A stretch of DNA of 64,000 bases from Hyalangium ruber (lineage in GTDB: Bacteria > Myxococcota > Myxococcia > Myxococcales > Myxococcaceae). The first letter of the stretch is position 1, and each line of letters begins with the position of its first letter. The translations under genes were made by a program, and so were the position numbers. Under the pieces are notes generated by a model. That model saw nothing but the letters and a program-made list of their open reading frames with translations. It was not told the origin of the DNA and ran no database searches. The stretch is from assembly GCF_034259325.1 (NCBI RefSeq), contig NZ_JAXIVS010000001.1, positions 1,116,001 to 1,180,000 on the forward strand, given 5' to 3'. Of this stretch, positions 1 through 64,000 are shown one piece after another.

Positions 1-104
1 TAGGAAAAGCGGGCATATGCAACTTCCACCCAGAGTGGCAGATAATGGTGTCAGTGTCTCTCTCTCCCCTTGCCCGGGGAGCCCTTCCTGACAGGAGTTC
101 CCCC

Positions 105-821
105 ATGGATCCCATCGGCCGCCGACCCTCGACCCTCCGGCCTTCCTCCACTCCTGCGCAGGCGGAGACCCGCCCCACGGCGAACACCCCCCGCACCGCT
201 CCGGCCAACGCCGTGGGCTACGTGCAGCGCAGCAGCTTCGACGCGCCCGTCACCCAGGCGGCCCCCTCGAAGCCGATTCCCGGCGCCTGGCGCGGCGGAC
301 CGGACACCCCGGTGGGCAAGGCCATCGCCGGGATGATCGAGCGCATGCGCGCCTCGGATGCCTCGGGCATCCAGATCAAGGGCGACACGATGGAGAGCCT
401 CTTCACGCGCGCCATCCTCGACAACAAGCACGTGACGAATGAGCAGCTCCTTGAGATCGCGAACGTGAAGCTGGAGCAGCTGGCCACCAGCCCCGAGGAT
501 CGCGCGAAGGTGTTGAAGAAGGTGCCCAACGCCCGGGAGCTGCCGGTCCACAAGTTCACCGTGGGCATGCTCGCCGCCGCCACGGGCATCGACCCCAAGG
601 CGCTGTCCGAGGCCTGCCCCGACCTGGGCCTGACGGGCGCGCCGGGCACCCCGCTGCTCTACGCCGCGAAGACCGAGCGGATGCAGCGCTCCACCGCCCT
701 GCACGACTTCACGGACTACCTGCGCGGCGCCGGCGTCAAGGGCATGAACAAGGCCGTGTGGGGCGTGGAGAACCGCGTCCTCTCGGCGGCCGTCAGCGCC
801 CTCGGCGGCGGTCGGTACTGA
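105..821 (+). CDS. hypothetical protein
   Basis: I do not recognise this 238-residue protein. The open frame extends upstream to 45, but ATG 105 is chosen because AGGAG (93-97) sits seven bases before it. Residues 1-60 are rich in Pro, Ala, Thr and Ser and are probably disordered. From about residue 65 on the protein looks helical and mixed-charge, with no signal peptide, membrane segment or known catalytic motif. It ends in a Gly-rich tip (ALGGGRY). It stands alone: the next gene is on the other strand. Confidence is high that it is a gene, and no function is proposed. Confidence 0.75.
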   Translation: MDPIGRRPSTLRPSSTPAQAETRPTANTPRTAPANAVGYVQRSSFDAPVTQAAPSKPIPGAWRGGPDTPVGKAIAGMIERMRASDASGIQIKGDTMESLFTRAILDNKHVTNEQLLEIANVKLEQLATSPEDRAKVLKKVPNARELPVHKFTVGMLAAATGIDPKALSEACPDLGLTGAPGTPLLYAAKTERMQRSTALHDFTDYLRGAGVKGMNKAVWGVENRVLSAAVSALGGGRY

Positions 822-848
822 GCCTCGGCTCGGACTTGCCGGACGCCC

Positions 849-1772
849 TTATCCGCTGGTGAGCCGCTGGCGGGCCACCTCGCGCCGTTTCGCGCGAGCC
901 TTGCCCGCCACGCCGAGCAGTCCCTTGTCGCGCTCCCAGCGCTCACGGGTGGTCGCATCCGCGCGCGGCCACCATTCGTTGAGCCCGCCTACCAGCCGCT
1001 GGCTCAGGTCCAACGCTCCGCCGAGCGCCACATGCACCGCGGCGGAGGTGGGGTCGGCCAGCGCCAGCCCTCGGAACGTCACCGCCAGCGCGAGCACCTC
1101 GTCCTGCACGGACTCGGGCCAGCCGGAGCGGCGGGCCACCTGCAGCAGCCAGCCGAGGAACGCCGCGTGGACATGGCAGTCCTCCACCGTGCGGAACGGC
1201 TTGAGGTAGCGCGTGTAGCCATCCCCAGGCAGCACCTCGTCCGGGGAGACGTGTACGTCGTCCAGCCGTAACTCCGCGTGGGAGATCTCCGGAATGAACG
1301 GTGGAGGTGGCAACGCGCTGAAGGTGAGGCCCTGGCGGCGCGCGTCGATCATCACCAGCCGGAGCCGGTTGCGGCCCTGCTCATCCTGTCCCTCGGTGGC
1401 GACCACGAAGAGGGTATCGGCCGCCGTGCCCAGGGTGACGAAGGCCTTGTAGCCCGTCAGGCGAAGCGCGCCCTCGCCGCCCATGAGGCGGGTCTGGATG
1501 GCGCTGGGGTGACCGCCTCCCGCCTCGGTGGCGCAGAGGGCCGCGCGATGGTCCGGCGACAGGCGGGGAAAGAGCGAGCGGAGGGCGGCGTGGTAGCCCG
1601 AGGCGAACGCGAAGCCGAGCCGGTCGGCCATGAAGCCTCCCGCGAGCGCCAGGTCCACCGGCGTGGCGAAGCGCGAGGCGAGGCCCTGGTGCTGACGCCA
1701 CCAATCCTCGAGGGAAGCGAGGGGCGCGGGCGTGGGAGGCGTCGTGAGCAGGAAGCGGAGGAGGTCGTCCAC
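849..1772 (-). CDS. acyl-CoA dehydrogenase-like protein, shortened
   Basis: This 307-residue protein resembles the acyl-CoA dehydrogenase family, FAD enzymes that desaturate acyl-CoA thioesters. What is visible is the middle beta-domain signature: CATEAGGGHPS near residues 80-90 and LTGYKAFVTLGTAADTLFVV near 105-124. Family members usually have about 380 residues. Here the N-terminal helical domain is short and no catalytic Glu can be placed in the C-terminal helices. It may therefore be a non-canonical or inactive member. The start is a GTG. It lies 50 bases downstream of the flavin disulfide oxidoreductase on the same strand, so the two are probably cotranscribed. Confidence 0.75.
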   Translation of the reverse strand: MDDLLRFLLTTPPTPAPLASLEDWWRQHQGLASRFATPVDLALAGGFMADRLGFAFASGYHAALRSLFPRLSPDHRAALCATEAGGGHPSAIQTRLMGGEGALRLTGYKAFVTLGTAADTLFVVATEGQDEQGRNRLRLVMIDARRQGLTFSALPPPPFIPEISHAELRLDDVHVSPDEVLPGDGYTRYLKPFRTVEDCHVHAAFLGWLLQVARRSGWPESVQDEVLALAVTFRGLALADPTSAAVHVALGGALDLSQRLVGGLNEWWPRADATTRERWERDKGLLGVAGKARAKRREVARQRLTSG

Positions 1773-1822
1773 AGGGTCACTCTAAGCGCTGGGAAGGCGC
1801 GCGGGAGGCTTTGGATTGGCGT

Positions 1823-3211
1823 TCAGAGCCCGTAGGCCTCCAGCAACCTCAGCCACACCTCGCTCACCGTAGGGAAGGAGGGCACCGCGTGCCAGAGCGT
1901 GTCCAGCGGCACCTCGCCCGCCACGGCGATGGTGGCCGCGTGCAGCAGCTCGCCAATCCCCGGCCCCGTGAATGTCGCTCCGACGATGACCCGGCGGCGT
2001 TCGTCCACCACCAGCATCGCCGTCCCGCCGAGCCCTGGCCCGAGCAGCGACGTGCCCGCCACACTTCCCAGGGAGGTTAGGACCGTGCGGACATTCAGCC
2101 CCCGCTCGCGGGCCTGCGCTTCGGTGAGCCCCACGGAGGCCACCTGCGGGTGCGTGAAGATGACCTGCGGCGTGGCCTTCGCGTCCGCCCAGGCCCGTAC
2201 CTCCTTGCCCGCGATGTGATCCCCCGCCAACCGCGCCTGGTACTTGCCCATGTGCGTGAGCAGGTTGCGCCCGTTCACGTCTCCGCAGGCATAGAGCCAC
2301 CCGCCCTCCACGCTCTTCGCGCGGAGCTGATCATCCACCTCCACCGGCTTGCCCGGCGTGAGCCCCACCGTCTCCAGCCCCAGCTCCGCCGTGTTCGCCA
2401 CGCGGCCCATGGCCACCAGCAGCTCGTCCGCGCGCACCACCTCCCCCGTGGAGAGTGTCACCGTCACCTCCCCCCGTCCGCCGGGCCGCTCGACACGCGT
2501 GGCCTGGGTGCCCAATCGCACGGTGACGCCACTGTCCCGCAGCGCCTGCTCCACCTCTTGACTCACGAAGGGCTCGAAGCGGGAGAGCAACCCTCTGCCG
2601 CGCTGCGCCAACGTCACTTCGGCGCCCAGCGAGCGCCAGGCCTGCGCCAGCTCCACCGCCACCGCTCCGCCCCCGAGGACCACCAGCCGCCGTGGCACCT
2701 GCTTGGCCGCCGTGCCCTCGCGGTTGTCCCAGGGCCGCGCCTCTTTCAAACCCGGGACGTCCGGCAGGCGCGGCCGACTGCCCGTGGCCAGCACCACCGC
2801 CTTGCGCGCCATCAGCTCGCGAGCACCGCCGCTGCCCTCTACACGCACCGTGCGCGGGCCACTCAACCTCCCGTGCCCTCGCACCACGGTGAGCTTCGCG
2901 CCCTCGGCCCACTTCACCTGGGAGTCGTCCTTGTAGCCCTGGACCATGGCGTCCCGGCGCTCGAGCACCGCTCGCGCATCGATCGCGCCCTTCACCGTCT
3001 CCCCGACTCCAGGAGCGTGCCTCGCCAGCCACTGGGCTTCAGCGGGCCTGAGCAACGCCTTGCTCGGAATGCAGGCCCAGTAGGAGCACTCGCCGCCGAG
3101 CAGCTCCCGCTCCACCAGCGCTACCGAGAGCCCCGCCGCCGCCGCCCGTGCCCCCACGTTCTCTCCTGTGGGACCTCCGCCGATAACCACCACATCGAAC
3201 GTCTCAGCCAT
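1823..3211 (-). CDS. FAD-dependent pyridine nucleotide-disulfide oxidoreductase (dihydrolipoamide dehydrogenase-like)
   Basis: This 462-residue flavoprotein has the full two-dinucleotide-fold layout. The N-terminal FAD fold contains GGGPTGENVGARAAA (11-25). The redox-active pair is Cys42 and Cys47 in GGECSYWACIPSK. A central NAD(P) fold contains VVLGGGAVAVELAQ, a second FAD motif reads YACGDVNG, and a dimerisation domain follows. Near the C-terminus the family's usual HPTxSE, whose His is the catalytic base, reads FPTVSE, so it may not act on dihydrolipoamide. It could be a quinone, metal or unknown disulfide reductase. The ATG is preceded by a GGGGGG-containing ribosome site nine bases upstream. 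It is the first gene of a pair with the acyl-CoA dehydrogenase-like gene. Confidence 0.88.
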   Translation of the reverse strand: MAETFDVVVIGGGPTGENVGARAAAAGLSVALVERELLGGECSYWACIPSKALLRPAEAQWLARHAPGVGETVKGAIDARAVLERRDAMVQGYKDDSQVKWAEGAKLTVVRGHGRLSGPRTVRVEGSGGARELMARKAVVLATGSRPRLPDVPGLKEARPWDNREGTAAKQVPRRLVVLGGGAVAVELAQAWRSLGAEVTLAQRGRGLLSRFEPFVSQEVEQALRDSGVTVRLGTQATRVERPGGRGEVTVTLSTGEVVRADELLVAMGRVANTAELGLETVGLTPGKPVEVDDQLRAKSVEGGWLYACGDVNGRNLLTHMGKYQARLAGDHIAGKEVRAWADAKATPQVIFTHPQVASVGLTEAQARERGLNVRTVLTSLGSVAGTSLLGPGLGGTAMLVVDERRRVIVGATFTGPGIGELLHAATIAVAGEVPLDTLWHAVPSFPTVSEVWLRLLEAYGL

Positions 3212-3304
3212 GGGTGTTGCCCCCCTCGTACGCCCTGCCTACGCGGCGCCGGACGCCTCGCCAAGGCGCGTCGAGAGCGACTGAGATGAGGACGACAGAC
3301 ACAT

Positions 3305-3324
3305 GCCTCTGCCGAGGCGTTTTT
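3305..3324 (+). promoter_or_regulatory. small hairpin followed by T-run in tolC leader
   Basis: GCCTC-TGCC-GAGGC forms a five-base-pair stem, followed by GTTTTT. It reads like a weak intrinsic terminator on the plus strand. Because it lies about 50 bases upstream of the outer-membrane efflux gene and no plus-strand gene precedes it, it would be a leader attenuator if real. The stem is short, so chance is a serious alternative. Confidence 0.25.
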
Positions 3325-3376
3325 AACCTTTAGTCACTTCCGGGGTTTTCCTCTTGTGGTACCACCTCCAAAGAAG

Positions 3377-4713
3377 ATGCCCACCTCATCCTGGACTCTG
3401 AGTCAACGAGGGTATCTGGCCTCCCTCTCCCTGGGGCTCCTGGTGCTGGCCCTCACGCCCGCCACCAGCGCCGCTCAGCAAGAGCAGGAGCCCGGCTGGG
3501 TCAGCATGTCGCTCGAGGAGGCTCGCACTCGAGCGCTCAAGTACAGCCCCCAGATCGCCCAGGCCTCCGGGGCCATCCGCACCGCCCAGGCGGCCGAGCG
3601 GACCGCCTTCGGCGCCTACCTGCCCAGCCTCTCCGTCTCCGCGGGGAGTTCCCTGGCCAGCAGCGAGCGCTTCAACCCGGACACCAACACCCCCGTCACC
3701 GGCTCCAGTGACTCCTACAACGCGGGGCTCTCGGCGAGCTGGGATGTCTTCACCGGCTTCCGCCGGCGCAACACGAAGAAGCAGGCCGAGGCCAACACCC
3801 ATGCCGCGCAGGCCCAGCTCGTCGAGCAGCGCTTCAGCGTGGCGCTCTCCGTCGAGCGCTCCTTCTTCGATGGGTTGCGCGCCGAGGAACTGATGGTCGT
3901 GGCGCGCGCCCGCATCGAGCGAGCCCAGGAGGGCGTTGGAGCCGCCGAGCGCCGCCTGGCCGTGGGCTCGGCCACCCGCTCGGACGTGCTGCGCTCCCAG
4001 CTCGAACTCAACACGGCCCGCGAGTCCCTGCTCCAGCTCGAGAACCAGCGCTACACCGCGGGCCTCTCCCTGGGCCGGCTCGTCGGCGTGGAGGGCCCCG
4101 TGGACCCCGCGCCCTCGGGCCCCACCGAGCCCACCCCGCTCGAGGAGTCGGGCGCGGCGCTGGTGGCCTCCCTCGTGTCCGCGGCGCCCTCCGTCCGGGC
4201 GGCCGAGGCGATCGTGGTAGCCGCCGAGGCGAGCATCGGCGTGGCGCGCGCCCAGTACCTGCCCTCCGTCCGGCTCTCGGCGGGCTACGACTGGTTCAAT
4301 GACGATCCGGTCCCCGCCGGAGGACGCACGAGCTGGTCCGTCCGGCTCGGCCTGTCCTACCCGATCTTCGACGGCTTCCAGCGGGACGCGAACGAGATCC
4401 GCGCCCGGACCCAGGCGGAGATCGCCCAGTCCCAGCTCGCCGACGTGCGGCGGTTGGCCCGAGCCGAAGCCGAGCGGGTGCTGAGCCTGCTCAAGCTGGC
4501 CGAGGAGCGTATCTCCCTGGCCCGGCAGGCGGTGCAGGTGGCGCAGGAGGACTTGCGTGTCCAGCAGGAGCGCTACCGCCTCGGTGCCACCACCATCCTG
4601 GAGCTGCTGACGTCCCAGTCCGCCCTGGTCGAGGCGGAGAACAACCTCGTGAGCCTGCGCTTCGACTACCAGCTGTCGCGCGCCGAGCTCGAAGCCATCG
4701 CCGGGAGGGAGCT

Positions 4714-4717
<4 letters not shown>
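3377..4717 (+). CDS. TolC-family outer membrane efflux protein
   Basis: TolC proteins form trimeric outer-membrane ducts for tripartite efflux pumps. This one has a signal peptide (hydrophobic stretch [19 protein letters not shown]) and then two repeated outer membrane efflux domains rich in long Ala/Glu/Arg helices. The helices carry motifs such as [19 protein letters not shown] in the first half and [19 protein letters not shown] in the second. The length, about 446 residues, is normal. ATG 3377 is used; an in-frame GTG at 3356 is possible. The stop codon overlaps the start of the ATPase gene, so it is the first gene of a four-gene efflux operon. The substrate is unknown. Confidence 0.92.
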
Positions 4718-5460
<743 letters not shown>

Positions 5461-5494
5461 GTGGGGCAACCTCGCACGGCGGGAGAATCGCAAC

Positions 5495-6886
5495 ATGAAG
5501 AAGGTCGCCCTCATCGTTGGAGCGCTCCTCGTCATCGGAGCCGCGGTGTACTTCGTGCGCGGCCGCGCCCAGAAGCAGACACCCCAGAACACACTGCCCG
5601 TGGCCGTGGCCGAGCGCAGGAACCTGGAAGTCATGGCCGAGGCCGCCGGGCTGCTGGAGCCCATCCGGGTGGTGGAGGTGAAGTCGAAGGCCTCCGGTGA
5701 GGTCCTGCGCGTCCTCGTGGAGACCGGCAGCCAGGTGGAGCAAGGCACGCTGCTGGCGGAGATCGACCCACGGGACGTGCAGAACGCCCTGACGCAGGCC
5801 CAGGCGGACCTGGAGTCCGCGCGCGTGCGCCTGAGCACCGTGGACGCCCAGAAAGGCCGAATGGAGGCACTGCGGGCTTCGGGGGTCGTCACCCAGCAGG
5901 AGTACGAGACGGCGATCGACTCGGCGGCCAGCGCCCGTGCGGCGCTGGTCCGCGCCGACACCAACCTGCAGCTGGCCCGGGAGCGCAGGCAGGATGTGAC
6001 GATCCGCGCGCCGATCAACGGCACCGTCCTGGAGCGCGGCATCGAGCCCGGCATCATCATCGCCTCGGCGACCTCCAACGTGTCCGGCGGCAACACGCTG
6101 TTCAAGATGGCGGACCTGTCGGTGATGCAGGTTCGCGCGAAGATCGATGAGACCGACATCGGGAAGATCCAGCCCGGAATGGAAGCCCGGGTGTCGCTGG
6201 AGGCCTACCCGGGTCGCACCTTCATGGGTGAAGTCGTGAAGGTGGAGCCGCAGGCGGTCGTCGAGCAGAACGTGACGCTCTTCCCGGTGCTCATCCGCAT
6301 GCAGAACCCGGAGGGGCTGCTCAAGCCGGGCATGAACGCGGAGGTCGCCATCGAGATCTCCAGCCGCCGGGATGTCGTCACCATCCCCAACACGGCGGTG
6401 CTGGGGCTGCGGGACGCTCCAGCCGTCGCCTCCATCGTGGGGCTGGACGAGGCGACCGTGCGCGCGACCCTGCGCCCCAGCGGCGCGAACCCGGCGAACG
6501 ACGCCGACGCGGGCACCCCTCCTCCCGGAGACCTCGACGGAGGAACCGCCCAGGCGCGCGCCCCCCGCGAGCGGCGCTCGGGAGGAGACTCGAGCCGGCG
6601 CCCTGGGGCCGTCTTCGTGCAGGGTCAGACCGGCACCGAGGTGCGCCGGGTCACCCTGGGCATGAGTGACTGGGAGTACACCGAGGTCACCAGCGGCCTG
6701 GAGGCCGGAGAGCAGGTGCTCCTCGTCGCCGTGGCGCAGCTCCAGCAGCAGCAGCAGCAGAGCCTGGACCGGATGCGGCAGCGGACCGGCGGCATCATCC
6801 CCGGCGCGGGAGGTGGCGCTCGCGGCGGTGGCGGCGGCGGGGGTGGTGGCGGCGGCGCGGGCAGCAGTGGCGGCGGGCGGAGGTAA
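5495..6886 (+). CDS. HlyD/MacA-type periplasmic adaptor
   Basis: Membrane fusion proteins bridge an inner-membrane transporter to TolC. The 463-residue protein starts with an uncleaved anchor or signal (VALIVGALLVIGAAVYFV). Next come a biotinyl-lipoyl half motif (VVEVKSKASGEVLRVLVETG), an alpha-helical hairpin rich in Ala/Gln/Arg, the second lipoyl half (VTIRAPINGTVLERGIEPG) and beta-barrel segments. Two oddities stand out: a polyglutamine run near residue 418, and a glycine-rich tail over the last 28 residues that MacA lacks. A GGGAG site precedes the ATG. It sits between the ATPase and permease genes of the efflux operon. Confidence 0.93.
   Translation: MKKVALIVGALLVIGAAVYFVRGRAQKQTPQNTLPVAVAERRNLEVMAEAAGLLEPIRVVEVKSKASGEVLRVLVETGSQVEQGTLLAEIDPRDVQNALTQAQADLESARVRLSTVDAQKGRMEALRASGVVTQQEYETAIDSAASARAALVRADTNLQLARERRQDVTIRAPINGTVLERGIEPGIIIASATSNVSGGNTLFKMADLSVMQVRAKIDETDIGKIQPGMEARVSLEAYPGRTFMGEVVKVEPQAVVEQNVTLFPVLIRMQNPEGLLKPGMNAEVAIEISSRRDVVTIPNTAVLGLRDAPAVASIVGLDEATVRATLRPSGANPANDADAGTPPPGDLDGGTAQARAPRERRSGGDSSRRPGAVFVQGQTGTEVRRVTLGMSDWEYTEVTSGLEAGEQVLLVAVAQLQQQQQQSLDRMRQRTGGIIPGAGGGARGGGGGGGGGGGAGSSGGGRR
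6743..6884 (+). repeat. low-complexity coding repeats: (CAG)6 and GGC/GGT run
   Basis: Six consecutive CAG codons occupy 6743-6760, and a run of Gly codons (mostly GGC, GGT, GGG) fills about 6811-6884 at the 3' end of the adaptor gene. Both are in frame and encode polyglutamine and polyglycine. Such tracts are prone to length change by slippage. Confidence 0.8.
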
Positions 6887-6892
6887 GCGGCC

Positions 6893-8104
6893 ATGCTGAT
6901 CGGCGAGATCATCCTGGTCGCCTTCGACGCGGTCGTCGCGAACAAGCTGCGCTCGCTGCTCACCATGCTGGGCATCGTCATCGGCATCGCGGCCGTCATC
7001 ACCATGGTGGCCCTGGGCGAGGGCGCCCAGCGCTCGGTGGAGGCCCGGCTGAGCACCCTGGGCGCCAATGTGCTCACCGTGCGCCCCGGCCAGTCGTTCG
7101 CCGGCGGCCTGGGTCGAGGCCAGGCGATGCTCTCCGTCGAGGACGCGGAGGCGCTCCGGCAGGCGCCCCAGTACATCCGGGCCGTCTCCCCCGAGATGGA
7201 GACCCGGGTCCAGATCGAGCACGGCACGAGCAACGCCAACCTCTCCGTCGTGGGGGCCTGGCCCAGCTACTTCACCGTGAACAACAACCAGATCGCCAAC
7301 GGGCGGCTCTTCACGGAGGCGGAGGACCGGGGCCGGCGCCGCGTCGCGGTGCTGGGCGCCCTGGTGGGAGCCCAGCTCGGTGGAGTCACGAGCGAGAGCC
7401 TCGTGGGGCAGACGCTGCGGATCGGCGGCGTGCCCTTCGAGGTCATCGGCGTGCTGGCGGAGAAGGGCTCCCAGGGCTTCTCCAACCCGGACGAGAGCCT
7501 CTACATCCCCCTGTCGACGGCGCAGTTCCGCGTCATGGGCAGCGACCGCGTGCGCTCCATCGCCGTGCAGGCCACGGGCGAGGCGGACATGGGCAACGCC
7601 ATGGTCGAGATCGACCAGATCCTCCGGCGCGAGCACCGGCTGCGCTCCGGCGAAGCGGCGGACTTCAACATCCGCGATCAGGCCTCGCTGCTGAGCACCG
7701 TCCAGGAGACGACGCAGACCTTCACCCTGCTGCTGGCCGGCATCGCCGCCATCTCGCTGCTGGTCGGAGGCATCGGCATCATGAACATCATGCTGGTGTC
7801 GGTGACGGAGCGCACCCGCGAGATCGGCCTGCGCAAGGCGCTGGGAGCCCGGCCCAACGACATCCTCTTCCAGTTCCTCATCGAGTCGCTGGTGCTGTGC
7901 ATGGCCGGCGGCGGGCTGGGGCTCCTGCTGGGGCTGGGCGGCTCGTACGCGCTCCAGCGACTGGCGGGCTGGCAGACCGCCGTGTCGCCGGAGGCCGTCA
8001 TGCTGGCCTTCGCCTTCTCCGCGTGCGTGGGCGTCTTCTTCGGGCTCTGGCCCGCCAGGCGCGCCGCCAGCCTCGCGCCCATCGAGTCGCTCCGCTACGA
8101 GTAG
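6893..8104 (+). CDS. ABC transporter permease, MacB/FtsX family
   Basis: This 403-residue inner-membrane protein has the four-helix MacB permease layout. Helix 1 lies at about residues 20-45 (LLTMLGIVIGIAAVITMVAL). A large periplasmic MacB core domain follows to about 270. Three C-terminal helices form the FtsX domain, with the family motif GGIGIMNIMLVSVTERTREI and the following LRKALGA. It works with the ATPase encoded upstream and couples to the adaptor and TolC, probably exporting a hydrophobic molecule, peptide or lipoprotein. The ATG lies seven bases after the adaptor stop. It is the last gene of the operon. Confidence 0.94.
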   Translation: MLIGEIILVAFDAVVANKLRSLLTMLGIVIGIAAVITMVALGEGAQRSVEARLSTLGANVLTVRPGQSFAGGLGRGQAMLSVEDAEALRQAPQYIRAVSPEMETRVQIEHGTSNANLSVVGAWPSYFTVNNNQIANGRLFTEAEDRGRRRVAVLGALVGAQLGGVTSESLVGQTLRIGGVPFEVIGVLAEKGSQGFSNPDESLYIPLSTAQFRVMGSDRVRSIAVQATGEADMGNAMVEIDQILRREHRLRSGEAADFNIRDQASLLSTVQETTQTFTLLLAGIAAISLLVGGIGIMNIMLVSVTERTREIGLRKALGARPNDILFQFLIESLVLCMAGGGLGLLLGLGGSYALQRLAGWQTAVSPEAVMLAFAFSACVGVFFGLWPARRAASLAPIESLRYE

Positions 8105-8107
8105 CCG

Positions 8108-8728
8108 CTACGCCCGCTTGCGGCTCTTGGCGGCCGTGCCCCCGCGCTTCGTCTTCTGGCGCGGGGCGTCCTTGGTGCGCGAGGCCTTCTTCGGAGCCTT
8201 CTTCTTCGAGGTGGCCTTCTTCACCGTCCGGGCGCGCTTGGGCGGCTTGGGCGGCGCGAGGATGGTGCCCCGGCACGTCTTCGCCCCGCAGCGGCACACG
8301 TAGAGCTTCTCCGACTCCTCATCCATGCCCTCGGCGCGCTCGTAGGCGTAGTCATAGGAGAGCTCCTCGCCGGCCTCGATGGTGCGCAGCGAGTAGATGT
8401 AGATGCGCTTGCCCTCGATGAACGCCTGGCAGTTGGGATCGCAGCTGTGGTTGATGAAGCGCGCCTCGTTGCCGTTGACGGCGGCATCCACCACGGTGTT
8501 CTCGTCCAGGGTGAAGAGGAAGGTGTGGTGGCGCTTCATGGACTCGTCGTCGTAGCGCTTGTCGGCCTCGTCCTGGGTGATGCGCTCACCGGTGTATTCG
8601 ATGATGCGCGTGCCCTTGCGGATGCGGCGCGTGGCGAAGGCGCCCGTGCCCTGGATGGTGGAGCGGCGCAGTTCGAACGGCGGAGGGAGCGAGGAGGAAG
8701 CAGGTTTCTTCGAGGTGGATTCGGTCAT
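8108..8728 (-). CDS. SET-domain protein-lysine methyltransferase with basic C-terminal tail
   Basis: SET enzymes transfer methyl groups from S-adenosylmethionine to protein lysines. In this 206-residue protein the SET core spans about residues 17-135. It includes RFINHSCDPNC (90-100) and ELSYDYAY (122-129), which form the cofactor and active-site pseudoknot. A post-SET zinc motif CRCGAKTCRG (145-154) follows. Residues 159-206 are almost wholly Lys, Arg, Ala, Pro, Thr and Ser, like histone H1 or bacterial histone-like tails, and suggest DNA or nucleoid binding. The stop codon lies four bases from the end of the convergent efflux permease gene. The substrate is unknown. Confidence 0.92.
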   Translation of the reverse strand: MTESTSKKPASSSLPPPFELRRSTIQGTGAFATRRIRKGTRIIEYTGERITQDEADKRYDDESMKRHHTFLFTLDENTVVDAAVNGNEARFINHSCDPNCQAFIEGKRIYIYSLRTIEAGEELSYDYAYERAEGMDEESEKLYVCRCGAKTCRGTILAPPKPPKRARTVKKATSKKKAPKKASRTKDAPRQKTKRGGTAAKSRKRA

Positions 8729-8830
8729 CGAGCGAATTGAGAACTACGGGGAAGACACCTGGAGCAAGACGCTCCATGAAAGGCGGTGTAGCGTGCCGCA
8801 ACTTGGACCCTCGATGAAAGGCGCTCGACG

Positions 8831-9202
8831 ATGAGGTTGTGGATTGTGCTGGGCGCGGCCAGCGCGTTCCTCTCGGTGGCCGCGGGAGCTTTTGGCGCCC
8901 ATGCGCTCAAGGCCCGGCTCTCGGCGGACCTCCTGACGATCTTCGAGACCGGGGCGCGCTATCACATGTACCACTCGCTCGGGCTCATCGCCGTGGGCCT
9001 CGTGGCCCAGGCGCGGCCCTCCCCCCTGCTCTCCGGGGCCGGCTGGGCGATGCTGGCCGGCATCGTCCTGTTCTCCGGCAGCCTGTACGCGCTGGCGCTT
9101 ACGGGCGTACGCGTGCTGGGCGCCATCACCCCATTGGGCGGGCTTGGCTTCCTCGTGGGCTGGGCGCTGCTGGCCATGGGGGCCTGGCGCCAGGGGAGCT
9201 GA
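8831..9202 (+). CDS. DUF423 (YgdD-like) small membrane protein
   Basis: This 123-residue protein has four hydrophobic segments and matches the DUF423 family in length and sequence. The start carries AGAFGAHALK, followed by ETGARYHMYHSLGLIAVGL and the loop SGSLYALALTGVRVLGAITPLGG. The family's biochemical role is unknown. It is divergent from the SET gene, with about 100 bases between them. It ends six bases before the convergent 9209-9517 gene. Confidence 0.9.
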   Translation: MRLWIVLGAASAFLSVAAGAFGAHALKARLSADLLTIFETGARYHMYHSLGLIAVGLVAQARPSPLLSGAGWAMLAGIVLFSGSLYALALTGVRVLGAITPLGGLGFLVGWALLAMGAWRQGS

Positions 9203-9208
9203 ACTCCC

Positions 9209-9517
9209 TCAGCGCACCGGCGGGGGGATCCGGTACATCAGATCCACCTCCGAGTGGTTCCACAGGCCCATCGCCTCGCGCTGGACGATGAGGCACCAGC
9301 GCTCGTGCTCGGCGCTGGCGCGCGTCTGCTGGTACTCGGTCAGCTTCTTCGCGCGCACGGGGCCGCTGAGCGCGGGCAGTTCGCGCTCCAGCCGGGCCAA
9401 CTCGACAATCAGCTTCTCCAGCTTGTCGCCCGTACGCCGCAGGGCCGAGGCCTTCTCCTGCCGGATCTGGACCTCGATCGCCAGCGGCTGATCGACGGAA
9501 TAGCGAGGGGAGGACAT
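9209..9517 (-). CDS. hypothetical protein, small and helical
   Basis: This 102-residue protein is not recognised. The middle, about residues 15-75, is rich in Glu, Lys, Arg, Leu and Ala with coiled-coil-like spacing. The C-terminus is more aromatic (WNHSEVDLMYRIPPPVR). There is no signal peptide or membrane segment. It lies nine bases downstream of the stop-codon side of the DUF4032 gene, on the same strand, so it may be the last gene of that transcript. Its function is unknown. Confidence 0.75.
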   Translation of the reverse strand: MSSPRYSVDQPLAIEVQIRQEKASALRRTGDKLEKLIVELARLERELPALSGPVRAKKLTEYQQTRASAEHERWCLIVQREAMGLWNHSEVDLMYRIPPPVR

Positions 9518-9526
9518 GGCCTGAAA

Positions 9527-10885
9527 TTAACGAGGGTCCGAAGGGCTGTCGACGCCACCGGCCGGAGCCGAGGGCGCCGACTCTCGTGTCCCATCGCCTT
9601 CACTTATCGCCGAAGGCGGCCGAGGGAGCGAGGGAGAGACCGCTCCCCCCAGGAGGAGCGAGGCCACGGAGGGGTCCTTCTGGCGCTTGCGTAGTTCCAT
9701 GTAGTCCTCGATGGCGCGCTGAAGGCCCACATCCTTCTTCTCGCGCTCGGAGAGGAACCATTTGTGCTCCAACACCTGGCAGTACACCTCGGACACCTCG
9801 GTGGTGCCCACCACGGGCTGGAGCGTCTGGATGGTGGGATGGAAGCGCTCCTCCAGCCAGCGGAAGGCGGCGGTGCTCAACGGGGTGCTGCGGTTGAGCT
9901 CGCGCGCGAGTGTGGCCTTGAGCTCCTGAATCTCGTTGAGCAGCAGCGTGGCCTGCTTCTCCTCGGCGACGATGCCGGTGAGGTTGTGGAGCTGGTGGCG
10001 GTGGTAGTTACGGTCCGTGACGATGGTGCGCATGCGCAGGGTGTCACTCGGACCGCTGGTCACCAGGTCCACCTCGTCCACCGAGAAGCCCAGGTCATTC
10101 AGCGCGCGGATCCGCTCATGGATGCGGTAGCTCTCGTTGGCCGCCACGGGGATCTCCTTGTTGATCTCCTCCCAGAGCCGCTCGTAGCGCTTGCGGATGT
10201 TGGGCCCCGTCTCGAACACGTCCAGGACGGCGGGCAGTTGCACCACGCTCGCCAGGTCCGCCAGCCCGCCCGCGACGTTCTCCTCCATGATGTCCAGGTC
10301 ATGCAGGCGCTTGCCGTCCGAGAGCCGGTCGTGCAGCTCGGAGGTCTCCGCGTCCACCACGTAGGCCTGCAGCTCACCCGCATCCCGTCGGAACAGCGTG
10401 TTGGAGAGCGAGCAGTCGCCCCAGTAGAAACCCCCCAGGTGCATGCGCACCAGGAGGCTGGCCATCGCGTCCAACAGCCGCTCGCGGTAGCGCTCCAGGC
10501 CCTGGTTCATGAACAGCGTGCGGTAGGGCAACGAGCCATCGAGGAAGCGGGTGATGAGCACACACCCCTCCTCCCCGCCCTCCTCCTCCGAGGAGGTCCG
10601 CACCTTCACCAGCCCCACCGCCACCACCGCGGGGAGCTCGCGCTCCTCCAGCCCCCGGAGCACCGCATATTCGCGCTGCCCCACACGCGTTGGCAGTTCC
10701 TTGAGGGCGTAGATGGCCTTGCCGTAGCTGACGAAGCGCACCTCATGTCGCGACAGGCCCCGAGGCACCTCGACGAGCCGGGGGCTCTTGCCGTCCCACT
10801 CCTCGAGCGGCAGGTGCCAGGGCATGTCCAGGAAGTCCGGGTGCCCCTGGCGGATCTGGATCGACGTGAGGCCGGTGGGTGGCAT
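9527..10885 (-). CDS. DUF4032 / lipopolysaccharide-kinase-like protein
   Basis: This 452-residue protein begins with a protein-kinase-like fold: KAIYALKEL carries a possible ATP-binding Lys. YWGDCSLSNTLFRR resembles the catalytic HxDxxxxN loop of Kdo/LPS kinases, and YVVDAETSEL resembles the metal-binding DFG segment. The second half (about 215-390) fits the DUF4032 domain. The last 50 residues are low complexity. ATG 10885 is chosen because GGGAG lies five bases upstream; two further in-frame ATGs at 10897 and 10900 lack such a site. Substrate and pathway are unknown. Confidence 0.85.
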   Translation of the reverse strand: MPPTGLTSIQIRQGHPDFLDMPWHLPLEEWDGKSPRLVEVPRGLSRHEVRFVSYGKAIYALKELPTRVGQREYAVLRGLEERELPAVVAVGLVKVRTSSEEEGGEEGCVLITRFLDGSLPYRTLFMNQGLERYRERLLDAMASLLVRMHLGGFYWGDCSLSNTLFRRDAGELQAYVVDAETSELHDRLSDGKRLHDLDIMEENVAGGLADLASVVQLPAVLDVFETGPNIRKRYERLWEEINKEIPVAANESYRIHERIRALNDLGFSVDEVDLVTSGPSDTLRMRTIVTDRNYHRHQLHNLTGIVAEEKQATLLLNEIQELKATLARELNRSTPLSTAAFRWLEERFHPTIQTLQPVVGTTEVSEVYCQVLEHKWFLSEREKKDVGLQRAIEDYMELRKRQKDPSVASLLLGGAVSPSLPRPPSAISEGDGTRESAPSAPAGGVDSPSDPR

Positions 10886-10926
10886 GGCGGCTCCCATCAT
10901 ATATGGAGGGCCATGCCCTCCTCGCT

Positions 10927-13686
10927 TCACCGGGGGGTGATGACGAAAGGCACGCCCGGCAGGTCGATTCCAGGCCCGGCGACGCGCAGCGTCCCTTCCA
11001 CCCGCAGGATGTCCTGGGTGCTCGGGTCCACCTGCGTGACGGTGCCCGTTACCTGCATGGCGTCCGCCACACTCGTGGGCCCAGCGGGCATGGCGAAGGG
11101 CTCCATGCGCAGCACGTCCCCGTCCACGCGCACCCACACCTCCTGGCGCTGCTGGGTGCCGAAGAGCTGCGGAAGGATGCGCAGGGTGAGCCCTCCCGGC
11201 CGGGGCGTGTCGCTCGCCTCGAGCAGCATGTCCATGGACATGGGCCCGTTCCGCCCCGGGACCTGCACCGTCATCATCATCGTCCTCGGCCACCTGCCCG
11301 CGGCGGGCTTCGCCACGGTGAACGCGGTAGAGCGCTCGCCCCAGAGTTCCCCTCCCGACTGGAACGGCAGGCCCGGCAGCGCCCGGAAGGTGTAGCGCGC
11401 CCCGGGAGCGAGGGGCGCGGCGGGGATGAATTCGATGCGACCGCCCTGCACCTCCACGCGGCCCGGGACGCGCTGCCCCTGCGCGTCCTCCAGCACCACA
11501 TACTCGGAGGCCACTTGGAGGATGGTCCTGTCGGGGATGCTGTCATCCACAGGATCCGCGAAGGCCACGAAGGGACGCACGTCCGGGTACACGCCCTCGT
11601 TGCTGTCGATGTCCGGCCAGATGCCCAGCGGGGCGGCTCCCTTGGGCGTCAGCTCCCGCAGGAACTGGAGCAGGTCGGCCCGCTCCTCGGCGGAGAGGGC
11701 CACCTCGACGAAGTCGAGCGCCACATCCACCGCGGCATCCAGCGAGCGAGCCTTGCCGCCCACGAAGTAGATGCCGTGGCGGTAGACGCCGAAGAGCGAG
11801 GGAACATCGGCTGGCTCGCCGGACTTGCCCCTCGGGAGATAGGCCCGGGAGGTGTACAGCGGCGACGCGTGGCAGTTGGCGCAGGTGGCCTTGCCCTCGA
11901 AGATCGCCTTCCCGCGCAGCCCGGCCTCGGTGTAGCTGCCATCGAGCCGGGTGTAGCCCGTGGCCCGTGGCGCGCCGAGCAGCGAGCCAAGGAAGCTCGC
12001 CAGCCCCTGCGCCTCCTGGGGCGTGGCCGGGCGCGACACGATGGAGGCGGGGCCCTGGTAGCCGAAGTTGTCCGCGCTGGAGACGTAGGCGCCCCACTCG
12101 AGCGGCGTGGTGGCCGACAGCAACTGCAGCGGCCGGGCGTTGTGCCAGATGGAGGGCCCGAAGCGCCAGATCAGCCCATTGTTCTGCGTCTCGATGTGAC
12201 AACTGGAGCAGGCGTGGTTCTGCGCGAAGTTGCTTCCGGGACGGGTGAAGACGCGCTCGCCGAGCGCCACATCCGCCGGGCGCGGATCCTCGGTGAGCTT
12301 CACCGTGGCGCGCACCTGCCCGTCGGCTCCCACCACCCAGGCCTCGAAGCTCTGGAAGCAGTGAACGGCCACCGTGCCCTGCGCGTCGAGCGCGACGAGC
12401 TGCCGCGCGCCCTGGCCCACGGTAACGCGGGCCTTCTCGGTGAGTTGGGCCCTGTCGAGCGCGACCACCTGATCCGAGGACTCGGAGGAGACCCAGACGG
12501 TGTCGCCTACCACGAGCACGCCAGCAGGGTTGACCAGCGGCCCCGCCGAGCCCGTCCTGCGCCACAGGTCCGCACGCCGCAGCACCTGGCCATACCCGGG
12601 CCGCGCCGGGTCGGCGCCCACCACCACCACCTCATGGACGAAGGGCCTCGCGTTGGGCTCCGCCTGCGACGGCTCGGGATCGCCGTCGGTGGCGGCGATG
12701 AACAGCTCGGCGCCGTCCTCGGAGAGCGCCAGGGCACGCAGGTCCGTCGAGACGCCCTCGACGATGGCGTCCAGGCGCAGCGTCTCGGTATCGATGACGC
12801 GAATGTCCTGATCGTCCGCCGGCGTGTACGTGCCGCGAGTGTCCTTGACGCGGTTGCCCGAGCGGTACGAGGCCACGAAGAGGCGCTTGCCGTCCGGAGA
12901 GATCGCCAGGGCGCGCGGGTCGAAGCCGGCGTTCACGTGAGCCACCACCTCGCGCCGCTCCAGGTCCACCACGGCCACCTGCCGCATGGTGGCCAGCGAG
13001 ACATAGAGGCGCTTGCCGTCCGGAGAGATCGCCAGCCCCGAGGGCTCATCTCCCACCCACAGCGCGTCCTCCAGCACGCCCCGCTCACGGCTGATGAAGC
13101 CCACGGTATCGCTGCCCCGGTGAGCGACAAGGACGTAGGGCAGCGGGTCGCGCCACGCCAGGGCCGCCGGCCACGAGCCAACAGTCACTTCGCCCTGCTT
13201 GCGCCAGGTGCCATCCACCTGCACCAGACGCGACACCGTGTACGAGGCACCGTTGGCCGTCCACAGCTCGTCGCCCACGCGCGCGGCGCCGTAGAGGGGC
13301 GTCAGGTAGTGATTGCGGAAGCGCTCGGCCGGAGCGCGCTCCACCACCCGCAGGTTGAGCACCGACGAGGACAGATCCCCCAGCCGGAAGGTGTAATCGC
13401 CCGGCACGTCTGGGGTGAAGCGGGGCTGGGGACCACCCTGCGAGTACACGGAGTTGTCGCTCCCCTCGGGGGACGAAGCGACCCGCCATTCGAGCTTGTC
13501 GGAGCACTGCTCATTGCGCAGGGTCGCCGGCAGATAGAACGTCTCTCCCAAGGTGTGGGCGCGGGCGTTCTGGAGCGGCAGGGGCGCCTCCGCGCACTGA
13601 GGCTCCGGAGGGAGTGTGTCCCCGCAAGCTCCCAACAAGAGGAACACGGCGGAACCCAGCAGGTACGCGGCTCGAGCATTCATCAT
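10927..13686 (-). CDS. YVTN beta-propeller / di-haem cytochrome c peroxidase-like lipoprotein
   Basis: This 919-residue protein starts with a lipoprotein signal (hydrophobic stretch ending LLLGAC, Cys21). An N-terminal beta domain follows, then a propeller over about 120-480. The propeller repeats contain paired motifs such as LAISPDGKRLYVS and LAISPDGKRLFVA. Two c-type haem sites, CSSCH (493-497) and CANCH (602-606), sit in a MauG/cytochrome-peroxidase-like region. The C-terminal third has Ig-like beta sandwiches with a sequence such as GARYTFRALPGLPF. It is probably attached to the outer membrane and takes part in extracytoplasmic electron transfer or substrate oxidation. Its partner is not evident from the neighbours. 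Confidence 0.88.
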   Translation of the reverse strand: MMNARAAYLLGSAVFLLLGACGDTLPPEPQCAEAPLPLQNARAHTLGETFYLPATLRNEQCSDKLEWRVASSPEGSDNSVYSQGGPQPRFTPDVPGDYTFRLGDLSSSVLNLRVVERAPAERFRNHYLTPLYGAARVGDELWTANGASYTVSRLVQVDGTWRKQGEVTVGSWPAALAWRDPLPYVLVAHRGSDTVGFISRERGVLEDALWVGDEPSGLAISPDGKRLYVSLATMRQVAVVDLERREVVAHVNAGFDPRALAISPDGKRLFVASYRSGNRVKDTRGTYTPADDQDIRVIDTETLRLDAIVEGVSTDLRALALSEDGAELFIAATDGDPEPSQAEPNARPFVHEVVVVGADPARPGYGQVLRRADLWRRTGSAGPLVNPAGVLVVGDTVWVSSESSDQVVALDRAQLTEKARVTVGQGARQLVALDAQGTVAVHCFQSFEAWVVGADGQVRATVKLTEDPRPADVALGERVFTRPGSNFAQNHACSSCHIETQNNGLIWRFGPSIWHNARPLQLLSATTPLEWGAYVSSADNFGYQGPASIVSRPATPQEAQGLASFLGSLLGAPRATGYTRLDGSYTEAGLRGKAIFEGKATCANCHASPLYTSRAYLPRGKSGEPADVPSLFGVYRHGIYFVGGKARSLDAAVDVALDFVEVALSAEERADLLQFLRELTPKGAAPLGIWPDIDSNEGVYPDVRPFVAFADPVDDSIPDRTILQVASEYVVLEDAQGQRVPGRVEVQGGRIEFIPAAPLAPGARYTFRALPGLPFQSGGELWGERSTAFTVAKPAAGRWPRTMMMTVQVPGRNGPMSMDMLLEASDTPRPGGLTLRILPQLFGTQQRQEVWVRVDGDVLRMEPFAMPAGPTSVADAMQVTGTVTQVDPSTQDILRVEGTLRVAGPGIDLPGVPFVITPR

Positions 13687-13800
13687 CGCCGGTCCATAAA
13701 GGGGAGCTCGCACGGGGGCAACTCTCCTTCACACCAGCTGTGGGATGCTCGCCATGTCGTCCTGTGTATCGCCACGATTCGGGCAAGGAGGAAGCACCCC

Positions 13801-14484
13801 ATGGATCCCCTGGAGAAAGCGCTGAAGGGCCTGGAGGCCCAAACCCTCGAGGAGCTGCTTTCGAGGCTCGCCGAGCTTCAGGCCCTTCGAGCCAAAGGCA
13901 CGCCGGTGACCGCTCCTCGGGTGACGCTCCACCTGCGCAGCGGTCGCGAGCTTCAGGGCTTCCTGCTGGAGCTGCGAAACGGAGGCAAGAGCGTGGTGCT
14001 GCACGCGCTGAGCGCGGATGCACGGCGCTCCGAGCCGGATGCCATCTTCATCCGGACTGACTCCATCGAGGCCCTCACCGTGCATGAGCTGCCCTCGCTC
14101 TACCAGCTGCCGCGCGACACGCCTCCGCCTCCCTCTCGGCTGGTGATGAAGCGCAAGCTGGCCGAGCGCCAGACCTCGCTGGCCTCGGCGCTGGGCGCCC
14201 CCGTGGAGGTAGAAGTGGATTGGGATCGGCTGCCTCCCGAGCCCGAGGCCCTGGCGGCCATCGAAGCGCTCAGCTCGCGGGCCTTGGGCGTGCTGGAGGA
14301 TCTGACCCGGGAGCTGATGGCGCTGGAGGCGCTGCGCGCCAACGTGCGCAAGGTGCGCCTCCTCGTGGGCCTGAGCGCGCAAGTGACGCGCCAGGACCAT
14401 TCGCTGCTGCTGGTGACGACGGTGTCCCCCATCGGCTGGATGTCCCGGGAGGACCTGCATCACGCCATCGAGAAGGTGCTCTGA
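13801..14484 (+). CDS. hypothetical protein
   Basis: This 227-residue protein is of unknown family. A strong AAGGAGGAAG ribosome site stands before ATG 13801, and this decides the start within a much longer open frame. Residues 35-75 look like a small beta-barrel (VTLHLRSGRELQGFLLELR), reminiscent of Sm/Hfq-like or regulatory barrel folds, but this is weak. The remainder is helical and acidic, ending WMSREDLHHAIEKVL. There is no signal peptide, so it is presumably cytoplasmic. The stop codons of this gene and of the convergent gene lie in the palindrome TGAGGCGCCTCA. Confidence 0.8.
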   Translation: MDPLEKALKGLEAQTLEELLSRLAELQALRAKGTPVTAPRVTLHLRSGRELQGFLLELRNGGKSVVLHALSADARRSEPDAIFIRTDSIEALTVHELPSLYQLPRDTPPPPSRLVMKRKLAERQTSLASALGAPVEVEVDWDRLPPEPEALAAIEALSSRALGVLEDLTRELMALEALRANVRKVRLLVGLSAQVTRQDHSLLLVTTVSPIGWMSREDLHHAIEKVL

Positions 14485-14490
14485 GGCGCC

Positions 14491-15099
14491 TCAGCGCCCC
14501 GCGGCCTTGTCCCAGCTCAGCTCGTACACCGAGTCGAGCGCGCTGGTGGCCTGGCCGCGCACCCGCACGTTGCGCCCGCCCAGCGTCTCCAGCACCTGGC
14601 TCAATATCCCCTCGTGGTAGGCGGGCGGCATGAAGTCGCGTTTGAAGATGACACGACCCTGGGTCTCTCCCGTCCACACCACCTGCCGCTCCCCGTAGCT
14701 CACCGCCGCCCGGTAGCTGATAGGCACCTGGTTGACGAAGCGCTTGATGTCATTGCCCGCCAGCTTCAGCGCCGTCTTCCCCGCCACGCTGTTCAGGAAG
14801 CTGCGTGTGGAGTGGGTCCCCATCCACCGCAGCACGGCCTCATCCCCCCCCAGCCGAGCCCCCACCAGCGGCAGCGCGGCGATCCCCAGCCGGATGAAGC
14901 CCGAAACCGGGTAGCTGAAGAAGTCGGTGAACTTCCGCTCCCCCGCGGCCCGGCGGCAGATGAACTCGACGTCATGACCTGCCAGGTCCTTCAGACCGTC
15001 CAGAACGACGTTGAAGAAAAGGCCCCGACACGTGTCCTCTGGCCCTGCGAGGGCGAGGCGTTGATCGAGCTGTCTCTGTGCGTCGCGGAGGGTGTCCAT
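14491..15099 (-). CDS. DUF2378 (TIGR02265) family protein
   Basis: This protein belongs to the myxobacterial paralogous family DUF2378/TIGR02265 of unknown function. Recognisable segments include CRGLFFNVVLDGLKD, a region around YPVSGFIRLG, and the C-terminal pattern around RDFMPPAYHEGIL. It has about 202 residues, close to the usual size, with no signal peptide. ATG 15099 (MDTLRDAQ) is preferred over the GTG-type upstream extension. The family is a good lineage marker for Myxococcota. Function cannot be stated. Confidence 0.88.
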   Translation of the reverse strand: MDTLRDAQRQLDQRLALAGPEDTCRGLFFNVVLDGLKDLAGHDVEFICRRAAGERKFTDFFSYPVSGFIRLGIAALPLVGARLGGDEAVLRWMGTHSTRSFLNSVAGKTALKLAGNDIKRFVNQVPISYRAAVSYGERQVVWTGETQGRVIFKRDFMPPAYHEGILSQVLETLGGRNVRVRGQATSALDSVYELSWDKAAGR

Positions 15100-15199
15100 T
15101 GCAGCCGTACCTCTTGCTCCCACGGATGAGACCTATAGGGTAGGCACGTCTGGGCAGGGGATGGCAAATCCTGGCAGGATACGCCGCGCCGCCACCGCG

Positions 15200-16504
15200 A
15201 TGAACCCCCTGACCCATTCTCGCCTCTGCGTCCATCTGCTGCTGATACTCGGGGTATGGGGCCTGACCTGGGCCCCCCCGGCAACGGCGGCCACGCCTCC
15301 CCGTCCCCTCCGCGTCCTCTTTATTGGCAACAGCTACACGTACAACAACAACCTCCCGGCCCAGTTGGAGGGCCTGGCCCGCTCGGCCCAGCCCCCCGTC
15401 CCCATCGAGACGCGCACCGTGGCCCGCCCCGGTGTCCGGTTGCAGCAGCATTGGGACCGGGGCGAGGCGCTCGCGGCGCTGCGCCAGGGCCGGTGGGACT
15501 ACGTGGTGCTCCAGGAGCAGAGCACGCTGGGCCTCTTGCTCATCGAAGGCCGCCACGAGGTGAATGATCCCGAGCTGGCCTTCCACCCCTACGCGCGGCG
15601 CTTCGCCGAGGAGGCCCGCAGGGTGGGGGCCCAACCGCTCTTCCTGCTCACCTGGGCCCGGCGGGACACCCCCGAGTCCCAGGCGCGGCTGACGCAGGCC
15701 TATATGGCCGTGGCCCGGGAGCTGGGAGCCCCCATCATCCCCGCGGGGCTGGCCTGGGCGCGCGCGCGCCAGGAGTCCCCACAGCTCGCCCTGTACCACC
15801 AGGACGGCAGCCACCCCTCACCCGCGGGCACCTACCTCACCGCCTCCGCGCTCTTCGCGACGCTCACGGGGCGCTCCCCGGTGGGCCTGGCCTCCACCCT
15901 CACCGGACATCCGATGCCCGAAGGCGTGCTCAACCCCGCAAGGACGGTGAAGCTGGCCACGCTGTCTCCCGAGGAGGCTGAGCCCCTCCAACGCGTGGCC
16001 TGGACCACCTACGAGGAGCTGCGCCAGAGCGGTGGCTATGTGGAGGTCGAGCCTCCCGCCCCAGCGCTGCCGACCCTGCCCGAGGGCCAGCCCCTGGGGA
16101 CGGTGCTGCTGCAGGGGACATGGCAGGGACAGTTGCGCTTCTACTCCCAGGAGGCGGGCCAATCTCCCGCCACGCTCCACCTCGCGCTGAAGCAGGAGGC
16201 CGAACACCTGGGCGGCACCGTGCGCATCGTCTTCCCCAACGGCAAGGAGGAGGGCCCCTTCCCGCTCGAGGCGCTCGCGGTGGAGCCTTCCCGGCTGCGC
16301 TTCGCCACCCCGCTCCTGGGCAATGGGCGCGGCACGGTGGAGCACGAAGCGGTGCTCACCTCCGAGGGACTGGTGGGCCTGGCCCGCTACGAGAACCCGC
16401 GCAACCACGATCGCTACGTGGGCACCTGGAAGCTGCAACGCGAGGGGCTCCCCGCGAGCCCTTCCGAGTTCTCCGACTACGAGGCCTCGCTGCCCTGCCC
16501 CTGA
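15200..16504 (+). CDS. SGNH/GDSL-type secreted hydrolase (DUF4886-like)
   Basis: This protein of about 434 residues has a signal peptide (LCVHLLLILGVWGLTWAPPATAA). An SGNH hydrolase domain follows: block I is VLFIGNSYTYNNNLP, with the nucleophile Ser in GNS, and the catalytic Asp/His block is DGSHPSPAG. The C-terminal 120 residues form a beta-rich domain of unknown role. SGNH enzymes cleave esters, often acetyl groups on polysaccharides or lipids, and this one should act in the periplasm or outside the cell. ATG 15161 in the same frame is an alternative start. It is divergent from the DUF2378 gene. Confidence 0.85.
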   Translation: MNPLTHSRLCVHLLLILGVWGLTWAPPATAATPPRPLRVLFIGNSYTYNNNLPAQLEGLARSAQPPVPIETRTVARPGVRLQQHWDRGEALAALRQGRWDYVVLQEQSTLGLLLIEGRHEVNDPELAFHPYARRFAEEARRVGAQPLFLLTWARRDTPESQARLTQAYMAVARELGAPIIPAGLAWARARQESPQLALYHQDGSHPSPAGTYLTASALFATLTGRSPVGLASTLTGHPMPEGVLNPARTVKLATLSPEEAEPLQRVAWTTYEELRQSGGYVEVEPPAPALPTLPEGQPLGTVLLQGTWQGQLRFYSQEAGQSPATLHLALKQEAEHLGGTVRIVFPNGKEEGPFPLEALAVEPSRLRFATPLLGNGRGTVEHEAVLTSEGLVGLARYENPRNHDRYVGTWKLQREGLPASPSEFSDYEASLPCP

Positions 16505-16523
16505 AGCCCGAGCGGCTGGCGCC

Positions 16524-17639
16524 TCACCACACCACGCGCGAGCCCACGCCCAGCGACAGGTAGCGTGGGTCTTCCCCCAGCCGTTGCAGGTTGTCGTGGT
16601 AGCGCCCGTCGACGACCAGGGGCGGCCAGTCCTCCACGAGGCGCACCGCCACCTCGGCGCCCACGGAGTACGCCACATGGCTGAAATCGCCCTCGTACCA
16701 GGCCAGGCCCAGCAGCGCGGCGGGGCGGACACGACCGAACTCCGCGCCCACGCGCAGCAAGCCTCCCAGCTGGAACAGCGGCTGATCCCGGACGAAGGTC
16801 GGAACTCCCGGCCCGACGAAGCGCGTGGTGCCGACGTGGCTGTACACGGCCGCCTCCGGACCGAACGCGACATAGGGGCCGAACCGCGCCAGCAGGTGGA
16901 GCCGAACCCCCATGCCCGCATCCGTCGCGGCCCCGTCCCTGTCGATCCTCCGCCCGTAGCCCACCTGCAGGCCCGCTTCCCCCAGGGGCCCGGGGTGCAA
17001 GAGCCACCCCAGCGCCGAGTCCTGCTCCGTCTCGTCCTCCACCAGGCGCGGAGAGCGTCCCCCCTGCGCCTCCCTCTCGTAGACGGTGGACCATCGCGGC
17101 ACCGCGAGCCCCACCAGTGCCCCGGCCGCCGCCCCGAACGCCGTCCCGACCGCCCCTCCCACCAGTCCACAGACCGCGGCCACCGAGCCCAGATCCTCCG
17201 AGGCGACACAGGCCACCGAGGCCAGCAGCGCGAGCGCCACGCCGCCCGTGCCCGCTCCCACCAGCGCGCTCGGGAGGACGGCGCGCTTCCGCACGGACAG
17301 CCGCTGCACATCCTCCAGGAGGATGTTCGCCACCCGCTGAGGCTCCGACTGGAGCGAGAGCGCGCCGGGCTCCAGCACCGCGAGCGGCCCGGAGAAGCGC
17401 TCGGTCCGGGTCTCGATTCGCACGTCCGCCCCGGGCACGAGAGCGATCGGAACATCCGTCAGGGCAACGGGCGCCGCGGTCGGCGATGTCGGCTCTGGCT
17501 CCGGCTCCGGCTCATCGGGAGCCCGAATCAACGGTGGCGCCGGTGAAGTCTGGGGCACGGCCGGAGCGGGTGGAGCCGACTCCTGCGCGCGAGCCCCCGA
17601 GGCCACCACCAGGGCGAGCACGATGAGGAAGGAGCGCAT
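16524..17639 (-). CDS. hypothetical secreted protein with glycine-zipper region
   Basis: This 371-residue protein has a clear signal peptide (MRSFLIVLALVVASGARAQ). A Pro/Glu-rich linker with a PEPEPEP run follows. Next come a small beta domain, an Ala/Gly-rich hydrophobic stretch at roughly 140-195, and a C-terminal half with beta-strand periodicity that may be an outer-membrane barrel or autotransporter-like domain (ending LSLGVGSRVVW). ATG 17639 is chosen for a GGAG site upstream and the signal peptide. I do not recognise the family. Confidence 0.78.
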   Translation of the reverse strand: MRSFLIVLALVVASGARAQESAPPAPAVPQTSPAPPLIRAPDEPEPEPEPTSPTAAPVALTDVPIALVPGADVRIETRTERFSGPLAVLEPGALSLQSEPQRVANILLEDVQRLSVRKRAVLPSALVGAGTGGVALALLASVACVASEDLGSVAAVCGLVGGAVGTAFGAAAGALVGLAVPRWSTVYEREAQGGRSPRLVEDETEQDSALGWLLHPGPLGEAGLQVGYGRRIDRDGAATDAGMGVRLHLLARFGPYVAFGPEAAVYSHVGTTRFVGPGVPTFVRDQPLFQLGGLLRVGAEFGRVRPAALLGLAWYEGDFSHVAYSVGAEVAVRLVEDWPPLVVDGRYHDNLQRLGEDPRYLSLGVGSRVVW

Positions 17640-17665
17640 GGGGAGTTCTCCGGAACGAGGGGGCC

Positions 17666-18607
17666 TCAAGCCAGGCGCGTGGGCTGCACCTGCGTCAGGA
17701 GGTGCTCGACGTCCTGGCGGCTGCACAGGTCCGTGCCCTGGGACATGAGCGCCGCGGTGCCGGAGGCGATGCCCCACCGGAAGGCCTCGTGCGGCGGCAG
17801 GCCCCGCGCCAGTCCGAACGTCATGCCTCCCACGAAGCTGTCACCCGCGCCCACCGAGCTCGCCGTCTTCACCGGCGGCGGCACCGCCCGGTATTGCCCC
17901 TCGCGCGTCGTCAGCATGGCGCCGTCGGCTCCCATGGACACCACCAGGATCTCGGCGCGCCCCTTCTCCAGGAAGCTCCGGGCGGCCGCGGCCATGCCGG
18001 CCGGCTCGTCCACCTGGGGGCCCATCATGTCCCGGAATTCCTTGCGGTTGGGCTTGGCGAAGAACACGCCCTCCTCCAGGGCCGCGCGCAGCGGCTCGCC
18101 AGAGGTGTCCAGCACCAGCTTCGCGTTCTGCTCGCGCGCGATGTGCGCCACCCGGGCATAGAAATCGACGGGCACGCCCGGCGCCAGACTGCCGCTGGCG
18201 ACGATGAACTCGACGTCCGCCGCCACGGTGGACAGTGAGTCCAGCACCGTCTTCCACTCGGCCTCGGTGAGCGTGGGCCCCGGCATGACGAAGCGGAACT
18301 CCCGGCCGCTCTTCCTCTCCGTCACCGTGAAGTTCTCGCGCGTGTGGCCCGAGATGGAGATGGGCCAGCGCCGCAGCCGCTTCTCCTCCAGCAGCCGCTC
18401 GAGCAGCTCTCCCGTGGAGCCCCCTCGGGGGTAGAGCGCCAGGGACTCCCCACCCAGCTCGCGAATGACGCGCGCCACGTTGAGCCCACCCCCTCCGGGA
18501 TCGCGGCGCTCCGCATCACACCGGAGCTTGTGCTCGGGAGTCACCTCGGCCACGGCGGTGGCCAGATCGATCGTCGGGTTGATGGTCAACGTCACGATGG
18601 GCTTCAT
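17666..18607 (-). CDS. pfkB: 6-phosphofructokinase II, PfkB/ribokinase family
   Basis: PfkB phosphorylates fructose 6-phosphate to the 1,6-bisphosphate using ATP. The 313-residue protein follows E. coli PfkB along its length: LTINPTIDLAT, the substrate segment DPGGGGLNVARVI (37-49), RFVMPGP, and the C-terminal signature SSVGAGDSFVGGM with catalytic Asp256. VVSMGADGA precedes it. A 1-phosphofructokinase or tagatose-6-phosphate kinase role is possible from fold alone, but similarity favours PfkB. It starts 27 bases upstream of the secreted-protein gene at 17639 on the same strand, so the two may be cotranscribed, although their functions do not obviously connect. Confidence 0.9.
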   Translation of the reverse strand: MKPIVTLTINPTIDLATAVAEVTPEHKLRCDAERRDPGGGGLNVARVIRELGGESLALYPRGGSTGELLERLLEEKRLRRWPISISGHTRENFTVTERKSGREFRFVMPGPTLTEAEWKTVLDSLSTVAADVEFIVASGSLAPGVPVDFYARVAHIAREQNAKLVLDTSGEPLRAALEEGVFFAKPNRKEFRDMMGPQVDEPAGMAAAARSFLEKGRAEILVVSMGADGAMLTTREGQYRAVPPPVKTASSVGAGDSFVGGMTFGLARGLPPHEAFRWGIASGTAALMSQGTDLCSRQDVEHLLTQVQPTRLA

Positions 18608-18725
18608 GGCGGCGTGCTCCTCCCTGAGAACTCAGGGTGTACCCGGATGTGACCCGCCGTTCCACCTCCGGGTGAGTGGGGCTCGGCGAATGGGAGGCCA
18701 GCCGGTGGGCTACGCTCGGCCCGTC

Positions 18726-20252
18726 ATGTCCATGTCCTTCCTCCGCCCCTGGTCCGCTCCGGGCCGTCTCGTCGCCCTGCTCGTTCCCCTGTGCCTGCTG
18801 TCCCTCGCCTGTCCCGAGGATGACCCGCCCCCGTCTCCGCCCGTGGAGGACCCCAACGCGGTCACCGGCCATCGCACCCTCCACCGCCGCCTGGAGTCGG
18901 GGGACGTGCGCACCACGGATGCCACGGGCGTGCTGAGCACGCTGACGGTGCTCGTACCGACGGGCGACACCTTCGAGACGCGGCAGGTCATCTCCATGGA
19001 CGCCGACACCTTCAAGTTCGAAAACGTGCCCCAGGGCACCTACTACCTGCGGCGCGGCACGGGCTCTTACGTCATCACCGAGCAGCGGGAGCTGGACCTC
19101 GATGAGTCCGTGCTGGGCCGCGAGGGCGTCGTCACGGTGGCGGCGGACATCCCCGTCACCCTGAGCGTGGACGGACTGGCGCCCATGGACGCCGGCCAGG
19201 ATCTCGAGGTGGTGGCGCCGAACGCGGGCGCGGCCGGCACCCTGGATCTGGGCAGCGCGGCCTCCGCGGGAGCCACGGCCATTACCGGCCAGCGCGTGGA
19301 GTACCGCTCGGCCTTCGGGCGCCAGGAGGTCATCGACGGCACGCAGGGAGACCGCCTCTACCTCCTCCAGCACCTGCGGCGCACCGAGGGTGCCTTCAAC
19401 TACCAGAGCGTCGTCCGGGCCCTGATTCTCAATGAGGTGACGTTCCGCGCGGATGGCCAGGCCGCGACGGTGAGTGGCACGTTCAGCGCGGTCGCTCCAC
19501 AGCCGATCACGCTCGATTGGCGACGCTCGAGCTTCGAGGCGCACCGAGCAGCGGCCCATCCCCTGGCGGTCCCCCTGACCGCGTCCTCGGTGCGCCAGAG
19601 CCTCATCCTCGCGCCAGCGGTGGGAGGCACCGCGGAGGGCGCGGTGGGCTACGCGGGCGAGCTGCTGTCCGGCAACATCACCGCAGGCAATGAGGACGTC
19701 TCCATTCCCATGGAGTACGGCAACCCCTACCCGGCCACGTGGGGCGTGGTGGCGAGCGTCGTCCACCGCTACCAGGTGCCGCTGCGGCTGCCGGGGACAA
19801 CGGGCACGGTGGGCGTGTCGCTGAAGGACCAGGCGGAGCTGGGTACCTTCCTCTCGCGACCGGTGCAGGCGCGCCTCTCGCCTCCCAACAGCCTCCAGGT
19901 GAATGGCCGCAACGCACAGGAGGAGCAGGATCTGGCCTCGCTGACGCCGCTCTTCACCTGGGAGCCGCCCATGCTAGGCACCGCGGACGCGTACGAGCTG
20001 CGCATCTTCCGGCTGTACACCGAGCCCACCGCGCCCACCGTCACGTTCGCGGAGACCGTGGCCACCTTCCTCACGGCGCAGCGACGGGTGCGGGTGCCTC
20101 CGGGAGTGCTCCGGACAGGCGAGTCCTACGTGGTGCGCATCGGCGCCATGCACACGCCGGGCGTGGACCTGACGCGGACGCCGTACCGCCTCAACACGCT
20201 GGTGGATTACGCCCTGGCCGAGTCCGTCACCAGCGTGCTGCACGCTCCGTAG
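18726..20252 (+). CDS. lipoprotein, unknown function
   Basis: This protein of about 508 residues has a lipoprotein signal with lipobox LLSLAC (VALLVPLCLLSLACPED). The following stretch is acidic and Pro-rich. Much of the body looks like repeated beta domains. One segment (FKFENVPQGTYYLRRG) resembles a carboxypeptidase-regulatory-like sandwich, and the end (LFTWEPPMLGTADAYELRIF) resembles fibronectin type III. ATG 18726 is used, with ATG 18732 as an alternative. It is divergent from pfkB. It is probably a surface-exposed, lipid-anchored protein. Confidence 0.8.
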   Translation: MSMSFLRPWSAPGRLVALLVPLCLLSLACPEDDPPPSPPVEDPNAVTGHRTLHRRLESGDVRTTDATGVLSTLTVLVPTGDTFETRQVISMDADTFKFENVPQGTYYLRRGTGSYVITEQRELDLDESVLGREGVVTVAADIPVTLSVDGLAPMDAGQDLEVVAPNAGAAGTLDLGSAASAGATAITGQRVEYRSAFGRQEVIDGTQGDRLYLLQHLRRTEGAFNYQSVVRALILNEVTFRADGQAATVSGTFSAVAPQPITLDWRRSSFEAHRAAAHPLAVPLTASSVRQSLILAPAVGGTAEGAVGYAGELLSGNITAGNEDVSIPMEYGNPYPATWGVVASVVHRYQVPLRLPGTTGTVGVSLKDQAELGTFLSRPVQARLSPPNSLQVNGRNAQEEQDLASLTPLFTWEPPMLGTADAYELRIFRLYTEPTAPTVTFAETVATFLTAQRRVRVPPGVLRTGESYVVRIGAMHTPGVDLTRTPYRLNTLVDYALAESVTSVLHAP

Positions 20253-20271
20253 CCGAGGGCTGGGGTAACCC

Positions 20272-21189
20272 TCAGAGGCCGCTGTTGAGGCGGGAGGCGA
20301 TCACCTTGGCCGCCGTCGCTCCCGCCCCCGTGGCGCTGCTGACAGTGGGCGCGCGCGGGTTGGACACATCCCCGACGGCGAAGACGTTCTCCACGTCCGT
20401 CTCCTGCTCGAGGTTGACGGCGATGTAGCCGTGCGAGTCCGTCCGGAGCTGGCCCGCGAACAGCTCGCTGTTCGGCTCGAAGCCAATGCGGACGAGGACA
20501 TTCCGCACGGCCAGGCGGAGCAGCTCTCGGGCTTCTCCGTGCCGGACTTCGACCGCCTCGACGTGCTGGCTCCCGATGACGCGCTCGAGCACGGCCTTGG
20601 TGAAGACCTGGATCCGGGGCTCGGCCGCGAGGCGCTCCAGGAACTCCCGGCGTGCCGTCAGTCGAGGGCCCCGATGGATGAGGGTGACCGCGGGACAGAC
20701 CTCGGCGAACAGGAGGGCATTCTCCACCGCCGCATCGCCTCCTCCGACGACGCAGACCGACTCCCCCGCAACCGAGAAGCGCTCCGTCCTACCGGACCCC
20801 AGCACGCCGTGCCCCATGAGCTCCGCTTCACCGGGAATCCCCAGACGGCGGCGGCGCAGGCCCGTGGCGAGGATGAGACTGCGCGCCTCCAAGACCTCGC
20901 CACTCGCGAGCCGCACTTGTTTGGTCTTCAGGTCCACTCGCTCGACTTCAACCCCCGTCCGAGGGGAGAGGTTCTTGCGCGCGAGCTGGGCGGTGAACTT
21001 CTCCCGCAGCTCGCTCCCATTGGCGGCCTCCAGCCCGAGGTAGTTGCCGATGGGGTTGTGGACCCACGGAAGCTGTCCACCCGGCTCCTGTCCGCGCTCC
21101 AGCAGGAGCGCGTCGAGCCCCAGGTCATCGCACCACAGCGCGGCGGACAATCCCGCCGGACCGGCTCCGAGGATGATGACGTCGCGCAT
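20272..21189 (-). CDS. thioredoxin-reductase-like FAD/NAD(P) oxidoreductase lacking the CxxC
   Basis: This 305-residue flavoprotein has the thioredoxin reductase fold: FAD motif ILGAGPAGLSAALW (6-19), NAD(P) motif VCVVGGGDAAVENAL, and a C-terminal FAD motif VFAVGDVSNPRAPT. In true thioredoxin reductases a CATC pair stands just before the NAD(P) motif. Here that position reads LGSGRTERFSVAG and has no cysteines. It therefore cannot reduce thioredoxin in the usual way. It may be a ferredoxin/flavodoxin-NADP reductase-type or an electron donor. It lies downstream of an AraC gene and near a P450, which would need such a donor; that is inference. Confidence 0.85.
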   Translation of the reverse strand: MRDVIILGAGPAGLSAALWCDDLGLDALLLERGQEPGGQLPWVHNPIGNYLGLEAANGSELREKFTAQLARKNLSPRTGVEVERVDLKTKQVRLASGEVLEARSLILATGLRRRRLGIPGEAELMGHGVLGSGRTERFSVAGESVCVVGGGDAAVENALLFAEVCPAVTLIHRGPRLTARREFLERLAAEPRIQVFTKAVLERVIGSQHVEAVEVRHGEARELLRLAVRNVLVRIGFEPNSELFAGQLRTDSHGYIAVNLEQETDVENVFAVGDVSNPRAPTVSSATGAGATAAKVIASRLNSGL

Positions 21190-21278
21190 AGGGTCCGCAG
21201 GCGTGGGGTGGCCAGAGCGCCACCGTCAGAACTCCAGGGCGGGCACAGTAGCGCCGCTCCCCCGCGCGGTCACGAGGT

Positions 21279-22028
21279 CTACGCCGGGAGGAGCTTGCCG
21301 CGCAGCGTTGTCGGGGAATAGCCGAGCATGCGGCGACAGGTTCTCGAGAAGTGAGCCAGGTCAGCGAACCCCGCGAGGTGAGCGGCGCTCGTCGCATCCA
21401 GGCGCGAGAAGGCCGCCAGCGCGACGAGGAGCCTGCGCCAGAGCAGGAAGGTGCGAATGGGCAGGCCCACGTCCCGGACGAACAGCGCCTGCAGGTGTGC
21501 CTGGGAGATGCCACTGTGCGCGAGGACGAGACGCCGGTCGACGCTCGGATCGCGCAAGGCCTCGAGGACGCGCGCGACGCGCCGGTCCAGCTCGCGGTGG
21601 GAGGAGTCCTTGCCGAGCCAGCCCTCGGCCTCGCGCGAGAGCCCATCGAGAACCTCGGGATGGGACAGGGAGGCGCGGTGCGAGGCCATCGCCGCGCCGA
21701 GCCGCGCCGCGAGGCGACCTTCGAGCGGGAAGGCTCCGCCCGGTGCGCGCGAGTAGTCCGCGAGTCGCGGCGCCGCCTGCGGGTCATAGAGGAACCCGAG
21801 GCTGGGCCCAGGACAGGAGGCGGAGTGCCACAGCTGGGGAGGCACCACGAGCACACGCCCTCGCACGGGCGCACGGCCCGGCTCCACCACGGTCACGTCG
21901 CTGTCCAGCCCGACGAGGAGCCCGACGCCGTGCTGGGCGTGCGGCGTCGAGACCATCGAGGTCGCGGCGCGCACCGCGTACGCCTCCTTGAGCACGGCCC
22001 CAATCCGAGATTCGTTCAAGCGCTCCAT
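21279..22028 (-). CDS. AraC-family transcriptional regulator
   Basis: This 249-residue regulator has an AraC-type double helix-turn-helix at about residues 150-249. Recognisable parts are LAHSGISQAHLQALFVRDVGL (first helix-turn-helix) and LAGFADLAHFSRTCRRMLGY (the family PROSITE-like signature). The N-terminal part resembles a small cupin effector domain (VVEPGRAPVRGRVLVVPPQLWH). It is divergent from the P450 gene with about 60 bases between starts, and upstream of the flavoprotein on its own strand. Control of either or both is likely. The inducer is unknown. Confidence 0.88.
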   Translation of the reverse strand: MERLNESRIGAVLKEAYAVRAATSMVSTPHAQHGVGLLVGLDSDVTVVEPGRAPVRGRVLVVPPQLWHSASCPGPSLGFLYDPQAAPRLADYSRAPGGAFPLEGRLAARLGAAMASHRASLSHPEVLDGLSREAEGWLGKDSSHRELDRRVARVLEALRDPSVDRRLVLAHSGISQAHLQALFVRDVGLPIRTFLLWRRLLVALAAFSRLDATSAAHLAGFADLAHFSRTCRRMLGYSPTTLRGKLLPA

Positions 22029-22088
22029 TCGCCATCACCGTAGCGTTTCCTCACGCCCCGAGATTCCGAGACCTGGAGGCTGTGAGCG

Positions 22089-23276
22089 ATGATGAACTTC
22101 TTCTCCGACGACACGCGCCGCAATCCCTACCCCGCCTACGACCAGATCCGTGGCCACTCCCCCGTGCTTCACGAGCCGAACGCGGACCTGTGGATGGTCT
22201 TCGACTACGAGGGTGCGAAGCGGGTGCTCCACGACCATGAATCGTTCAGCTCCGTCATCGCGCCCCCGACGGCCCAGACTTCCCAGTGGCTCGTCTTCTC
22301 CGATCCGCCACGCCACACGAAGCTGCGCGCCCTCATCATGCGAGCCTTCACCTCCTGGGCCGTGGCGGGCCTCGAGAGCCGCATCCGCGAGCTGTCGCAC
22401 GCACTGCTGGCCCCGACGCTCGAGCAGGGCGAGCTGGACCTGGTCGCGGACTTCTCGGTCCCCCTGCCCCTGATGGTCATCTCGGAGGTGCTCGGCGCTC
22501 CCATCGAGGACCTGCCACGCTTCAGGCGCTGGAGCGATATGATCCTCACCCTCAGCTCCACCACCTCGGGCGGCGAGGAAGCGGAGCGGGCGCACCGCGA
22601 GTTCCGCGCCGTGACGACCGAGATGGCAGCCTCCCTCCATGGCTTGATTGAGCAGCGGAGGGCCACGCCGAAGGACGACCTCCTGACCCGCCTCGTCGAG
22701 GCCGAGGTGGATGGCGAGCGGCTGACCGAAGAGGAGATCCTGGGCTTCTTCCAGCTCCTCCTCGTGGCGGGCCACGAGACGAGCACGAACCTCATCAGCA
22801 ACGCGGTCCTGTGCCTCATCGACAACCCGGACCAGCTCGCCCGCCTTCGGGCGGCGCCTGAGCTCCTCCCCTCGGCGATCGAGGAGGTCCTGCGCTACCG
22901 CTCGCCGGTACAGGCGATGTGGCGCGTGACGAGGCGGGAGGTCCCGCTACACGGTCAGCTCATCCCCTCGGGCAAGATGGTGATGCCGATGATCGGCGCG
23001 GCGAACCGGGACCCTCGGAAGTTCCAGGACGCGAACCGGTTCGACATCACGCGCGATCCCAACCCGCACATCGCGTTCGGACACGGCATCCACTTCTGCA
23101 TCGGTGCGCCGCTGGCACGCCTGGAGGCCCGCATCGCCCTCTCGGCGCTCCTGGAGCGGATGGCGGACTTCGAGCTCGTGAGCGAGGAGCCCTGGCAACC
23201 CCGCCAGGCGCTCCACGTTCATGGCCCGACCCACCTGCCCATCCGCTTCAAACCCGGTCTCAGGACACCTTCTTGA
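22089..23276 (+). CDS. cytochrome P450
   Basis: This 395-residue bacterial P450 should be soluble and need a ferredoxin/reductase pair. The I-helix oxygen-activation motif is LLVAGHETSTN, the K-helix ExxR is in EEVLRYRSP, and the haem loop is FGHGIHFCIG with ligand Cys337. It has the normal length for class I bacterial P450s. No ferredoxin gene is adjacent. The flavoprotein at 20272-21189 is the only candidate redox partner here. The 3' end overlaps the convergent GH13 gene by 17 bases. The substrate cannot be deduced. Confidence 0.95.
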   Translation: MMNFFSDDTRRNPYPAYDQIRGHSPVLHEPNADLWMVFDYEGAKRVLHDHESFSSVIAPPTAQTSQWLVFSDPPRHTKLRALIMRAFTSWAVAGLESRIRELSHALLAPTLEQGELDLVADFSVPLPLMVISEVLGAPIEDLPRFRRWSDMILTLSSTTSGGEEAERAHREFRAVTTEMAASLHGLIEQRRATPKDDLLTRLVEAEVDGERLTEEEILGFFQLLLVAGHETSTNLISNAVLCLIDNPDQLARLRAAPELLPSAIEEVLRYRSPVQAMWRVTRREVPLHGQLIPSGKMVMPMIGAANRDPRKFQDANRFDITRDPNPHIAFGHGIHFCIGAPLARLEARIALSALLERMADFELVSEEPWQPRQALHVHGPTHLPIRFKPGLRTPS

Positions 23277-26200
23277 ACACCACGTAGCCCGCGGAGGGGA
23301 TGTTCACCTTGGTGTTCCCGCCGCCGCCGTTCAGCGTGGCGCCGAAGTTGCCGAAGTTGCCGCCGCCATACGCCGCGGCGTCGCTGTTCAGCACCTCCTG
23401 CCAGTTCCCCGGAGGCAGCGGCATGTTGTAGCCCTCCAGGTTCTGCCGGTTGAGGCTGCCGACCACGAGGAACTCCTCGTTGCCGGACTTGCGGGTGAAG
23501 GCCATCACCGAGTTGTCGTTGTGCGTGTACACCCGGTTCACCTCGGCGTCGGCGGCGAAGGCCGGGCTCGAGTTGCGCAGCGCGATGGCGTCCTTGAAGA
23601 ACTGGAACTGCTGGCGCTGGGTGATGTCCAGCATCGCCTCCTTGCGGTGCTCGGGCGCCAGGCCCACCAGGTGGTTGAACACCTTGCGGTCCTCGGTCGA
23701 CAGCGCCTTGTACGCCCCGTCCTTCTCGCGGGCCTGCGGCGAGAGCGTGAAGAGCCGCTCGTAGGTGCTCTTCTGCGCGTCGTTGAACGTCACCTTGTCC
23801 CACTTCCAGTCCTGGCCCTGCTTCTCCCAGCTCCAGTCGCTGTCCCACGTGGACGGGTTGCCCCAGCGGAAGTCGTTCTGCGCGCCGAACTCGTCACCCT
23901 GGAAGAACATCGGGATGCCCGGCGAGGCGAAGCCGATGCCCGCCGCGAAGCGCGCCGCGTTGCGCGACCACTGCTCCGGGAAGTCCGTGGGCTTCGCGCC
24001 CTCGGCCGTGTTCATCGTGCGCTGGGCGTTCCCCACCTCGTCGTGGTTGGAGATGATGGTGAGCGCCTTCTTCCACTCGTCCAGCCCGCGCGGCGCGGTG
24101 AGCAGGTCGACGAAGGCGTCCATGTCCGTCTTCATCCCGCGCGCGGCCGCCTGGATGAGGCCCGGCTTGCTGTTGTCGTTGATGAGCCGGTGCTGGTACT
24201 CGGTGTACCACTGCGCGTCGAAGCCACCGCCCGTGCCGTCCGCCTGCGCTGGCCGCGAGATGGACGGGTCGTAGTCGAACTGCTCCGCCACCGTCCACAC
24301 GTCCGGGTTGAGGAAGTGAACCTGGCGGTTGATCTCCCGCAGCATCTCCCAGCCGTCCTTGCCGCCCACGCCCTTGATGGGCTCGGTGAAGTCGAAGCGC
24401 AGGCCGTCGAACTTCAGCTCCGCCACCTGCTGCACCGCGTGGTCCACGAACAACTGCTTCACCTTGGGGTTGTGGTACGCGGGCACCGCGCCCCACGGCG
24501 TGTCACGCTGCTCGAACTTGCCCGGCTCCTTCGACCAGTTGAAGTACGGGTTGCTCGGGCCGCCCAGGTTCCACAGGCCGTTGTGGTCGCCGTGGACGTG
24601 GTTGTAGACGACGTCCGAAATGACGTTGAGCCCCTTGCCGTGCGCCTCATCGATGAAGCGCTTGAGCGCCTCGGTACCGCTCACCCACTTGCCGCTCTCG
24701 TCCTCGAAGCCGAACGAGCTCTCCGAGGCCAGGCTGTTGACGCCCAGGTAGCCCCAGTTGCGGCTGCCCTCCACCTCGTTGGTGGGCAGAAGCTCCAGCG
24801 TGTTGACGCCCAGCTCCTTGAAGTAGTCGAGCTTCTTCATGAGGTCTTCGAGCGTCGAACGGTCCGAGTTCTTCGCCTCGCCCAGGAAGCTGCCCACGTG
24901 CAGTTGGTACACCACCCACTTGCTCTGGTCCTTCTCGCGCGGCGCGGCGTCGTTCTTCCACGCGAAGGTGCTCGGGTCGCTGATGATCGAGCCACGGAAG
25001 GACACGCCGCTCTCGGGCGTGAGCAGGTTGCTCCACGCGTCATTGTGCGAGGAGTTCCGGCGCTCCACGTCGCTGTACTTGCCGTCACGGTTGGTGTCGT
25101 CCCGCAGCTGCAGGCCGCCCTTGCCGTCCTTCTCGAAGACCTGGAACTCGTAGCGCAGGCCCGCCAGCTTCTCGGGGTTGTTGACGAGCGATACCCACGC
25201 CCCGCCCTGGTTGGTCATCTTGATGCGGCCGTCGGCCTCGATGTTCTCCGACCACAGGTCGTTGTGCTTGTGCTCGTGCAGCTTGTCGATGAGCGAGGAG
25301 TCCATCTCGCCCAGGCGAGAGAGGAGCTCGTCGCGGGTGAGCTGCCGACCGCTCTCGTCCTTGAGCACGAGGTAGGCGCTGTCGGCGTCCTCCTCGTCGT
25401 CGATGGTGAAGCGCATCAGCTCGGTGGCGCCGGGGAAGTAGCGGTTCTCCTCCTTGCCGCGCACCGGGTCCAGGTACAGCCGGTCCACGCCGCGCTGCTC
25501 GCCCATCATCTCGCGGGCGTACGGGTCCGGCCGGTCGCTCTTGGCGCCCGTGGAGTCCACCACCTCGTAGACGTAGGACTTGCCCTCCAGGCCCTTCCAG
25601 CCGTTCTTCACCTCGGCCGCCCAGTCGCCGTTCTCCGCCCGCTGCATGGGGATGCGCTGGACGTTGCCCTCCTTGTCAGTGACCTTGACCTGGACCTCGC
25701 GCGCGTCCGGCGCCCAGAACTTGAAGGACAGGTCATCGCCGCGCTTCTGCGAGCCCATGTCGTGGTACGTGGTCGGCGCGTAGCGCGCCGCGGGCTTGCT
25801 CAGGTCCAGCTTGAGGTTGCCCTCGCCCATCACCCCCCACTTGTCGTCGCCCGCGGGGCCGTCCACGGTGACGCCCCACTCCCAGTTGCGGGGCAGGCCG
25901 TCGTCCTGCAGCTCCACGGTGGCCTCCCACTTGCCGTTGCCCAGCGAGCGCATGGGGATGGAGCCGTTCGACCAGTCGCTGTTGAACTTGCCGCTCGCGT
26001 CCCAGCTGCCCTTGAGCTTCACGTCCGTGAGGTTCCTGTGCGGCCCGGCGTCATAGGTGAAGGTGATGGAGCGCTTGGCCGGCGCCGCCGCGGTGGCCGT
26101 CGCGGTGGACACGGCCGTCGTGCCGCGCGCGCTCGTCACGTTCTGCGAGGCGGCGCGAGAGGTGGCCTCGAAGCCATCCGTGCCCCGGGTGCTCGCCCGA

Positions 26201-26364
26201 GAGGTGGACTCGAAGCCGTCCTGCACCCGGTTCGTCGTCCCCGAGGGCGTCTTCTTCGCCGAGGCGGTCTCCTTGCGCGACTCCGCGGGGCTGGTGCCCC
26301 CCTTGGTCGAAGTCGGGGCCGGGGCCGGAGCCCTGCCGGGGCGGTGGATCTTGTTGTCGCTCAT
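23260..26364 (-). CDS. GH13 alpha-glucan enzyme, branching-enzyme-like, large
   Basis: This 1034-residue member of the alpha-amylase family has about 95 disordered residues (Ser/Thr/Ala, with the repeat DGFESTSRA / DGFEATSRA), one N-terminal carbohydrate-binding-like sandwich, a CBM48-like domain, then an inserted domain. The insert carries an EF-hand-like loop DTNRDGKYSDVE near 423-434. The catalytic barrel follows with DVVYNH (584-589), GLRFDF holding the nucleophile Asp658, general acid Glu694 in AEQF, and SNHDE (772-776). The C-terminal beta domain follows. Family similarity is to glycogen branching and maltooligosyltrehalose enzymes; the exact activity is open. No signal peptide is visible. 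Confidence 0.88.
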   Translation of the reverse strand: MSDNKIHRPGRAPAPAPTSTKGGTSPAESRKETASAKKTPSGTTNRVQDGFESTSRASTRGTDGFEATSRAASQNVTSARGTTAVSTATATAAAPAKRSITFTYDAGPHRNLTDVKLKGSWDASGKFNSDWSNGSIPMRSLGNGKWEATVELQDDGLPRNWEWGVTVDGPAGDDKWGVMGEGNLKLDLSKPAARYAPTTYHDMGSQKRGDDLSFKFWAPDAREVQVKVTDKEGNVQRIPMQRAENGDWAAEVKNGWKGLEGKSYVYEVVDSTGAKSDRPDPYAREMMGEQRGVDRLYLDPVRGKEENRYFPGATELMRFTIDDEEDADSAYLVLKDESGRQLTRDELLSRLGEMDSSLIDKLHEHKHNDLWSENIEADGRIKMTNQGGAWVSLVNNPEKLAGLRYEFQVFEKDGKGGLQLRDDTNRDGKYSDVERRNSSHNDAWSNLLTPESGVSFRGSIISDPSTFAWKNDAAPREKDQSKWVVYQLHVGSFLGEAKNSDRSTLEDLMKKLDYFKELGVNTLELLPTNEVEGSRNWGYLGVNSLASESSFGFEDESGKWVSGTEALKRFIDEAHGKGLNVISDVVYNHVHGDHNGLWNLGGPSNPYFNWSKEPGKFEQRDTPWGAVPAYHNPKVKQLFVDHAVQQVAELKFDGLRFDFTEPIKGVGGKDGWEMLREINRQVHFLNPDVWTVAEQFDYDPSISRPAQADGTGGGFDAQWYTEYQHRLINDNSKPGLIQAAARGMKTDMDAFVDLLTAPRGLDEWKKALTIISNHDEVGNAQRTMNTAEGAKPTDFPEQWSRNAARFAAGIGFASPGIPMFFQGDEFGAQNDFRWGNPSTWDSDWSWEKQGQDWKWDKVTFNDAQKSTYERLFTLSPQAREKDGAYKALSTEDRKVFNHLVGLAPEHRKEAMLDITQRQQFQFFKDAIALRNSSPAFAADAEVNRVYTHNDNSVMAFTRKSGNEEFLVVGSLNRQNLEGYNMPLPPGNWQEVLNSDAAAYGGGNFGNFGATLNGGGGNTKVNIPSAGYVVFKKVS

Positions 26365-26462
26365 GGTCGCCTCCACATGATGTGGGAGAATGTACGGTGC
26401 CCGTATCTTCGCATGGGCTGCTCGCGAAGTTGCGTACCCCCCCGAAGAAAGAGTGCCGGACG

Positions 26463-27311
26463 CTACAGATGTGCCGCGATGTAAAGCAGCAGGTCGACTG
26501 GCAGTGAATTGATGCCAATGCCGATGGAGGCATGAAGGGGGCTGCCCACCGAGGAGCCGACCGCGGCGTTGAGGTGTCCATAGGGACCCAGGCAGAACTT
26601 CATCCCGAGTTCAGCGCCGGCATTGACGGTGCGCTTCTGGAAGGTGCCGCCCACGAGCACGGTGCCGTAGGGGACGAGCTCGGGGGTGAGGAAGTACTGG
26701 TAGCTGACGGCGGCGTTGAGCTCATCGATGCCACGCCCGTTGAAGGAGGAATGGACGCCGAGAGCCATCCGGCGGGACCAGAACTCCATGGGCTGGAAAT
26801 GGTAGGCCACGGCGTAGGAGACGTCGTTGGTGAGCGACGGGCGAACCCAGAACATGAACTCGCGGTCCGGCTTGTCGATGGCGGGCGCGTCCCAGCGGAA
26901 GTGCTCGGCCCGCTCCAGGTCTTGGAGATTGCCGCGAGACTGGTGGAGTTCCGCCAGCGCCCAGGTGGCCTCCGCGCTCTCCGCTTCGTAGCCCTTGAGC
27001 AGCGGGGGCTCGGCGCCGTCCAGCTCGCCGCGCTCCATCATGAGCTGGCCCTGGTAGACGCAGTCATCGGAGTTGCCGCCCTCGCACGAGCGGGCGAAGG
27101 CGTTCTCGGCCTGCTGCTTCTCGCCCTCCGCGAGGAGCTGATGGCCCCACTCGCCGCAGGAGGAGGTGAGCCCAGCATCGCAGTCCGCGCGCAGGCGCGC
27201 CGCGTCGAGGACGCAGGCGGTGGACAGCAGGGGCAGCAGGGCCGCGAACAGCCGCAGCGCCTGCCACGGCGTAGCGGCCCGCGGGGATGACACACGGAGG
27301 CGGGACGCCAT
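26463..27311 (-). CDS. lipoprotein with Sel1/TPR-like N-terminal part
   Basis: This 282-residue protein has a signal peptide with lipobox LLSTAC. A Cys-containing helical segment resembling Sel1/TPR repeats follows (LTSSCGEWGHQLLAEGEKQQAENAFARSC is split by two cysteine pairs). The C-terminal 160 residues are beta-rich (RMALGVHSSFNGRG, GTVLVGGTFQKR) and may form a small outer-membrane barrel. ATG 27311 with GGAG nine bases upstream is chosen over a longer open frame. It lies 98 bases before the GH13 start on the same strand. No function is proposed. Confidence 0.78.
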   Translation of the reverse strand: MASRLRVSSPRAATPWQALRLFAALLPLLSTACVLDAARLRADCDAGLTSSCGEWGHQLLAEGEKQQAENAFARSCEGGNSDDCVYQGQLMMERGELDGAEPPLLKGYEAESAEATWALAELHQSRGNLQDLERAEHFRWDAPAIDKPDREFMFWVRPSLTNDVSYAVAYHFQPMEFWSRRMALGVHSSFNGRGIDELNAAVSYQYFLTPELVPYGTVLVGGTFQKRTVNAGAELGMKFCLGPYGHLNAAVGSSVGSPLHASIGIGINSLPVDLLLYIAAHL

Positions 27312-27456
27312 CGTCGTTCTCCAAGAGGGACGCGGGAGAGGATACCGCATCCCGCCCACTGCCAGGGGAAGGGGCTGAAGTGCCTGTCCTTGGATCCTTG
27401 TAGACTGGGAGAGGCGTGGGCCCGGAGGTGCGACGAGCCCGCGTGAGGGGAGCCGG

Positions 27457-28770
27457 ATGCGACTCAAGGTGATCGGCCGGCGTCCGGACATCGCGTCCAC
27501 GGGGCCATGGCCCGGGTGCGACGTGCTGGACGTGCCGGACGAGCAGTGGTCCGAGGCGCTCAACGCGCGCTGGATCCAGGAGGGCATCGCCGCGCGCCAG
27601 TGCTTCCGGGTCATCTCTCCCCTGTCCCCGGAGAACCTCTGGGTGCGCAGCGGCACGGCCTGGAGGAAGACGGCCTTCGCCCGGGAGCTGGAGCTGCTGG
27701 AAGCCGCGAGCTACGTGCTGGTGGGCGACTGCTGGGTGCCTCCATCGGATCCGTTCGTCCAGGAGCTCAAGCGCGAGCCGCTGGTCGTCTACGCGCGTCT
27801 GCGCCACCGGGCCCGCGAGGCCGCTCGGCGGAGGGAGCAATCGTTCGTCTTCCCCGAGCTGGCGCCCACGGTGGAGCGGATGCGGCGGTACCTGCGCCAC
27901 CTGAGGCGCGCCATGCGCGAGCCCCGGATGCGCGCGGAGGTGGAACGCCTGCTCGAGCTCGAGGCCCGCGCTGAGGCGCTGCTGTCGAGTGGGACGCCCT
28001 ACCCGGAGCTCCTGCGCTTCACGCTGGCCGCCGTCGAGGTCCTGGAGCAGCAGGTGCGCTCCCAGCATCCAGGGCTTCCCGACGTCTTCGTCCCCAAGTG
28101 CCGAGAGGAGCTGGAGCCCCTGCTGCACCTCTGGCCCGAGGTGATCGTGTTCCCGACGTTCGCGGCCCTGGACCGGCGGTACTTCTGGAGGACGCGGCCC
28201 GTGCCGCTCCATGCGCTGGGACTGCTCACCGGCCCGCTGTACGCCGACGGGCAGCAGTGCTCTCCCGCGGAGTACTTCTTCCACGACGTGGACCACGTGC
28301 GCTTCCTCGTGCGGGAGGAGCTGCTGGCCCGAGGGCTGGACATCCCGGATGTGTACCGCTCGGCGGATCCCTACACCCCCGCCTCGACCTGGGATGCGGC
28401 GCGGGGCCGGCACCGCACCCTGCTCGACGTGGCCGCGGGGGCGGTGAAGTCCCATGGGCTCGAAGCACCGGCGCGACTGGAAGCACGCGAGCGGAGCGCG
28501 CGGCAGCTGGACGCGAAGCTCGCGCACTTGAGCGATACGGATCCGGTGCTCGGGGATGCGGCCAGCTGGCTCCTCTTCGAGATCCTTCATGAGAAGGGTT
28601 TCCCCTTGGAGGATCCGGTGCTCCGCGAGCAGCTCGGGCAAGAGCGCCACCCGGTGAAGCTGGAGGCGAAGTTCCGGGCGGACTTCTACGGCGAGGGCGC
28701 GGTGACGGAAGCAGTGCCCCGAAGGCTGGCGGAGGCGCGGGACTGGCTCTCGCGGCAGCTGCGTCCATGA
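27457..28770 (+). CDS. hypothetical protein, first gene of oxidative operon
   Basis: I do not recognise this 437-residue cytoplasmic protein. It is rich in Arg, Glu and Leu, with a long helical middle (about 120-200). Near residue 269 a stretch reads YFFHDVDHVRFL, whose HDxxDH-type cluster of His and Asp could bind a metal, though no known family can be assigned. The stop overlaps the ATG of the next gene (ATGA), so it is cotranscribed with a 2-oxoglutarate-type oxygenase. That context suggests a modification or biosynthetic role; this is inference. Confidence 0.8.
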   Translation: MRLKVIGRRPDIASTGPWPGCDVLDVPDEQWSEALNARWIQEGIAARQCFRVISPLSPENLWVRSGTAWRKTAFARELELLEAASYVLVGDCWVPPSDPFVQELKREPLVVYARLRHRAREAARRREQSFVFPELAPTVERMRRYLRHLRRAMREPRMRAEVERLLELEARAEALLSSGTPYPELLRFTLAAVEVLEQQVRSQHPGLPDVFVPKCREELEPLLHLWPEVIVFPTFAALDRRYFWRTRPVPLHALGLLTGPLYADGQQCSPAEYFFHDVDHVRFLVREELLARGLDIPDVYRSADPYTPASTWDAARGRHRTLLDVAAGAVKSHGLEAPARLEARERSARQLDAKLAHLSDTDPVLGDAASWLLFEILHEKGFPLEDPVLREQLGQERHPVKLEAKFRADFYGEGAVTEAVPRRLAEARDWLSRQLRP

Positions 28771-29792
28771 GGATGATCGAGCCCACGGCTGCCGTACCCA
28801 TCCTGGATGCGCGGCTCCTGGAGGCAGGCCCGGAGGCGCGGGCGCGCTTCGTCACGCAGCTCGTGGAGGCATGTCGGGGAACGGGCTGCTTCCAGCTCCT
28901 CCACCCTCCCCTTCCCTCCGGCCTCTCGCGGGAGGCGCTCCAAGCGGCGCGGGACTTCTTCGCCCTGCCCCTGGAAGAGAAGCTCGCGCTCGACATCGCG
29001 CACTCCCAGCACTTCCGGGGCTACAGCCGCATGAGCAACGGCCGGGACTGGCGCGAGCAGCTGCACCTGGGCCGAGAGGAGCCGCCCGGTGGATTGGACT
29101 CGGAGCCCACGTACCTCCGGCTCCAGGGTCCCAACCCGTGGCCTCGTGACGAGCGCTGGCGGCGCGTCTTCCTCACCTACCTGCACGCAGTGGAAGCGGT
29201 GGGGCATCAGCTCCTCGAAGCGCTGGCCCAGGGGCTGGGACTCACCGGGAACCCGTTCGCCGAGGAGCTGGCGAAAGAGCCCTACCTGGTGATGAAGCTC
29301 ATCCACTACCTCCCCCAGCCGGGAGCGGAGGCACCACCCCGCTCGGGAGTCGCGTCGCACTGTGACTTCTCCTGGCTGACGTTGCTCTTGCAAGACGAGC
29401 TGGGCGGGCTCCAGGTGCGGAGTTCCTCCGGCGAGTGGGTGGACGTGGAACCCCGGCCGGACGCGCTGGTCGTCAACCTGGGGGAGCTGATGCAGATGGC
29501 GACACGGGGCGTGTTCCAAGCCACGCCCCACCGGGTCACCAACCGCTCGCACGAGAAGGCACGCACCTCCATCCCCGTCTTCCTCTGCCCCAACCTGCGC
29601 TCCCGAGTCACTCCCCTGCCCGTGCCCCATGAATGGGCCGCGCCCCCTTGCGTGGACCCTGCCCACGTACACCGAGTCGTCCCGCTGGAGCGGATGCCCC
29701 GGGCCGAGCACCCCCTGGCGCCGTTCGTCTTCGGAGAGGCCGAGTGGAAGCGCAAGGGGCGCGGCATCTGGTGCGCCGAGTGCTGCGCCTAG
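28767..29792 (+). CDS. Fe(II)/2-oxoglutarate-dependent oxygenase, isopenicillin-N-synthase superfamily
   Basis: This 341-residue enzyme has the DIOX_N region followed by the double-stranded beta-helix core. The iron ligands are visible: His198 and Asp200 in SHCDFSWLT, and distal His255 in ATPHRV. Arg266 and Ser268 (RTS) would bind the 2-oxoglutarate carboxylate. Family members hydroxylate, desaturate or ring-close small molecules. It overlaps the upstream unknown gene by four bases. Its 3' end overlaps by four bases the convergent PAP2 gene. The substrate is unknown. Confidence 0.92.
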   Translation: MRMIEPTAAVPILDARLLEAGPEARARFVTQLVEACRGTGCFQLLHPPLPSGLSREALQAARDFFALPLEEKLALDIAHSQHFRGYSRMSNGRDWREQLHLGREEPPGGLDSEPTYLRLQGPNPWPRDERWRRVFLTYLHAVEAVGHQLLEALAQGLGLTGNPFAEELAKEPYLVMKLIHYLPQPGAEAPPRSGVASHCDFSWLTLLLQDELGGLQVRSSSGEWVDVEPRPDALVVNLGELMQMATRGVFQATPHRVTNRSHEKARTSIPVFLCPNLRSRVTPLPVPHEWAAPPCVDPAHVHRVVPLERMPRAEHPLAPFVFGEAEWKRKGRGIWCAECCA

Positions 29793-30649
29793 CGCACGAA
29801 CCTGGAGGACAACCCGAGTTCACGCCGGTTCCACCAGAGCCGCACGGCGAGGAACCAGACACCGCCAGCGATCAGGTCGATGGCGTAGTGGTAGCGCAGG
29901 TACACCGTCGACACAGTAAGCCCCGCCGCCACGGGGAGCATCAGCTTGAAGCGCAGCGGATGCTCCCGCCAGTCGTGGTCGAGCAACACGCACGTCATCA
30001 GCACGTGCAGGCTGGGGAAGACGTCGTAGACCGCGCTCCCGTTGCGCACGACCCAGTCGTTCAAGGCTGTGATCGGGCCTCCCACGAGGGGCTGCGTGAA
30101 GTCCCTCGCCAGGGCCTTGAGCGGCCCCACCGCGGGCACCAGCAGGTAGCCAGCGACTCCCGCCGGGAGCGCGGTGAACATCCACTCGAACAGACGCCGG
30201 GCCTTCTCCAGAGGCTGCAGCAGCGCGTACGCGAGCGCCCCGTGAAAGTAGAGGTGGTACGAGAGGTAACACGCGCTCATCAGCTCGGTGAGCCACGGCC
30301 GCGCATACGGAGCCATCCGAAGCGCCGGGGTCTCACTGAAGAGCACGAGATCCACCGACAACAACAAGTCATCCCGCGTTGTGAGTCCGAGCGCAGGCAC
30401 CACCCACTTGGGCGCGCTGAATAGCGCCAGCGCCACGACGTAAGAGCTCGCGAGCCGAAGCTTCTGGAGCAACGTGGACGTGGAGTTCCGCAGCGCCGTG
30501 ACCACCGCGATCTGGAAGGCCGCCACGCCCGCGATCATCAGCGTCGCCGGGTGCAGGGGCCCCGCCCCCACCAGGAGCCACCCCAACAGCACCAGCGCGA
30601 GGAGCCCTTGCGCACGCTCGTGTACCCAGAGCCGCGACGACTCAGCCAT
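29789..30649 (-). CDS. PAP2-family membrane enzyme, Aur1/inositol-phosphorylceramide-synthase-like
   Basis: This 286-residue protein has about six transmembrane helices and the PAP2 catalytic motifs FPSLH (211-215) and RYHYAID (252-258). The arrangement, YDVFPSLHVL then YLRYHYAIDLIAG, is that of the Aur1/Ipt1-like subgroup, which moves phospho-headgroups between lipids (in fungi, phosphoinositol to ceramide). Simple lipid phosphatase activity is the alternative. The 5' end overlaps the desaturase gene by eight bases on the same strand, so the two form a lipid-modifying operon. Confidence 0.88.
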   Translation of the reverse strand: MAESSRLWVHERAQGLLALVLLGWLLVGAGPLHPATLMIAGVAAFQIAVVTALRNSTSTLLQKLRLASSYVVALALFSAPKWVVPALGLTTRDDLLLSVDLVLFSETPALRMAPYARPWLTELMSACYLSYHLYFHGALAYALLQPLEKARRLFEWMFTALPAGVAGYLLVPAVGPLKALARDFTQPLVGGPITALNDWVVRNGSAVYDVFPSLHVLMTCVLLDHDWREHPLRFKLMLPVAAGLTVSTVYLRYHYAIDLIAGGVWFLAVRLWWNRRELGLSSRFVR

Positions 30650-31574
30650 GCGCCGACAGGCCCTGCGTCGGCGCTCTCCGCCCGAGCGAGTGCGCCACCC
30701 ACTGCCGCACGAACGCGAAGTACGAGGGGATGAACGGGGCGCCCTGGGCGATCAGCTCCTCCCTCAGCAGCGCGTGCAGGCGCGGCAGGTTGTACCAAGG
30801 CACCCGAGGGAAGAGGTGGTGCTCGAGGTGGTAGTTCTCGTTGCACATGAAGAAGGTCGTCACCGGATTGGTGAGGATGGTACGGCTGCCCCGAATCGGG
30901 TGGTCCGCCTCGGGCAGCAGGGTGTGCTGGCTCATCCCCCGGATGTTCACCAGGGTGTTGATGATGATCATCGGGATGACCCAGCCGTGCAGCAGCGCCG
31001 CACCCGGTAAGAACGCGATCGCCAGCCCCAGGAACAGGTAGGCCGAGGCGACCTCGAAGGCGATCCACCTCCGGTCGGACGCCGTGCCCTGCCGCCACCC
31101 GAGGATGGGGATCATCGTGATGTACGCGGGATAGCCCAGCAGCAGCCGGCCCCAGTTCATCAGGAAGACCAGCCACGGGCGCGGCGTGTAGTTGGTGTAG
31201 TGGTCCGGATCGTGGCCACCGCCGAGGTCCGCGTGGTGCTTCAGGTGCAGCACCTTGTACGCCGCGAAGTTCTGCAACACCGGCCACGCGCAGATCGCTC
31301 CCAGGGCGCGGTTCCAACCCGAGTGACGCGCGAGCGCTCCGTGAACCGCCTCGTGGGTGAAAAGGCTGATGCCGTGCAGCGAGGCCGCCGCGAGCACGTA
31401 GAGCGGAACCCGCGCGAGCCAGCTCCAGAGCCCGCTCCCCTGCTCCGCCAACACGGTCACCGCCGCAGCGGCACCGAGGTAGAGCACCGCGAAGAGCAGC
31501 ACCCGGGTGAGGTGCCGATGGTCGATTCGCTGTAGCTCGTTCAGCGCTTCCGCCGGCAGTGAAACCACGCGCAT
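30642..31574 (-). CDS. membrane fatty acid desaturase
   Basis: Membrane desaturases use a diiron centre held by histidine boxes. The 310-residue protein has HEAVH (74-78), HLKHH (110-114) and HLEHH (249-253), with hydrophobic helices between, typical of fatty-acid or carotenoid/sphingolipid desaturase-like enzymes. ATG 31574 is chosen: GGGAG lies seven bases upstream. It is followed by the PAP2 gene, which overlaps its end, and is divergent, with 63 bases between, from the BtaA-like gene. The acyl substrate is not known. Confidence 0.92.
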   Translation of the reverse strand: MRVVSLPAEALNELQRIDHRHLTRVLLFAVLYLGAAAAVTVLAEQGSGLWSWLARVPLYVLAAASLHGISLFTHEAVHGALARHSGWNRALGAICAWPVLQNFAAYKVLHLKHHADLGGGHDPDHYTNYTPRPWLVFLMNWGRLLLGYPAYITMIPILGWRQGTASDRRWIAFEVASAYLFLGLAIAFLPGAALLHGWVIPMIIINTLVNIRGMSQHTLLPEADHPIRGSRTILTNPVTTFFMCNENYHLEHHLFPRVPWYNLPRLHALLREELIAQGAPFIPSYFAFVRQWVAHSLGRRAPTQGLSAHG

Positions 31575-31637
31575 GGAGGAACTCCCGCGCACATGGTGGC
31601 ACGCGCTCCCCTCGTCCGTCGAGCGTCCCCCCATGCT
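31575..31637. promoter_or_regulatory. divergent promoter region of lipid locus
   Basis: Sixty-three bases separate the ATGs of the desaturase (minus strand) and BtaA-like (plus strand) genes. Both operons must be driven from here or from inside the neighbouring coding ends. The arrangement allows one regulator to control both. No convincing promoter hexamers or operator could be identified by eye. Confidence 0.45.
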
Positions 31638-32636
31638 ATGACGTGGCCTCTTTCAAATCGCTGGGAGGAGTGGAGGTTGGGCCGACTCAAGTTCGCGGTC
31701 GTCCGAGAAGATCCCGAGCTGGAAGCACACCTCGTGCGCGCGACCGAGGCTCGGGCCGTGCTGCTGGTCGCCTCGGGTGGCTGCACCGCGCTCTCGCTGA
31801 AGCACGCCTTCCCACAGCTCGACGTGGTCGCCTTCGACTTCAACCCGCTCCAGCTCGCGCAGGTGCGGGAGAAGGCCACGGCCGTCGAGCGAGGCGAGCT
31901 GCTCAGACTCAATGTCGGAGACGCCTCGCGCTCGGGCCTGAATCAGTGCGGCGACTTCGAAGGCCTCTTCCGGACGCTCCGCGCCTTCCTGCTCGAGTTC
32001 GTGCTGACGCACGAAGAGCTCGAGGCGTTCTTCACGCCCGCCACACCGCGTGAGGCCCGGTGCGCCCTGCTCGAATGCTGGCAGGCCTCGCCGTACTGGC
32101 CCGCTGCCTTCGCCGTCACCTTCGCCGATGGCTTCCTCCACGCGATGTTCGGCCCCGCCGCGACCCAGCACGCCGCGCCAGGCTCCTATCCTGGCTACTT
32201 CCAGCGAGCCTTCGAGCGAGGGCTGACTCGGAGCGACGGTCCCCGAAACCCCTTCCTCCAGCACGTGCTCCTCGGCCATTACCGGCCGGAGGATGCCCCC
32301 GCCTACATCCACGCGGGGCGGGCGCTGCCGGTGACGCTGCGCGAAGGCACCCTGCTCGACGTGCCGGACCTCGGTCGCTTCGAGCTCATCCACCTCTCGA
32401 ACATCTTCGACTGGTCCGATGACGCGCTCGTCGCGGCCTGGGCCCAGCGGCTCATCCGTGACGCGAAGCCTGGAGCGCGAATCCTCCTCCGCCAGCTGAA
32501 CAACCAACGCAACCTGCGCCGCTTCTTCGAGCCCGCCTTCACGTTCGACGATGCGCTGAGCGCCGACTTCCTCGAGCGGGATCGCAGCCTCTTCTACGAG
32601 CGATTCGAGATCGGCACCAAGGTAGAAGCTCGATGA
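31638..32636 (+). CDS. BtaA-like S-adenosylmethionine 3-amino-3-carboxypropyl transferase (DUF3419)
   Basis: DUF3419 proteins include BtaA, which transfers the 3-amino-3-carboxypropyl group of S-adenosylmethionine onto diacylglycerol to make the homoserine lipid precursor of betaine lipids. The 332-residue protein shows the family features: cofactor-binding segment VLLVASGGCTALSL (41-54), FDFNPLQLAQ (66-75), and LSNIFDWSDD toward the end. A following methyltransferase (BtaB), needed for betaine lipid, is absent. Instead a GNAT gene overlaps its end by four bases. The product may therefore be an acylated or oxidised aminocarboxypropyl lipid or small molecule. ATG 31638 is preferred over an extended frame. 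Confidence 0.85.
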   Translation: MTWPLSNRWEEWRLGRLKFAVVREDPELEAHLVRATEARAVLLVASGGCTALSLKHAFPQLDVVAFDFNPLQLAQVREKATAVERGELLRLNVGDASRSGLNQCGDFEGLFRTLRAFLLEFVLTHEELEAFFTPATPREARCALLECWQASPYWPAAFAVTFADGFLHAMFGPAATQHAAPGSYPGYFQRAFERGLTRSDGPRNPFLQHVLLGHYRPEDAPAYIHAGRALPVTLREGTLLDVPDLGRFELIHLSNIFDWSDDALVAAWAQRLIRDAKPGARILLRQLNNQRNLRRFFEPAFTFDDALSADFLERDRSLFYERFEIGTKVEAR

Positions 32637-33547
32637 GCCGCGTCCGCTTCGTCCTCACCGACCCGAATGGGATCGCTCCCTACGTGCCGGAGCTTCGGCG
32701 CCTGGAACAGTCCATCCGCTATCCCATCTCGGATGGAGCCGATCACTTCTTCATCGACCACGGCCCGCGCTACCACCCGTTCTTCTCGAACCTCGGCGAG
32801 GCTCGCTTCCTCCTGGCGCTTCGCGGAGATCGCGTCATCGGCTCCGTCGCCGGTGTCATGCGGACCGTCTCGGTCGGGGGCCGCCCGACTCGCGCCCTCT
32901 ACATCTGTGACCTGAAGGTGGCGGCCGAGGAGCGCGGCCAGGGCCTGTCACGCAGGCTCATCCAGGTCGGGCTCAGGCATGTGATTCAAGACCGGGACCT
33001 GCGGCAGACGCGCTTCTTCTATGGCGCGGCGATGCGAGGCTCCCTGGGCGATGTGATGCGCAGCGCTCAAGGCGCGCACCCCTTCAAGCTGGGCAGCTCG
33101 AACGCTCGGCTGCGGCTCTACTTCGCCGCGCCGGAAGCCCTGGCCCGACTGGATCTCGAGCAGGCACCCCCTCCCCCTCGCTCGCAGGGCGCGGTGCTGG
33201 GCCCCGCGACTCCCACCGAAGAACCAGGACTCTTCTCGACGGCCGGGAGCAAGGACCTGCGCCTCGTCTCCTCGGGTCAGCCCTGGCCGCTCATCCACCT
33301 GCCGCTGGGACCCGAGGCCTGGCGGCCCTCGTGGGGCGCCTACCTTCGCCGGTGTGGCGAGGCCATCGTGAGCCGGGGCCTTCAGGGCAGTGCCTGCTTC
33401 GCCATCGATGAGCGCATGGAGAACCACATCTCCTGGCTGTCCGCGCAGGGCGTCACTCCAGGAGCGGTCTGCACCGTCTACTCACTCCGACTCTCGCTGC
33501 TTCCAGCCTCCGTCACCTGGGTGCATCTGCCCACCTCCGAGATTTGA
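32633..33547 (+). CDS. GNAT-family N-acyltransferase
   Basis: This 304-residue protein has a GNAT fold at about residues 45-155. ICDLKVAAEERGQGLSRRLI carries the acyl-CoA-binding Q/RxxGxG/A-type loop. The C-terminal half (about 190-304) is unrecognised and may be a second degenerate GNAT-like or substrate domain. GNATs acylate amines. The product of the preceding BtaA-like enzyme carries a free amine, which makes it a natural substrate, but this is inference. Start and stop codons overlap the upstream gene (ATGA), and three bases separate it from the diiron oxidase gene. Confidence 0.85.
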   Translation: MSRVRFVLTDPNGIAPYVPELRRLEQSIRYPISDGADHFFIDHGPRYHPFFSNLGEARFLLALRGDRVIGSVAGVMRTVSVGGRPTRALYICDLKVAAEERGQGLSRRLIQVGLRHVIQDRDLRQTRFFYGAAMRGSLGDVMRSAQGAHPFKLGSSNARLRLYFAAPEALARLDLEQAPPPPRSQGAVLGPATPTEEPGLFSTAGSKDLRLVSSGQPWPLIHLPLGPEAWRPSWGAYLRRCGEAIVSRGLQGSACFAIDERMENHISWLSAQGVTPGAVCTVYSLRLSLLPASVTWVHLPTSEI

Positions 33548-33550
33548 AGC

Positions 33551-34291
33551 ATGCGCGACTACCTCCAGGCGCTGAAGGTTCGTGTGGCTCCGCTCGAGAA
33601 CCCGTACCTCCGCGCCCTGGGTGACGGCTCCTTCGAGCGGGAGGACTTCGTCGAGACCCAGATTCAGTTCCTCCACGCCGTCGCCTACTTCTCCCGTCCC
33701 ATGGCGGTGCTCGCGGCGCGGCTCCCACGGGCCGAGCAGCGGCTCAGCCTCCTCGAGAACGTGCATGACGAGCACGGAGGCGGAGAGCTCACCGGCAGCC
33801 ACGAGCGCACCTTCCTCACGCTGCTCGCGCGGCTGGGCATGAGTCCCTCCGAGCTCGACCGGCGCGCGCAGTGGCCGGAGGTCCGCGCGTTCAACTCCGC
33901 GCTCCTGGGCGTCTGCGCGCACGACGATATCCCCACGGCCCTCTCCGCGCTCGGCGTCATCGAGGATCTGTTCTCCGGCATCTCGGCGCGGATTGGCCGA
34001 TCGATCGTGGAGCGCGGCTGGCTTCGCGCGGAGGAGCTGACGCACTACCCCGCGCACGAGCTGCTCGATGTCGGCCATGCAGAGGGGTTCTACCGGCTGG
34101 TCGAGCCGCTCGCCCGGGCCGAGCAGCGGGCCGCCTACCAGGTGGAGCAAGGCCTGGAGCTCGGGGCCTACCTCTTCCTGCGGCTCTATGAGGACCTCTT
34201 CCGAGCGCGGAAGCGGCGCGTATTCCGTCAGGTCACCGGCCCCCACAGCCTCGCGGATGGCTGGGTGCTGCCCGAGAGCGAGCGTCGCTGA
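33551..34291 (+). CDS. haem-oxygenase-like diiron oxidase (iron-containing redox enzyme family)
   Basis: Such enzymes (UndA, BesC, SznF and PqqC/TenA-fold relatives) use two irons and oxygen for C-C cleavage, desaturation or N-oxygenation. The all-helical 246-residue protein shows a likely ligand set: Glu69/His72 in LLENVHDEHGGG, Glu138 in GVIEDLF, and His169, Asp173 and His176 in HELLDVGHAEGFY. The pattern is the family's, although the exact ligands are inferred. It is the third gene of the BtaA-like/GNAT operon, and would oxidise its product. Residue identity does not distinguish UndA-like from SznF-like chemistry. Confidence 0.88.
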   Translation: MRDYLQALKVRVAPLENPYLRALGDGSFEREDFVETQIQFLHAVAYFSRPMAVLAARLPRAEQRLSLLENVHDEHGGGELTGSHERTFLTLLARLGMSPSELDRRAQWPEVRAFNSALLGVCAHDDIPTALSALGVIEDLFSGISARIGRSIVERGWLRAEELTHYPAHELLDVGHAEGFYRLVEPLARAEQRAAYQVEQGLELGAYLFLRLYEDLFRARKRRVFRQVTGPHSLADGWVLPESERR

Positions 34292-34295
34292 GCGC

Positions 34296-34892
34296 TCACC
34301 CCGGCGCCGCGAGCCACCCCACCACCTGGAGCCAGGGAGGCTCCGGGAAGGGGTTCTCCTCGATTCGCATCCCCAGGTTCCGCATGACCCCAATCGAGGC
34401 GGCGTTGTCACGCGAGGTGGTGGCGATGATCCGGGTCAGGCGCAGCTCTCCCAGGGCGTAGTCGACCAGGGCCTGGGCCGCCTCGGAGGCATAGCCGCGC
34501 CCCTGGTGCGCCGGAGAGATGGCGTAGTCGAGCCCCACCTCCGCCGAGGCTCTGCCCGTGGGCAGGGTGCCCGCGGGACGCAAGCCGGGGATCCGGTCGA
34601 ACTCGTCGAGGCAGGCCACCAGGCCGCAGGCCCCCACGAATGCGCCGGTGTCCGCGAGGACGATGGCGCGATCCCCATACGGAGGCTGCAGCAGGTGGGC
34701 CTGCTGGTCGTAGCCCAGCAGGGTCCACTCGAGCCACGCCTTCCGGCCCTCGCGGCGCTGAGGGCCCTCGTTCCCCATGTTGGCGTCCGCGAGCTCGACG
34801 TCGAAGAGACGGAAGACGGCGTCGAGGTCCTCGCGGACGAAGGGCCTGATCAGGAGCCTCTCGGTTCGCAGTTCCGGCATCGCGCGAGACAT
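34296..34892 (-). CDS. GNAT-family acetyltransferase, RimJ/RimL type
   Basis: This 198-residue protein matches the GNAT acetyltransferase 3 (RimJ/L) group: LRTERLLIRPFVREDLDAVF at the start, LDYAISPAHQGRGYASEAAQ with the acetyl-CoA loop QGRGYA, and TSRDNAASIGVMRNLGM near the end. ATG 34892 is chosen because AGGAG lies upstream at a spacing of four; ATG 34880 lacks one. It lies 16 bases downstream of paoC on the same strand and may be transcribed with it. Its substrate (protein N-terminus, antibiotic or other amine) is unknown. Confidence 0.9.
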   Translation of the reverse strand: MSRAMPELRTERLLIRPFVREDLDAVFRLFDVELADANMGNEGPQRREGRKAWLEWTLLGYDQQAHLLQPPYGDRAIVLADTGAFVGACGLVACLDEFDRIPGLRPAGTLPTGRASAEVGLDYAISPAHQGRGYASEAAQALVDYALGELRLTRIIATTSRDNAASIGVMRNLGMRIEENPFPEPPWLQVVGWLAAPG

Positions 34893-34908
34893 GAGGCTCC
34901 TTGCTCTC

Positions 34909-37125
34909 CTACAGCAGCTTGTCCAGGGTGATGGGCAGGTCTCGGACGCGCTTGCCCGTGGCGTGGAAGACAGCGTTGGCCACCGCGGCGGCCACTCCGG
35001 TGGTGCCAACCTCGCCGATGCCCTTGATGCCCAGCGGGTTGACGTGCGGATCGTTCTCCTCGACGAAGTGAACGTCGATGTCGGGCACGTCCGCATGCAC
35101 CGGCACGTGGTACTCGGCCAGATCCGCCGTCATGACACGGCCCATCCGGGGATCTCGCAGGGTCTCTTCGGTGAGCGCCATACCCAGGCCGAAGATGACG
35201 CCGCCGCTGATCTGGCTGCGCGCCGTCTTGGCATTGAGGATGCGACCGGCCCCCATGGCCGTGACAATGCGGCTGACGCGCACCGTGCCCAGCGCCTCGT
35301 CCACGCGCACCTCGATGAAGTGCGCCCCGAAGGCGTGCGCGGAGTACTTCTGCTCGGACGGAGCAGGCGCCGCGTCGCCCTTGCCCTCCACATGCGGCAG
35401 CTTCTGCCGCCCCAGCAACTGGGCGAACGTCTCACCCCGCGCCTTGTCCTGCCGCGAGAAGAGCCGACCGTCCTCCGCGAGCACATCCTTCTCGGCCAGC
35501 CCGTGCAGCGGCGACGCCTTGTCCGCCATGGCGAGCTTCACCAGCTTGCCGCGCACGTCGTTGGCCGCGGCATGGATGGCTGGAGACACGGTGGCGGTCG
35601 AGGAAGAACCTCCCGCGAGCGGGCCGGGCGGCAGCGCCGTGTCGCCCATCTCCATGCGGATCTTCTCCGGAGCCAGCCCCAGCGTCTCGGCCGCCATCTG
35701 GGTGAAGACCGTGTAGGCGCCCGTGCCCAGATCAGCCGCGGCGCACTGCACCACCGCCGTGCCGTCCGCCATCAGCTTCATCAGCGCGGAGGCCTGCTGG
35801 CGGAACGCGGGGAAGGTGGCGGTAGCCATGCCCCAGCCGATGAGGATGTCACCGTCCTTCATCGAGCGCGGCTGCAGCGAGCGCTTCTTCCAACCGAAGC
35901 GCTCGGCGCCCCAGCGGTAGCACTCGAGCAGCGACTTGCTGGACCACTCCTTGCCGTGCTCGGGGTCCTTGTCCGCGTGGTTGATGCGGCGCAGCTCCAG
36001 CGGATCCATCTTCAGCGCGTGCGCCAGCTCGTCCAGCGCGCTCTCGAAGGCATAGGTGCCGGTGGCCTCGCCCGGAGCGCGCATGAAGGTGGGCGTGCCC
36101 GTGTTCAGCCGCACCAGCTGCTGCGACGTCGTCACGTTCGGGCACGCGTACAGCATGTTGGTGACGTTGGTGAAGGTCTCGGTGAAGCCGTCCTTCTCCG
36201 AGGTCTCCGAGTAGCCCGTGTGGCGGATAGCGGTGAGCTTGCCCTGGGCGTTGGCCGCCAGCTCCACCTTCTGGAGAGTCCGCGGCCGGAAGCCCACCAG
36301 GGAGAACATCTGCCGGCGGGTGAGCACCAGCTTCACCGGCTTGCCCACGGCCTTGGCGGCCATGATGCTCAGGATGACGTGGGACCAGGGCAGCGCCTTG
36401 CACCCGAACCCTCCGCCCACGTAGGGCGAGATGACGCGCAGCTTGTCCGGCGGCAACCCCAGGGCCACCGAGAGGAACTGGCGCATGAAGTAGACGCCCT
36501 GGTTCGTATCGTACAGGGTGAGGCTCCCGGCCTCGTCCCAGGAGGCGATGCAGGCGTGCGGCTCCATGGGGTTGTGGTGCTCGGTGGGCGTGCGGTAGGT
36601 GGCCTCCACACGCACGGGGGCCGAGGAGAGCGCCGCCGCCGCGTCTCCGCGGGTGTGCCCGGGAGGCGGGCCGCCGAAGACCCCCACGGCTGCCTCCGCG
36701 CGCCCTAGCGCCGCCTCCATGTCCAGCGTCGCGGGCTTGTCCATATAGAAGGTGCGAACCAACGAGGCGGCGTGCGTGGCGCGCTCGAAGGTGTCGGCCA
36801 CCACCAGGGCGATGGGCTGGCCGTTGAAGAGCACCTCGCTGTCCTGCATCGCCGTGAGCCGGGGCAGCACGGAGACGCCGGCGTACTGCTCCAGCCCGGC
36901 CAGCTTGGGCATGTTCTTCGGGGTGAGCACCGCGAGCACGCCCGGGGACTTCTCGGCCTCGGAGGTCTGCATGCGCAGCACGCTGCCGCGCGGCACCGTG
37001 CTCTGGACGATGACGGCATGCACCATGCCGGGCGGGTTGTGCTCGGCGGCGTAGAGGGCCTTGCCGGTGACCTTCAGCTTGCCGTCCACCCGGTCTACGG
37101 GCTTGCCGATGACCTTGCTGCTCAT
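34909..37125 (-). CDS. paoC: molybdopterin-binding subunit of xanthine-oxidase-family aldehyde oxidoreductase
   Basis: This 738-residue large subunit carries the molybdenum cofactor. The N-terminal region PVDRVDGKLKVTGKALYAAE is the family signature, and GGGFGCKALPW binds the cofactor. The catalytic Glu705 is in GIKGIGEVGTTGVA near the C-terminus. With the FAD subunit and the 2Fe-2S subunit encoded upstream it resembles the PaoABC periplasmic aldehyde oxidoreductase of E. coli, which oxidises aromatic and other aldehydes. Its start overlaps the FAD subunit gene by four bases. The accessory paoD/xdhC-like gene is not in this window. Confidence 0.9.
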   Translation of the reverse strand: MSSKVIGKPVDRVDGKLKVTGKALYAAEHNPPGMVHAVIVQSTVPRGSVLRMQTSEAEKSPGVLAVLTPKNMPKLAGLEQYAGVSVLPRLTAMQDSEVLFNGQPIALVVADTFERATHAASLVRTFYMDKPATLDMEAALGRAEAAVGVFGGPPPGHTRGDAAAALSSAPVRVEATYRTPTEHHNPMEPHACIASWDEAGSLTLYDTNQGVYFMRQFLSVALGLPPDKLRVISPYVGGGFGCKALPWSHVILSIMAAKAVGKPVKLVLTRRQMFSLVGFRPRTLQKVELAANAQGKLTAIRHTGYSETSEKDGFTETFTNVTNMLYACPNVTTSQQLVRLNTGTPTFMRAPGEATGTYAFESALDELAHALKMDPLELRRINHADKDPEHGKEWSSKSLLECYRWGAERFGWKKRSLQPRSMKDGDILIGWGMATATFPAFRQQASALMKLMADGTAVVQCAAADLGTGAYTVFTQMAAETLGLAPEKIRMEMGDTALPPGPLAGGSSSTATVSPAIHAAANDVRGKLVKLAMADKASPLHGLAEKDVLAEDGRLFSRQDKARGETFAQLLGRQKLPHVEGKGDAAPAPSEQKYSAHAFGAHFIEVRVDEALGTVRVSRIVTAMGAGRILNAKTARSQISGGVIFGLGMALTEETLRDPRMGRVMTADLAEYHVPVHADVPDIDVHFVEENDPHVNPLGIKGIGEVGTTGVAAAVANAVFHATGKRVRDLPITLDKLL

Positions 37126-38108
37126 GATTGACCTCCCAGCCGCGCCAGGGCACGGACGATCAGCCGCTGCGCCAGCTCCACCTTGAAGCCATTGTGCTCA
37201 CGGGGTTGAGCCCCCTGGAGCGCCGCCTTCGCCGCCGCCAGGAACACCTCGGGCGTGGGGGCCTGCCCGGAGAGCTGCTTCTCCGCCTCCAGGGCGCGCC
37301 AGGGCTTGGTGGCCACGCCGCCGAGCGCCAGTCGCGCCTGACGGATGCGGCCGCCTTCCACCTCCAGCACCGCCGCCACCGAGGCCAGGGCGAAGGCGTA
37401 CGAGGCCCGGTCCCGCGCCTTCATGTAGAGCGAGCGGCGCGCGGCCGGCAGGGCCGGAATGTCCACCGAGAGCACCAGCTCGCCGTGCTCCAGCGCCGAC
37501 TCCCGCTGCGGCGTCTTGCCCGGCAGCAGGTGGAAGTCCGCGAAGGGGATGGAGCGCTCACCCTTGGGACCCTTGACGCGCACGGTGGCGCCCAGGGCCG
37601 CCAGCGGCACGCACATGTCCGAGGGGTGGGTGGCGATGCAGGCCTCGCTCCCGCCCAGCACCGCGTGTCCACGGTTGATGCCCTCGAGCGCGGAGCAGCC
37701 CGTGCCGGGCTCGCGCTTGTTGCAGGCGGTGGCCGTGTCACGGAAGTACGGACAGCGGGTGCGCTGCAGCAGGTTGCCGCCCACCGTGGCCATGTTGCGA
37801 ATCTGCCCCGAGGCGCCCGCCAGCAAGGCCTGGGAGAGCATCGGATAGCGCTCGAGGATGAGCGGGTGGTGGGCCACCTCGCTGTTGCGCGCCATGGCGC
37901 CCAGCCGCACCCCACCGTCGGGGAGCTGCTCGATCTTCGCCAGGGGCAGCTTGCGCACGTCCACCAACTGGGCGGGGGTTTGCACCCCCAGCTTCATCAG
38001 GTCCAACAAGCCCGTACCGCCCGCCAGGAAGCTCGCATCCGGCGCGCGGCTGACGCGGTCGACGCTGGAGTCGACCTCCTGCGCCTGCACATAGTGGAAG
38101 GGATTCAT
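37122..38108 (-). CDS. paoB: FAD-binding subunit of aldehyde oxidoreductase with extra 4Fe-4S site
   Basis: This 328-residue subunit carries the CO-dehydrogenase flavoprotein fold (FLAGGTGLLDLMKLGV, then MATVGGNLLQRTRC). PaoB proteins differ from ordinary FAD subunits by a cysteine-rich insert holding a 4Fe-4S cluster. Cys119, Cys129, Cys138 and Cys157 here fit that arrangement. Electrons pass from the molybdenum site through iron-sulfur clusters and FAD to an acceptor. It is the middle gene of the operon: 15 bases after paoA, with its end overlapping paoC. Confidence 0.92.
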   Translation of the reverse strand: MNPFHYVQAQEVDSSVDRVSRAPDASFLAGGTGLLDLMKLGVQTPAQLVDVRKLPLAKIEQLPDGGVRLGAMARNSEVAHHPLILERYPMLSQALLAGASGQIRNMATVGGNLLQRTRCPYFRDTATACNKREPGTGCSALEGINRGHAVLGGSEACIATHPSDMCVPLAALGATVRVKGPKGERSIPFADFHLLPGKTPQRESALEHGELVLSVDIPALPAARRSLYMKARDRASYAFALASVAAVLEVEGGRIRQARLALGGVATKPWRALEAEKQLSGQAPTPEVFLAAAKAALQGAQPREHNGFKVELAQRLIVRALARLGGQS

Positions 38109-38123
38109 GTTCGTGCCCTGGGC

Positions 38124-38780
38124 TTACAGTTTCGGGGTCCGCCGCACCTGCTGGATGGCGGCGATGATGTTGGGGTAGGCGCTGCAGCGGCAGAGGTTGC
38201 CGCTCATCGCCTCGCGCACGTCCGCGTCCGCCGCCCCGCAGGGCTCGGACATGAGGCCCACCGCGCTCATGAGCTGGCCGGGGGTGCAGTAGCCGCACTG
38301 GAAGGCGTCCTTCTCGAGGAAGGCCTGCTGCAGCGGGTGCAGCGTGTCTCCCTTCGCCAGCCCCTCCACCGTCAGCACCTCCGCGCCCTGCTGCATGACG
38401 GCGAGCGTCAGACAGCTCAGCTCGCGCCGGCCATCCACCATCACCGTGCAGGCACCGCACTGGCCGTGGTCACAGCCCTTCTTGGTGCCGGTGAGCCCCA
38501 TGCGCTCGCGCAGCGCATCCAGCAGGCTGGTGCGCGGGTCCACCTTCACCGTCTGCGCCTGACCGTTGACCTTGAGCGTCACCTCGAGCTCCGAGGGTGG
38601 GGGCGCTCCCGGAGGAATATCCTCTACCGGAGGCGCATGACGGCAGGCCTCCGCCAGCAAGGCACTGCCTACCGTGGCCGTGACGAGGAACTCGCGCCGG
38701 GTGCTTCCACCGAGTGCCTCGTTCGCATCGACCGCCTGAGTCGCGGGCGCGTCCGGTAAGGATTGCTTCGGGTCCGTCAT
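38124..38780 (-). CDS. paoA: 2Fe-2S subunit of aldehyde oxidoreductase with Tat signal
   Basis: This 218-residue protein begins with a twin-arginine signal (STRREFLVTATVGSALLAEA), so the complex is exported folded to the periplasm. A plant-type 2Fe-2S domain (CDHGQCGACTVMV with a later Cys) and a second alpha-helical 2Fe-2S domain (CGYCTPGQ and CRCSAYP) follow. The order and sequence match PaoA of the E. coli periplasmic aldehyde oxidoreductase. It is the first gene of the operon. A 78-base gap precedes it from the end of the membrane-protein gene. Confidence 0.93.
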   Translation of the reverse strand: MTDPKQSLPDAPATQAVDANEALGGSTRREFLVTATVGSALLAEACRHAPPVEDIPPGAPPPSELEVTLKVNGQAQTVKVDPRTSLLDALRERMGLTGTKKGCDHGQCGACTVMVDGRRELSCLTLAVMQQGAEVLTVEGLAKGDTLHPLQQAFLEKDAFQCGYCTPGQLMSAVGLMSEPCGAADADVREAMSGNLCRCSAYPNIIAAIQQVRRTPKL

Positions 38781-38858
38781 GGCAGCTCCGTCCTAGAAGA
38801 CGACGGCCCGCAAGCTAACGCGAGTGGGATTCACCGCGCAGCATGTTCCGCTGCCGCC

Positions 38859-41800
38859 TCAGTCCCAGCCGCGCAGCTGGACGCGCACGCTGCGCATCAG
38901 CGCCTCCAACTGTTGGCGCCGCAACGTCGCCAGCACCCGGCCACCGACGATGGCCAGCCCCGTGAGCGTCATCACCACGAAGCCCACGCGGTGGTCCCTC
39001 AACCCCGCATGCACCAGGTTGGCCACCACATCCAGTGTGAGGAACAACGTGCCCAGCGCCAGGTAGGCGCGGATGTGCAGCGCCATTCCCACCGCCACGC
39101 CCAACAGGCACGCGCCTCCGAAGATGAGGGCATACGTCCCATCCGCCGCCAGCCCCACCTGGAGTGAAAGCTTGGCCGCCGCCGGCACGTACAGCAGGAA
39201 GCCTCCGAGCAGGCGCACCGCGTTGCGCGCCGCCTGGGGCAGGCCGTGGGAGAAGAGCTGCGCGAGCATCAACAGCAACAGCCCGAGCGGCGCCAGGTAC
39301 ACCTCGAGCCCGTCCAGCCCGTAGGACAGCGCGGCGATCAGCAGCGCCAGGTTGCAGGCCGCCGCCGCCAGCGAGCCGAACCACCGGCTGTGCTCCACCG
39401 CGCCGATCGCCGCGTAGAGCAGGCCCGAGCCGCCCGCCAGCAGCGCCGCCTCTCCCGTCGCCTCCGAGGGCAGCACCGCCCACACCAGCAGGGGCAGCAG
39501 GGCGGCGAACCTCCGCGTCGCGTTCGCCACCGGGGGAATGCCCGCCCGCCGCGCCAGCACCGTGACGCCCACCAGCGCGAAGCCCAGCACCAGCGCGAAG
39601 AGCGCGTCGTGCTCGGGGCGCAGGTCCGTGGCGAACAGGGCGCGCACCAGCGCGTAGACGCCCACCACGGCCACCTGGACGAAGTACACGTGCCGACCCG
39701 TGTGCTCACTCCAGGCACAGTGCAGACAGACCAGCACCGTCAGCCCCAGCGCCGCCAGGGCCTGGGGCAGCGTGTCCGCCTCCGGGCTCTGGAGCAGCAG
39801 CGCCACGAGGGTGAGCAGCCCGCCACACCCCAGCAGCCACACATCCCGTCCCCAGCGCAGGCCCAACGTCACGTCCAGGCGCCGCTCGCGGAGCCACTGC
39901 CCCGCGGCATGCACGAGCGTGGCGCTCACCGCGGCCCCCATCGCCAGGGCCGCGCCATACGCCGTGACCAGCTCTTCATAGGAAGGCCGCTGCCAGCCCT
40001 CCCGCGCCACCATCACCACGGACAGGCCGCAGACGGCGGCGAAGCCCGCGAGCACCGTGCCGGCCAGCGCGTCCACCGAGGCCAGCGCCCCCCGCCACTG
40101 GAACGCGCCCACGAGCAGGAGCGCGGCCACGAGCGCCACCGTCACGGGGAACGCGGGCGAGAGCATCCAACGCCCATCCAACCGGGTCAGCGCTTCCTCG
40201 AGGAGCCGAGGCACCGCGAAGTCCCTTTCGGTCCTTCCTCCAGCGGCCAGGGCATACACCGTGCCGGCCAGCGCATAGAGCGTCGCGGCCAGATGGGCGC
40301 TGAGTCGAACCCGATCCGCGTTCAGCCCGCGCCTCCGGGCCACCCAGGGTGCCAGGAGGACCATCGCCAGCGCCACGGCGGCCAGGAGCGGACCGGGCCA
40401 GGCCGCGACCACGGGCGCCAGGTGCGCCACGGCGTGGACGAGCAACAGGACTCCCGCGCCGAAGATGATCCTCCCCTGAGAGCGCGCGCCGCTCAGGAAG
40501 AGCACGACGCCCGTTCCCAGGACGAGCGCGGCCGACGGGACTCCCGGCAGGAAGAACGACGCGGCGAAGACCAGCACCGCCGCCAGGGTCGCCCAGCGAC
40601 GCAGAGCCCGCGGCAGCGCATCGCGGAAGGTATCGAGACTCTGGGCATGAACCTCTCGCAGCTCTTCCTGTACCTGAGACAGCAGGCGCCGGAGGAAGCC
40701 CAGTCTCGCCCCTGCCCGCACCTGGAGGAGCGCCGCGGCGGCATACACGAGCCCCGCGGCGGCGATTCCGGCGAACGCCCGCTGCCACAGGAGGAAGCGC
40801 GTCGCCCCCGGAGGCAGCCACGCCTCGGGCTGCTCCCACCACAGCCCCGGCCACGTCGCCACGGCCTCGGCTCGCACCCATGGGCCGTCTGGAAGCGGCA
40901 TCGCGACCAGCTCGGGCCCGAGCAGCGCCTGCTGCGCGGCCCAGAGCCCGGCACCCTGGAGTCCGATCAACAGTCCCAGGTGTACGAGCCCGACTCGACG
41001 GAAGGAGGCCGCCAGCAGCAGCGAGAGCAGCGCAGCCCCCAATGGCATGAGCGGTGGCACCAACCCCAGCGCGCGGGAAGGTTCGTCGAGCCCCACCAAC
41101 TGGAAGGGGCCTTTCATGAGGACCAGGATCAGCGCCGCCACGCCGGCATGCGGCACGAAGTGATAGAGGCGCCCCTGCGGCTCGTTCTCCAGCTTGCGCG
41201 CCAGCCATGGCCCGAAGCGCCGCGCCACCAGCGCCAGCCCCCAGAGCGCCACGCCGATGAGCGGCAGGCGCCAGGCGGTGACGTCGGGCGGCAGGGGACG
41301 CCCCGCGCGGTTGAGCTGGGAGGTCAGGACGATGAGTCCCCCACTGGCGGCCAGCGCCACCACCGAGCCCCGCAGGCGCCACGCGACGAAGCCGCGCGAG
41401 AAGAAGGTCAGCAACGCGCTGCCCACGAGCAGGCCGCTGGCGAGCAGGACCGTGGAGCGCTCGGTGGCGACGGGGTTGGAGATCCAGGCGATGAGCGGCA
41501 GCGTGGCGTAGAGCGCCACCAGGAGCGCCGCGCTGGCAAACCCATCCGTAAAGAGCGGACGCCCTGTCTCCGGGAACGGCAGCGGAAGGCCCCCGAACAT
41601 CTTCCTTCCTCGAAGAGCCTCTGCCGCTCCCGAGGCATCGAGCAGGCCTCTCCCTCTCCCTGCGGAGATGACCGCCAGCCCCAGCACCAGCGCCGGGGCA
41701 ACGAGCAGCATTCGGACGTCGGAGGCATCCCAGGCGAAGCGGCAGAACTGCATGGCCGCGGCCACGCCTCCCAAGGCCGCCAGGAACGACACCAGCCGGC

Positions 41801-43943
41801 TCCGGTCCCGCCTGGCCCTGAGCAGCAACAGCGCCGAGGCGAGCACGGTCGGCGCGCAAGAGAGCAGGCCTTCTCCCAGGACTCCGGAGACACCGAGCGC
41901 CTCGGGCGCCACCGGCGTCAGCCCCGTCAGGAGCACGACCGCGAGCGAGGCCCCCACCAGGGAGAGGTCATCCAGCGGCGAGAGATCCAGCGTCCCCCCG
42001 GAGCGGCGAGCCCAGCCCCCGTGGAGCAGCGCGGCGCCCCCATAGAGTGCCGCTCCCAGCGTGAAGACGGCCACCGTCGCCCAGTCTCCGCCGTAAAGGG
42101 GGAACTCGATGAGGGCCGCGAGCATCGCGAAAGGCACCGCCACTCCACCTAGGTAGTGCAGGCTCCTCCACCGATGGCCCGCGGCGAGGTGGGCCGCCAC
42201 CGCCACCAGCGTGCCCGTGACGAACTTCGGCCACGCGCTCCCCTGTCCCGAGATCCACGTCGCCACCGAGACCAGGGGCATCGACGCCAGGGACAGGACA
42301 ACGCCCCAGCCCAGCAGCCACAGTCGCAAACTTCCGCGCTCGCATTGCCGCGCCACGAGCATCAACCCGGACGCCACCGCCGCGGAGCCGACGCACCACC
42401 AGGCCACTTCTCCCGGCATCTGCGCGCGCGCGAGCAAGAAGCCCGTCAGCGTCACCGCCAACACGCCCAGATGCACCAGCGCGCGCCGCCGGGGCTCGAG
42501 CAGGAAGAACGCCAGCGCGGCCGCTGCCGGAGTGAGTGCGGAAACCAGGTCCACCCAAGGGTCATCCCCCGGCACGAGGGCAAACGCGGAAGCCGCTCCC
42601 GCCAGCACACCGCCCGCCAGCACCGCGTGCGCCAGCACCTCCAGCACGGGCGCGGCACGCGGATACGCCTCGCGGATGGCCTCTCGCGTGGCCGCCCCCG
42701 CGACCACCGCCGCGAGCGCCACTGCCCACAGCACCATGCCCGCGAAGGTGGGACTTCCCGGCTCCAGCGAATCGAAGCCCTCGGGCGCGCTCGTGATGGC
42801 GAAGAGGGCCAGGGCCAGCGCGCCATAGAGCGCCACGCCCACGCTGACCAGCGGCGCCATCCCCTGCCCCGCCTTCTCCGACCGCCACAGCGAGGCCGCC
42901 ACCGCTACCACTCCCGCGAAGGCGCAGAAGACACGCGGCCAGGGCTCTTCCCCCAGCCACATCAGCGGCAGCCCCGCTAGCAGCGAGGGGAACAACGCCA
43001 CCGCGAGCGAGCCCACCGAAGCGCCGTGCAACAGCCTCCCAGCCGCTCGCAAGGTGAGCAGGCCCAGTCCGCTGACCAGGAACGCTCCGGCCACTCCCAC
43101 CCCGGGCGCCATGGCCGTCAGCGCGGCGAGCGCGACGAACACCACGGGCAGCAGGGCCAGGCCGATGCCCGCCAACACCCGCCCCGCCGAGAGCGAGCGC
43201 CGGCCCAGGAACACCCCCAGCCCGATGAACCCCGCGTGGTAGACGAAGAGCGCGCCCGTGACGATGAGCTGGCGGGGCACACCGCCCAGCGCCCGCCACG
43301 CCTCGCGCACCCCCATGAGGGAGCCTCCGAGCACCAGCAGGGCGCCCAGGAACCACCACACATACTCATGCAGCTTGAGCGAGCCCTCACGCCCACGAGC
43401 GTCGCCGGAGGCGTCGAGGGCCACCATGGCCTCCAGGCCCGCGCCGAGCGCCCCCGCTCCCGCCGAGGAGAACAGCGCTCCCCCCGAGTTCATCGCCAGG
43501 CCCAGACCCTCCGCTCCGGAGTCTCCCCCCGGATGCGGGCCTCGCGCTCCCTGCCGGGCAGCAGCCTCTCGCTCCGCCTTCGCCGCCTCTTCCATGGCCT
43601 GGAAGAACGCCGCGCCCCAGCCCGGCCTCCAGGACGCGAGACGTTGGAGCGAGCCGGCGACCTCATCCGCCCACTTCTCCACGTCCGGGGCCGAGCCCCT
43701 CGGCGGTGGTGCCGGGCTCTCTGCCGGGGGTGTCTCTAACGAGGCGCGCAGCTTCACCGCCGTGCGCGCGTCAATGACTTCCCGCTCGCGCCAATCGTCG
43801 ATCCGGTGGCGCAGCCGGGTGCGGACCAGCTCTTCCAGGTGCGGCTCGGAGGGGGAGACGAGCGCGACCCCACAGGTGGGGCACTCGGCTCCGACGTCCT
43901 GGGGACGGAACGCAGCGCAGGCAGGGCAGATCATCGGACTCAC
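38859..43943 (-). CDS. giant polytopic membrane protein with N-terminal zinc ribbon
   Basis: This protein of about 1694 residues opens with a zinc ribbon (CPAC...CPTC, Cys6/9/21/24), followed by a charged cytoplasmic region to about 170. The remainder is a long train of alternating hydrophobic helices, probably around 40 membrane segments, rich in Ala, Leu, Val and Gly. No transporter or enzyme motif is visible. It resembles the large zinc-ribbon membrane proteins annotated SCO7613 C-terminal-like. Starts at GTG 43949 or ATG 43934 are also possible; GTG 43943 has AAGAGG five bases upstream. The gene end lies 78 bases upstream of paoA. Its function is unknown. Confidence 0.85.
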   Translation of the reverse strand: MSPMICPACAAFRPQDVGAECPTCGVALVSPSEPHLEELVRTRLRHRIDDWREREVIDARTAVKLRASLETPPAESPAPPPRGSAPDVEKWADEVAGSLQRLASWRPGWGAAFFQAMEEAAKAEREAAARQGARGPHPGGDSGAEGLGLAMNSGGALFSSAGAGALGAGLEAMVALDASGDARGREGSLKLHEYVWWFLGALLVLGGSLMGVREAWRALGGVPRQLIVTGALFVYHAGFIGLGVFLGRRSLSAGRVLAGIGLALLPVVFVALAALTAMAPGVGVAGAFLVSGLGLLTLRAAGRLLHGASVGSLAVALFPSLLAGLPLMWLGEEPWPRVFCAFAGVVAVAASLWRSEKAGQGMAPLVSVGVALYGALALALFAITSAPEGFDSLEPGSPTFAGMVLWAVALAAVVAGAATREAIREAYPRAAPVLEVLAHAVLAGGVLAGAASAFALVPGDDPWVDLVSALTPAAAALAFFLLEPRRRALVHLGVLAVTLTGFLLARAQMPGEVAWWCVGSAAVASGLMLVARQCERGSLRLWLLGWGVVLSLASMPLVSVATWISGQGSAWPKFVTGTLVAVAAHLAAGHRWRSLHYLGGVAVPFAMLAALIEFPLYGGDWATVAVFTLGAALYGGAALLHGGWARRSGGTLDLSPLDDLSLVGASLAVVLLTGLTPVAPEALGVSGVLGEGLLSCAPTVLASALLLLRARRDRSRLVSFLAALGGVAAAMQFCRFAWDASDVRMLLVAPALVLGLAVISAGRGRGLLDASGAAEALRGRKMFGGLPLPFPETGRPLFTDGFASAALLVALYATLPLIAWISNPVATERSTVLLASGLLVGSALLTFFSRGFVAWRLRGSVVALAASGGLIVLTSQLNRAGRPLPPDVTAWRLPLIGVALWGLALVARRFGPWLARKLENEPQGRLYHFVPHAGVAALILVLMKGPFQLVGLDEPSRALGLVPPLMPLGAALLSLLLAASFRRVGLVHLGLLIGLQGAGLWAAQQALLGPELVAMPLPDGPWVRAEAVATWPGLWWEQPEAWLPPGATRFLLWQRAFAGIAAAGLVYAAAALLQVRAGARLGFLRRLLSQVQEELREVHAQSLDTFRDALPRALRRWATLAAVLVFAASFFLPGVPSAALVLGTGVVLFLSGARSQGRIIFGAGVLLLVHAVAHLAPVVAAWPGPLLAAVALAMVLLAPWVARRRGLNADRVRLSAHLAATLYALAGTVYALAAGGRTERDFAVPRLLEEALTRLDGRWMLSPAFPVTVALVAALLLVGAFQWRGALASVDALAGTVLAGFAAVCGLSVVMVAREGWQRPSYEELVTAYGAALAMGAAVSATLVHAAGQWLRERRLDVTLGLRWGRDVWLLGCGGLLTLVALLLQSPEADTLPQALAALGLTVLVCLHCAWSEHTGRHVYFVQVAVVGVYALVRALFATDLRPEHDALFALVLGFALVGVTVLARRAGIPPVANATRRFAALLPLLVWAVLPSEATGEAALLAGGSGLLYAAIGAVEHSRWFGSLAAAACNLALLIAALSYGLDGLEVYLAPLGLLLLMLAQLFSHGLPQAARNAVRLLGGFLLYVPAAAKLSLQVGLAADGTYALIFGGACLLGVAVGMALHIRAYLALGTLFLTLDVVANLVHAGLRDHRVGFVVMTLTGLAIVGGRVLATLRRQQLEALMRSVRVQLRGWD

Positions 43944-44036
43944 CAGCACCTCTTGGGCCGGAGCATACGTCAGTGAGCCCTCGCGATCTGGGCGAGGGCT
44001 CGCTAGCCTGTGTGCCTCTCACTGGAGGGGGCCTTC

Positions 44037-46313
44037 ATGCTCGTTGTCCCGTCCGTCCTGGATGCGGTCACGGTCCACGCCGACGGCGCGCTTTGCACCC
44101 GTGTCGCCACGGTGTCCGCCGCCGACGGCCGGCTGCCCACGCAGCTGCGCATCAATGGCCTGCCGCTAGGGCTCAACACCGGCTCGCTCCGAGCCTCCGT
44201 GCTCCAAGGGCCCTCGGGGCTCGCGGTCCGCGACATCCGGCCCAGCTTCGACATCCAGCTGCCTCCCGAGCCGGATGTCCCCGCCGAGTACCGCGCGCTC
44301 GAGGAGGCCCAGGACTCCCTGATGCGCCTCAGCGCCGAGCTCCAGCGCATCCAGCAGAACATCGAGGCCACCCAGCGCCTCGGGCCCTCCTACCCCAAGC
44401 CCAAGCTGGGAGAGGAGCCGCGTCAGGCCTCCCCCTCCACACTCCTCACCCTGGCCAGCTTCGTGGACGAGGAGCTGGCCGCGCTCTACTCCCGGAAGCT
44501 CGACCTGGAGCGGCAGCAGCGGGACGCGATCGCCGAGGTGGAGCTGCGCCGGCGACGGCTGAATGAGGGCTCGTCGTCCATCCGCGGCCAGCGCGCGGTC
44601 CTGTACCGGGCCGCCATCATCACCCTCTCCGAGGCGGACAGTGCCGCCGGGGAGACGCGCCTGGCGCTGGAGTACGCGGTGCGCGGAGCCCGTTGGGTTC
44701 CTGGGTACGAGCTGCGGATGCCGCGCTCGCTGGACGGCGGGACGCTGCGGATGCGCGCCTCCGTGCTGCAGCGCACCGGCGAGGACTGGACGAACGTGAA
44801 GCTGGCCCTGTCCACCGCCGAGCTGCACCGGCGCGCGGACGTGCCCGAGCTGAAGGCCCTGCGCATCGGCCGGCGCCAGCCGCCCCCGGCCCGCTCGGGC
44901 TGGCGCGAGCCGCCTCCTGGGTTGGATGAGCTCTTCAGCGGCTATGACGCCGCGGCCAGAGCCTCCCCTCCCCCGCCCCCTCCTCCCCCTAGCCCTTCCA
45001 TTCCAGCGCCCAGGGAACAGCGGCGCAGCATCACCGGCGGAGTGCCACGGCTGGAGATGCCGACCGGGAGCATCGCCGCTCCCGCCAAGCCCGGGTACCG
45101 CGAGGCAGTGCCGGAGATGGCCCCCCAGTCCGAGGAACCGGAGATGGACGAGGACGCCATGGCTCCGTCCATGCAGGCGATACCCGCGCCCAAGTCCTCG
45201 GGTGGCTTCTTCGCGCCGGGCGCGCCCCCTCCTCCCGCGCCGACGGCCGCCATGCCCATGCGCTCTCGGGGCGGAGGTGGGCTGGAACGCGCCAAGAAGG
45301 CGGCGCCCCGTAACAGGCCCAGCAAAGACCTGGGGATGGACGAGTCCGAGGAGCTGCTGGATGGAGCCGCCTTCGGCGGAGCGGCGCCCTCCGAGCTGGA
45401 GCCCTCGGCACCCGCTGGACTCGAGCCCGCGGGCAACCTGCTCGACTACGACCGGCTGGAGCTGCTCCCCGCCCACCAACCGGGCAGCCGCGGCAAGCTC
45501 CAGCCCCGCCCCGTCTACTCCTCGCTGGAGCTGGTCGCGCTGACGGCGGTTCACGTCCAGGTCGACATCGTCACCCTGCTCGCCGTGAGCCAGCAGTCCA
45601 TGGACGCCGTCCACCATGTCTCCCCGCCCACCTGGGCGGTGCCTCCGCGCCAGTCCACCCCGTACTTCGACTACCGCTATGACGTGGAGACGCGGATGGA
45701 CGTGCCCTCGGATGGTGCGTGGCACACCGTGTCGGTGTTCTCCGCGCCGGTGGGGCTTACGGCCGAGTACCTCTGCGTGCCGTCCATGGAGTCGCAGGTC
45801 TTCCGCACGGTGAAGGTGGAGAACCGCACGCCCCACGCGCTGCTCGCCGGTCCCGTGGATGTGACGCTGGGAGACGAGTTCCTGATGACCTCGCCCCTGC
45901 CCACGCTTGCCCCCGGCGCCACCCAGCGGCTGGGACTGGGCGTCGAGGAGTCCATCAAGGTGTCGCGCAACACGCGCTTCGATGAGGCCTCGGGCGGCGT
46001 GTTCGGCGGCGCCACCGTGCTCACGCACCGCGTCTCCCTGGAGGTGGCCAACCGGCTGGGCCGCCCGGTGACGGTGGAGATCCGCGAGCGCGTGCCCGTG
46101 GTCCCCGTCTCCGAGAAGGACATCAAGGTGGAGGAGGCCGAGGTGAAGCCCGCCTGGCGCGCGCCCACGCCGCTGCCCGGAGACTCACCGGTGGAGGGCG
46201 AGCGGGCGTGGCGGGTAACGCTGCAGGCGGGAGAGAAGCAGGCGTTGGATGCGACGTGGCTCGTCAAGATCCCCTCGAGCAAGATGCTCCAGGGTGGCAA
46301 CCGGAGGACGTAA
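44037..46313 (+). CDS. DUF4139/DUF4140 (mucoidy inhibitor MuiA-like) protein
   Basis: This protein of 758 residues has an N-terminal DUF4140-like beta domain (VLDAVTVHADGALCTRVATV), then a coiled coil at about 85-190. The DUF4139 domain (RAVHVE-like pattern; here YAVRGARWVPGYELRMP and later YFDYRYDVETRMDVP) follows. It is interrupted by a 160-residue Pro/Ala/Ser-rich insert containing PPPPPPPPSPSIPAP. Only the E. coli mucoidy inhibitor name is known for related proteins. GGAGGGGG precedes ATG 44037. The next gene starts one base after its stop. Confidence 0.85.
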   Translation: MLVVPSVLDAVTVHADGALCTRVATVSAADGRLPTQLRINGLPLGLNTGSLRASVLQGPSGLAVRDIRPSFDIQLPPEPDVPAEYRALEEAQDSLMRLSAELQRIQQNIEATQRLGPSYPKPKLGEEPRQASPSTLLTLASFVDEELAALYSRKLDLERQQRDAIAEVELRRRRLNEGSSSIRGQRAVLYRAAIITLSEADSAAGETRLALEYAVRGARWVPGYELRMPRSLDGGTLRMRASVLQRTGEDWTNVKLALSTAELHRRADVPELKALRIGRRQPPPARSGWREPPPGLDELFSGYDAAARASPPPPPPPPSPSIPAPREQRRSITGGVPRLEMPTGSIAAPAKPGYREAVPEMAPQSEEPEMDEDAMAPSMQAIPAPKSSGGFFAPGAPPPPAPTAAMPMRSRGGGGLERAKKAAPRNRPSKDLGMDESEELLDGAAFGGAAPSELEPSAPAGLEPAGNLLDYDRLELLPAHQPGSRGKLQPRPVYSSLELVALTAVHVQVDIVTLLAVSQQSMDAVHHVSPPTWAVPPRQSTPYFDYRYDVETRMDVPSDGAWHTVSVFSAPVGLTAEYLCVPSMESQVFRTVKVENRTPHALLAGPVDVTLGDEFLMTSPLPTLAPGATQRLGLGVEESIKVSRNTRFDEASGGVFGGATVLTHRVSLEVANRLGRPVTVEIRERVPVVPVSEKDIKVEEAEVKPAWRAPTPLPGDSPVEGERAWRVTLQAGEKQALDATWLVKIPSSKMLQGGNRRT

Positions 46314-47867
46314 GTGAGCACCACCGTCACCCTGCCCGTCATCAAGGTCACCGTCCTCGAGGACCGCGCGCTCGTGGAGCGCCGAGGCGAAGTCACCCTG
46401 CCCGCCGGCCCGCAGCGCCTGCGCGTGGAGGGCCTCTCGCCGCTCGCGGTGGATCGCTCACTGCAGATCTCCCTCTCCGGAGGCGCGCTCGTCGGCGCGC
46501 GGGTGAGCCGCGTCTGGAAGGAGCAGCCCAAGGAGGGACTGCGCGAGCACCGCACGGAGCTCGGCCGCCGCGTCGAGTCGCTCGAACAGGCCGCGCGCCT
46601 GGCCGAGGGCGATGTGCTGCGCCTGGAGGCACGGCTGAACGTGGCGACCGCCGCCCAGCAGGACGTGCTCCGCTCCATCTCGGAGCGAACAGGCGCTGGC
46701 AAGGCGGAGCTGGACACGTGGCGCCAGAACCTGGCGGCGGTGCGGGCGGAGATCGCCTCCACGGAGGAGGCACTGCGCCAGGCGCGCAAACGCGAGGCCC
46801 GGGCACAGCGGCAGTTGGAGGAAGCCCAGAGCGCGTTCGCCCAGGGAGAGCAACCCGAGACGAAGCTGATCACCTCGGCGGAGATGGAGCTGAACCACCC
46901 CACGGGCGGAGCGGTGACGGTGGGCGTGGCGTACCTGGTGCCCTGCGCGGTGTGGCGCCCGGCATACCGGGCCACCTTGCGGCCGACGGAGGGCGGCGAA
47001 GCCGTGACGCTCGAGTGCGAGGCCGTGGTGTGGCAGCGCACCGAGGAGGACTGGAAGGACGTGGAGATGGCCTTCTCGACGGCGCGCCCCACCCTGGGCG
47101 CTTCGCCGCCGCGACTGGTGGAGGACCGGCTGTATCTGCGCGACAAGACGCAGCACGAGAAGCAGGTAGTGGAGGTGTCCATCCGCGAGGAGACCATCCA
47201 GACCACGGGCGAGGGCGGCGCGCAGCCGACCCAGGACATGCCGGGGTTGGATGATGGCGGCGAGCCGCTGACGCTCAAGGCGCTCCACCGCGTCACCCTG
47301 CCCTCGGACGGCGCGCCGCACCGCGTGCCGCTGTTCCAGTTCACCGCGCCGGCCACCTCGGAGCTGGTGGGCACGCCGGAGCACTCGCCACTGGTTCACC
47401 GCGTGGCGCGCTTCGAGAACAAGGGAGCCTCGGTGCTGCTGGCGGGCCCGGTGGATCTGGTGCGCACGAGCGGCTACGTGGGACGGGCGCAGCTGTCCTT
47501 CGCGGGCTTGGGCGAGCGGGTGAAGCTGGGCTTCGGCAGCGAGGACACCCTGCGCATCGCCCGACAGGTGGACGACAAGCTCGACACCAACCGGCTCACC
47601 GGTCGGCGTACGCGCACGCACTTCGTGAAGCTCTTCGTGTCCAACACCGGCAACCGCGCCGAGCAGATCGCCATCGAGGAGCGGATGCCCGTCTCCGAGG
47701 TGGAGGCGGTGGAGATCGAGCTGCTCAAGGACAAGACGAAGCCCGCGCCAGCGAAGGTGAGCCAGGACGGCATCGTCCGCTTCGAGGTACACGCCTCGCC
47801 GCGCTCCCAGCAGGAGCTCTCCTTCACCTACACGGTGTCCAGCTCCTCGAAGGTGGCGGGGCTCTGA
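46314..47867 (+). CDS. DUF4139 family protein, tandem paralogue
   Basis: This 517-residue protein has the same DUF4140-coiled coil-DUF4139 layout as its upstream neighbour but lacks the long insert. The start LPVIKVTVLEDRALVERRGE corresponds to the paralogue's first strand. The coiled coil lies at about 70-170, and YLVPCAVWRPAYRATLRP matches YAVRGARWVPGYELRMP of the neighbour. The GTG start immediately follows the neighbour's TAA, with GGAGG inside its end, so the two are cotranscribed and probably arose by duplication. Confidence 0.88.
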   Translation: MSTTVTLPVIKVTVLEDRALVERRGEVTLPAGPQRLRVEGLSPLAVDRSLQISLSGGALVGARVSRVWKEQPKEGLREHRTELGRRVESLEQAARLAEGDVLRLEARLNVATAAQQDVLRSISERTGAGKAELDTWRQNLAAVRAEIASTEEALRQARKREARAQRQLEEAQSAFAQGEQPETKLITSAEMELNHPTGGAVTVGVAYLVPCAVWRPAYRATLRPTEGGEAVTLECEAVVWQRTEEDWKDVEMAFSTARPTLGASPPRLVEDRLYLRDKTQHEKQVVEVSIREETIQTTGEGGAQPTQDMPGLDDGGEPLTLKALHRVTLPSDGAPHRVPLFQFTAPATSELVGTPEHSPLVHRVARFENKGASVLLAGPVDLVRTSGYVGRAQLSFAGLGERVKLGFGSEDTLRIARQVDDKLDTNRLTGRRTRTHFVKLFVSNTGNRAEQIAIEERMPVSEVEAVEIELLKDKTKPAPAKVSQDGIVRFEVHASPRSQQELSFTYTVSSSSKVAGL

Positions 47868-47895
47868 TTCCAGGTCCACCGCGGGGTGGGTGACG

Positions 47896-48636
47896 TCAGG
47901 GCACGTCCATGACGTGTCCCGGTGCGCGCTCACCCACCAGCGCGCCCTCCGAGAGCTGGGGCATGTTCAGCGTGAAGTCGTAACCCCACAGCATGCCGCT
48001 CACGCGGGCCTCCTGCCCCTCCTGGAGCTTCTCCAGTTGGGGAGCGTGAATGGGGTCGAACTTCACCTCCAGCTGGATGCGCGGGTCGTCCACGGTCAGC
48101 AACTTGAGGTGCCCGATATTGGGGTACACCGTATCCACGGTGCCCTTCCAGGACACCCAGCGGCCCTCATACTTCTCCCGCCACGCCTGCTTGCGTTGGT
48201 CGAGGGTCCGGTCGGGAGTGTCGCGCATGTCCAGGACCACCTGCGCCACATTGAAGGACTCGATCGGACGCTGCCTGGGAGGAAGCGGGTTGGCGCTGTA
48301 CCGCGGTGCATCCATATGGATGGAGTACACCGTCGCGTTGAGCACCAGCACGACTGCCACGAATCCGACGAACACCAGCCCCACGACACCCAGGGCGATC
48401 TTCGTCTTCCGGGACCAAGGCGGCACGAGCCACACGACCAGGCGCACGAGCTGGCGGAAGAGGAACAGCACGAGGCCGATGAGGAAAGTCACCCCACTGC
48501 TGGCGGCCTCCGTCACCGCGGAGGGCGCAGGCGGAGGAGGACGCGCGACCCCTCCCGGGCCCAGGTCACAGTAGGCACAGAAGGTAGTGCCTTCGGCCAA
48601 GGGCGCGTTGCAGTGGGTACACCGACTCTTGCTCAT
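47896..48636 (-). CDS. zinc-ribbon membrane protein with OB-fold-like domain
   Basis: This 246-residue protein has an N-terminal zinc ribbon (CTHC and CAYC), two hydrophobic helices at about 45-62 and 70-95, and then an extracytoplasmic part. The segment GRWVSWKGTVDTVYPNIGHL is reminiscent of the tRNA_anti-like/OB domain. A second zinc-ribbon protein follows the pattern of the neighbour at 38859-43943, so zinc-ribbon membrane sensors recur here. ATG 48636 has GAGAG seven bases upstream. Its function is unknown. Confidence 0.8.
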   Translation of the reverse strand: MSKSRCTHCNAPLAEGTTFCAYCDLGPGGVARPPPPAPSAVTEAASSGVTFLIGLVLFLFRQLVRLVVWLVPPWSRKTKIALGVVGLVFVGFVAVVLVLNATVYSIHMDAPRYSANPLPPRQRPIESFNVAQVVLDMRDTPDRTLDQRKQAWREKYEGRWVSWKGTVDTVYPNIGHLKLLTVDDPRIQLEVKFDPIHAPQLEKLQEGQEARVSGMLWGYDFTLNMPQLSEGALVGERAPGHVMDVP

Positions 48637-48795
48637 GGGCATTCTCTCTACCGCAAGGAGCCACCTGAGCAAGGGGCATCGTGGCAACACACCGAGCCAC
48701 GAAAGGGCACTGCCCCACTCCGCACCTCACGTCGTCCCTGAGCACCGGGGGCGCACCCTGGGTCCCAGGCCCCTTCACGGCGGCCTGGTCTCCCA

Positions 48796-49005
48796 GGTTG
48801 TGCTGTCACCACCCAGCGCAAGACTCCGGCACAGGTGCAGGGCGTGGATAACGCCCAGGCCGTCCTGGCCACCGGCTCGGGCAGCTCATGGGTGCTGCGC
48901 TCGGACGGCACGCTCAGAGGCTGGGGCTCCAACCTGTCTGACACCTTGGGAGATGGCGTGTCGTCCCGCCGACTTGTGCCGCGGTCCATGCTGCTCACTC
49001 CGTAA
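48796..49005 (+). pseudogene. RCC1-repeat protein remnant
   Basis: In the frame of 48796 the plus strand encodes an RCC1-like repeat: TPAQVQGVDNAQAVLATGS, SSWVLRSDGTLRGWGSN and LGDGVSSRRLVP, ending at TAA 49003-49005. RCC1-repeat proteins are common and long in myxobacteria. Here there is no start or signal, and the frame closes at a TGA at 48739, so only the last repeat of a larger gene remains. This 393-base interval between two genes holds nothing else recognised. Confidence 0.72.
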
Positions 49006-49029
49006 GGAGATTCAGGAGACTCAAGGCCT

Positions 49030-49569
49030 CTATCGTTCATTCAAGAGCGCCTGGCACTCCTCGAGGACCCTGCGCTCCCGACACGCTCGTCTGGCGAGTT
49101 CCTCGATCGGAAAGGCTCCGCCCTTGGACACGTTCGGGCGGCCTGGTAGGGCGATGACCTCGAGGGTCGTCACCTGCTCCGAGAGAGGTGCATAGAGGAT
49201 GGCTTGAGCACTCGGCAGGATCAGAGGTTGGCGTCCCTCCACCTCCGCAAGCCGGGGATCCGCGATGGTGTAGTCGAACAAGACGGTCTGGTTCGCCTTG
49301 GTCCTGACGCTCAGATCCTGGATCGCGCTGTTGGACGGAAGCGGTGCTCGCACGATGGTGGAGTTCACGGGCTGAACGCCACTCGCCGTGATCACCACCT
49401 TGACGGCCAGCAGCGTCTGCTTTTGCGCCTCGACCCGCAGGGGGTTGCTGGTGCGATTGGCCGCCAGCGCGGCAGATGGCTGCTCCTGGGGGAGACGCGC
49501 GGTGGCGCACGCCGCGCACAGGAGGGCGAGTCCCGCGGTGAAGACGGGCTGCAAGGATTTCGAACACAT
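49030..49569 (-). CDS. lipoprotein, unknown
   Basis: This protein of about 179 residues has a lipobox LLCAAC after a short signal. The mature part has beta-strand alternation and the phrase QNQTVLFDYTIAD-like in the middle (KANQTVLFDYTIADPRL). The C-terminus carries two cysteines (RRACRERRVLEECQ). The AGGAG site nine bases before ATG 49569 decides the start over 49587. It is the last gene of a minus-strand run after the metalloprotease gene. Its family is not recognised. Confidence 0.75.
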   Translation of the reverse strand: MCSKSLQPVFTAGLALLCAACATARLPQEQPSAALAANRTSNPLRVEAQKQTLLAVKVVITASGVQPVNSTIVRAPLPSNSAIQDLSVRTKANQTVLFDYTIADPRLAEVEGRQPLILPSAQAILYAPLSEQVTTLEVIALPGRPNVSKGGAFPIEELARRACRERRVLEECQALLNER

Positions 49570-49605
49570 GGGCTTCACTCCTCTCATGATGGGGCCCTCC
49601 GCGCT

Positions 49606-50736
49606 TCAGGGACACTCGGGGGATGGGAAGCACTCGCCCTGGGTGCATTGCTCATAGCGGAAGTGGATGCGCCGGGCGCAGGCCTTGCCGAACGTCGAGC
49701 CGTCTGAGTGCTGAGAGGGGCCCATGATGCATCCCTGAGCGCTCGTCGCGGGATCGATGCGCCAGAGCGCGAGTGTTCCTTGGTCTGAAGAGAGCTGAGT
49801 GCAACTCGCCGCCGGATACTTGAGTTTCGAGGCCTCGGCCTGGCAGTCGGCCAGGCTGCTCCAGAGGTTTTGGTTGCAGCTCTGGAGAGAGTAGAAGGAA
49901 TCGCAGCAGTACTCGTCCTGGAGGTTGAACAGGACATGTCCCGATTCGTGGAGGATGCTCTTGTCATATTGAATCTCCGAGGACATCCACTTGCCAGCAC
50001 GGCAGTCACGCAGCTCGGCCTGATGCAGGAGGACGAGGGCATCCCCGAACACATCCAGCTCGGCGAAGTTACCCGGCGCCGTGAAAAGGCAATCCGCCTC
50101 GTAGTCCCCATCCCACTTCGAGTAATAGAAATTGTAGAGGCCACGCCAGGTCTTGATTTCGCTGTATCTGAAATAAGTTCCCTGGATGAGGTTCTCCAGT
50201 TCGCTTCTGAAGGAAGCTTCGGCGATGTCCGTGTCCCGGATGAAGATCACATCGAGTTTTTCCGCCGTGCCTCCCTTGAGACGGATAGGGATGGGAGCTG
50301 TCCGCAGGGGGTACTCGCCCGCAGCGAACGAATAGGCCTCCATCTCGGAGCCCCCTCCCGTGTCGATCACCTTGGCGGTGAAGGTGATGAGCGAGTTGTC
50401 GGGGAACGCCGAAGTCATGGTGTGCATGCACTCCAACGACTTGACGCCCGAAGCCTGGCACGTCTTCACTTCCACGGGTGGACCATCCAGAACCTGGACA
50501 AGGTCTCCGGTAGCGGACTCCGAGAGTGTGAAGCGCTCGTAGGAGAGAATGACCCTGTCGATGTCCCCGGTCGCGACTGCCTTGAAAGTCACTGGCTCCG
50601 CGCTGGACGGATGCATCGGAGAATGGTGGGCGAACACGCTGGCGGATGCACAGCCCAGGGCTCCAGCCGCAACGGCAGACAGGAACGCATGGAAGAGAAG
50701 TCCCCGCGTGCCGCGGCTTGGACGCGCGCTCATCAT
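49606..50736 (-). CDS. M64-like zinc metalloprotease, lipoprotein signal
   Basis: This 376-residue secreted protein has a signal peptide ending in GALGC, probably a lipobox. A beta-rich N-terminal half and a catalytic region follow. The catalytic motif HESGHVLFNLQDEY (starting His263) resembles the HExxH...xDEY of M64 IgA-peptidase-like enzymes. The loop has paired cysteines (CCDS, SCNQN). ATG 50736 is chosen for its GGGGGG-containing site at a spacing of about seven. The gene lies 130 bases downstream of the NACHT gene on the same strand. Substrates are not known. Confidence 0.8.
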   Translation of the reverse strand: MMSARPSRGTRGLLFHAFLSAVAAGALGCASASVFAHHSPMHPSSAEPVTFKAVATGDIDRVILSYERFTLSESATGDLVQVLDGPPVEVKTCQASGVKSLECMHTMTSAFPDNSLITFTAKVIDTGGGSEMEAYSFAAGEYPLRTAPIPIRLKGGTAEKLDVIFIRDTDIAEASFRSELENLIQGTYFRYSEIKTWRGLYNFYYSKWDGDYEADCLFTAPGNFAELDVFGDALVLLHQAELRDCRAGKWMSSEIQYDKSILHESGHVLFNLQDEYCCDSFYSLQSCNQNLWSSLADCQAEASKLKYPAASCTQLSSDQGTLALWRIDPATSAQGCIMGPSQHSDGSTFGKACARRIHFRYEQCTQGECFPSPECP

Positions 50737-50866
50737 AAATAGTCCCCCCTGAAGCAGGCGGTCGCATAGTGGGCTTCCCAAGGAAGGACGCACAATCGGG
50801 ATGAGACCGAAGTGTGCAATCGGTTACCGCCCCCCAGGAGCGCTCCGGTGTCTTGATGTGGGCACA

Positions 50867-53800
50867 TCAATGCGGCGCTTCCGGGGACTCCGGAGGTACT
50901 CCCCCTTCGTCCACCCGTGGCTTCGACTCTCGGAAGGGCCAGACCAACGTGGCGATGCGCATGTAGAGCACGCCAAGCATGGGCAGCCCGGCCTGGGCGC
51001 AGACGGCGGTGGCAGTGCCCAGCACGTCCCGCGGTGCGAGGGCGGAGCTGTCCTGTAGGCGCTGATGAAACGGCCGCTGCAAGGGCGTGGGCACTGCCTG
51101 GATGATGTCTCTCTTCGTGAGCGAGTCATCGTAGAGACGGCTCCACTCCAGGAGTTGCCGCTGGAGTTCCCTGCGCAGGCGTTCCTCGGGGCCAAACACT
51201 TCCAGGCACATCTGGAACAGCTCGGACCCGGCCCCCGCGAGGAGCTCGGACTGGGCGCTGGTGAAGAGGGGATCCGCGGCGGCTCGCCAGAGGACCTCCC
51301 ACGTGGGCCTGGCGTGCTCCTGGGCGAAGAGACCACAGGCCGTGAGATAGCTCTGCATCGAGTCGTGGAAGAACCGCACTTGCAGGGGCGTCTGGCTCCG
51401 TTCGAGGGAGGGCTCGTCGGGGATCAGCACTCCCGCCTTCAAGAGCTTCTCGAGCTGGGGCCGCTCTGGGGCATTGCGGTAGCGCAACGCGCGGACCCCA
51501 TTGGCCCAATACGTCCTCAGGCAGAGTGCGCTGCTCCAGGCCAGCAGCTCACTGTCCTCGGCGTCGTGGAGGCTCGAATCCTGCCTTCGGAGCAGGCCGC
51601 GGAAGGCGGCCTCATAGAGTTCGGAGACATTACTGGCGGGACCGTGGCCGAACATGAGTGCGAGCCGGACGAGGATGGGCAGGTAGGTTCCGTCCGGTCC
51701 CCGGCACGCGGCCAGGAGTTCCGCGCGCAGCTCGGGCGCTCCCTCGGGGCGGTAAGCGTCGATGAACCAGCCCAACGTCTCTTCATCCAGGCGCCTGGGC
51801 TGAACGTGCAACCAGCGAGAGGAACTCTCGATGGCGTGCCGGAACCCATCATGCGGGCGGCTGGTACACAGCAGTCTCACGGTTCGTCCATACTTTCCAT
51901 CGAGGAAGCTCTGGATCGCTTCAGAGCTCAGCAAGGACTCCGTGAGTCCATCCACCACCAAGACATAGTCCCCTCGCTGCAGCATGGCTTCCTGGAGTTC
52001 GCAGAGGAGTGGATCGGCCTCCAGGGCCCGCTGCACTGCTTCGAGCAGCGTGCCACTCCGCGCGTCACAGAACACGGGCAGGGGGCCTGAAGGATCCTGC
52101 TCGAAGCGAAGGAGGAGCTGTCGTATGGACTCTCTCAGCAATGCGCTCTTGCCTCTGCCTCCAGGGGACTCGATGAGGACGCTGGCCTGCGGGTGCCACT
52201 CGGACACGGTGAGAAAGTCGCGGATGTGTGTCTCGGGGGAAGTCACAGGGCCCGGGGGACGCGGTGCCTCGGGTGAGTCAGGCTGACCGGGGTGGACTCC
52301 TCCTTCGCGCAGGTCCGCGGGGAGGGAGACGTAACGCTCGTTGTTGGCCTGGCGACGCTGGGACATGAGCTTGCGCCAACCATGCGCGACATAGTTGGCG
52401 AAGAGCCGCCGACGCATTCCTGGCACGGCGAGTGCCAGGGGCGTGAGCCATTGAAAGGGTTTGATCCCGGCAAGCAAGCGGAAGACAGGAGGAGAGAACG
52501 CTCCCAGGAGCAGTCCGAGGAGCACCTCCACGAAGAGCACCCCGACGAAGGTGGGGAAGTGGATCTTCAGGCGGTGGGCCACGTCGGAGAACGCCAGTCC
52601 GCTGCCCGCCAGGACATGGAGGGTCCATCCGATGAAGGGAAGCCAGCTCCGGGCGGACCGCGTGCGAGGCAGGAGGACCAGGGGGATCCCCAAGAGCATC
52701 GTCGCCATCACGCAGGCGATACCCGTGCGGAACCAGACCTGTTCGATGAGGGGAGTGCGGAAGGGGATGTGGTGGAGCACCAGGGTCGTGTCGATCCCCG
52801 TCTGGTCGTAATACCGGAAGACGATCCGGTAGAGGCCGTCCTGAACGAACAAGTCATCCAGGTTCCATTGGAGCTGGGGAGGAGGGGCCCCCTGGCTGAA
52901 CCGCCGGGTGCCGGAAGCGACGAGCCTGTGGGGAGTGCGCTCATCCCAGAGGGAGAACTCCAGAACTCCAGCGGCCTGGGTGGCGTGGTCACGGCCCGGC
53001 CATCTCAGCTCGATGCTGGAGGCTTCATTCTGTCGAAGGGGTGCGCGGATGTTGAGCCGCCCTTGGAGGGTGACGTCCCGCCCGTTCTTGACCTCGAGGG
53101 AGCCTCCCTCCAGCTTCAACGCCGCTCCTACTTCCGAGAGGGGAACATAGGCGAAGCTGGTGGGAATGCCCTGAATCCAGCCATGCAGACCATCTCCCGC
53201 TGGAAAGACGTAGGCGGCATTCGCTGACTTCAGCACCAGGTGCTCTTCGAGGTACCGCTCTTTTCGCAGGGAGATGAAGTAGAGATTGTTGTCCTGGGCC
53301 GACTGGAGCCAGGCCCCATCACCCGTGGGCTCTGCATCCGCTGATAAGAGCTCCAGACCCTTGAGGAGGGGGGTCACTTCAATAGAGCCATGAACCCCCC
53401 GGACATGGAAGGCCTGGGTCTCCCACAGCAAGATGTCATCGGAGCCCAGGAGAAACGGGAAGATGCCATGGAAGGCCTTGGGAGGGGCCTGGGCCCAGGG
53501 GAGCGCCTGGTCCTTGCTGCCGAGTACCGTTCCATTCTCGTCCAGGAAGCGAGCCTTGCCCGACTGCGTCATCAGCCAGACGAGGCCCGAGCGCGTGACG
53601 ACCGAGAGCACCTCTTCTCCGCGAAGCAGTGCCCCGCCGGGGAGTAGCGAGCGTCCCTCGATGTCCAGGAGGTAGACTCCTCCCGAGTCCGCCGTGTTGC
53701 TCCACGCTGCCGCGGCAACCCAGATGCGAGTGCCATCCGCGCTGGGGACGACCTGTCGGATCTCTTCACCCTTCAAAAGGAGAATGGGGGGCAGGCCCGA

Positions 53801-54694
53801 GGAGGAATCTGCTTGGACCCGATAAAGCTGCCGTGTGCCGACCGTTCCTGTCTGGGCAGGCGCGTCCATCACCACCCAGGCGCTCGTACCTTGGGGGCTG
53901 GGGAGCACCCAATGAATCTTTTCCGCCCTCAGAAGCGGTTTCCCGAGAGGTTTGGCGGCTTGGGCATCCACGAAGAAGAGCCGGTCCTTCGTCTTGAGCC
54001 AGGCCTGTTGTCCACCGTTGACAGGAATGACACGCAACGCATCCAAGTCGTTCGGGCTCCCCCATGTGTCGATGTCGAGCAGAACGGGTGGAGAGAGGCT
54101 CCCCGATGCATCGACTGTCGCAAGGAAGGACCGACCGGCCCGATGGAAGAGGACCCAGAGGTACGCGTGAGGCCTCCAATCCTGTGGAAGGGCTGAGTTC
54201 CAATACACGTTGTAGAGCGCTGCGGGGGGCTGCTCGCTGATGCGCTGGAGTGGATGTGCTTCGAGCACGACATGCCTTCTGGGAGGATCTTGCGTGGCAT
54301 CGATCAGGTACACCTGACCTGGGGCCTGCGTTTCGCTCGGATCCGCCGTGTGTCCGATGACCCAGGCTCTGCCAGGAACGTTCGTTCGGACCAGTTCCGA
54401 AGCGTGGATGCCCTTTTGGGGCCAGAGGCTGCCAGGGAAAAGGCGGTTTCCTCTGTGATCGATCATGGAGACAGCGCCCTGGTCCAGGACCCAGGCATGC
54501 GCGCCATCGCCGAAGGGAGCGAGGTGCGCTCGGGTGCTTGCCACGGGAACCGGCCAGAAGTTGCTGCCGCTCACCTCGGGCTTCACGTCCGCTACCTGTC
54601 GTCCGCAGGTGATCAGCCCACAGACTCCCGCCAGAAACAGCTGCGTCCAAAGAATGGACTTGCGGCCTGCTCTTCGTGCAGCGATTTCGGCCAT
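50867..54694 (-). CDS. membrane receptor with extracytoplasmic propeller and cytoplasmic NACHT NTPase
   Basis: This 1275-residue protein starts with a signal/anchor region whose hydrophobic stretch ends LITC (possible lipobox, Cys30). Residues 50-500 read as a beta-propeller-like sensor, 510-640 as an Ig-like region, and 651-676, 684-701 and 713-741 as membrane helices. Cytoplasmic residues 830-1130 form a NACHT-type STAND NTPase: Walker A SPGGRGKSALL (843-853, the first Gly of GxxGxGKS replaced by Ser), Walker B VLVVDGLTE (911-919) with the NACHT Asp-Gly-x-x-Glu, CTSRP (943-947), and a C-terminal winged-helix-like FFHDSMQSYLTA. An AAGGA site precedes ATG 54694. It probably senses an outside signal and oligomerises. 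The family is not otherwise known to me. Confidence 0.85.
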   Translation of the reverse strand: MAEIAARRAGRKSILWTQLFLAGVCGLITCGRQVADVKPEVSGSNFWPVPVASTRAHLAPFGDGAHAWVLDQGAVSMIDHRGNRLFPGSLWPQKGIHASELVRTNVPGRAWVIGHTADPSETQAPGQVYLIDATQDPPRRHVVLEAHPLQRISEQPPAALYNVYWNSALPQDWRPHAYLWVLFHRAGRSFLATVDASGSLSPPVLLDIDTWGSPNDLDALRVIPVNGGQQAWLKTKDRLFFVDAQAAKPLGKPLLRAEKIHWVLPSPQGTSAWVVMDAPAQTGTVGTRQLYRVQADSSSGLPPILLLKGEEIRQVVPSADGTRIWVAAAAWSNTADSGGVYLLDIEGRSLLPGGALLRGEEVLSVVTRSGLVWLMTQSGKARFLDENGTVLGSKDQALPWAQAPPKAFHGIFPFLLGSDDILLWETQAFHVRGVHGSIEVTPLLKGLELLSADAEPTGDGAWLQSAQDNNLYFISLRKERYLEEHLVLKSANAAYVFPAGDGLHGWIQGIPTSFAYVPLSEVGAALKLEGGSLEVKNGRDVTLQGRLNIRAPLRQNEASSIELRWPGRDHATQAAGVLEFSLWDERTPHRLVASGTRRFSQGAPPPQLQWNLDDLFVQDGLYRIVFRYYDQTGIDTTLVLHHIPFRTPLIEQVWFRTGIACVMATMLLGIPLVLLPRTRSARSWLPFIGWTLHVLAGSGLAFSDVAHRLKIHFPTFVGVLFVEVLLGLLLGAFSPPVFRLLAGIKPFQWLTPLALAVPGMRRRLFANYVAHGWRKLMSQRRQANNERYVSLPADLREGGVHPGQPDSPEAPRPPGPVTSPETHIRDFLTVSEWHPQASVLIESPGGRGKSALLRESIRQLLLRFEQDPSGPLPVFCDARSGTLLEAVQRALEADPLLCELQEAMLQRGDYVLVVDGLTESLLSSEAIQSFLDGKYGRTVRLLCTSRPHDGFRHAIESSSRWLHVQPRRLDEETLGWFIDAYRPEGAPELRAELLAACRGPDGTYLPILVRLALMFGHGPASNVSELYEAAFRGLLRRQDSSLHDAEDSELLAWSSALCLRTYWANGVRALRYRNAPERPQLEKLLKAGVLIPDEPSLERSQTPLQVRFFHDSMQSYLTACGLFAQEHARPTWEVLWRAAADPLFTSAQSELLAGAGSELFQMCLEVFGPEERLRRELQRQLLEWSRLYDDSLTKRDIIQAVPTPLQRPFHQRLQDSSALAPRDVLGTATAVCAQAGLPMLGVLYMRIATLVWPFRESKPRVDEGGVPPESPEAPH

Positions 54695-54700
54695 GCAGTT

Positions 54701-54757
54701 CCTTGGATATCCGAGGTTCCCCGAGCGACGATGCCCACGGCTCTTGGAGAATCCAAG
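54701..54757. promoter_or_regulatory. two related palindromes upstream of NACHT gene
   Basis: CCTTGGATATCCGAGG (54701-54716) is a 16-base palindrome with one mismatch, and CTTGGA-GAA-TCCAAG (54743-54757) is a perfect six-base inverted repeat with a three-base gap. Both share the half-site CTTGGA. The first covers the AAGGA ribosome site of the NACHT gene, so it may be an operator or an mRNA hairpin that hides the site. The region from 54695 to 54904 holds no gene. Confidence 0.4.
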
Positions 54758-54904
54758 TCATGGCGGAGTGGATGTCGCCGGGGGGACGCTGCTTCCCTAC
54801 CCCAGGGCTGCGGGTGGGCTCTTGCAGGGTCGCCATCTCTTGTCGATCCTTACCGCTCACTGGCGAATAGGCCTTGCCTGATTCAATTCAAAGGGAGGAT
54901 GCAA

Positions 54905-55483
54905 GTGCTACGTTCCTTGCACCTGATCGGGAGTGTCGTGCTCCTCATGAGTTGTGCGCACGACCCCGAACGAAGATGTGGGCGCGGCTCCGAAAGGATG
55001 AAGCCAGAGGTGAAGCCGGGCGAGAATCTCCAGATAGATCCTGCGCTGGCCGTGGCTGCAGCGGCCCGTTGGGAGTCCCAGTGCTTCCTGGAATTCAGCA
55101 GTCAGAGCATGACTGGAGTGACGACTCGCTACTACGGGCCCATGGTGATTCGCATGGGGATGGAACAGGAACTCAAGCCCTGTAGCCCCGGGGCCACAAA
55201 GCCGTGCTTGCAGATGAAGGAGAACCCTTCAGGTACACCTTTGGCGCAGTCACTCACTTCGTGCAACGACGCCAAGGCGATAAAGCCGTGCCTCGAGAGG
55301 GCACAAACTCCCCAGCCAGGGTATTTCGTCAGGGCAGGGCCAGAAGCGGTGGGTACGCTTCTTGATGTCACTGGGACGCAATCCGTCTTCAACCCTGGAG
55401 TGGTATTTGTCCTACAGAAGCAGCTCCTGATGATAACGATTGATTGCAAGGGAGCAGCTCCCCCCAAGGATGCTCCGCAGTAG
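54905..55483 (+). CDS. lipoprotein, unknown
   Basis: This protein of about 192 residues has a signal with lipobox LLMSC (LIGSVVLLMSCAHDP). The mature part contains several cysteines in CxxxKPC-like pairs (KPCSPGATKPCLQMK, IKPCLERAQ) and ends with beta strands. GTG 54905 is chosen because GGGAGG lies six bases upstream; ATG 54899 is an alternative. It is divergent from the NACHT gene, about 210 bases apart. It is not recognised. The stretch 55484-55997 after it holds a small ORF and the tmRNA-like fragment and little else. Confidence 0.78.
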   Translation: MLRSLHLIGSVVLLMSCAHDPERRCGRGSERMKPEVKPGENLQIDPALAVAAAARWESQCFLEFSSQSMTGVTTRYYGPMVIRMGMEQELKPCSPGATKPCLQMKENPSGTPLAQSLTSCNDAKAIKPCLERAQTPQPGYFVRAGPEAVGTLLDVTGTQSVFNPGVVFVLQKQLLMITIDCKGAAPPKDAPQ

Positions 55484-55553
55484 CGCCTTCTTGGGGTTGT
55501 CGCGGAGGAGGGCCAGACCGTCGCGATAACGCTGCCCTCGCCTTGCCTTGTCG

Positions 55554-55703
55554 TTACTTGGGGAGGGCCTGTCCAAGCGTGAGCTGCTGGTTGCACGAGG
55601 CAGCCCCGGGGCCCATCCCTCGTGCCGACGAGACGCGCTGGGCTGCCTCCAGCAGTAACCGGACGGCCCTGCTCAACCTCTGCTCGCCGTCCGGGTCGGG
55701 CAT
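55554..55703 (-). CDS. small ORF of 49 residues
   Basis: A 49-residue frame begins at ATG 55703 with AAGAGGAGG just upstream and encodes MPDPDGEQRLSRAVRLLLEA followed by a hydrophilic tail. The first half could be an amphipathic helix. Only the strong ribosome site supports it; no homologue is recognised. It could equally be a leftover of a longer gene, because the frame continues open upstream. Confidence 0.35.
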   Translation of the reverse strand: MPDPDGEQRLSRAVRLLLEAAQRVSSARGMGPGAASCNQQLTLGQALPK

Positions 55704-55832
55704 GTCCTCCTCTTCACTTTCCAGACACGCTGGCCCATCCCTCTCGGCTGATGGCCCAAGCCCTCTTTGGGAGTGCCGTGCTGGGAAGTCTTTACGGAAA
55801 CCGCGCTCGACCAAGTTGGATCGCGCTCGACA

Positions 55833-55870
55833 GAAGTTCCGAGCGGCGGGTTCGATTCCCGCCGCCTCCA
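55833..55870 (+). ncRNA. ssrA (partial): tmRNA (ssrA) 3' end fragment, candidate attachment-site scar
   Basis: The 38 bases end in a T-arm and acceptor half: GCGGG, loop TTCGATT, CCCGC, then CGCCTCC and A. The preceding GAAGTTCCGAG parallels the GAATTTCGGAC that precedes the T-arm in E. coli tmRNA. The matching 5' acceptor strand (GGAGGCG) and the tag-coding region are not found upstream, so it is a fragment. Mobile elements often integrate in ssrA and displace its 3' end. Here the encoded CCA is absent (CGC follows). A tRNA 3' fragment is the alternative reading. Confidence 0.6.
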
Positions 55871-55997
55871 CGCACGGAGTCGACCGAGTTTCGATAGGTC
55901 GGCATGGAGGCTGGGCCGATGCTAAGACGCACGCTGAGTGAAACGCGTCGCGCATACACCAGCGTCTCCCAAGCCCGTGACGGAGGCTCGCACGTCC

Positions 55998-58010
55998 ATG
56001 ACCCTCACCTTCGACATCAATCGCGCCCTGAAGAACGTGGCCGGTCACGCCCGCCGCGCACAAGCTCTGACCGGCGTACCCGGCATCGCCATCGCGATCG
56101 TGTCAGACGAAACCATCGCCTTCGCGCAGACCGGCAGCACCACCGCTGGCGGCTCGACGCTGATCAATAGCGACACGGTGTTCCAGCTCGCGTCACTGTC
56201 CAAGCCAATCGCCACCACCATCGCGGCCTGGCAGCTCAGCCATGGCGCTACGTGGGGCTGGGACGCGGCCATCGCCCGCGAACTGCCCGGTTTCTCTCTG
56301 GCCAATCAGGCGGTGACCGTCGGAGCGCTGTTCGCCCACCGTAGCGGCCTGCCCGATCACGCCGGCGATCTGCTCGAGGACATGGGCTACGGCCACGAGG
56401 AGATCCTGCGCAGGCTGAGCCTCCTTCCGCTGTCGCCCGGGCACATAGCCCCAAGTGGACGCTTCGTCAGCAGCTACGCGTACACCAACTTTGGATTCAC
56501 CGCCGCCGCGCTCGCCGTGGCCCGCGCTGGAGGCTGCGACTGGCCGGTCCTGGCAGAGCGCGTGCTCTACCAAGCGTTGGGGATGACCTCGACCAGCTCG
56601 CGGTTCAGCGCGTTCGAGGCCGCGCTGCGCGCCGGAACGGCCGCGGTCCCGCACCAGCGCACGCCCGCGCCGCTGGCCGGCACTCCGCCCTTGCCCGCAA
56701 ATCCGAGCTGGCAAGCCACCTCCCCGGTGCGCAATGCCGATGCCCAGTCGCCGGCCGGTGGCGTGTGCTCGACCACGCGCGACCTGGCGCAGTGGCTGAG
56801 GCTCCAGCTCGGGCTCATCAACGACGGACACTTCGATGGGGCGTTCCGCGCCCAACTCGCGCTGACCCACCAGCCCTACCTTCCGTCGTCCACGGGCTAT
56901 GGCTTCGGATGGAACGTCGATCTCGGCTCCGACGGCAGCGACGGCCAGCCGCCTCGGCCTGTTCGCTGGAGTCACTCGGGCGCGTTCGAGCTGGGCGCGG
57001 CGACCGCCGTGATGCTCCTGCCGCAGTGCCAGACCGGCATCGTCGTGCTCACCAACGGCCAGCCGATCGGTGTGCCCGAGGCGATCTGCCGCGCCTTCAT
57101 GGAAGACGCGTTCTCGGACAGCGTCGACTTCGACGCGATCCTCCAAACGGCCGCGGCCATGATGCAGGACGGGATCTACAAGGTACACGAGCCGCTCCCC
57201 TCGCGCCCGTCGCACGGCGCCCGCATCGCCGACGACTACAAGGGCACCTACACCCACCCGTTCTATGGGCCGTTCACCGTCGACGGCAGCGGGCAGGGGG
57301 GCGACATCCACTCGGCGTTCCACATCGCGATGGGGCCGCTCGCCACGCCGCAACTCAACCGGCTCGCGCTCTACGGCGGCGACACGTTCCTGTACGAGCC
57401 GCAAGGCGAGAACGGCGGCGGTCAGAGCGCAGTCGCGTTCGCGTCGTCGCCGAACGGACCGATCACCGGCGTGGAGATCGAACACCTGTTCGAGCCCTAC
57501 ACCGTCGGCAATGAGTTCCCGCCGTCCGACGCACTCCCCAGCTACGTCGCAGACACCTGGCAGGACGTCTACTTTCTCGATACCAGCCTGGTGATCGGAT
57601 TCGACGCCATGCTGCGGTCGTGGACCTTCGTCGCGCTCACCGACCAGCCGGTGGCGCTGGTGGTGTACCGACCCTATGGCAATAGCTACGAGCTCCAAGC
57701 CAAGACCGACTACGTGACCCCGCGCCCGTACTCGGTCAACACGTTCTTCACTGGCCCCATCGCCGTGAAGGCCGGCGACCGGATCGGCTTTCACCAGAAA
57801 GAGCTTGGCACCATCGCGTTCAAGCTCGATCCCGACGCCCCGCAGGACCGCGGCAAGGGCAACTTTGGCGGTCGGGTGTGGTTCACCCCCGGCGCGAATG
57901 CTCCCTCGTTCGAGTTCTCGTCCTCGACCGACCGGACCTATCTGATCCAGGTCGAGGTGGCGTGGGGCCTTCGCGGCCCCGGCATCGCGCGGCGGTCAAC
58001 AACTGGCTAA
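55998..58010 (+). CDS. serine beta-lactamase-like hydrolase
   Basis: This protein of 670 residues belongs to the class C beta-lactamase/esterase family (ester or peptide hydrolysis by a Ser-Lys pair). The SxxK motif is SLSK in FQLASLSKPIATT, the Tyr-x-Asn motif is in SSYAYTNFG, and the third motif is WSHSGAFE. The second half (about 430-670) is a beta-rich domain with no clear family. There is no signal peptide, so the site of action is unclear. ATG 55998 has GGAGG 11 bases upstream; GTG 55938 is an alternative. Its 3' end overlaps the convergent lipoprotein gene by four bases. Confidence 0.85.
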   Translation: MTLTFDINRALKNVAGHARRAQALTGVPGIAIAIVSDETIAFAQTGSTTAGGSTLINSDTVFQLASLSKPIATTIAAWQLSHGATWGWDAAIARELPGFSLANQAVTVGALFAHRSGLPDHAGDLLEDMGYGHEEILRRLSLLPLSPGHIAPSGRFVSSYAYTNFGFTAAALAVARAGGCDWPVLAERVLYQALGMTSTSSRFSAFEAALRAGTAAVPHQRTPAPLAGTPPLPANPSWQATSPVRNADAQSPAGGVCSTTRDLAQWLRLQLGLINDGHFDGAFRAQLALTHQPYLPSSTGYGFGWNVDLGSDGSDGQPPRPVRWSHSGAFELGAATAVMLLPQCQTGIVVLTNGQPIGVPEAICRAFMEDAFSDSVDFDAILQTAAAMMQDGIYKVHEPLPSRPSHGARIADDYKGTYTHPFYGPFTVDGSGQGGDIHSAFHIAMGPLATPQLNRLALYGGDTFLYEPQGENGGGQSAVAFASSPNGPITGVEIEHLFEPYTVGNEFPPSDALPSYVADTWQDVYFLDTSLVIGFDAMLRSWTFVALTDQPVALVVYRPYGNSYELQAKTDYVTPRPYSVNTFFTGPIAVKAGDRIGFHQKELGTIAFKLDPDAPQDRGKGNFGGRVWFTPGANAPSFEFSSSTDRTYLIQVEVAWGLRGPGIARRSTTG

Positions 58011-59284
58011 TAGAGGGACAGCTCGGCCAGGGACTCCAACGCCACCAGGCGCCCACTGGCCGGGCGAACAGCGACCCGGACGTGACGCACCGGGGGCGCA
58101 TCCACCAGCGGCACATCGAGAAACAGGAAGCGCTCGTCCGTGCGCAGCGGGGCGTCGAAGGGGCTGTCCACGGCCCATTGCTCGATCGGAAAGACGAAGG
58201 AGCGCGCATCGGCCCCCTCGTCCAGGAACGGCGCCGCGCTCCCCAGACGCATCCACTGCTCGCCATCCTCGCTGCCTTCGATCACCACGAGATCCACCGA
58301 CTCGAAGTCGGAAGTCGGGGGAATGCCCAGCCCGCGAATGACGACCCGCGACACGCGCGCGGGGGCCTCCAGTGTCACGCCCACCTCCTCGACGGACTCC
58401 TCGGCGTCTTCCCTGCGCAACAGCGTGGAGGTCAGCTGCCCATCCGTCCACGGACAGGCACCTTCGGTGGGGGGCCAACAGGCGGCTCCGCGACTCAGCG
58501 GCCGAAGGGCCCCCGCCGTCCAGGGCAGCCGCTCGCTGCGCCACTCCACCCGGAACTCCAGGCCCCCGGAAAAGCCCCCCAGGGGCTCGAAGTTCCAGAT
58601 GCCCGCGCTCACCGCGCGAACCTGCATCTCGGGAGCCGTGAAGTCCTCCAGCATCCACGGTGTCGGCGCCCAGGGCGAAGCGGCTCCCTTCCTCTGCCAG
58701 ATCAACTGCCCTCCACTGAGGAGCTGGACGATGGGAACGGGCTCGGGTGAGAGCAGATCGGTGACCGTCCCATCCGGGTTGTAGAGCTCGAGCACCCGTC
58801 CCGAAGGCGGGAGCTGGGGAGCGGCAGGCATCACGGAGAACGCCAGCGCCGCACCGTCCGGGCTCTCCACCCGCGAGAGCCCCGCGGCCCAGGTCCGCAG
58901 CACGGGCAGCTCCACGTCATCGCTTGGCTCGAAGCTCAAGAAGGCGGCGCGCCCCTCCTCCATCGGAGTGGACATGCGAAAGCGGGCCTTGAACTGCTCC
59001 GTGCCCTGGATGAAGTAGCCGCTGTCGCCCGACAGCACCTCGACCGTGAAGTGGCCGTCCGCGCCGGGCGTCACCTCCGTATAGGGCTGAAACGGAGGTG
59101 GGGGCCGGTTCCGCCTCGGGTTGAGCGGCTCCACCGTCCGCTCCACCGGCAGGGTCACGCCGGACAGAGGCAAGCCATCGGCGCGCTGCACCTCGCCGTA
59201 CGCGAAGATGGGATCCTCGGGGTAACGCTCGCACCCGCCCATGGCCAGCGCCAGCATCAGGATGAGACCGCGTCGCGGCGCCAT
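58007..59284 (-). CDS. lipoprotein partner of TonB-dependent receptor
   Basis: This 425-residue protein has a lipoprotein signal (LILMLALAMGGC, Cys18). The mature part contains a carboxypeptidase-regulatory-like sandwich at about 30-95, and later beta domains with EVGVTLEAPARVSRVVIRGL. The family is not recognised. It begins one base after the stop of the TonB-dependent receptor gene, so the two are cotranscribed. By analogy with receptor/lipoprotein pairs it may bind or help import the same ligand; that is inference. Confidence 0.82.
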   Translation of the reverse strand: MAPRRGLILMLALAMGGCERYPEDPIFAYGEVQRADGLPLSGVTLPVERTVEPLNPRRNRPPPPFQPYTEVTPGADGHFTVEVLSGDSGYFIQGTEQFKARFRMSTPMEEGRAAFLSFEPSDDVELPVLRTWAAGLSRVESPDGAALAFSVMPAAPQLPPSGRVLELYNPDGTVTDLLSPEPVPIVQLLSGGQLIWQRKGAASPWAPTPWMLEDFTAPEMQVRAVSAGIWNFEPLGGFSGGLEFRVEWRSERLPWTAGALRPLSRGAACWPPTEGACPWTDGQLTSTLLRREDAEESVEEVGVTLEAPARVSRVVIRGLGIPPTSDFESVDLVVIEGSEDGEQWMRLGSAAPFLDEGADARSFVFPIEQWAVDSPFDAPLRTDERFLFLDVPLVDAPPVRHVRVAVRPASGRLVALESLAELSLY

Positions 59285-59285
59285 G

Positions 59286-62048
59286 TCAGTAGGTTCCTTT
59301 CAAGCCCAGCATGGGCAGGACGAGGGGAATCTTGATCGCCCGGCGCTCCGGCAGCCCGCCCCCCTCGTCGAAGCCGTAGGTGTAGCCATACACCTCGGAC
59401 TGAACGGAGACGTTGAGGATGTCCAGGGAGAGGTCCAGCGTGTAGTCATCCTTCGCCCAGGACTTCGCGGCGCGCAGATCCACGCGGAAGAAGGGCGGCA
59501 GCCGCCCCAGCCGGTCCCCATCCGCGCGTACCCAGGTGACGTTGCCTTGAGGATCCGTCGCCACACGCTGGGTGTGCGAGGTGATCTCTCCGGACTCCGG
59601 GCGACCGGTGTTGAAATGCACCACCGCGCCCACGGTGTAGTTGTTGCCAAACTTGTAGCTGAGGGCCGTGTTGAGGACGTGAGCCTGCTCGAAGGCGAAG
59701 GGCAGCGTGGCCTCGCCCGAGGAGAGCACGCGGTTGTTGTCGTCGTAGCGGTCGAAGCGCACCCGCCGCTTGCTCTGCAAGAAGCTGTAGGACACCCAGC
59801 CGAACCACTGCCGCCCCAGCGGGTGGCGCGCCATCAGCTCGAAGCCGTAGGCATAGCCGCTCTCGCTCGGGTCCTCGCTCGACACGCTCGCGCGGCGGCG
59901 GTTCTCCGCCACCTCGGCCAGGTCGAACTCCACCGTGCGCGACAGCGGGTTGTAGAAGGCGTCCGCACTCAGCTCCAGCCCATCGAAGGGTCGCCACTCC
60001 GCGCCCACATCCATCTGCACGCCCTCCTGGAGTCCATAGCGGAGGCCCGCGCTGTCCAGCACGGGCAGGTGCAACAGCACCGTGGGAGGCTGATGGAACA
60101 GGCCCGCCCCACCCTTGAGCGTCAGCGTCTCCGAGAGTGCGTGGCGCACGGTCAGGCGCGGCTCTACCCCGGTGAAGGTGAGCCCGGGCACCAGGTGGTA
60201 GGCATCCACGCGCACCCCCGGCACCAGCGTCCAGCGCTCGCTCGGGTTCCACGTCAGCTCGGCGAAGGCCCCGCTGAAGGTGGTCAGCGTGGAGGGACTC
60301 TTGAGCGGATCGCTCGGGTCACCCGGGCGGGTGCCGGGGGGCACGCCGGTGCCTCGCAGCACCACCGCTGCCCGCCGGTGTTCCACGTCCCCGCCCATCC
60401 GCAGTTCCAGGCGCTGGCCGAGCTGCTGCCGCCAGCCAGCCCGAGCCGATACCAGGGCCTGATCCATCCGGTACTCGCCCACCCGTACCACCTGCTGTTG
60501 CTCCTGGATGACCCGCGTCTCATCTCCGATGAGGCCCGCCCCATCCAGTCCCACGGTGATGCCCGCTTCCAGCTCGCCTCCCTCCACCGGGTACGTGCCG
60601 CGCAGGTCCACCCGGTGGAAGCGCTGGAAGACTCCGCCTCCCGCCGAGTCCAGGACCTTCTCGTCCGGAGACAGGCCCACATCGTCCGAGCTGCCCAGCG
60701 CGAACAGGCGCAGCCGGCCCTTGCCCACCTTCTGCTCGATGCGGGCCTGGTAGTCCCAGAAGCCCGCTCGCGTGCGGTTGGCGTCCTCCGCCAGATTCAG
60801 CACGTTGGCCATGGTGGAGATGAGCAGCGCCGTGTAGCTGATCCGTCCCGCCACGCTGATGCTGGTGCCGGTGGAGGCAAAGGGGTACTCGACGAAGCCG
60901 CCCGCGTTGATGAAGTCCGCGTAGACGGTGGCGTGCAGCCGGTCCTCGCGAGGCCGGCTCAGGCGGCCCTCCACCACGCCGCCCAGTAGCCGCCCGTACT
61001 GTACCGAGGGCGTGCCCGGGTAGAAGTCCACGGTATCGATGAAGTCCGGATGCACCACCGCTGGTCCGAGGAGCAGGTGGTACAGCATGGGGATGCGCAC
61101 CCCATCGAGGAAGAAGCCCGTGGCGGCCGGCTGGCTGCCACGCACCACCGGGTAGCTGACGCCCGAGGCGAGGCTGCCCACGCCCGGCATCAGCATGACG
61201 ACGCGGAAGGGGTCTCCCTGGGTGCCAGGCACCTCGCGGATCTCCTGCTCATGCAGGGAGAAACGCGTCACCTCGGTGCGCGGCTTGTCGTCGCGCACCA
61301 CCGTCTCGTATGGGTTCACCACGCCGGGCTGCAGCCGGTAGACCACCTGCAGCGTCTGTCCCGGCGCGAGCGTCTCCTCGAAGGTGGCGGGAAGATGGCC
61401 GGGCGAACGCACCTCGATGCGGTGGGCGCCCGGGGGAACTTCCAGCGTGAAGCGTCCCTGGGCATCGGTAGTGGCCGCCGGCGTGGCTTCGCCATCGATG
61501 AAGAGGGCTGCATCCGCCAACGGACGCCGGGTACCTCGGGCCCGCACCTCTCCCGAGAGGCGGACCCGCACCGGGGCTGGTGGCGGAGGCGGCTCGAAGC
61601 GGTAGACGAAGGGCAGGCGCACCGACACGGCCACGCCGCCCAGCGTGGCCGGCTGGAAGCGCAGGCCGGGCGCGGCCTTCTGTGCGGCCTCGGCGAGGCG
61701 TGGCTCGGAGGGAGCCTGAACCACCTTCACCTCGGCCACCGCGCCCTGCTCATCCACGAGCAATTCCAGCGTCACCTCGCCGGGCGTGCCCTCCAGTCCT
61801 TCCGGCCAAGCGGCAGGGGAGTCCGCCAGCAACACGGGAGGAACGAGCGGGGCCTCTCCCCCATCGGTGACGAGGCCCAGACGCCGGGCATCCTCGGAGG
61901 AGATCGAAGTGCCTCCATCGCCCGCCTGAACCTCGACCTCCACGGCGCGGGGCGCGCTGGCCTCCGAGGGAACGCCCTGGGCCCCCGCCGCGAAGGGCAG
62001 CAGGAGCAGGACGAGCGGGAGCCATGGCAGGTGGCGCGGCAAAGACAT
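59286..62048 (-). CDS. TonB-dependent receptor with fused TonB C-terminal-like and carboxypeptidase-regulatory domains
   Basis: This 920-residue outer-membrane receptor starts with a signal peptide (LPLVLLLLPFAAGAQ). Residues about 85-155 read as a TonB C-terminal domain (LELLVDEQGAVAEVKVVQA, RFQPATLGGVAVSVRLPFVY), a short Pro linker follows, and about 170-240 is a carboxypeptidase-regulatory sandwich. The plug runs from about 255 to 370 (RGSQPAATGFFLDGVRIP), then the beta barrel to the last residues (GLKGTY). Domain boundaries are by eye. ATG 62048 is chosen inside a longer frame. It is the first gene of a pair with the lipoprotein. Confidence 0.88.
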   Translation of the reverse strand: MSLPRHLPWLPLVLLLLPFAAGAQGVPSEASAPRAVEVEVQAGDGGTSISSEDARRLGLVTDGGEAPLVPPVLLADSPAAWPEGLEGTPGEVTLELLVDEQGAVAEVKVVQAPSEPRLAEAAQKAAPGLRFQPATLGGVAVSVRLPFVYRFEPPPPPAPVRVRLSGEVRARGTRRPLADAALFIDGEATPAATTDAQGRFTLEVPPGAHRIEVRSPGHLPATFEETLAPGQTLQVVYRLQPGVVNPYETVVRDDKPRTEVTRFSLHEQEIREVPGTQGDPFRVVMLMPGVGSLASGVSYPVVRGSQPAATGFFLDGVRIPMLYHLLLGPAVVHPDFIDTVDFYPGTPSVQYGRLLGGVVEGRLSRPREDRLHATVYADFINAGGFVEYPFASTGTSISVAGRISYTALLISTMANVLNLAEDANRTRAGFWDYQARIEQKVGKGRLRLFALGSSDDVGLSPDEKVLDSAGGGVFQRFHRVDLRGTYPVEGGELEAGITVGLDGAGLIGDETRVIQEQQQVVRVGEYRMDQALVSARAGWRQQLGQRLELRMGGDVEHRRAAVVLRGTGVPPGTRPGDPSDPLKSPSTLTTFSGAFAELTWNPSERWTLVPGVRVDAYHLVPGLTFTGVEPRLTVRHALSETLTLKGGAGLFHQPPTVLLHLPVLDSAGLRYGLQEGVQMDVGAEWRPFDGLELSADAFYNPLSRTVEFDLAEVAENRRRASVSSEDPSESGYAYGFELMARHPLGRQWFGWVSYSFLQSKRRVRFDRYDDNNRVLSSGEATLPFAFEQAHVLNTALSYKFGNNYTVGAVVHFNTGRPESGEITSHTQRVATDPQGNVTWVRADGDRLGRLPPFFRVDLRAAKSWAKDDYTLDLSLDILNVSVQSEVYGYTYGFDEGGGLPERRAIKIPLVLPMLGLKGTY

Positions 62049-62166
62049 GGGCCCGCAAACACCACGCCCGCCAGAAACTGTCACTTCCCTCGTAGACGAA
62101 AGAGCACCACAGCCCGTACAGCGCCGGCACGGGAGAGGATATGGTTCCCTCTCCTACCTAACGTCC

Positions 62167-62616
62167 ATGGCCCGCTTCCGTCTGGAGACCTTCATCGCCG
62201 CACCGCCGGAGCGGGTCTTCGACCTCTCCCGGGACCTGGACTTCCACCAGCACTCCCTGGCCGACACCGGCGAGAAGATCGTCGGTGGGCGACAGGGAGG
62301 CCTCATCGAGCTGGGCGAAGAGGTGGAGTGGCAGGCCCGGCACCTGGGCTGGGTCTGGCGACTGCGCAGCCGCATCACCTCCCTGGAACGTCCCCACCGC
62401 TTCACCGATGTCCAGGTGCGAGGTCCGTTCTCCGCCTTCGAGCACCGGCACATCTTCGAGCCCACGGAGGGCGGCACGCGCATGGTGGACGAGTGGGAAC
62501 ACCGCGCGCCCCTGGGGCCGCTGGGCTGGCTCGCGGATCGCCTCTTCCTGGCGCGCCACATGAAGCGCCTGCTGGAGACACGCAACGCGGCGCTGAAGCT
62601 CGAGGCCGAGAAGTAG
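62167..62616 (+). CDS. SRPBCC-family (START-like) protein
   Basis: This 149-residue protein has the START/Bet v1-like fold of SRPBCC proteins: RFRLETFIAAPPERVFDLSR at the N-terminus, GWVWRLRSRITSLERPHRFT and FSAFEHRHIFEPTEGGTRMV in the strands, and a final amphipathic helix. Members bind lipids or hydrophobic ligands and include cyclases and coenzyme-Q-binding proteins. ATG 62167 is used. It stands between the divergent TonB-receptor gene and the kup gene, whose end is three bases away. Confidence 0.88.
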   Translation: MARFRLETFIAAPPERVFDLSRDLDFHQHSLADTGEKIVGGRQGGLIELGEEVEWQARHLGWVWRLRSRITSLERPHRFTDVQVRGPFSAFEHRHIFEPTEGGTRMVDEWEHRAPLGPLGWLADRLFLARHMKRLLETRNAALKLEAEK

Positions 62617-62619
62617 CCG

Positions 62620-64000
62620 CTACAGCTCCACCTGCGCGCCCAGTTCCACCACGCGGTTGGGCGGAATCCGGAAGAACGCCGTGGCGCTGCGCGCGTTGCG
62701 GCTCATCCACGAGAACAGCGCCTCGCGCCACATCGCCATCCCCGGCTTCTTCGACGGAATCAACGTCTCCCGCCCCAGGAAGAACGAGGTACGCATCAGC
62801 TGGAACTGCAACCCCCTCTCCCGGCATCGCTGGAGGATGTTCGGGACGCTGGGGTTGTCCATGAAGCCGTAGCGGGCAATCACCCGTACGAAGCCCTGCT
62901 CCAGCGTCTCCACCTCCAACTGCTCCTCCGGTGGCACGTGCGGCACGTCCTCCGAGAGAATCGTCAGCAGCACCACCTGCTCGTGCAGCACCTTGTTGTG
63001 CTTGAGGTTGTGCAGCAGCGCGGGCGGTGTCCCCAACGGACTGCCCGTCATGAACACCGCCGTGCCCGGCACTCGCATCGGTGCGTGGACACCGTCGAGG
63101 CTCTTCAGCAGGTCCCCCAGGTCCATGCTGCCGACGCGCATCTTGCCCCCGAGGATCTCCCTCCCGCGCTTCCACGTCGTCAGCAGCGTGAAGATGACCA
63201 CCGCCAGCAGCAGCGGGAACCACCCCCCGTGGACGATCTTCACCGCGTTGGAGCCGAAGAAGGCCAGATCCACCGCCAGGAACACCCCCGCCACGGGCAG
63301 GGCCACCGCCCGGCTCGCCCCCCAGCGCTCGCGCGCCACCACATACGCCAGCACCGTGGTGATGGCCATGGTGGCGGTCACCGCGATGCCGTACGCCGCG
63401 GCCAGCGCGGTGGAGCTGCGGAAGCCCAGCACCACGATGAAGACACCGATCAACAACATCCGGTTGAGGGTCGGCAGGTAGATCTGCCCCATCTCCTCCG
63501 CCGAGGTATGCACCACCTCCATGCGCGGGCAGTAGCCCAGCTGCATGGCCTGGCGGGTGAGCGAGAAGGCCCCCGAGATGAGCGCCTGCGAGGCGATCAC
63601 CGTGGCCACCGTGGCCAGCACCACCAGCGGGTAGAGCGCCCAGCTCGGGGCCAACAGATAGAAGGGATTATGCGCGGCCTCCGGCGCACGCAGCAGCAGC
63701 GCTCCCTGGCCCAGGTAGTTGAGCATCAGCCCCGGCAGCACCATGCAGAACCACGCCCAGCGGATGGGACGGCGCCCGAAGTGGCCCATGTCCGCGTAGA
63801 GCGCCTCGCCCCCCGTCACCACCAGGAAGACGGCCCCCAGCACCAGGAAGCCCTGCTTCCCATTCTCCAGAAAGAAGCGCACGCCCTGCACCGGCGACAG
63901 CGCGCCCAGCACGGCCGGGTTGTGTACCAGTTCCTTCCCCCCCAGCACCGCCAGGGTGACGAACCACAGGCACATGACGGGTCCAAACACGGTGCCGATG
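62620..64000 (-). CDS. kup: KUP/Trk-type potassium transporter, 5' end outside window
   Basis: Kup is a low-affinity proton/potassium symporter. The visible C-terminal 460 residues show the family's middle and end: VTGGEALYADMGHFGRRPIR, ending in the cytoplasmic domain with ARYGFMDNPSVPNILQ and FFLGRETLIPS. About eight membrane helices are in view. The frame stays open to the edge of the window, so about 170-180 N-terminal residues are missing. The last bases in view do not include a start. A second Kup paralogue cannot be excluded. Confidence 0.95.
   Translation of the reverse strand, partial: IGTVFGPVMCLWFVTLAVLGGKELVHNPAVLGALSPVQGVRFFLENGKQGFLVLGAVFLVVTGGEALYADMGHFGRRPIRWAWFCMVLPGLMLNYLGQGALLLRAPEAAHNPFYLLAPSWALYPLVVLATVATVIASQALISGAFSLTRQAMQLGYCPRMEVVHTSAEEMGQIYLPTLNRMLLIGVFIVVLGFRSSTALAAAYGIAVTATMAITTVLAYVVARERWGASRAVALPVAGVFLAVDLAFFGSNAVKIVHGGWFPLLLAVVIFTLLTTWKRGREILGGKMRVGSMDLGDLLKSLDGVHAPMRVPGTAVFMTGSPLGTPPALLHNLKHNKVLHEQVVLLTILSEDVPHVPPEEQLEVETLEQGFVRVIARYGFMDNPSVPNILQRCRERGLQFQLMRTSFFLGRETLIPSKKPGMAMWREALFSWMSRNARSATAFFRIPPNRVVELGAQVEL

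Follow-up and report, generated by a model that had tools for sequence, protein, structure and literature searches.

A candidate transmembrane receptor with an NLR-type NACHT switch and a predicted exported beta-propeller in Hyalangium ruber

Introduction

NLRs are soluble proteins that carry their effector at the N-terminus and an LRR sensor at the C-terminus, and NLR-type switches are usually thought of as cytosolic guards. Hybrid two-component sensors combine periplasmic propellers, a Y_Y_Y domain, a membrane helix and a histidine kinase. Bacterial NACHT proteins of the bNACHT and Avs types act against phage. The portion of PMC12169576 used here describes clade 14 bNACHTs as having no discernible effector and only a short C-terminal domain, and mentions neither membrane helices nor an exported domain for bNACHTs. 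For Thiohalocapsa PB-PSB1, the excerpted account in PMC10907252 presents DGR-diversified NACHT/CLec targets, one of which is predicted outside the cytoplasm; in each target the NACHT is predicted on the same side as the lectin sensor, cytoplasmic in one and periplasmic in the other.

Here we analyse a gene of Hyalangium ruber in a window of 64,000 nucleotides (the whole stretch of DNA studied; contig NZ_JAXIVS010000001.1, positions 1,116,001 to 1,180,000). The cytoplasmic half of its product has the NBD-HD1-WHD-HD2 arrangement and predicted fold of animal NLRs (NLRC4, NOD2, NLRP3), which are the best structural matches of the core model and have the winged-helix FxH motif in common with it. 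Unlike in NLRs, the sensor candidate is N-terminal and predicted to be extracytoplasmic, and the NACHT is not followed by an LRR. The order of exported propeller, small beta domain, membrane helices and cytoplasmic output is that of hybrid two-component sensors, but the output is a NACHT instead of a histidine kinase and there are three helices. With bNACHT and Avs proteins the NACHT/STAND switch is shared, and Avs4 is among the structural matches of the core; whereas those proteins act against phage, the present one is known from sequence and has no PADLOC match. Its predicted membrane helices and exported domain set it apart from the bNACHTs as covered in that part of PMC12169576. In contrast to the PB-PSB1 targets, switch and sensor are predicted on opposite sides of the membrane, with the NACHT cytoplasmic and the propeller exported. 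Such an architecture was not found in the literature searched.

A conserved gene without sequence matches to known families

The window ORF list contains a minus-strand reading frame at 50867-54694 that starts with ATG, has an AAGGA stretch directly 5' of it and encodes 1275 amino acids. Its codon-position GC of 0.684/0.479/0.766 is a pattern typical of a genuine high-GC gene. The features assigned to it are as follows.

50867-54694, minus strand: whole gene, ATG to stop, 1275 aa (ORF and family conservation)
54602-54694, minus strand: predicted export signal, residues 1-31, with positive n-region and hydrophobic stretch 13-31 (hydropathy and charge)
53135-54562, minus strand: predicted beta-propeller, residues 45-520, probably 8-10 blades, presumed sensor (model and motif spacing)
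52757-53116, minus strand: predicted eight-stranded membrane-proximal beta domain, residues 527-646 (model, low confidence, block pLDDT 32-66)
52670-52750, minus strand: predicted membrane helix 1, out to in, residues 649-675 (hydropathy and model)
52577-52654, minus strand: predicted membrane helix 2, in to out, weak hydropathy, residues 681-706 (hydropathy, model and charge)
52490-52558, minus strand: predicted membrane helix 3, out to in, residues 713-735 (hydropathy and model)
52205-52489, minus strand: positively charged juxtamembrane helices and variable linker, residues 736-830 (alignment, model and charge)
51695-52204, minus strand: NACHT nucleotide-binding domain, residues 831-1000 (alignment, model, fold and profile-profile comparison)
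52145-52168, minus strand: Walker A SPGGRGKS, residues 843-850, K849 and S850 invariant (alignment)
51938-51964, minus strand: Walker B VLVVDGLTE, residues 911-919, D915 and E919 invariant (alignment)
51854-51868, minus strand: CTSRP, residues 943-947, sensor-1 arginine R946 invariant (alignment)
51350-51694, minus strand: helical domain 1 and winged helix, residues 1001-1115 (model and fold match)
51338-51373, minus strand: FFHDSMQSYLTA, residues 1108-1119, FxHxxxQEY-type NACHT winged-helix motif, H1110 invariant (alignment)
50930-51349, minus strand: conserved all-helical tail, residues 1116-1255, candidate partner surface (alignment and model)

The family comprises 22 matches in 15 of the 147 genomes of the class, the source genome counted, and 19 of the matches are full length. 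The alignment of these 19 members omits three matches, two of which are pieces of one frame-broken copy (G014) and the third a remnant (G114); for L005 and L016 a stop was counted within the matched frames, while the ORFs taken for analysis are uninterrupted. Eight of the 18 other full-length members are 45-59% identical to the window protein and ten 32-34%; homologues were found in named Archangium and Hyalangium. Two far relatives lie outside the phylum, in a Thermoanaerobaculia MAG (L026) and a Phycisphaerales MAG (L028). In all 10 close pairs tested, dN/dS was below 1 in every domain, and in 5 of them another domain exceeded the propeller. Since 18 further full-length members exist and pairs of them are under purifying selection, a chance ORF or artefact is ruled out, and the 1275 codons constitute a real, conserved gene.

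Membership of a known family by sequence was rejected because the window protein alone gave no match when searched against Pfam (0 families over the whole protein), PADLOC, NCBIfam or the sequences of the PDB. Across the 19 members, Pfam returned sub-threshold hits to NACHT in 3 (best 0.063) and nSTAND5 in 4 (best 0.062), the best sub-threshold scores being those for PDZ_6 (0.016) and AAA_35 (0.021).

The cytoplasmic half resembles NLRs in motifs and fold

The first-pass annotation had proposed a cytoplasmic NACHT NTPase with the motifs SPGGRGKSALL, VLVVDGLTE and CTSRP. All three were quoted correctly, and GGRGKSALLR, DGLTES and the arginine of TSRP are invariant in 19/19 members. The far relatives retain the switch motifs with variants (GGSGKS in L028, DGISE in L026, DGLSE in L028). 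Downstream, FFHDSMQSYL resembles FAHLSFQEYL, FLHLTFQEYF and FGHKTFREYL of NACHTs from the same genome set. The winged-helix FxH motif is an NLR motif whose histidine touches the ADP beta-phosphate. An FxHxxxQEY-type pattern occurred in 5 of 16 NACHT-hit domains of the genome set (two of the five are near-identical, and 3 of the 16 had been misread or were too short); it was absent from all 6 AAA_16 domains listed, of 15 taken.

Two structure models of middling confidence were used (pLDDT 65.0 and 74.6, pTM 0.60 and 0.63), built on 5 and 6 aligned sequences, and both the propeller and an NLR-type NACHT fold appear in them. The core model has the NBD-HD1-WHD-HD2 fold, and its best Foldseek matches in the PDB were NLRC4 (E 2.2e-9) and NOD2 (2.7e-9), then NLRP3 and NLRP9, with Avs4 (1.2e-5) and Apaf-1 (2.3e-5) further down. 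By title, 46 of the 50 matches listed are NLR or other STAND chains; 8h93 is titled only SCMC complex. VIA-align of the core model with the NLRP3 NACHT gave Z 12.4 (rmsd 7.0, 373 aligned); other AAA+ chains align too, namely Cdc6/Orc1 (Z 10.1) and NSF (9.5), over about 175-225 residues. Among the matches listed, TM-scores to PDB entries are low (core up to 0.34 by query length, sensor up to 0.30).

Profile-profile comparison with 13 NACHT domains selected by Pfam alone gave a probability of 97.7 and E 1.3e-12 over 317 columns, against E 0.34-0.81 in a column-shuffle control (n=5). Adding two rows found by the family's own profile (L044, L045) gave E 1.2e-13. The AAA_16 set reached E 1.2e-5, in an alignment starting only at Walker B. 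Taken singly against the core, 3 of the 13 NACHT domains matched strongly (2e-8 to 4e-8), 3 at intermediate level (7e-5 to 6e-6) and 7 weakly (0.003 or worse). A match to four NACHTs chosen for their FxH motif (E 7.3e-17) was set aside as biased by that choice. No NLR came up when the PDB was searched by sequence with profiles; the NLR link comes from fold and profile-profile comparison. The Pfam NACHT model (PF05729) scored 12.9 bits on the core alone, below its cut-off of 26.7; with the fold and profile-profile match present, the domain was filed as a divergent NACHT. Judged by sequence and model, then, the cytoplasmic half is a divergent NACHT with a winged helix and a helical tail, its NTP-binding motifs intact.

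A large variable C-terminal sensor of the bNACHT/Avs type is absent; about 160 conserved residues follow the FxH motif. Given the clade 14 bNACHTs with short C-termini, as represented in the portion of PMC12169576 used, this short tail leaves some kinds of bNACHT possible. No N-terminal effector domain was recognised by Pfam, PADLOC or NCBIfam, and no histidine kinase family was matched by Pfam in the window protein or the 19 members.

A predicted propeller behind an export signal

A signal or anchor had been suggested for the N-terminus. This agrees with a mean n-region net charge of +2.7 among the 19 members and with a hydrophobic stretch above our hydropathy threshold of 1.3 in 17 of 20 proteins (below it in L003, L019 and L026). 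Read by the lipobox rule, a lipobox-like motif ends the stretch in 8 of 10 second-clade members and in 2 first-clade members (LIAC). The window protein has LITC there, which is not a canonical lipobox, and the cysteine is absent at this position in 4 of 19 members.

Propeller-like periodicity of the outer part, also proposed earlier, was borne out. The propeller part of the window protein contains 10 small/aliphatic-W-hydrophobic motifs spaced 38-69 residues apart, a count reached by none of 5000 shuffles, and an equally even spacing arose in 1 of 20000 random placements; the pattern was picked after the sequence had been inspected. The sensor model is all-beta, and propeller structures match residues 43-501 (best Z 15.0). 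The propeller of the window protein has no cysteine, and residues 45-648 hold 0-1 in 19/19 members. Propellers evolve quickly in any case. For the membrane-proximal beta domain, Pfam found no Y_Y_Y match in the 19 members. The presumed sensor is thus predicted, from sequence and model, to sit outside the inner membrane.

Membrane helices and topology

Topology and signal were read from hydropathy, charge and model. Of the three membrane helices claimed at first, two have strong hydropathy (657-675 and 715-733). Between them, residues from about 685 to 705 form a helix in the model and are conserved in the family, but the hydropathy of this middle helix, 1.31-1.65 in 12 of 20 proteins, falls below 1.3 in 8 including the window protein, where a cytoplasmic stretch (1224-1242) scores higher, at 1.47. 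The loop joining helices 1 and 2 has a net charge of +3.1, the one joining helices 2 and 3 has +1.1, and the region past helix 3 has +7.6, a pattern that fits three helices with an exported N-terminal domain. Such charges imply a cytoplasmic P-loop, as the first annotation required, provided that the middle helix spans; with two spanning helices the P-loop would lie outside.

The outer part diverges and is exchanged in a far relative

Between the clades, identity is 23% for the propeller, 26% for the beta domain, 43% for the membrane helices, 44% for the NBD, 49% for HD1-WHD and 47% for the tail. The outer part is therefore the least conserved, which supports it as the sensor, and the cytoplasmic tail matches the NTPase in conservation.

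The core recurs in the Thermoanaerobaculia MAG, where the upstream part shows weak similarity to that of the family (E 9.4e-5). It also recurs in the Phycisphaerales MAG, but the part upstream of it there is unrelated (E 0.42; reversed control 0.43) and perhaps helical, judging by its helix-rich composition; since undetermined bases lie between both parts, their fusion is not certain. A reading of this upstream ORF as HEAT repeats was dropped, as HEAT/importin scores were sub-threshold and no PDB match was found. Wider sampling gave 1 of 294 genomes in the phylum of L028 and 1 of 297 in that of L026, each the genome already known. Two weak matches (E 2.3e-7 and 2.7e-7) were rejected as members; they belong to long NACHT proteins of a different type. 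L044 is TIR plus NACHT by Pfam and L045 near-identical by eye; both are relatives of the NACHT part and were not counted.

Distribution and neighbourhood

The family is spread patchily (15 of 147 genomes of the class), with second copies in several genomes. No copy was found on plasmids, phages or viral contigs. No neighbour keeps a constant position across the 22 neighbourhoods, and a neighbouring partner gene constant across the family was accordingly rejected. Recurring neighbour clusters (2-8 and others) are confined to near relatives (mostly genus g8), in which the same ordinary genes adjoin, presumably an acetyltransferase-like and a 5'-3' exonuclease-like protein. One wide cluster of 17 genes, PAS/GAF histidine kinases joined by single linkage, appears in 12 of the 22 neighbourhoods of about 11-21 kb, as a raw count. 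Pfam, run on 8 of these 17 genes, called 8 of 8 kinases; their architecture and place vary. PAS/GAF histidine kinases are abundant in myxobacteria. Eleven window ORFs had no match at 1e-5 in the relatives' 22 neighbourhoods, and none of the 10 ORFs flanking the gene in the window matched PADLOC; a defence gene was not found among them.

Discussion

Judged from sequence, profiles and models, the protein combines a divergent propeller preceded by an export signal with membrane helices and a NACHT fold; the gene is under purifying selection, and the core recurs next to an unrelated upstream part. We favour, with a probability of roughly 0.6, a single-polypeptide transmembrane receptor that signals from outside to inside through an NLR-type switch. 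The exported propeller would bind a ligand present in, or delivered to, the periplasm, and the beta domain and three helices would relay the change inward. The cytoplasmic NACHT would be held closed on ADP via the winged-helix histidine H1110; ligand on the propeller would open it, ADP being swapped for ATP, and the opened NACHT would assemble on the cytoplasmic face of the membrane as a ring or a cluster. This assembly, probably via the helical tail 1116-1255, would recruit or activate a cytoplasmic partner whose gene lies at another place in the genome; defence, predation, kin contact and development are all conceivable outcomes. ADP/ATP switching, oligomerisation and the direction of signalling we infer by analogy from NLR biology. 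The external-cue receptor proposed at first is favoured by the divergence pattern and the exchanged upstream part, while its ligand binding, direction and output stay inferential.

As the main alternative, the same protein might work from inside to outside. The NACHT and tail would then sense a cytosolic trigger, for example a phage product, and the helices, placed where NLRs carry their effector, would be clustered into a death-dealing pore with the propeller as outer anchor or shield. With the N-terminal membrane part taken as effector, the effector-NACHT order is canonical, in keeping with the tripartite order given in the excerpted text of PMC10907252; no other effector domain was recognised, and the membrane helices are about as conserved between clades as the NTPase (43% versus 44%). 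We nevertheless regard this as unlikely. The tail, the only cytoplasmic sensor candidate, is conserved (47%) instead of showing the variability expected of a C-terminal sensor, a propeller some 470 residues long would make an odd pore cap, none of 10 neighbours has a PADLOC match, and no plasmid or phage copies were found.

Somewhat less probable still is a resident regulator outside conflict, in which the NACHT would control house-keeping such as envelope stress or fruiting, perhaps beside two-component signalling. Ratios of dN/dS under 1 for every domain in the 10 tested pairs, the constant ordinary neighbours among near relatives (mostly genus g8) and the histidine kinases in 12 of 22 neighbourhoods (raw count) speak for such a role. 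However, occurrence in 15 of 147 genomes, second copies, one frame-broken copy and one remnant, and 11 window ORFs that match none of the relatives' neighbours look like a variable accessory gene. Finally, the topology might be misread, with only two helices spanning or the N-terminal part inside, which would make the protein a peripheral or cytoplasmic NACHT. The weak middle helix (below 1.3 in 8 of 20 proteins, the window protein included, in which a cytoplasmic stretch reaches 1.47) invites this doubt; yet the charges (+3.1, +1.1, +7.6) are those expected for three helices and an exported N-terminal domain, the propeller part is nearly cysteine-free and the model has a helix at each of the three positions, so that we consider a misreading very improbable.

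Beyond the outside-in receptor itself, we tentatively propose, at slightly less than even odds, a bacterial class of transmembrane NLRs in which a core of three helices and a NACHT is combined with interchangeable outer sensors and extracellular cues trigger assembly, in parallel to Toll-like receptors and plant receptor kinases, which have other signalling outputs. The sensors would be the myxobacterial propeller, the propeller-like part in Thermoanaerobaculia and the unrelated, perhaps helical, domain in the planctomycete.

If the receptor reading is true, an exported sensor can operate a NACHT switch through a membrane within one polypeptide, and bacterial NLR biology would gain a branch that senses the exterior, in a group of predatory and social bacteria. 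The homologues in Archangium and Hyalangium make this reading testable, and one gene with separable sensor and switch would offer a simple system for how a membrane helix opens an NLR.

Domain layout and predicted topology of the putative receptor

The receptor gene starts immediately 3' of an AAGGA, and its GC content of 64.3% is lower than the 69.1% of the window. From sequence alone, the first-pass annotation had proposed a transmembrane NACHT receptor with an exported propeller. The ORF, the family search and the structure models bore out its reading of frame, motifs and layout; the architecture of exported propeller, membrane helices and cytoplasmic NACHT is supported by sequence and models.

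50867-54694, minus strand: receptor ORF, 1275 aa from ATG (sequence)
Residues 1-31: signal stretch (sequence)
Residues 45-520: propeller region (W motifs and model)
Residues 527-646: eight-stranded beta domain, low confidence (model)

Ten evenly spaced W motifs lie within residues 45-520. None of 5000 shuffles reached ten, and only 1 of 20000 random placements was equally even, for a pattern picked post hoc with the sequence already in view. The AlphaFold2 model of the sensor part (5 sequences, pLDDT 65.0, pTM 0.60) is almost all-beta over this region. VIA-align gave Z >= 8 for 849 of the 957 PDB chains aligned, led by eIF3 (Z 15.0, rmsd 4.9, 351 aligned, range 43-501), with eIF2A and designed propellers just below. 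Foldseek returned 665 matches with E <= 0.001 (lowest 4.6e-11). Among the best 50 of these, TM-scores by query length were just 0.15-0.30; the fold class is therefore clear as a propeller, the exact blade geometry not.

Three helices follow the beta domain. Topology was judged from hydropathy, loop charge and cysteine content. Hydropathy puts the middle helix above threshold in 12 of 20 proteins and below it in the window protein. Mean net loop charges over the 19 members are +3.1, +1.1 and +7.6, and the exported part holds no or one cysteine in all 19; these features are consistent with a propeller outside and a NACHT inside. A lipobox-like xGC or xAC closes the signal stretch in 8/10 second-clade members. 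Since a cysteine is missing at this position in L002, L011, L005 and L006 (N-termini of 19 members), a lipid anchor on the propeller domain, if there is one, is not a conserved feature.

The predicted cytoplasmic NACHT switch

The core, comprising membrane helices and NACHT, was modelled as a P-loop domain, winged helix and helical tail (6 sequences, pLDDT 74.6, pTM 0.63). Among the 50 Foldseek matches listed, ranks 1-38 are NLR entries except for Avs4 at rank 35, with 8h93 counted as NLR despite its SCMC complex title; 46 of the 50 are NLR or other STAND chains and four are ORC/OCCM or FtsH. NLRP3 NACHT structures led in VIA-align (Z 12.4, rmsd 7.0, 373 aligned), where Z 7-8 is stated as typical for models with no clear match; other AAA+ chains reached Z 9.5-10.1 over shorter stretches.

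A profile of 14 cores matched 13 Pfam-picked NACHT domains with probability 97.7 and E 1.3e-12 over 317 columns, against E 0.34-0.81 in five shuffled controls. Taken singly, three of the 13 domains matched at E 2e-8 to 4e-8, another three at 7e-5 to 6e-6, and the other seven at 0.003 or worse. The AAA_16 set reached E 1.2e-5, with the P-loop outside the alignment. K849, S850, D915, E919, R946 and H1110 are invariant in 19/19 members. With 12.9 bits against 26.7, the window core misses the Pfam NACHT cut-off; its place as a divergent NACHT therefore comes from fold and profile matches and not from the curated model. Scoring 150 of 303 candidates in the window genome gave at least eight Pfam NACHT matches at E <= 0.001, four of them over the cut-off; the receptor gene is absent from these eight.

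Other NACHT- or STAND-like proteins were also seen. Genome G000 has 122 AAA_16 matches, the best mostly in 1500-2100-residue frames; these look like a large group of regulators that are STAND-like or linked to kinases. Loci L044 and L045 (genomes G111 and G119) are open frames of 1475 residues, L044 with TIR and NACHT domains by Pfam and, read by eye, hydrophobic stretches close to its end; both relatives likely encode a conflict protein of the conventional TIR-NACHT type.

Family and distribution

Protein searches found 22 matches; of the 147 genomes of the class, 15 carried at least one, the window's own genome counted. Of 195 genomes of the phylum, 17 were matched by a profile of the membrane-NACHT part; in two of them the match was a weak one, to a NACHT protein of another kind. 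All 15 genomes with family members, Hyalangium versicolor, Archangium violaceum and Archangium lansinium among them, belong to Myxococcaceae. The 19 full-length proteins, the window's own included, form two clades, represented together in three genomes; identity to the window protein is 45-59% for eight others and 32-34% for ten.

GTDB species genomes were scanned for two conserved peptides. This additionally yielded a full-length relative of 1213 aa in a Thermoanaerobaculia MAG (L026) and a core only in a Phycisphaerales MAG (L028), the latter preceded by an ORF of 840 aa whose start is signal-like, with two undetermined bases between them. Because the scan is pattern-limited, this spread is a lower bound.

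Two further copies are incomplete. A second copy in genome G014 (L063:7330-11075, G014:C10; L007, L009) has a frame break in the loop that joins membrane helices 1 and 2, giving a 679-aa ORF (sensor and helix 1) and a 561-aa ORF (helices 2-3 and NACHT); either this copy is decaying, or sensor and switch are naturally split. L021/L074 (G114:C57) is reduced to a C-terminal remnant (query residues 1039-1259) beside a PAS histidine kinase gene, a sign of copy turnover.

Gene neighbourhood

Across relatives' neighbourhoods and the window ORFs, no gene keeps a constant position beside the receptor gene. PAS/GAF histidine kinases of differing architecture occur, without fixed position, in a raw count of 12/22 neighbourhoods (L026, L058, L060-L062, L065, L068-L071, L073, L074). 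PADLOC matched none of the ten ORFs flanking the window gene; Pfam recognized only two DUF4139/DUF4140 proteins, one protein of the beta-lactamase family and, below cut-off, a zinc-ribbon protein. Searches of plasmids, phages and viral contigs found no relatives. One neighbour lies 73 bases downstream on the same strand:

49606-50793, minus strand: exported-looking ORF, HExxH-like motif by eye (HESGHVLFNLQDEY)

It has no Pfam match and no match detected near relatives' receptor genes; it could be co-transcribed with the receptor gene.

Which part senses

Between-clade identity is 23% for the propeller, 26% for the beta domain, 43% for the membrane helices and 32% for the linker; in the NACHT half it is 44% (NBD), 49% (HD1-WHD) and 47% (tail). 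In ten close, non-independent pairs, propeller dN/dS was 0.32-0.50. The propeller ranked highest in five pairs; at least one other domain exceeded it in the remaining five (for example the L014/L019 linker, 0.89; the L004/L005 beta domain, 0.51; the L002/L011 tail, 0.37). Every domain stayed below 1 in all pairs. The upstream part of L026 is weakly similar to that of the family (hhalign probability 58.8, E 9.4e-5; reversed control 0.43); the ORF upstream of the L028 core is unrelated to it (hhalign E 0.42).

Antiviral STANDs usually carry the effector N-terminally and the recognition part C-terminally (outlined in PMC10907252). In the receptor family, by contrast, it is the C-terminal part that is conserved, while the outer part varies. 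We therefore prefer a receptor that reads a cue on its outer propeller and switches its NACHT inside, with a probability of roughly 0.6. Judged from sequence and models, a putative receptor role is the best explanation for the window protein.

In the accessible portions of the literature, PMC10907252, PMC7159879, PMC12169576 and PMC8195603 among it, we found no description of a protein whose membrane helices connect an exported N-terminal sensor with a cytoplasmic NACHT; the search covered few subscription papers, and novelty is not proven. Two of these papers describe related cases: one diversified target with NACHT and lectin domains predicted in the periplasm (PMC10907252), and bNACHTs of clade 14, which lack an effector and have a short C-terminal domain (PMC12169576). 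The switch is of the same kind as in NLR/NACHT proteins, but in the window protein the sensor is predicted to sit across the membrane. The protein would extend that kind, pairing a known switch with a sensor on the opposite membrane side.
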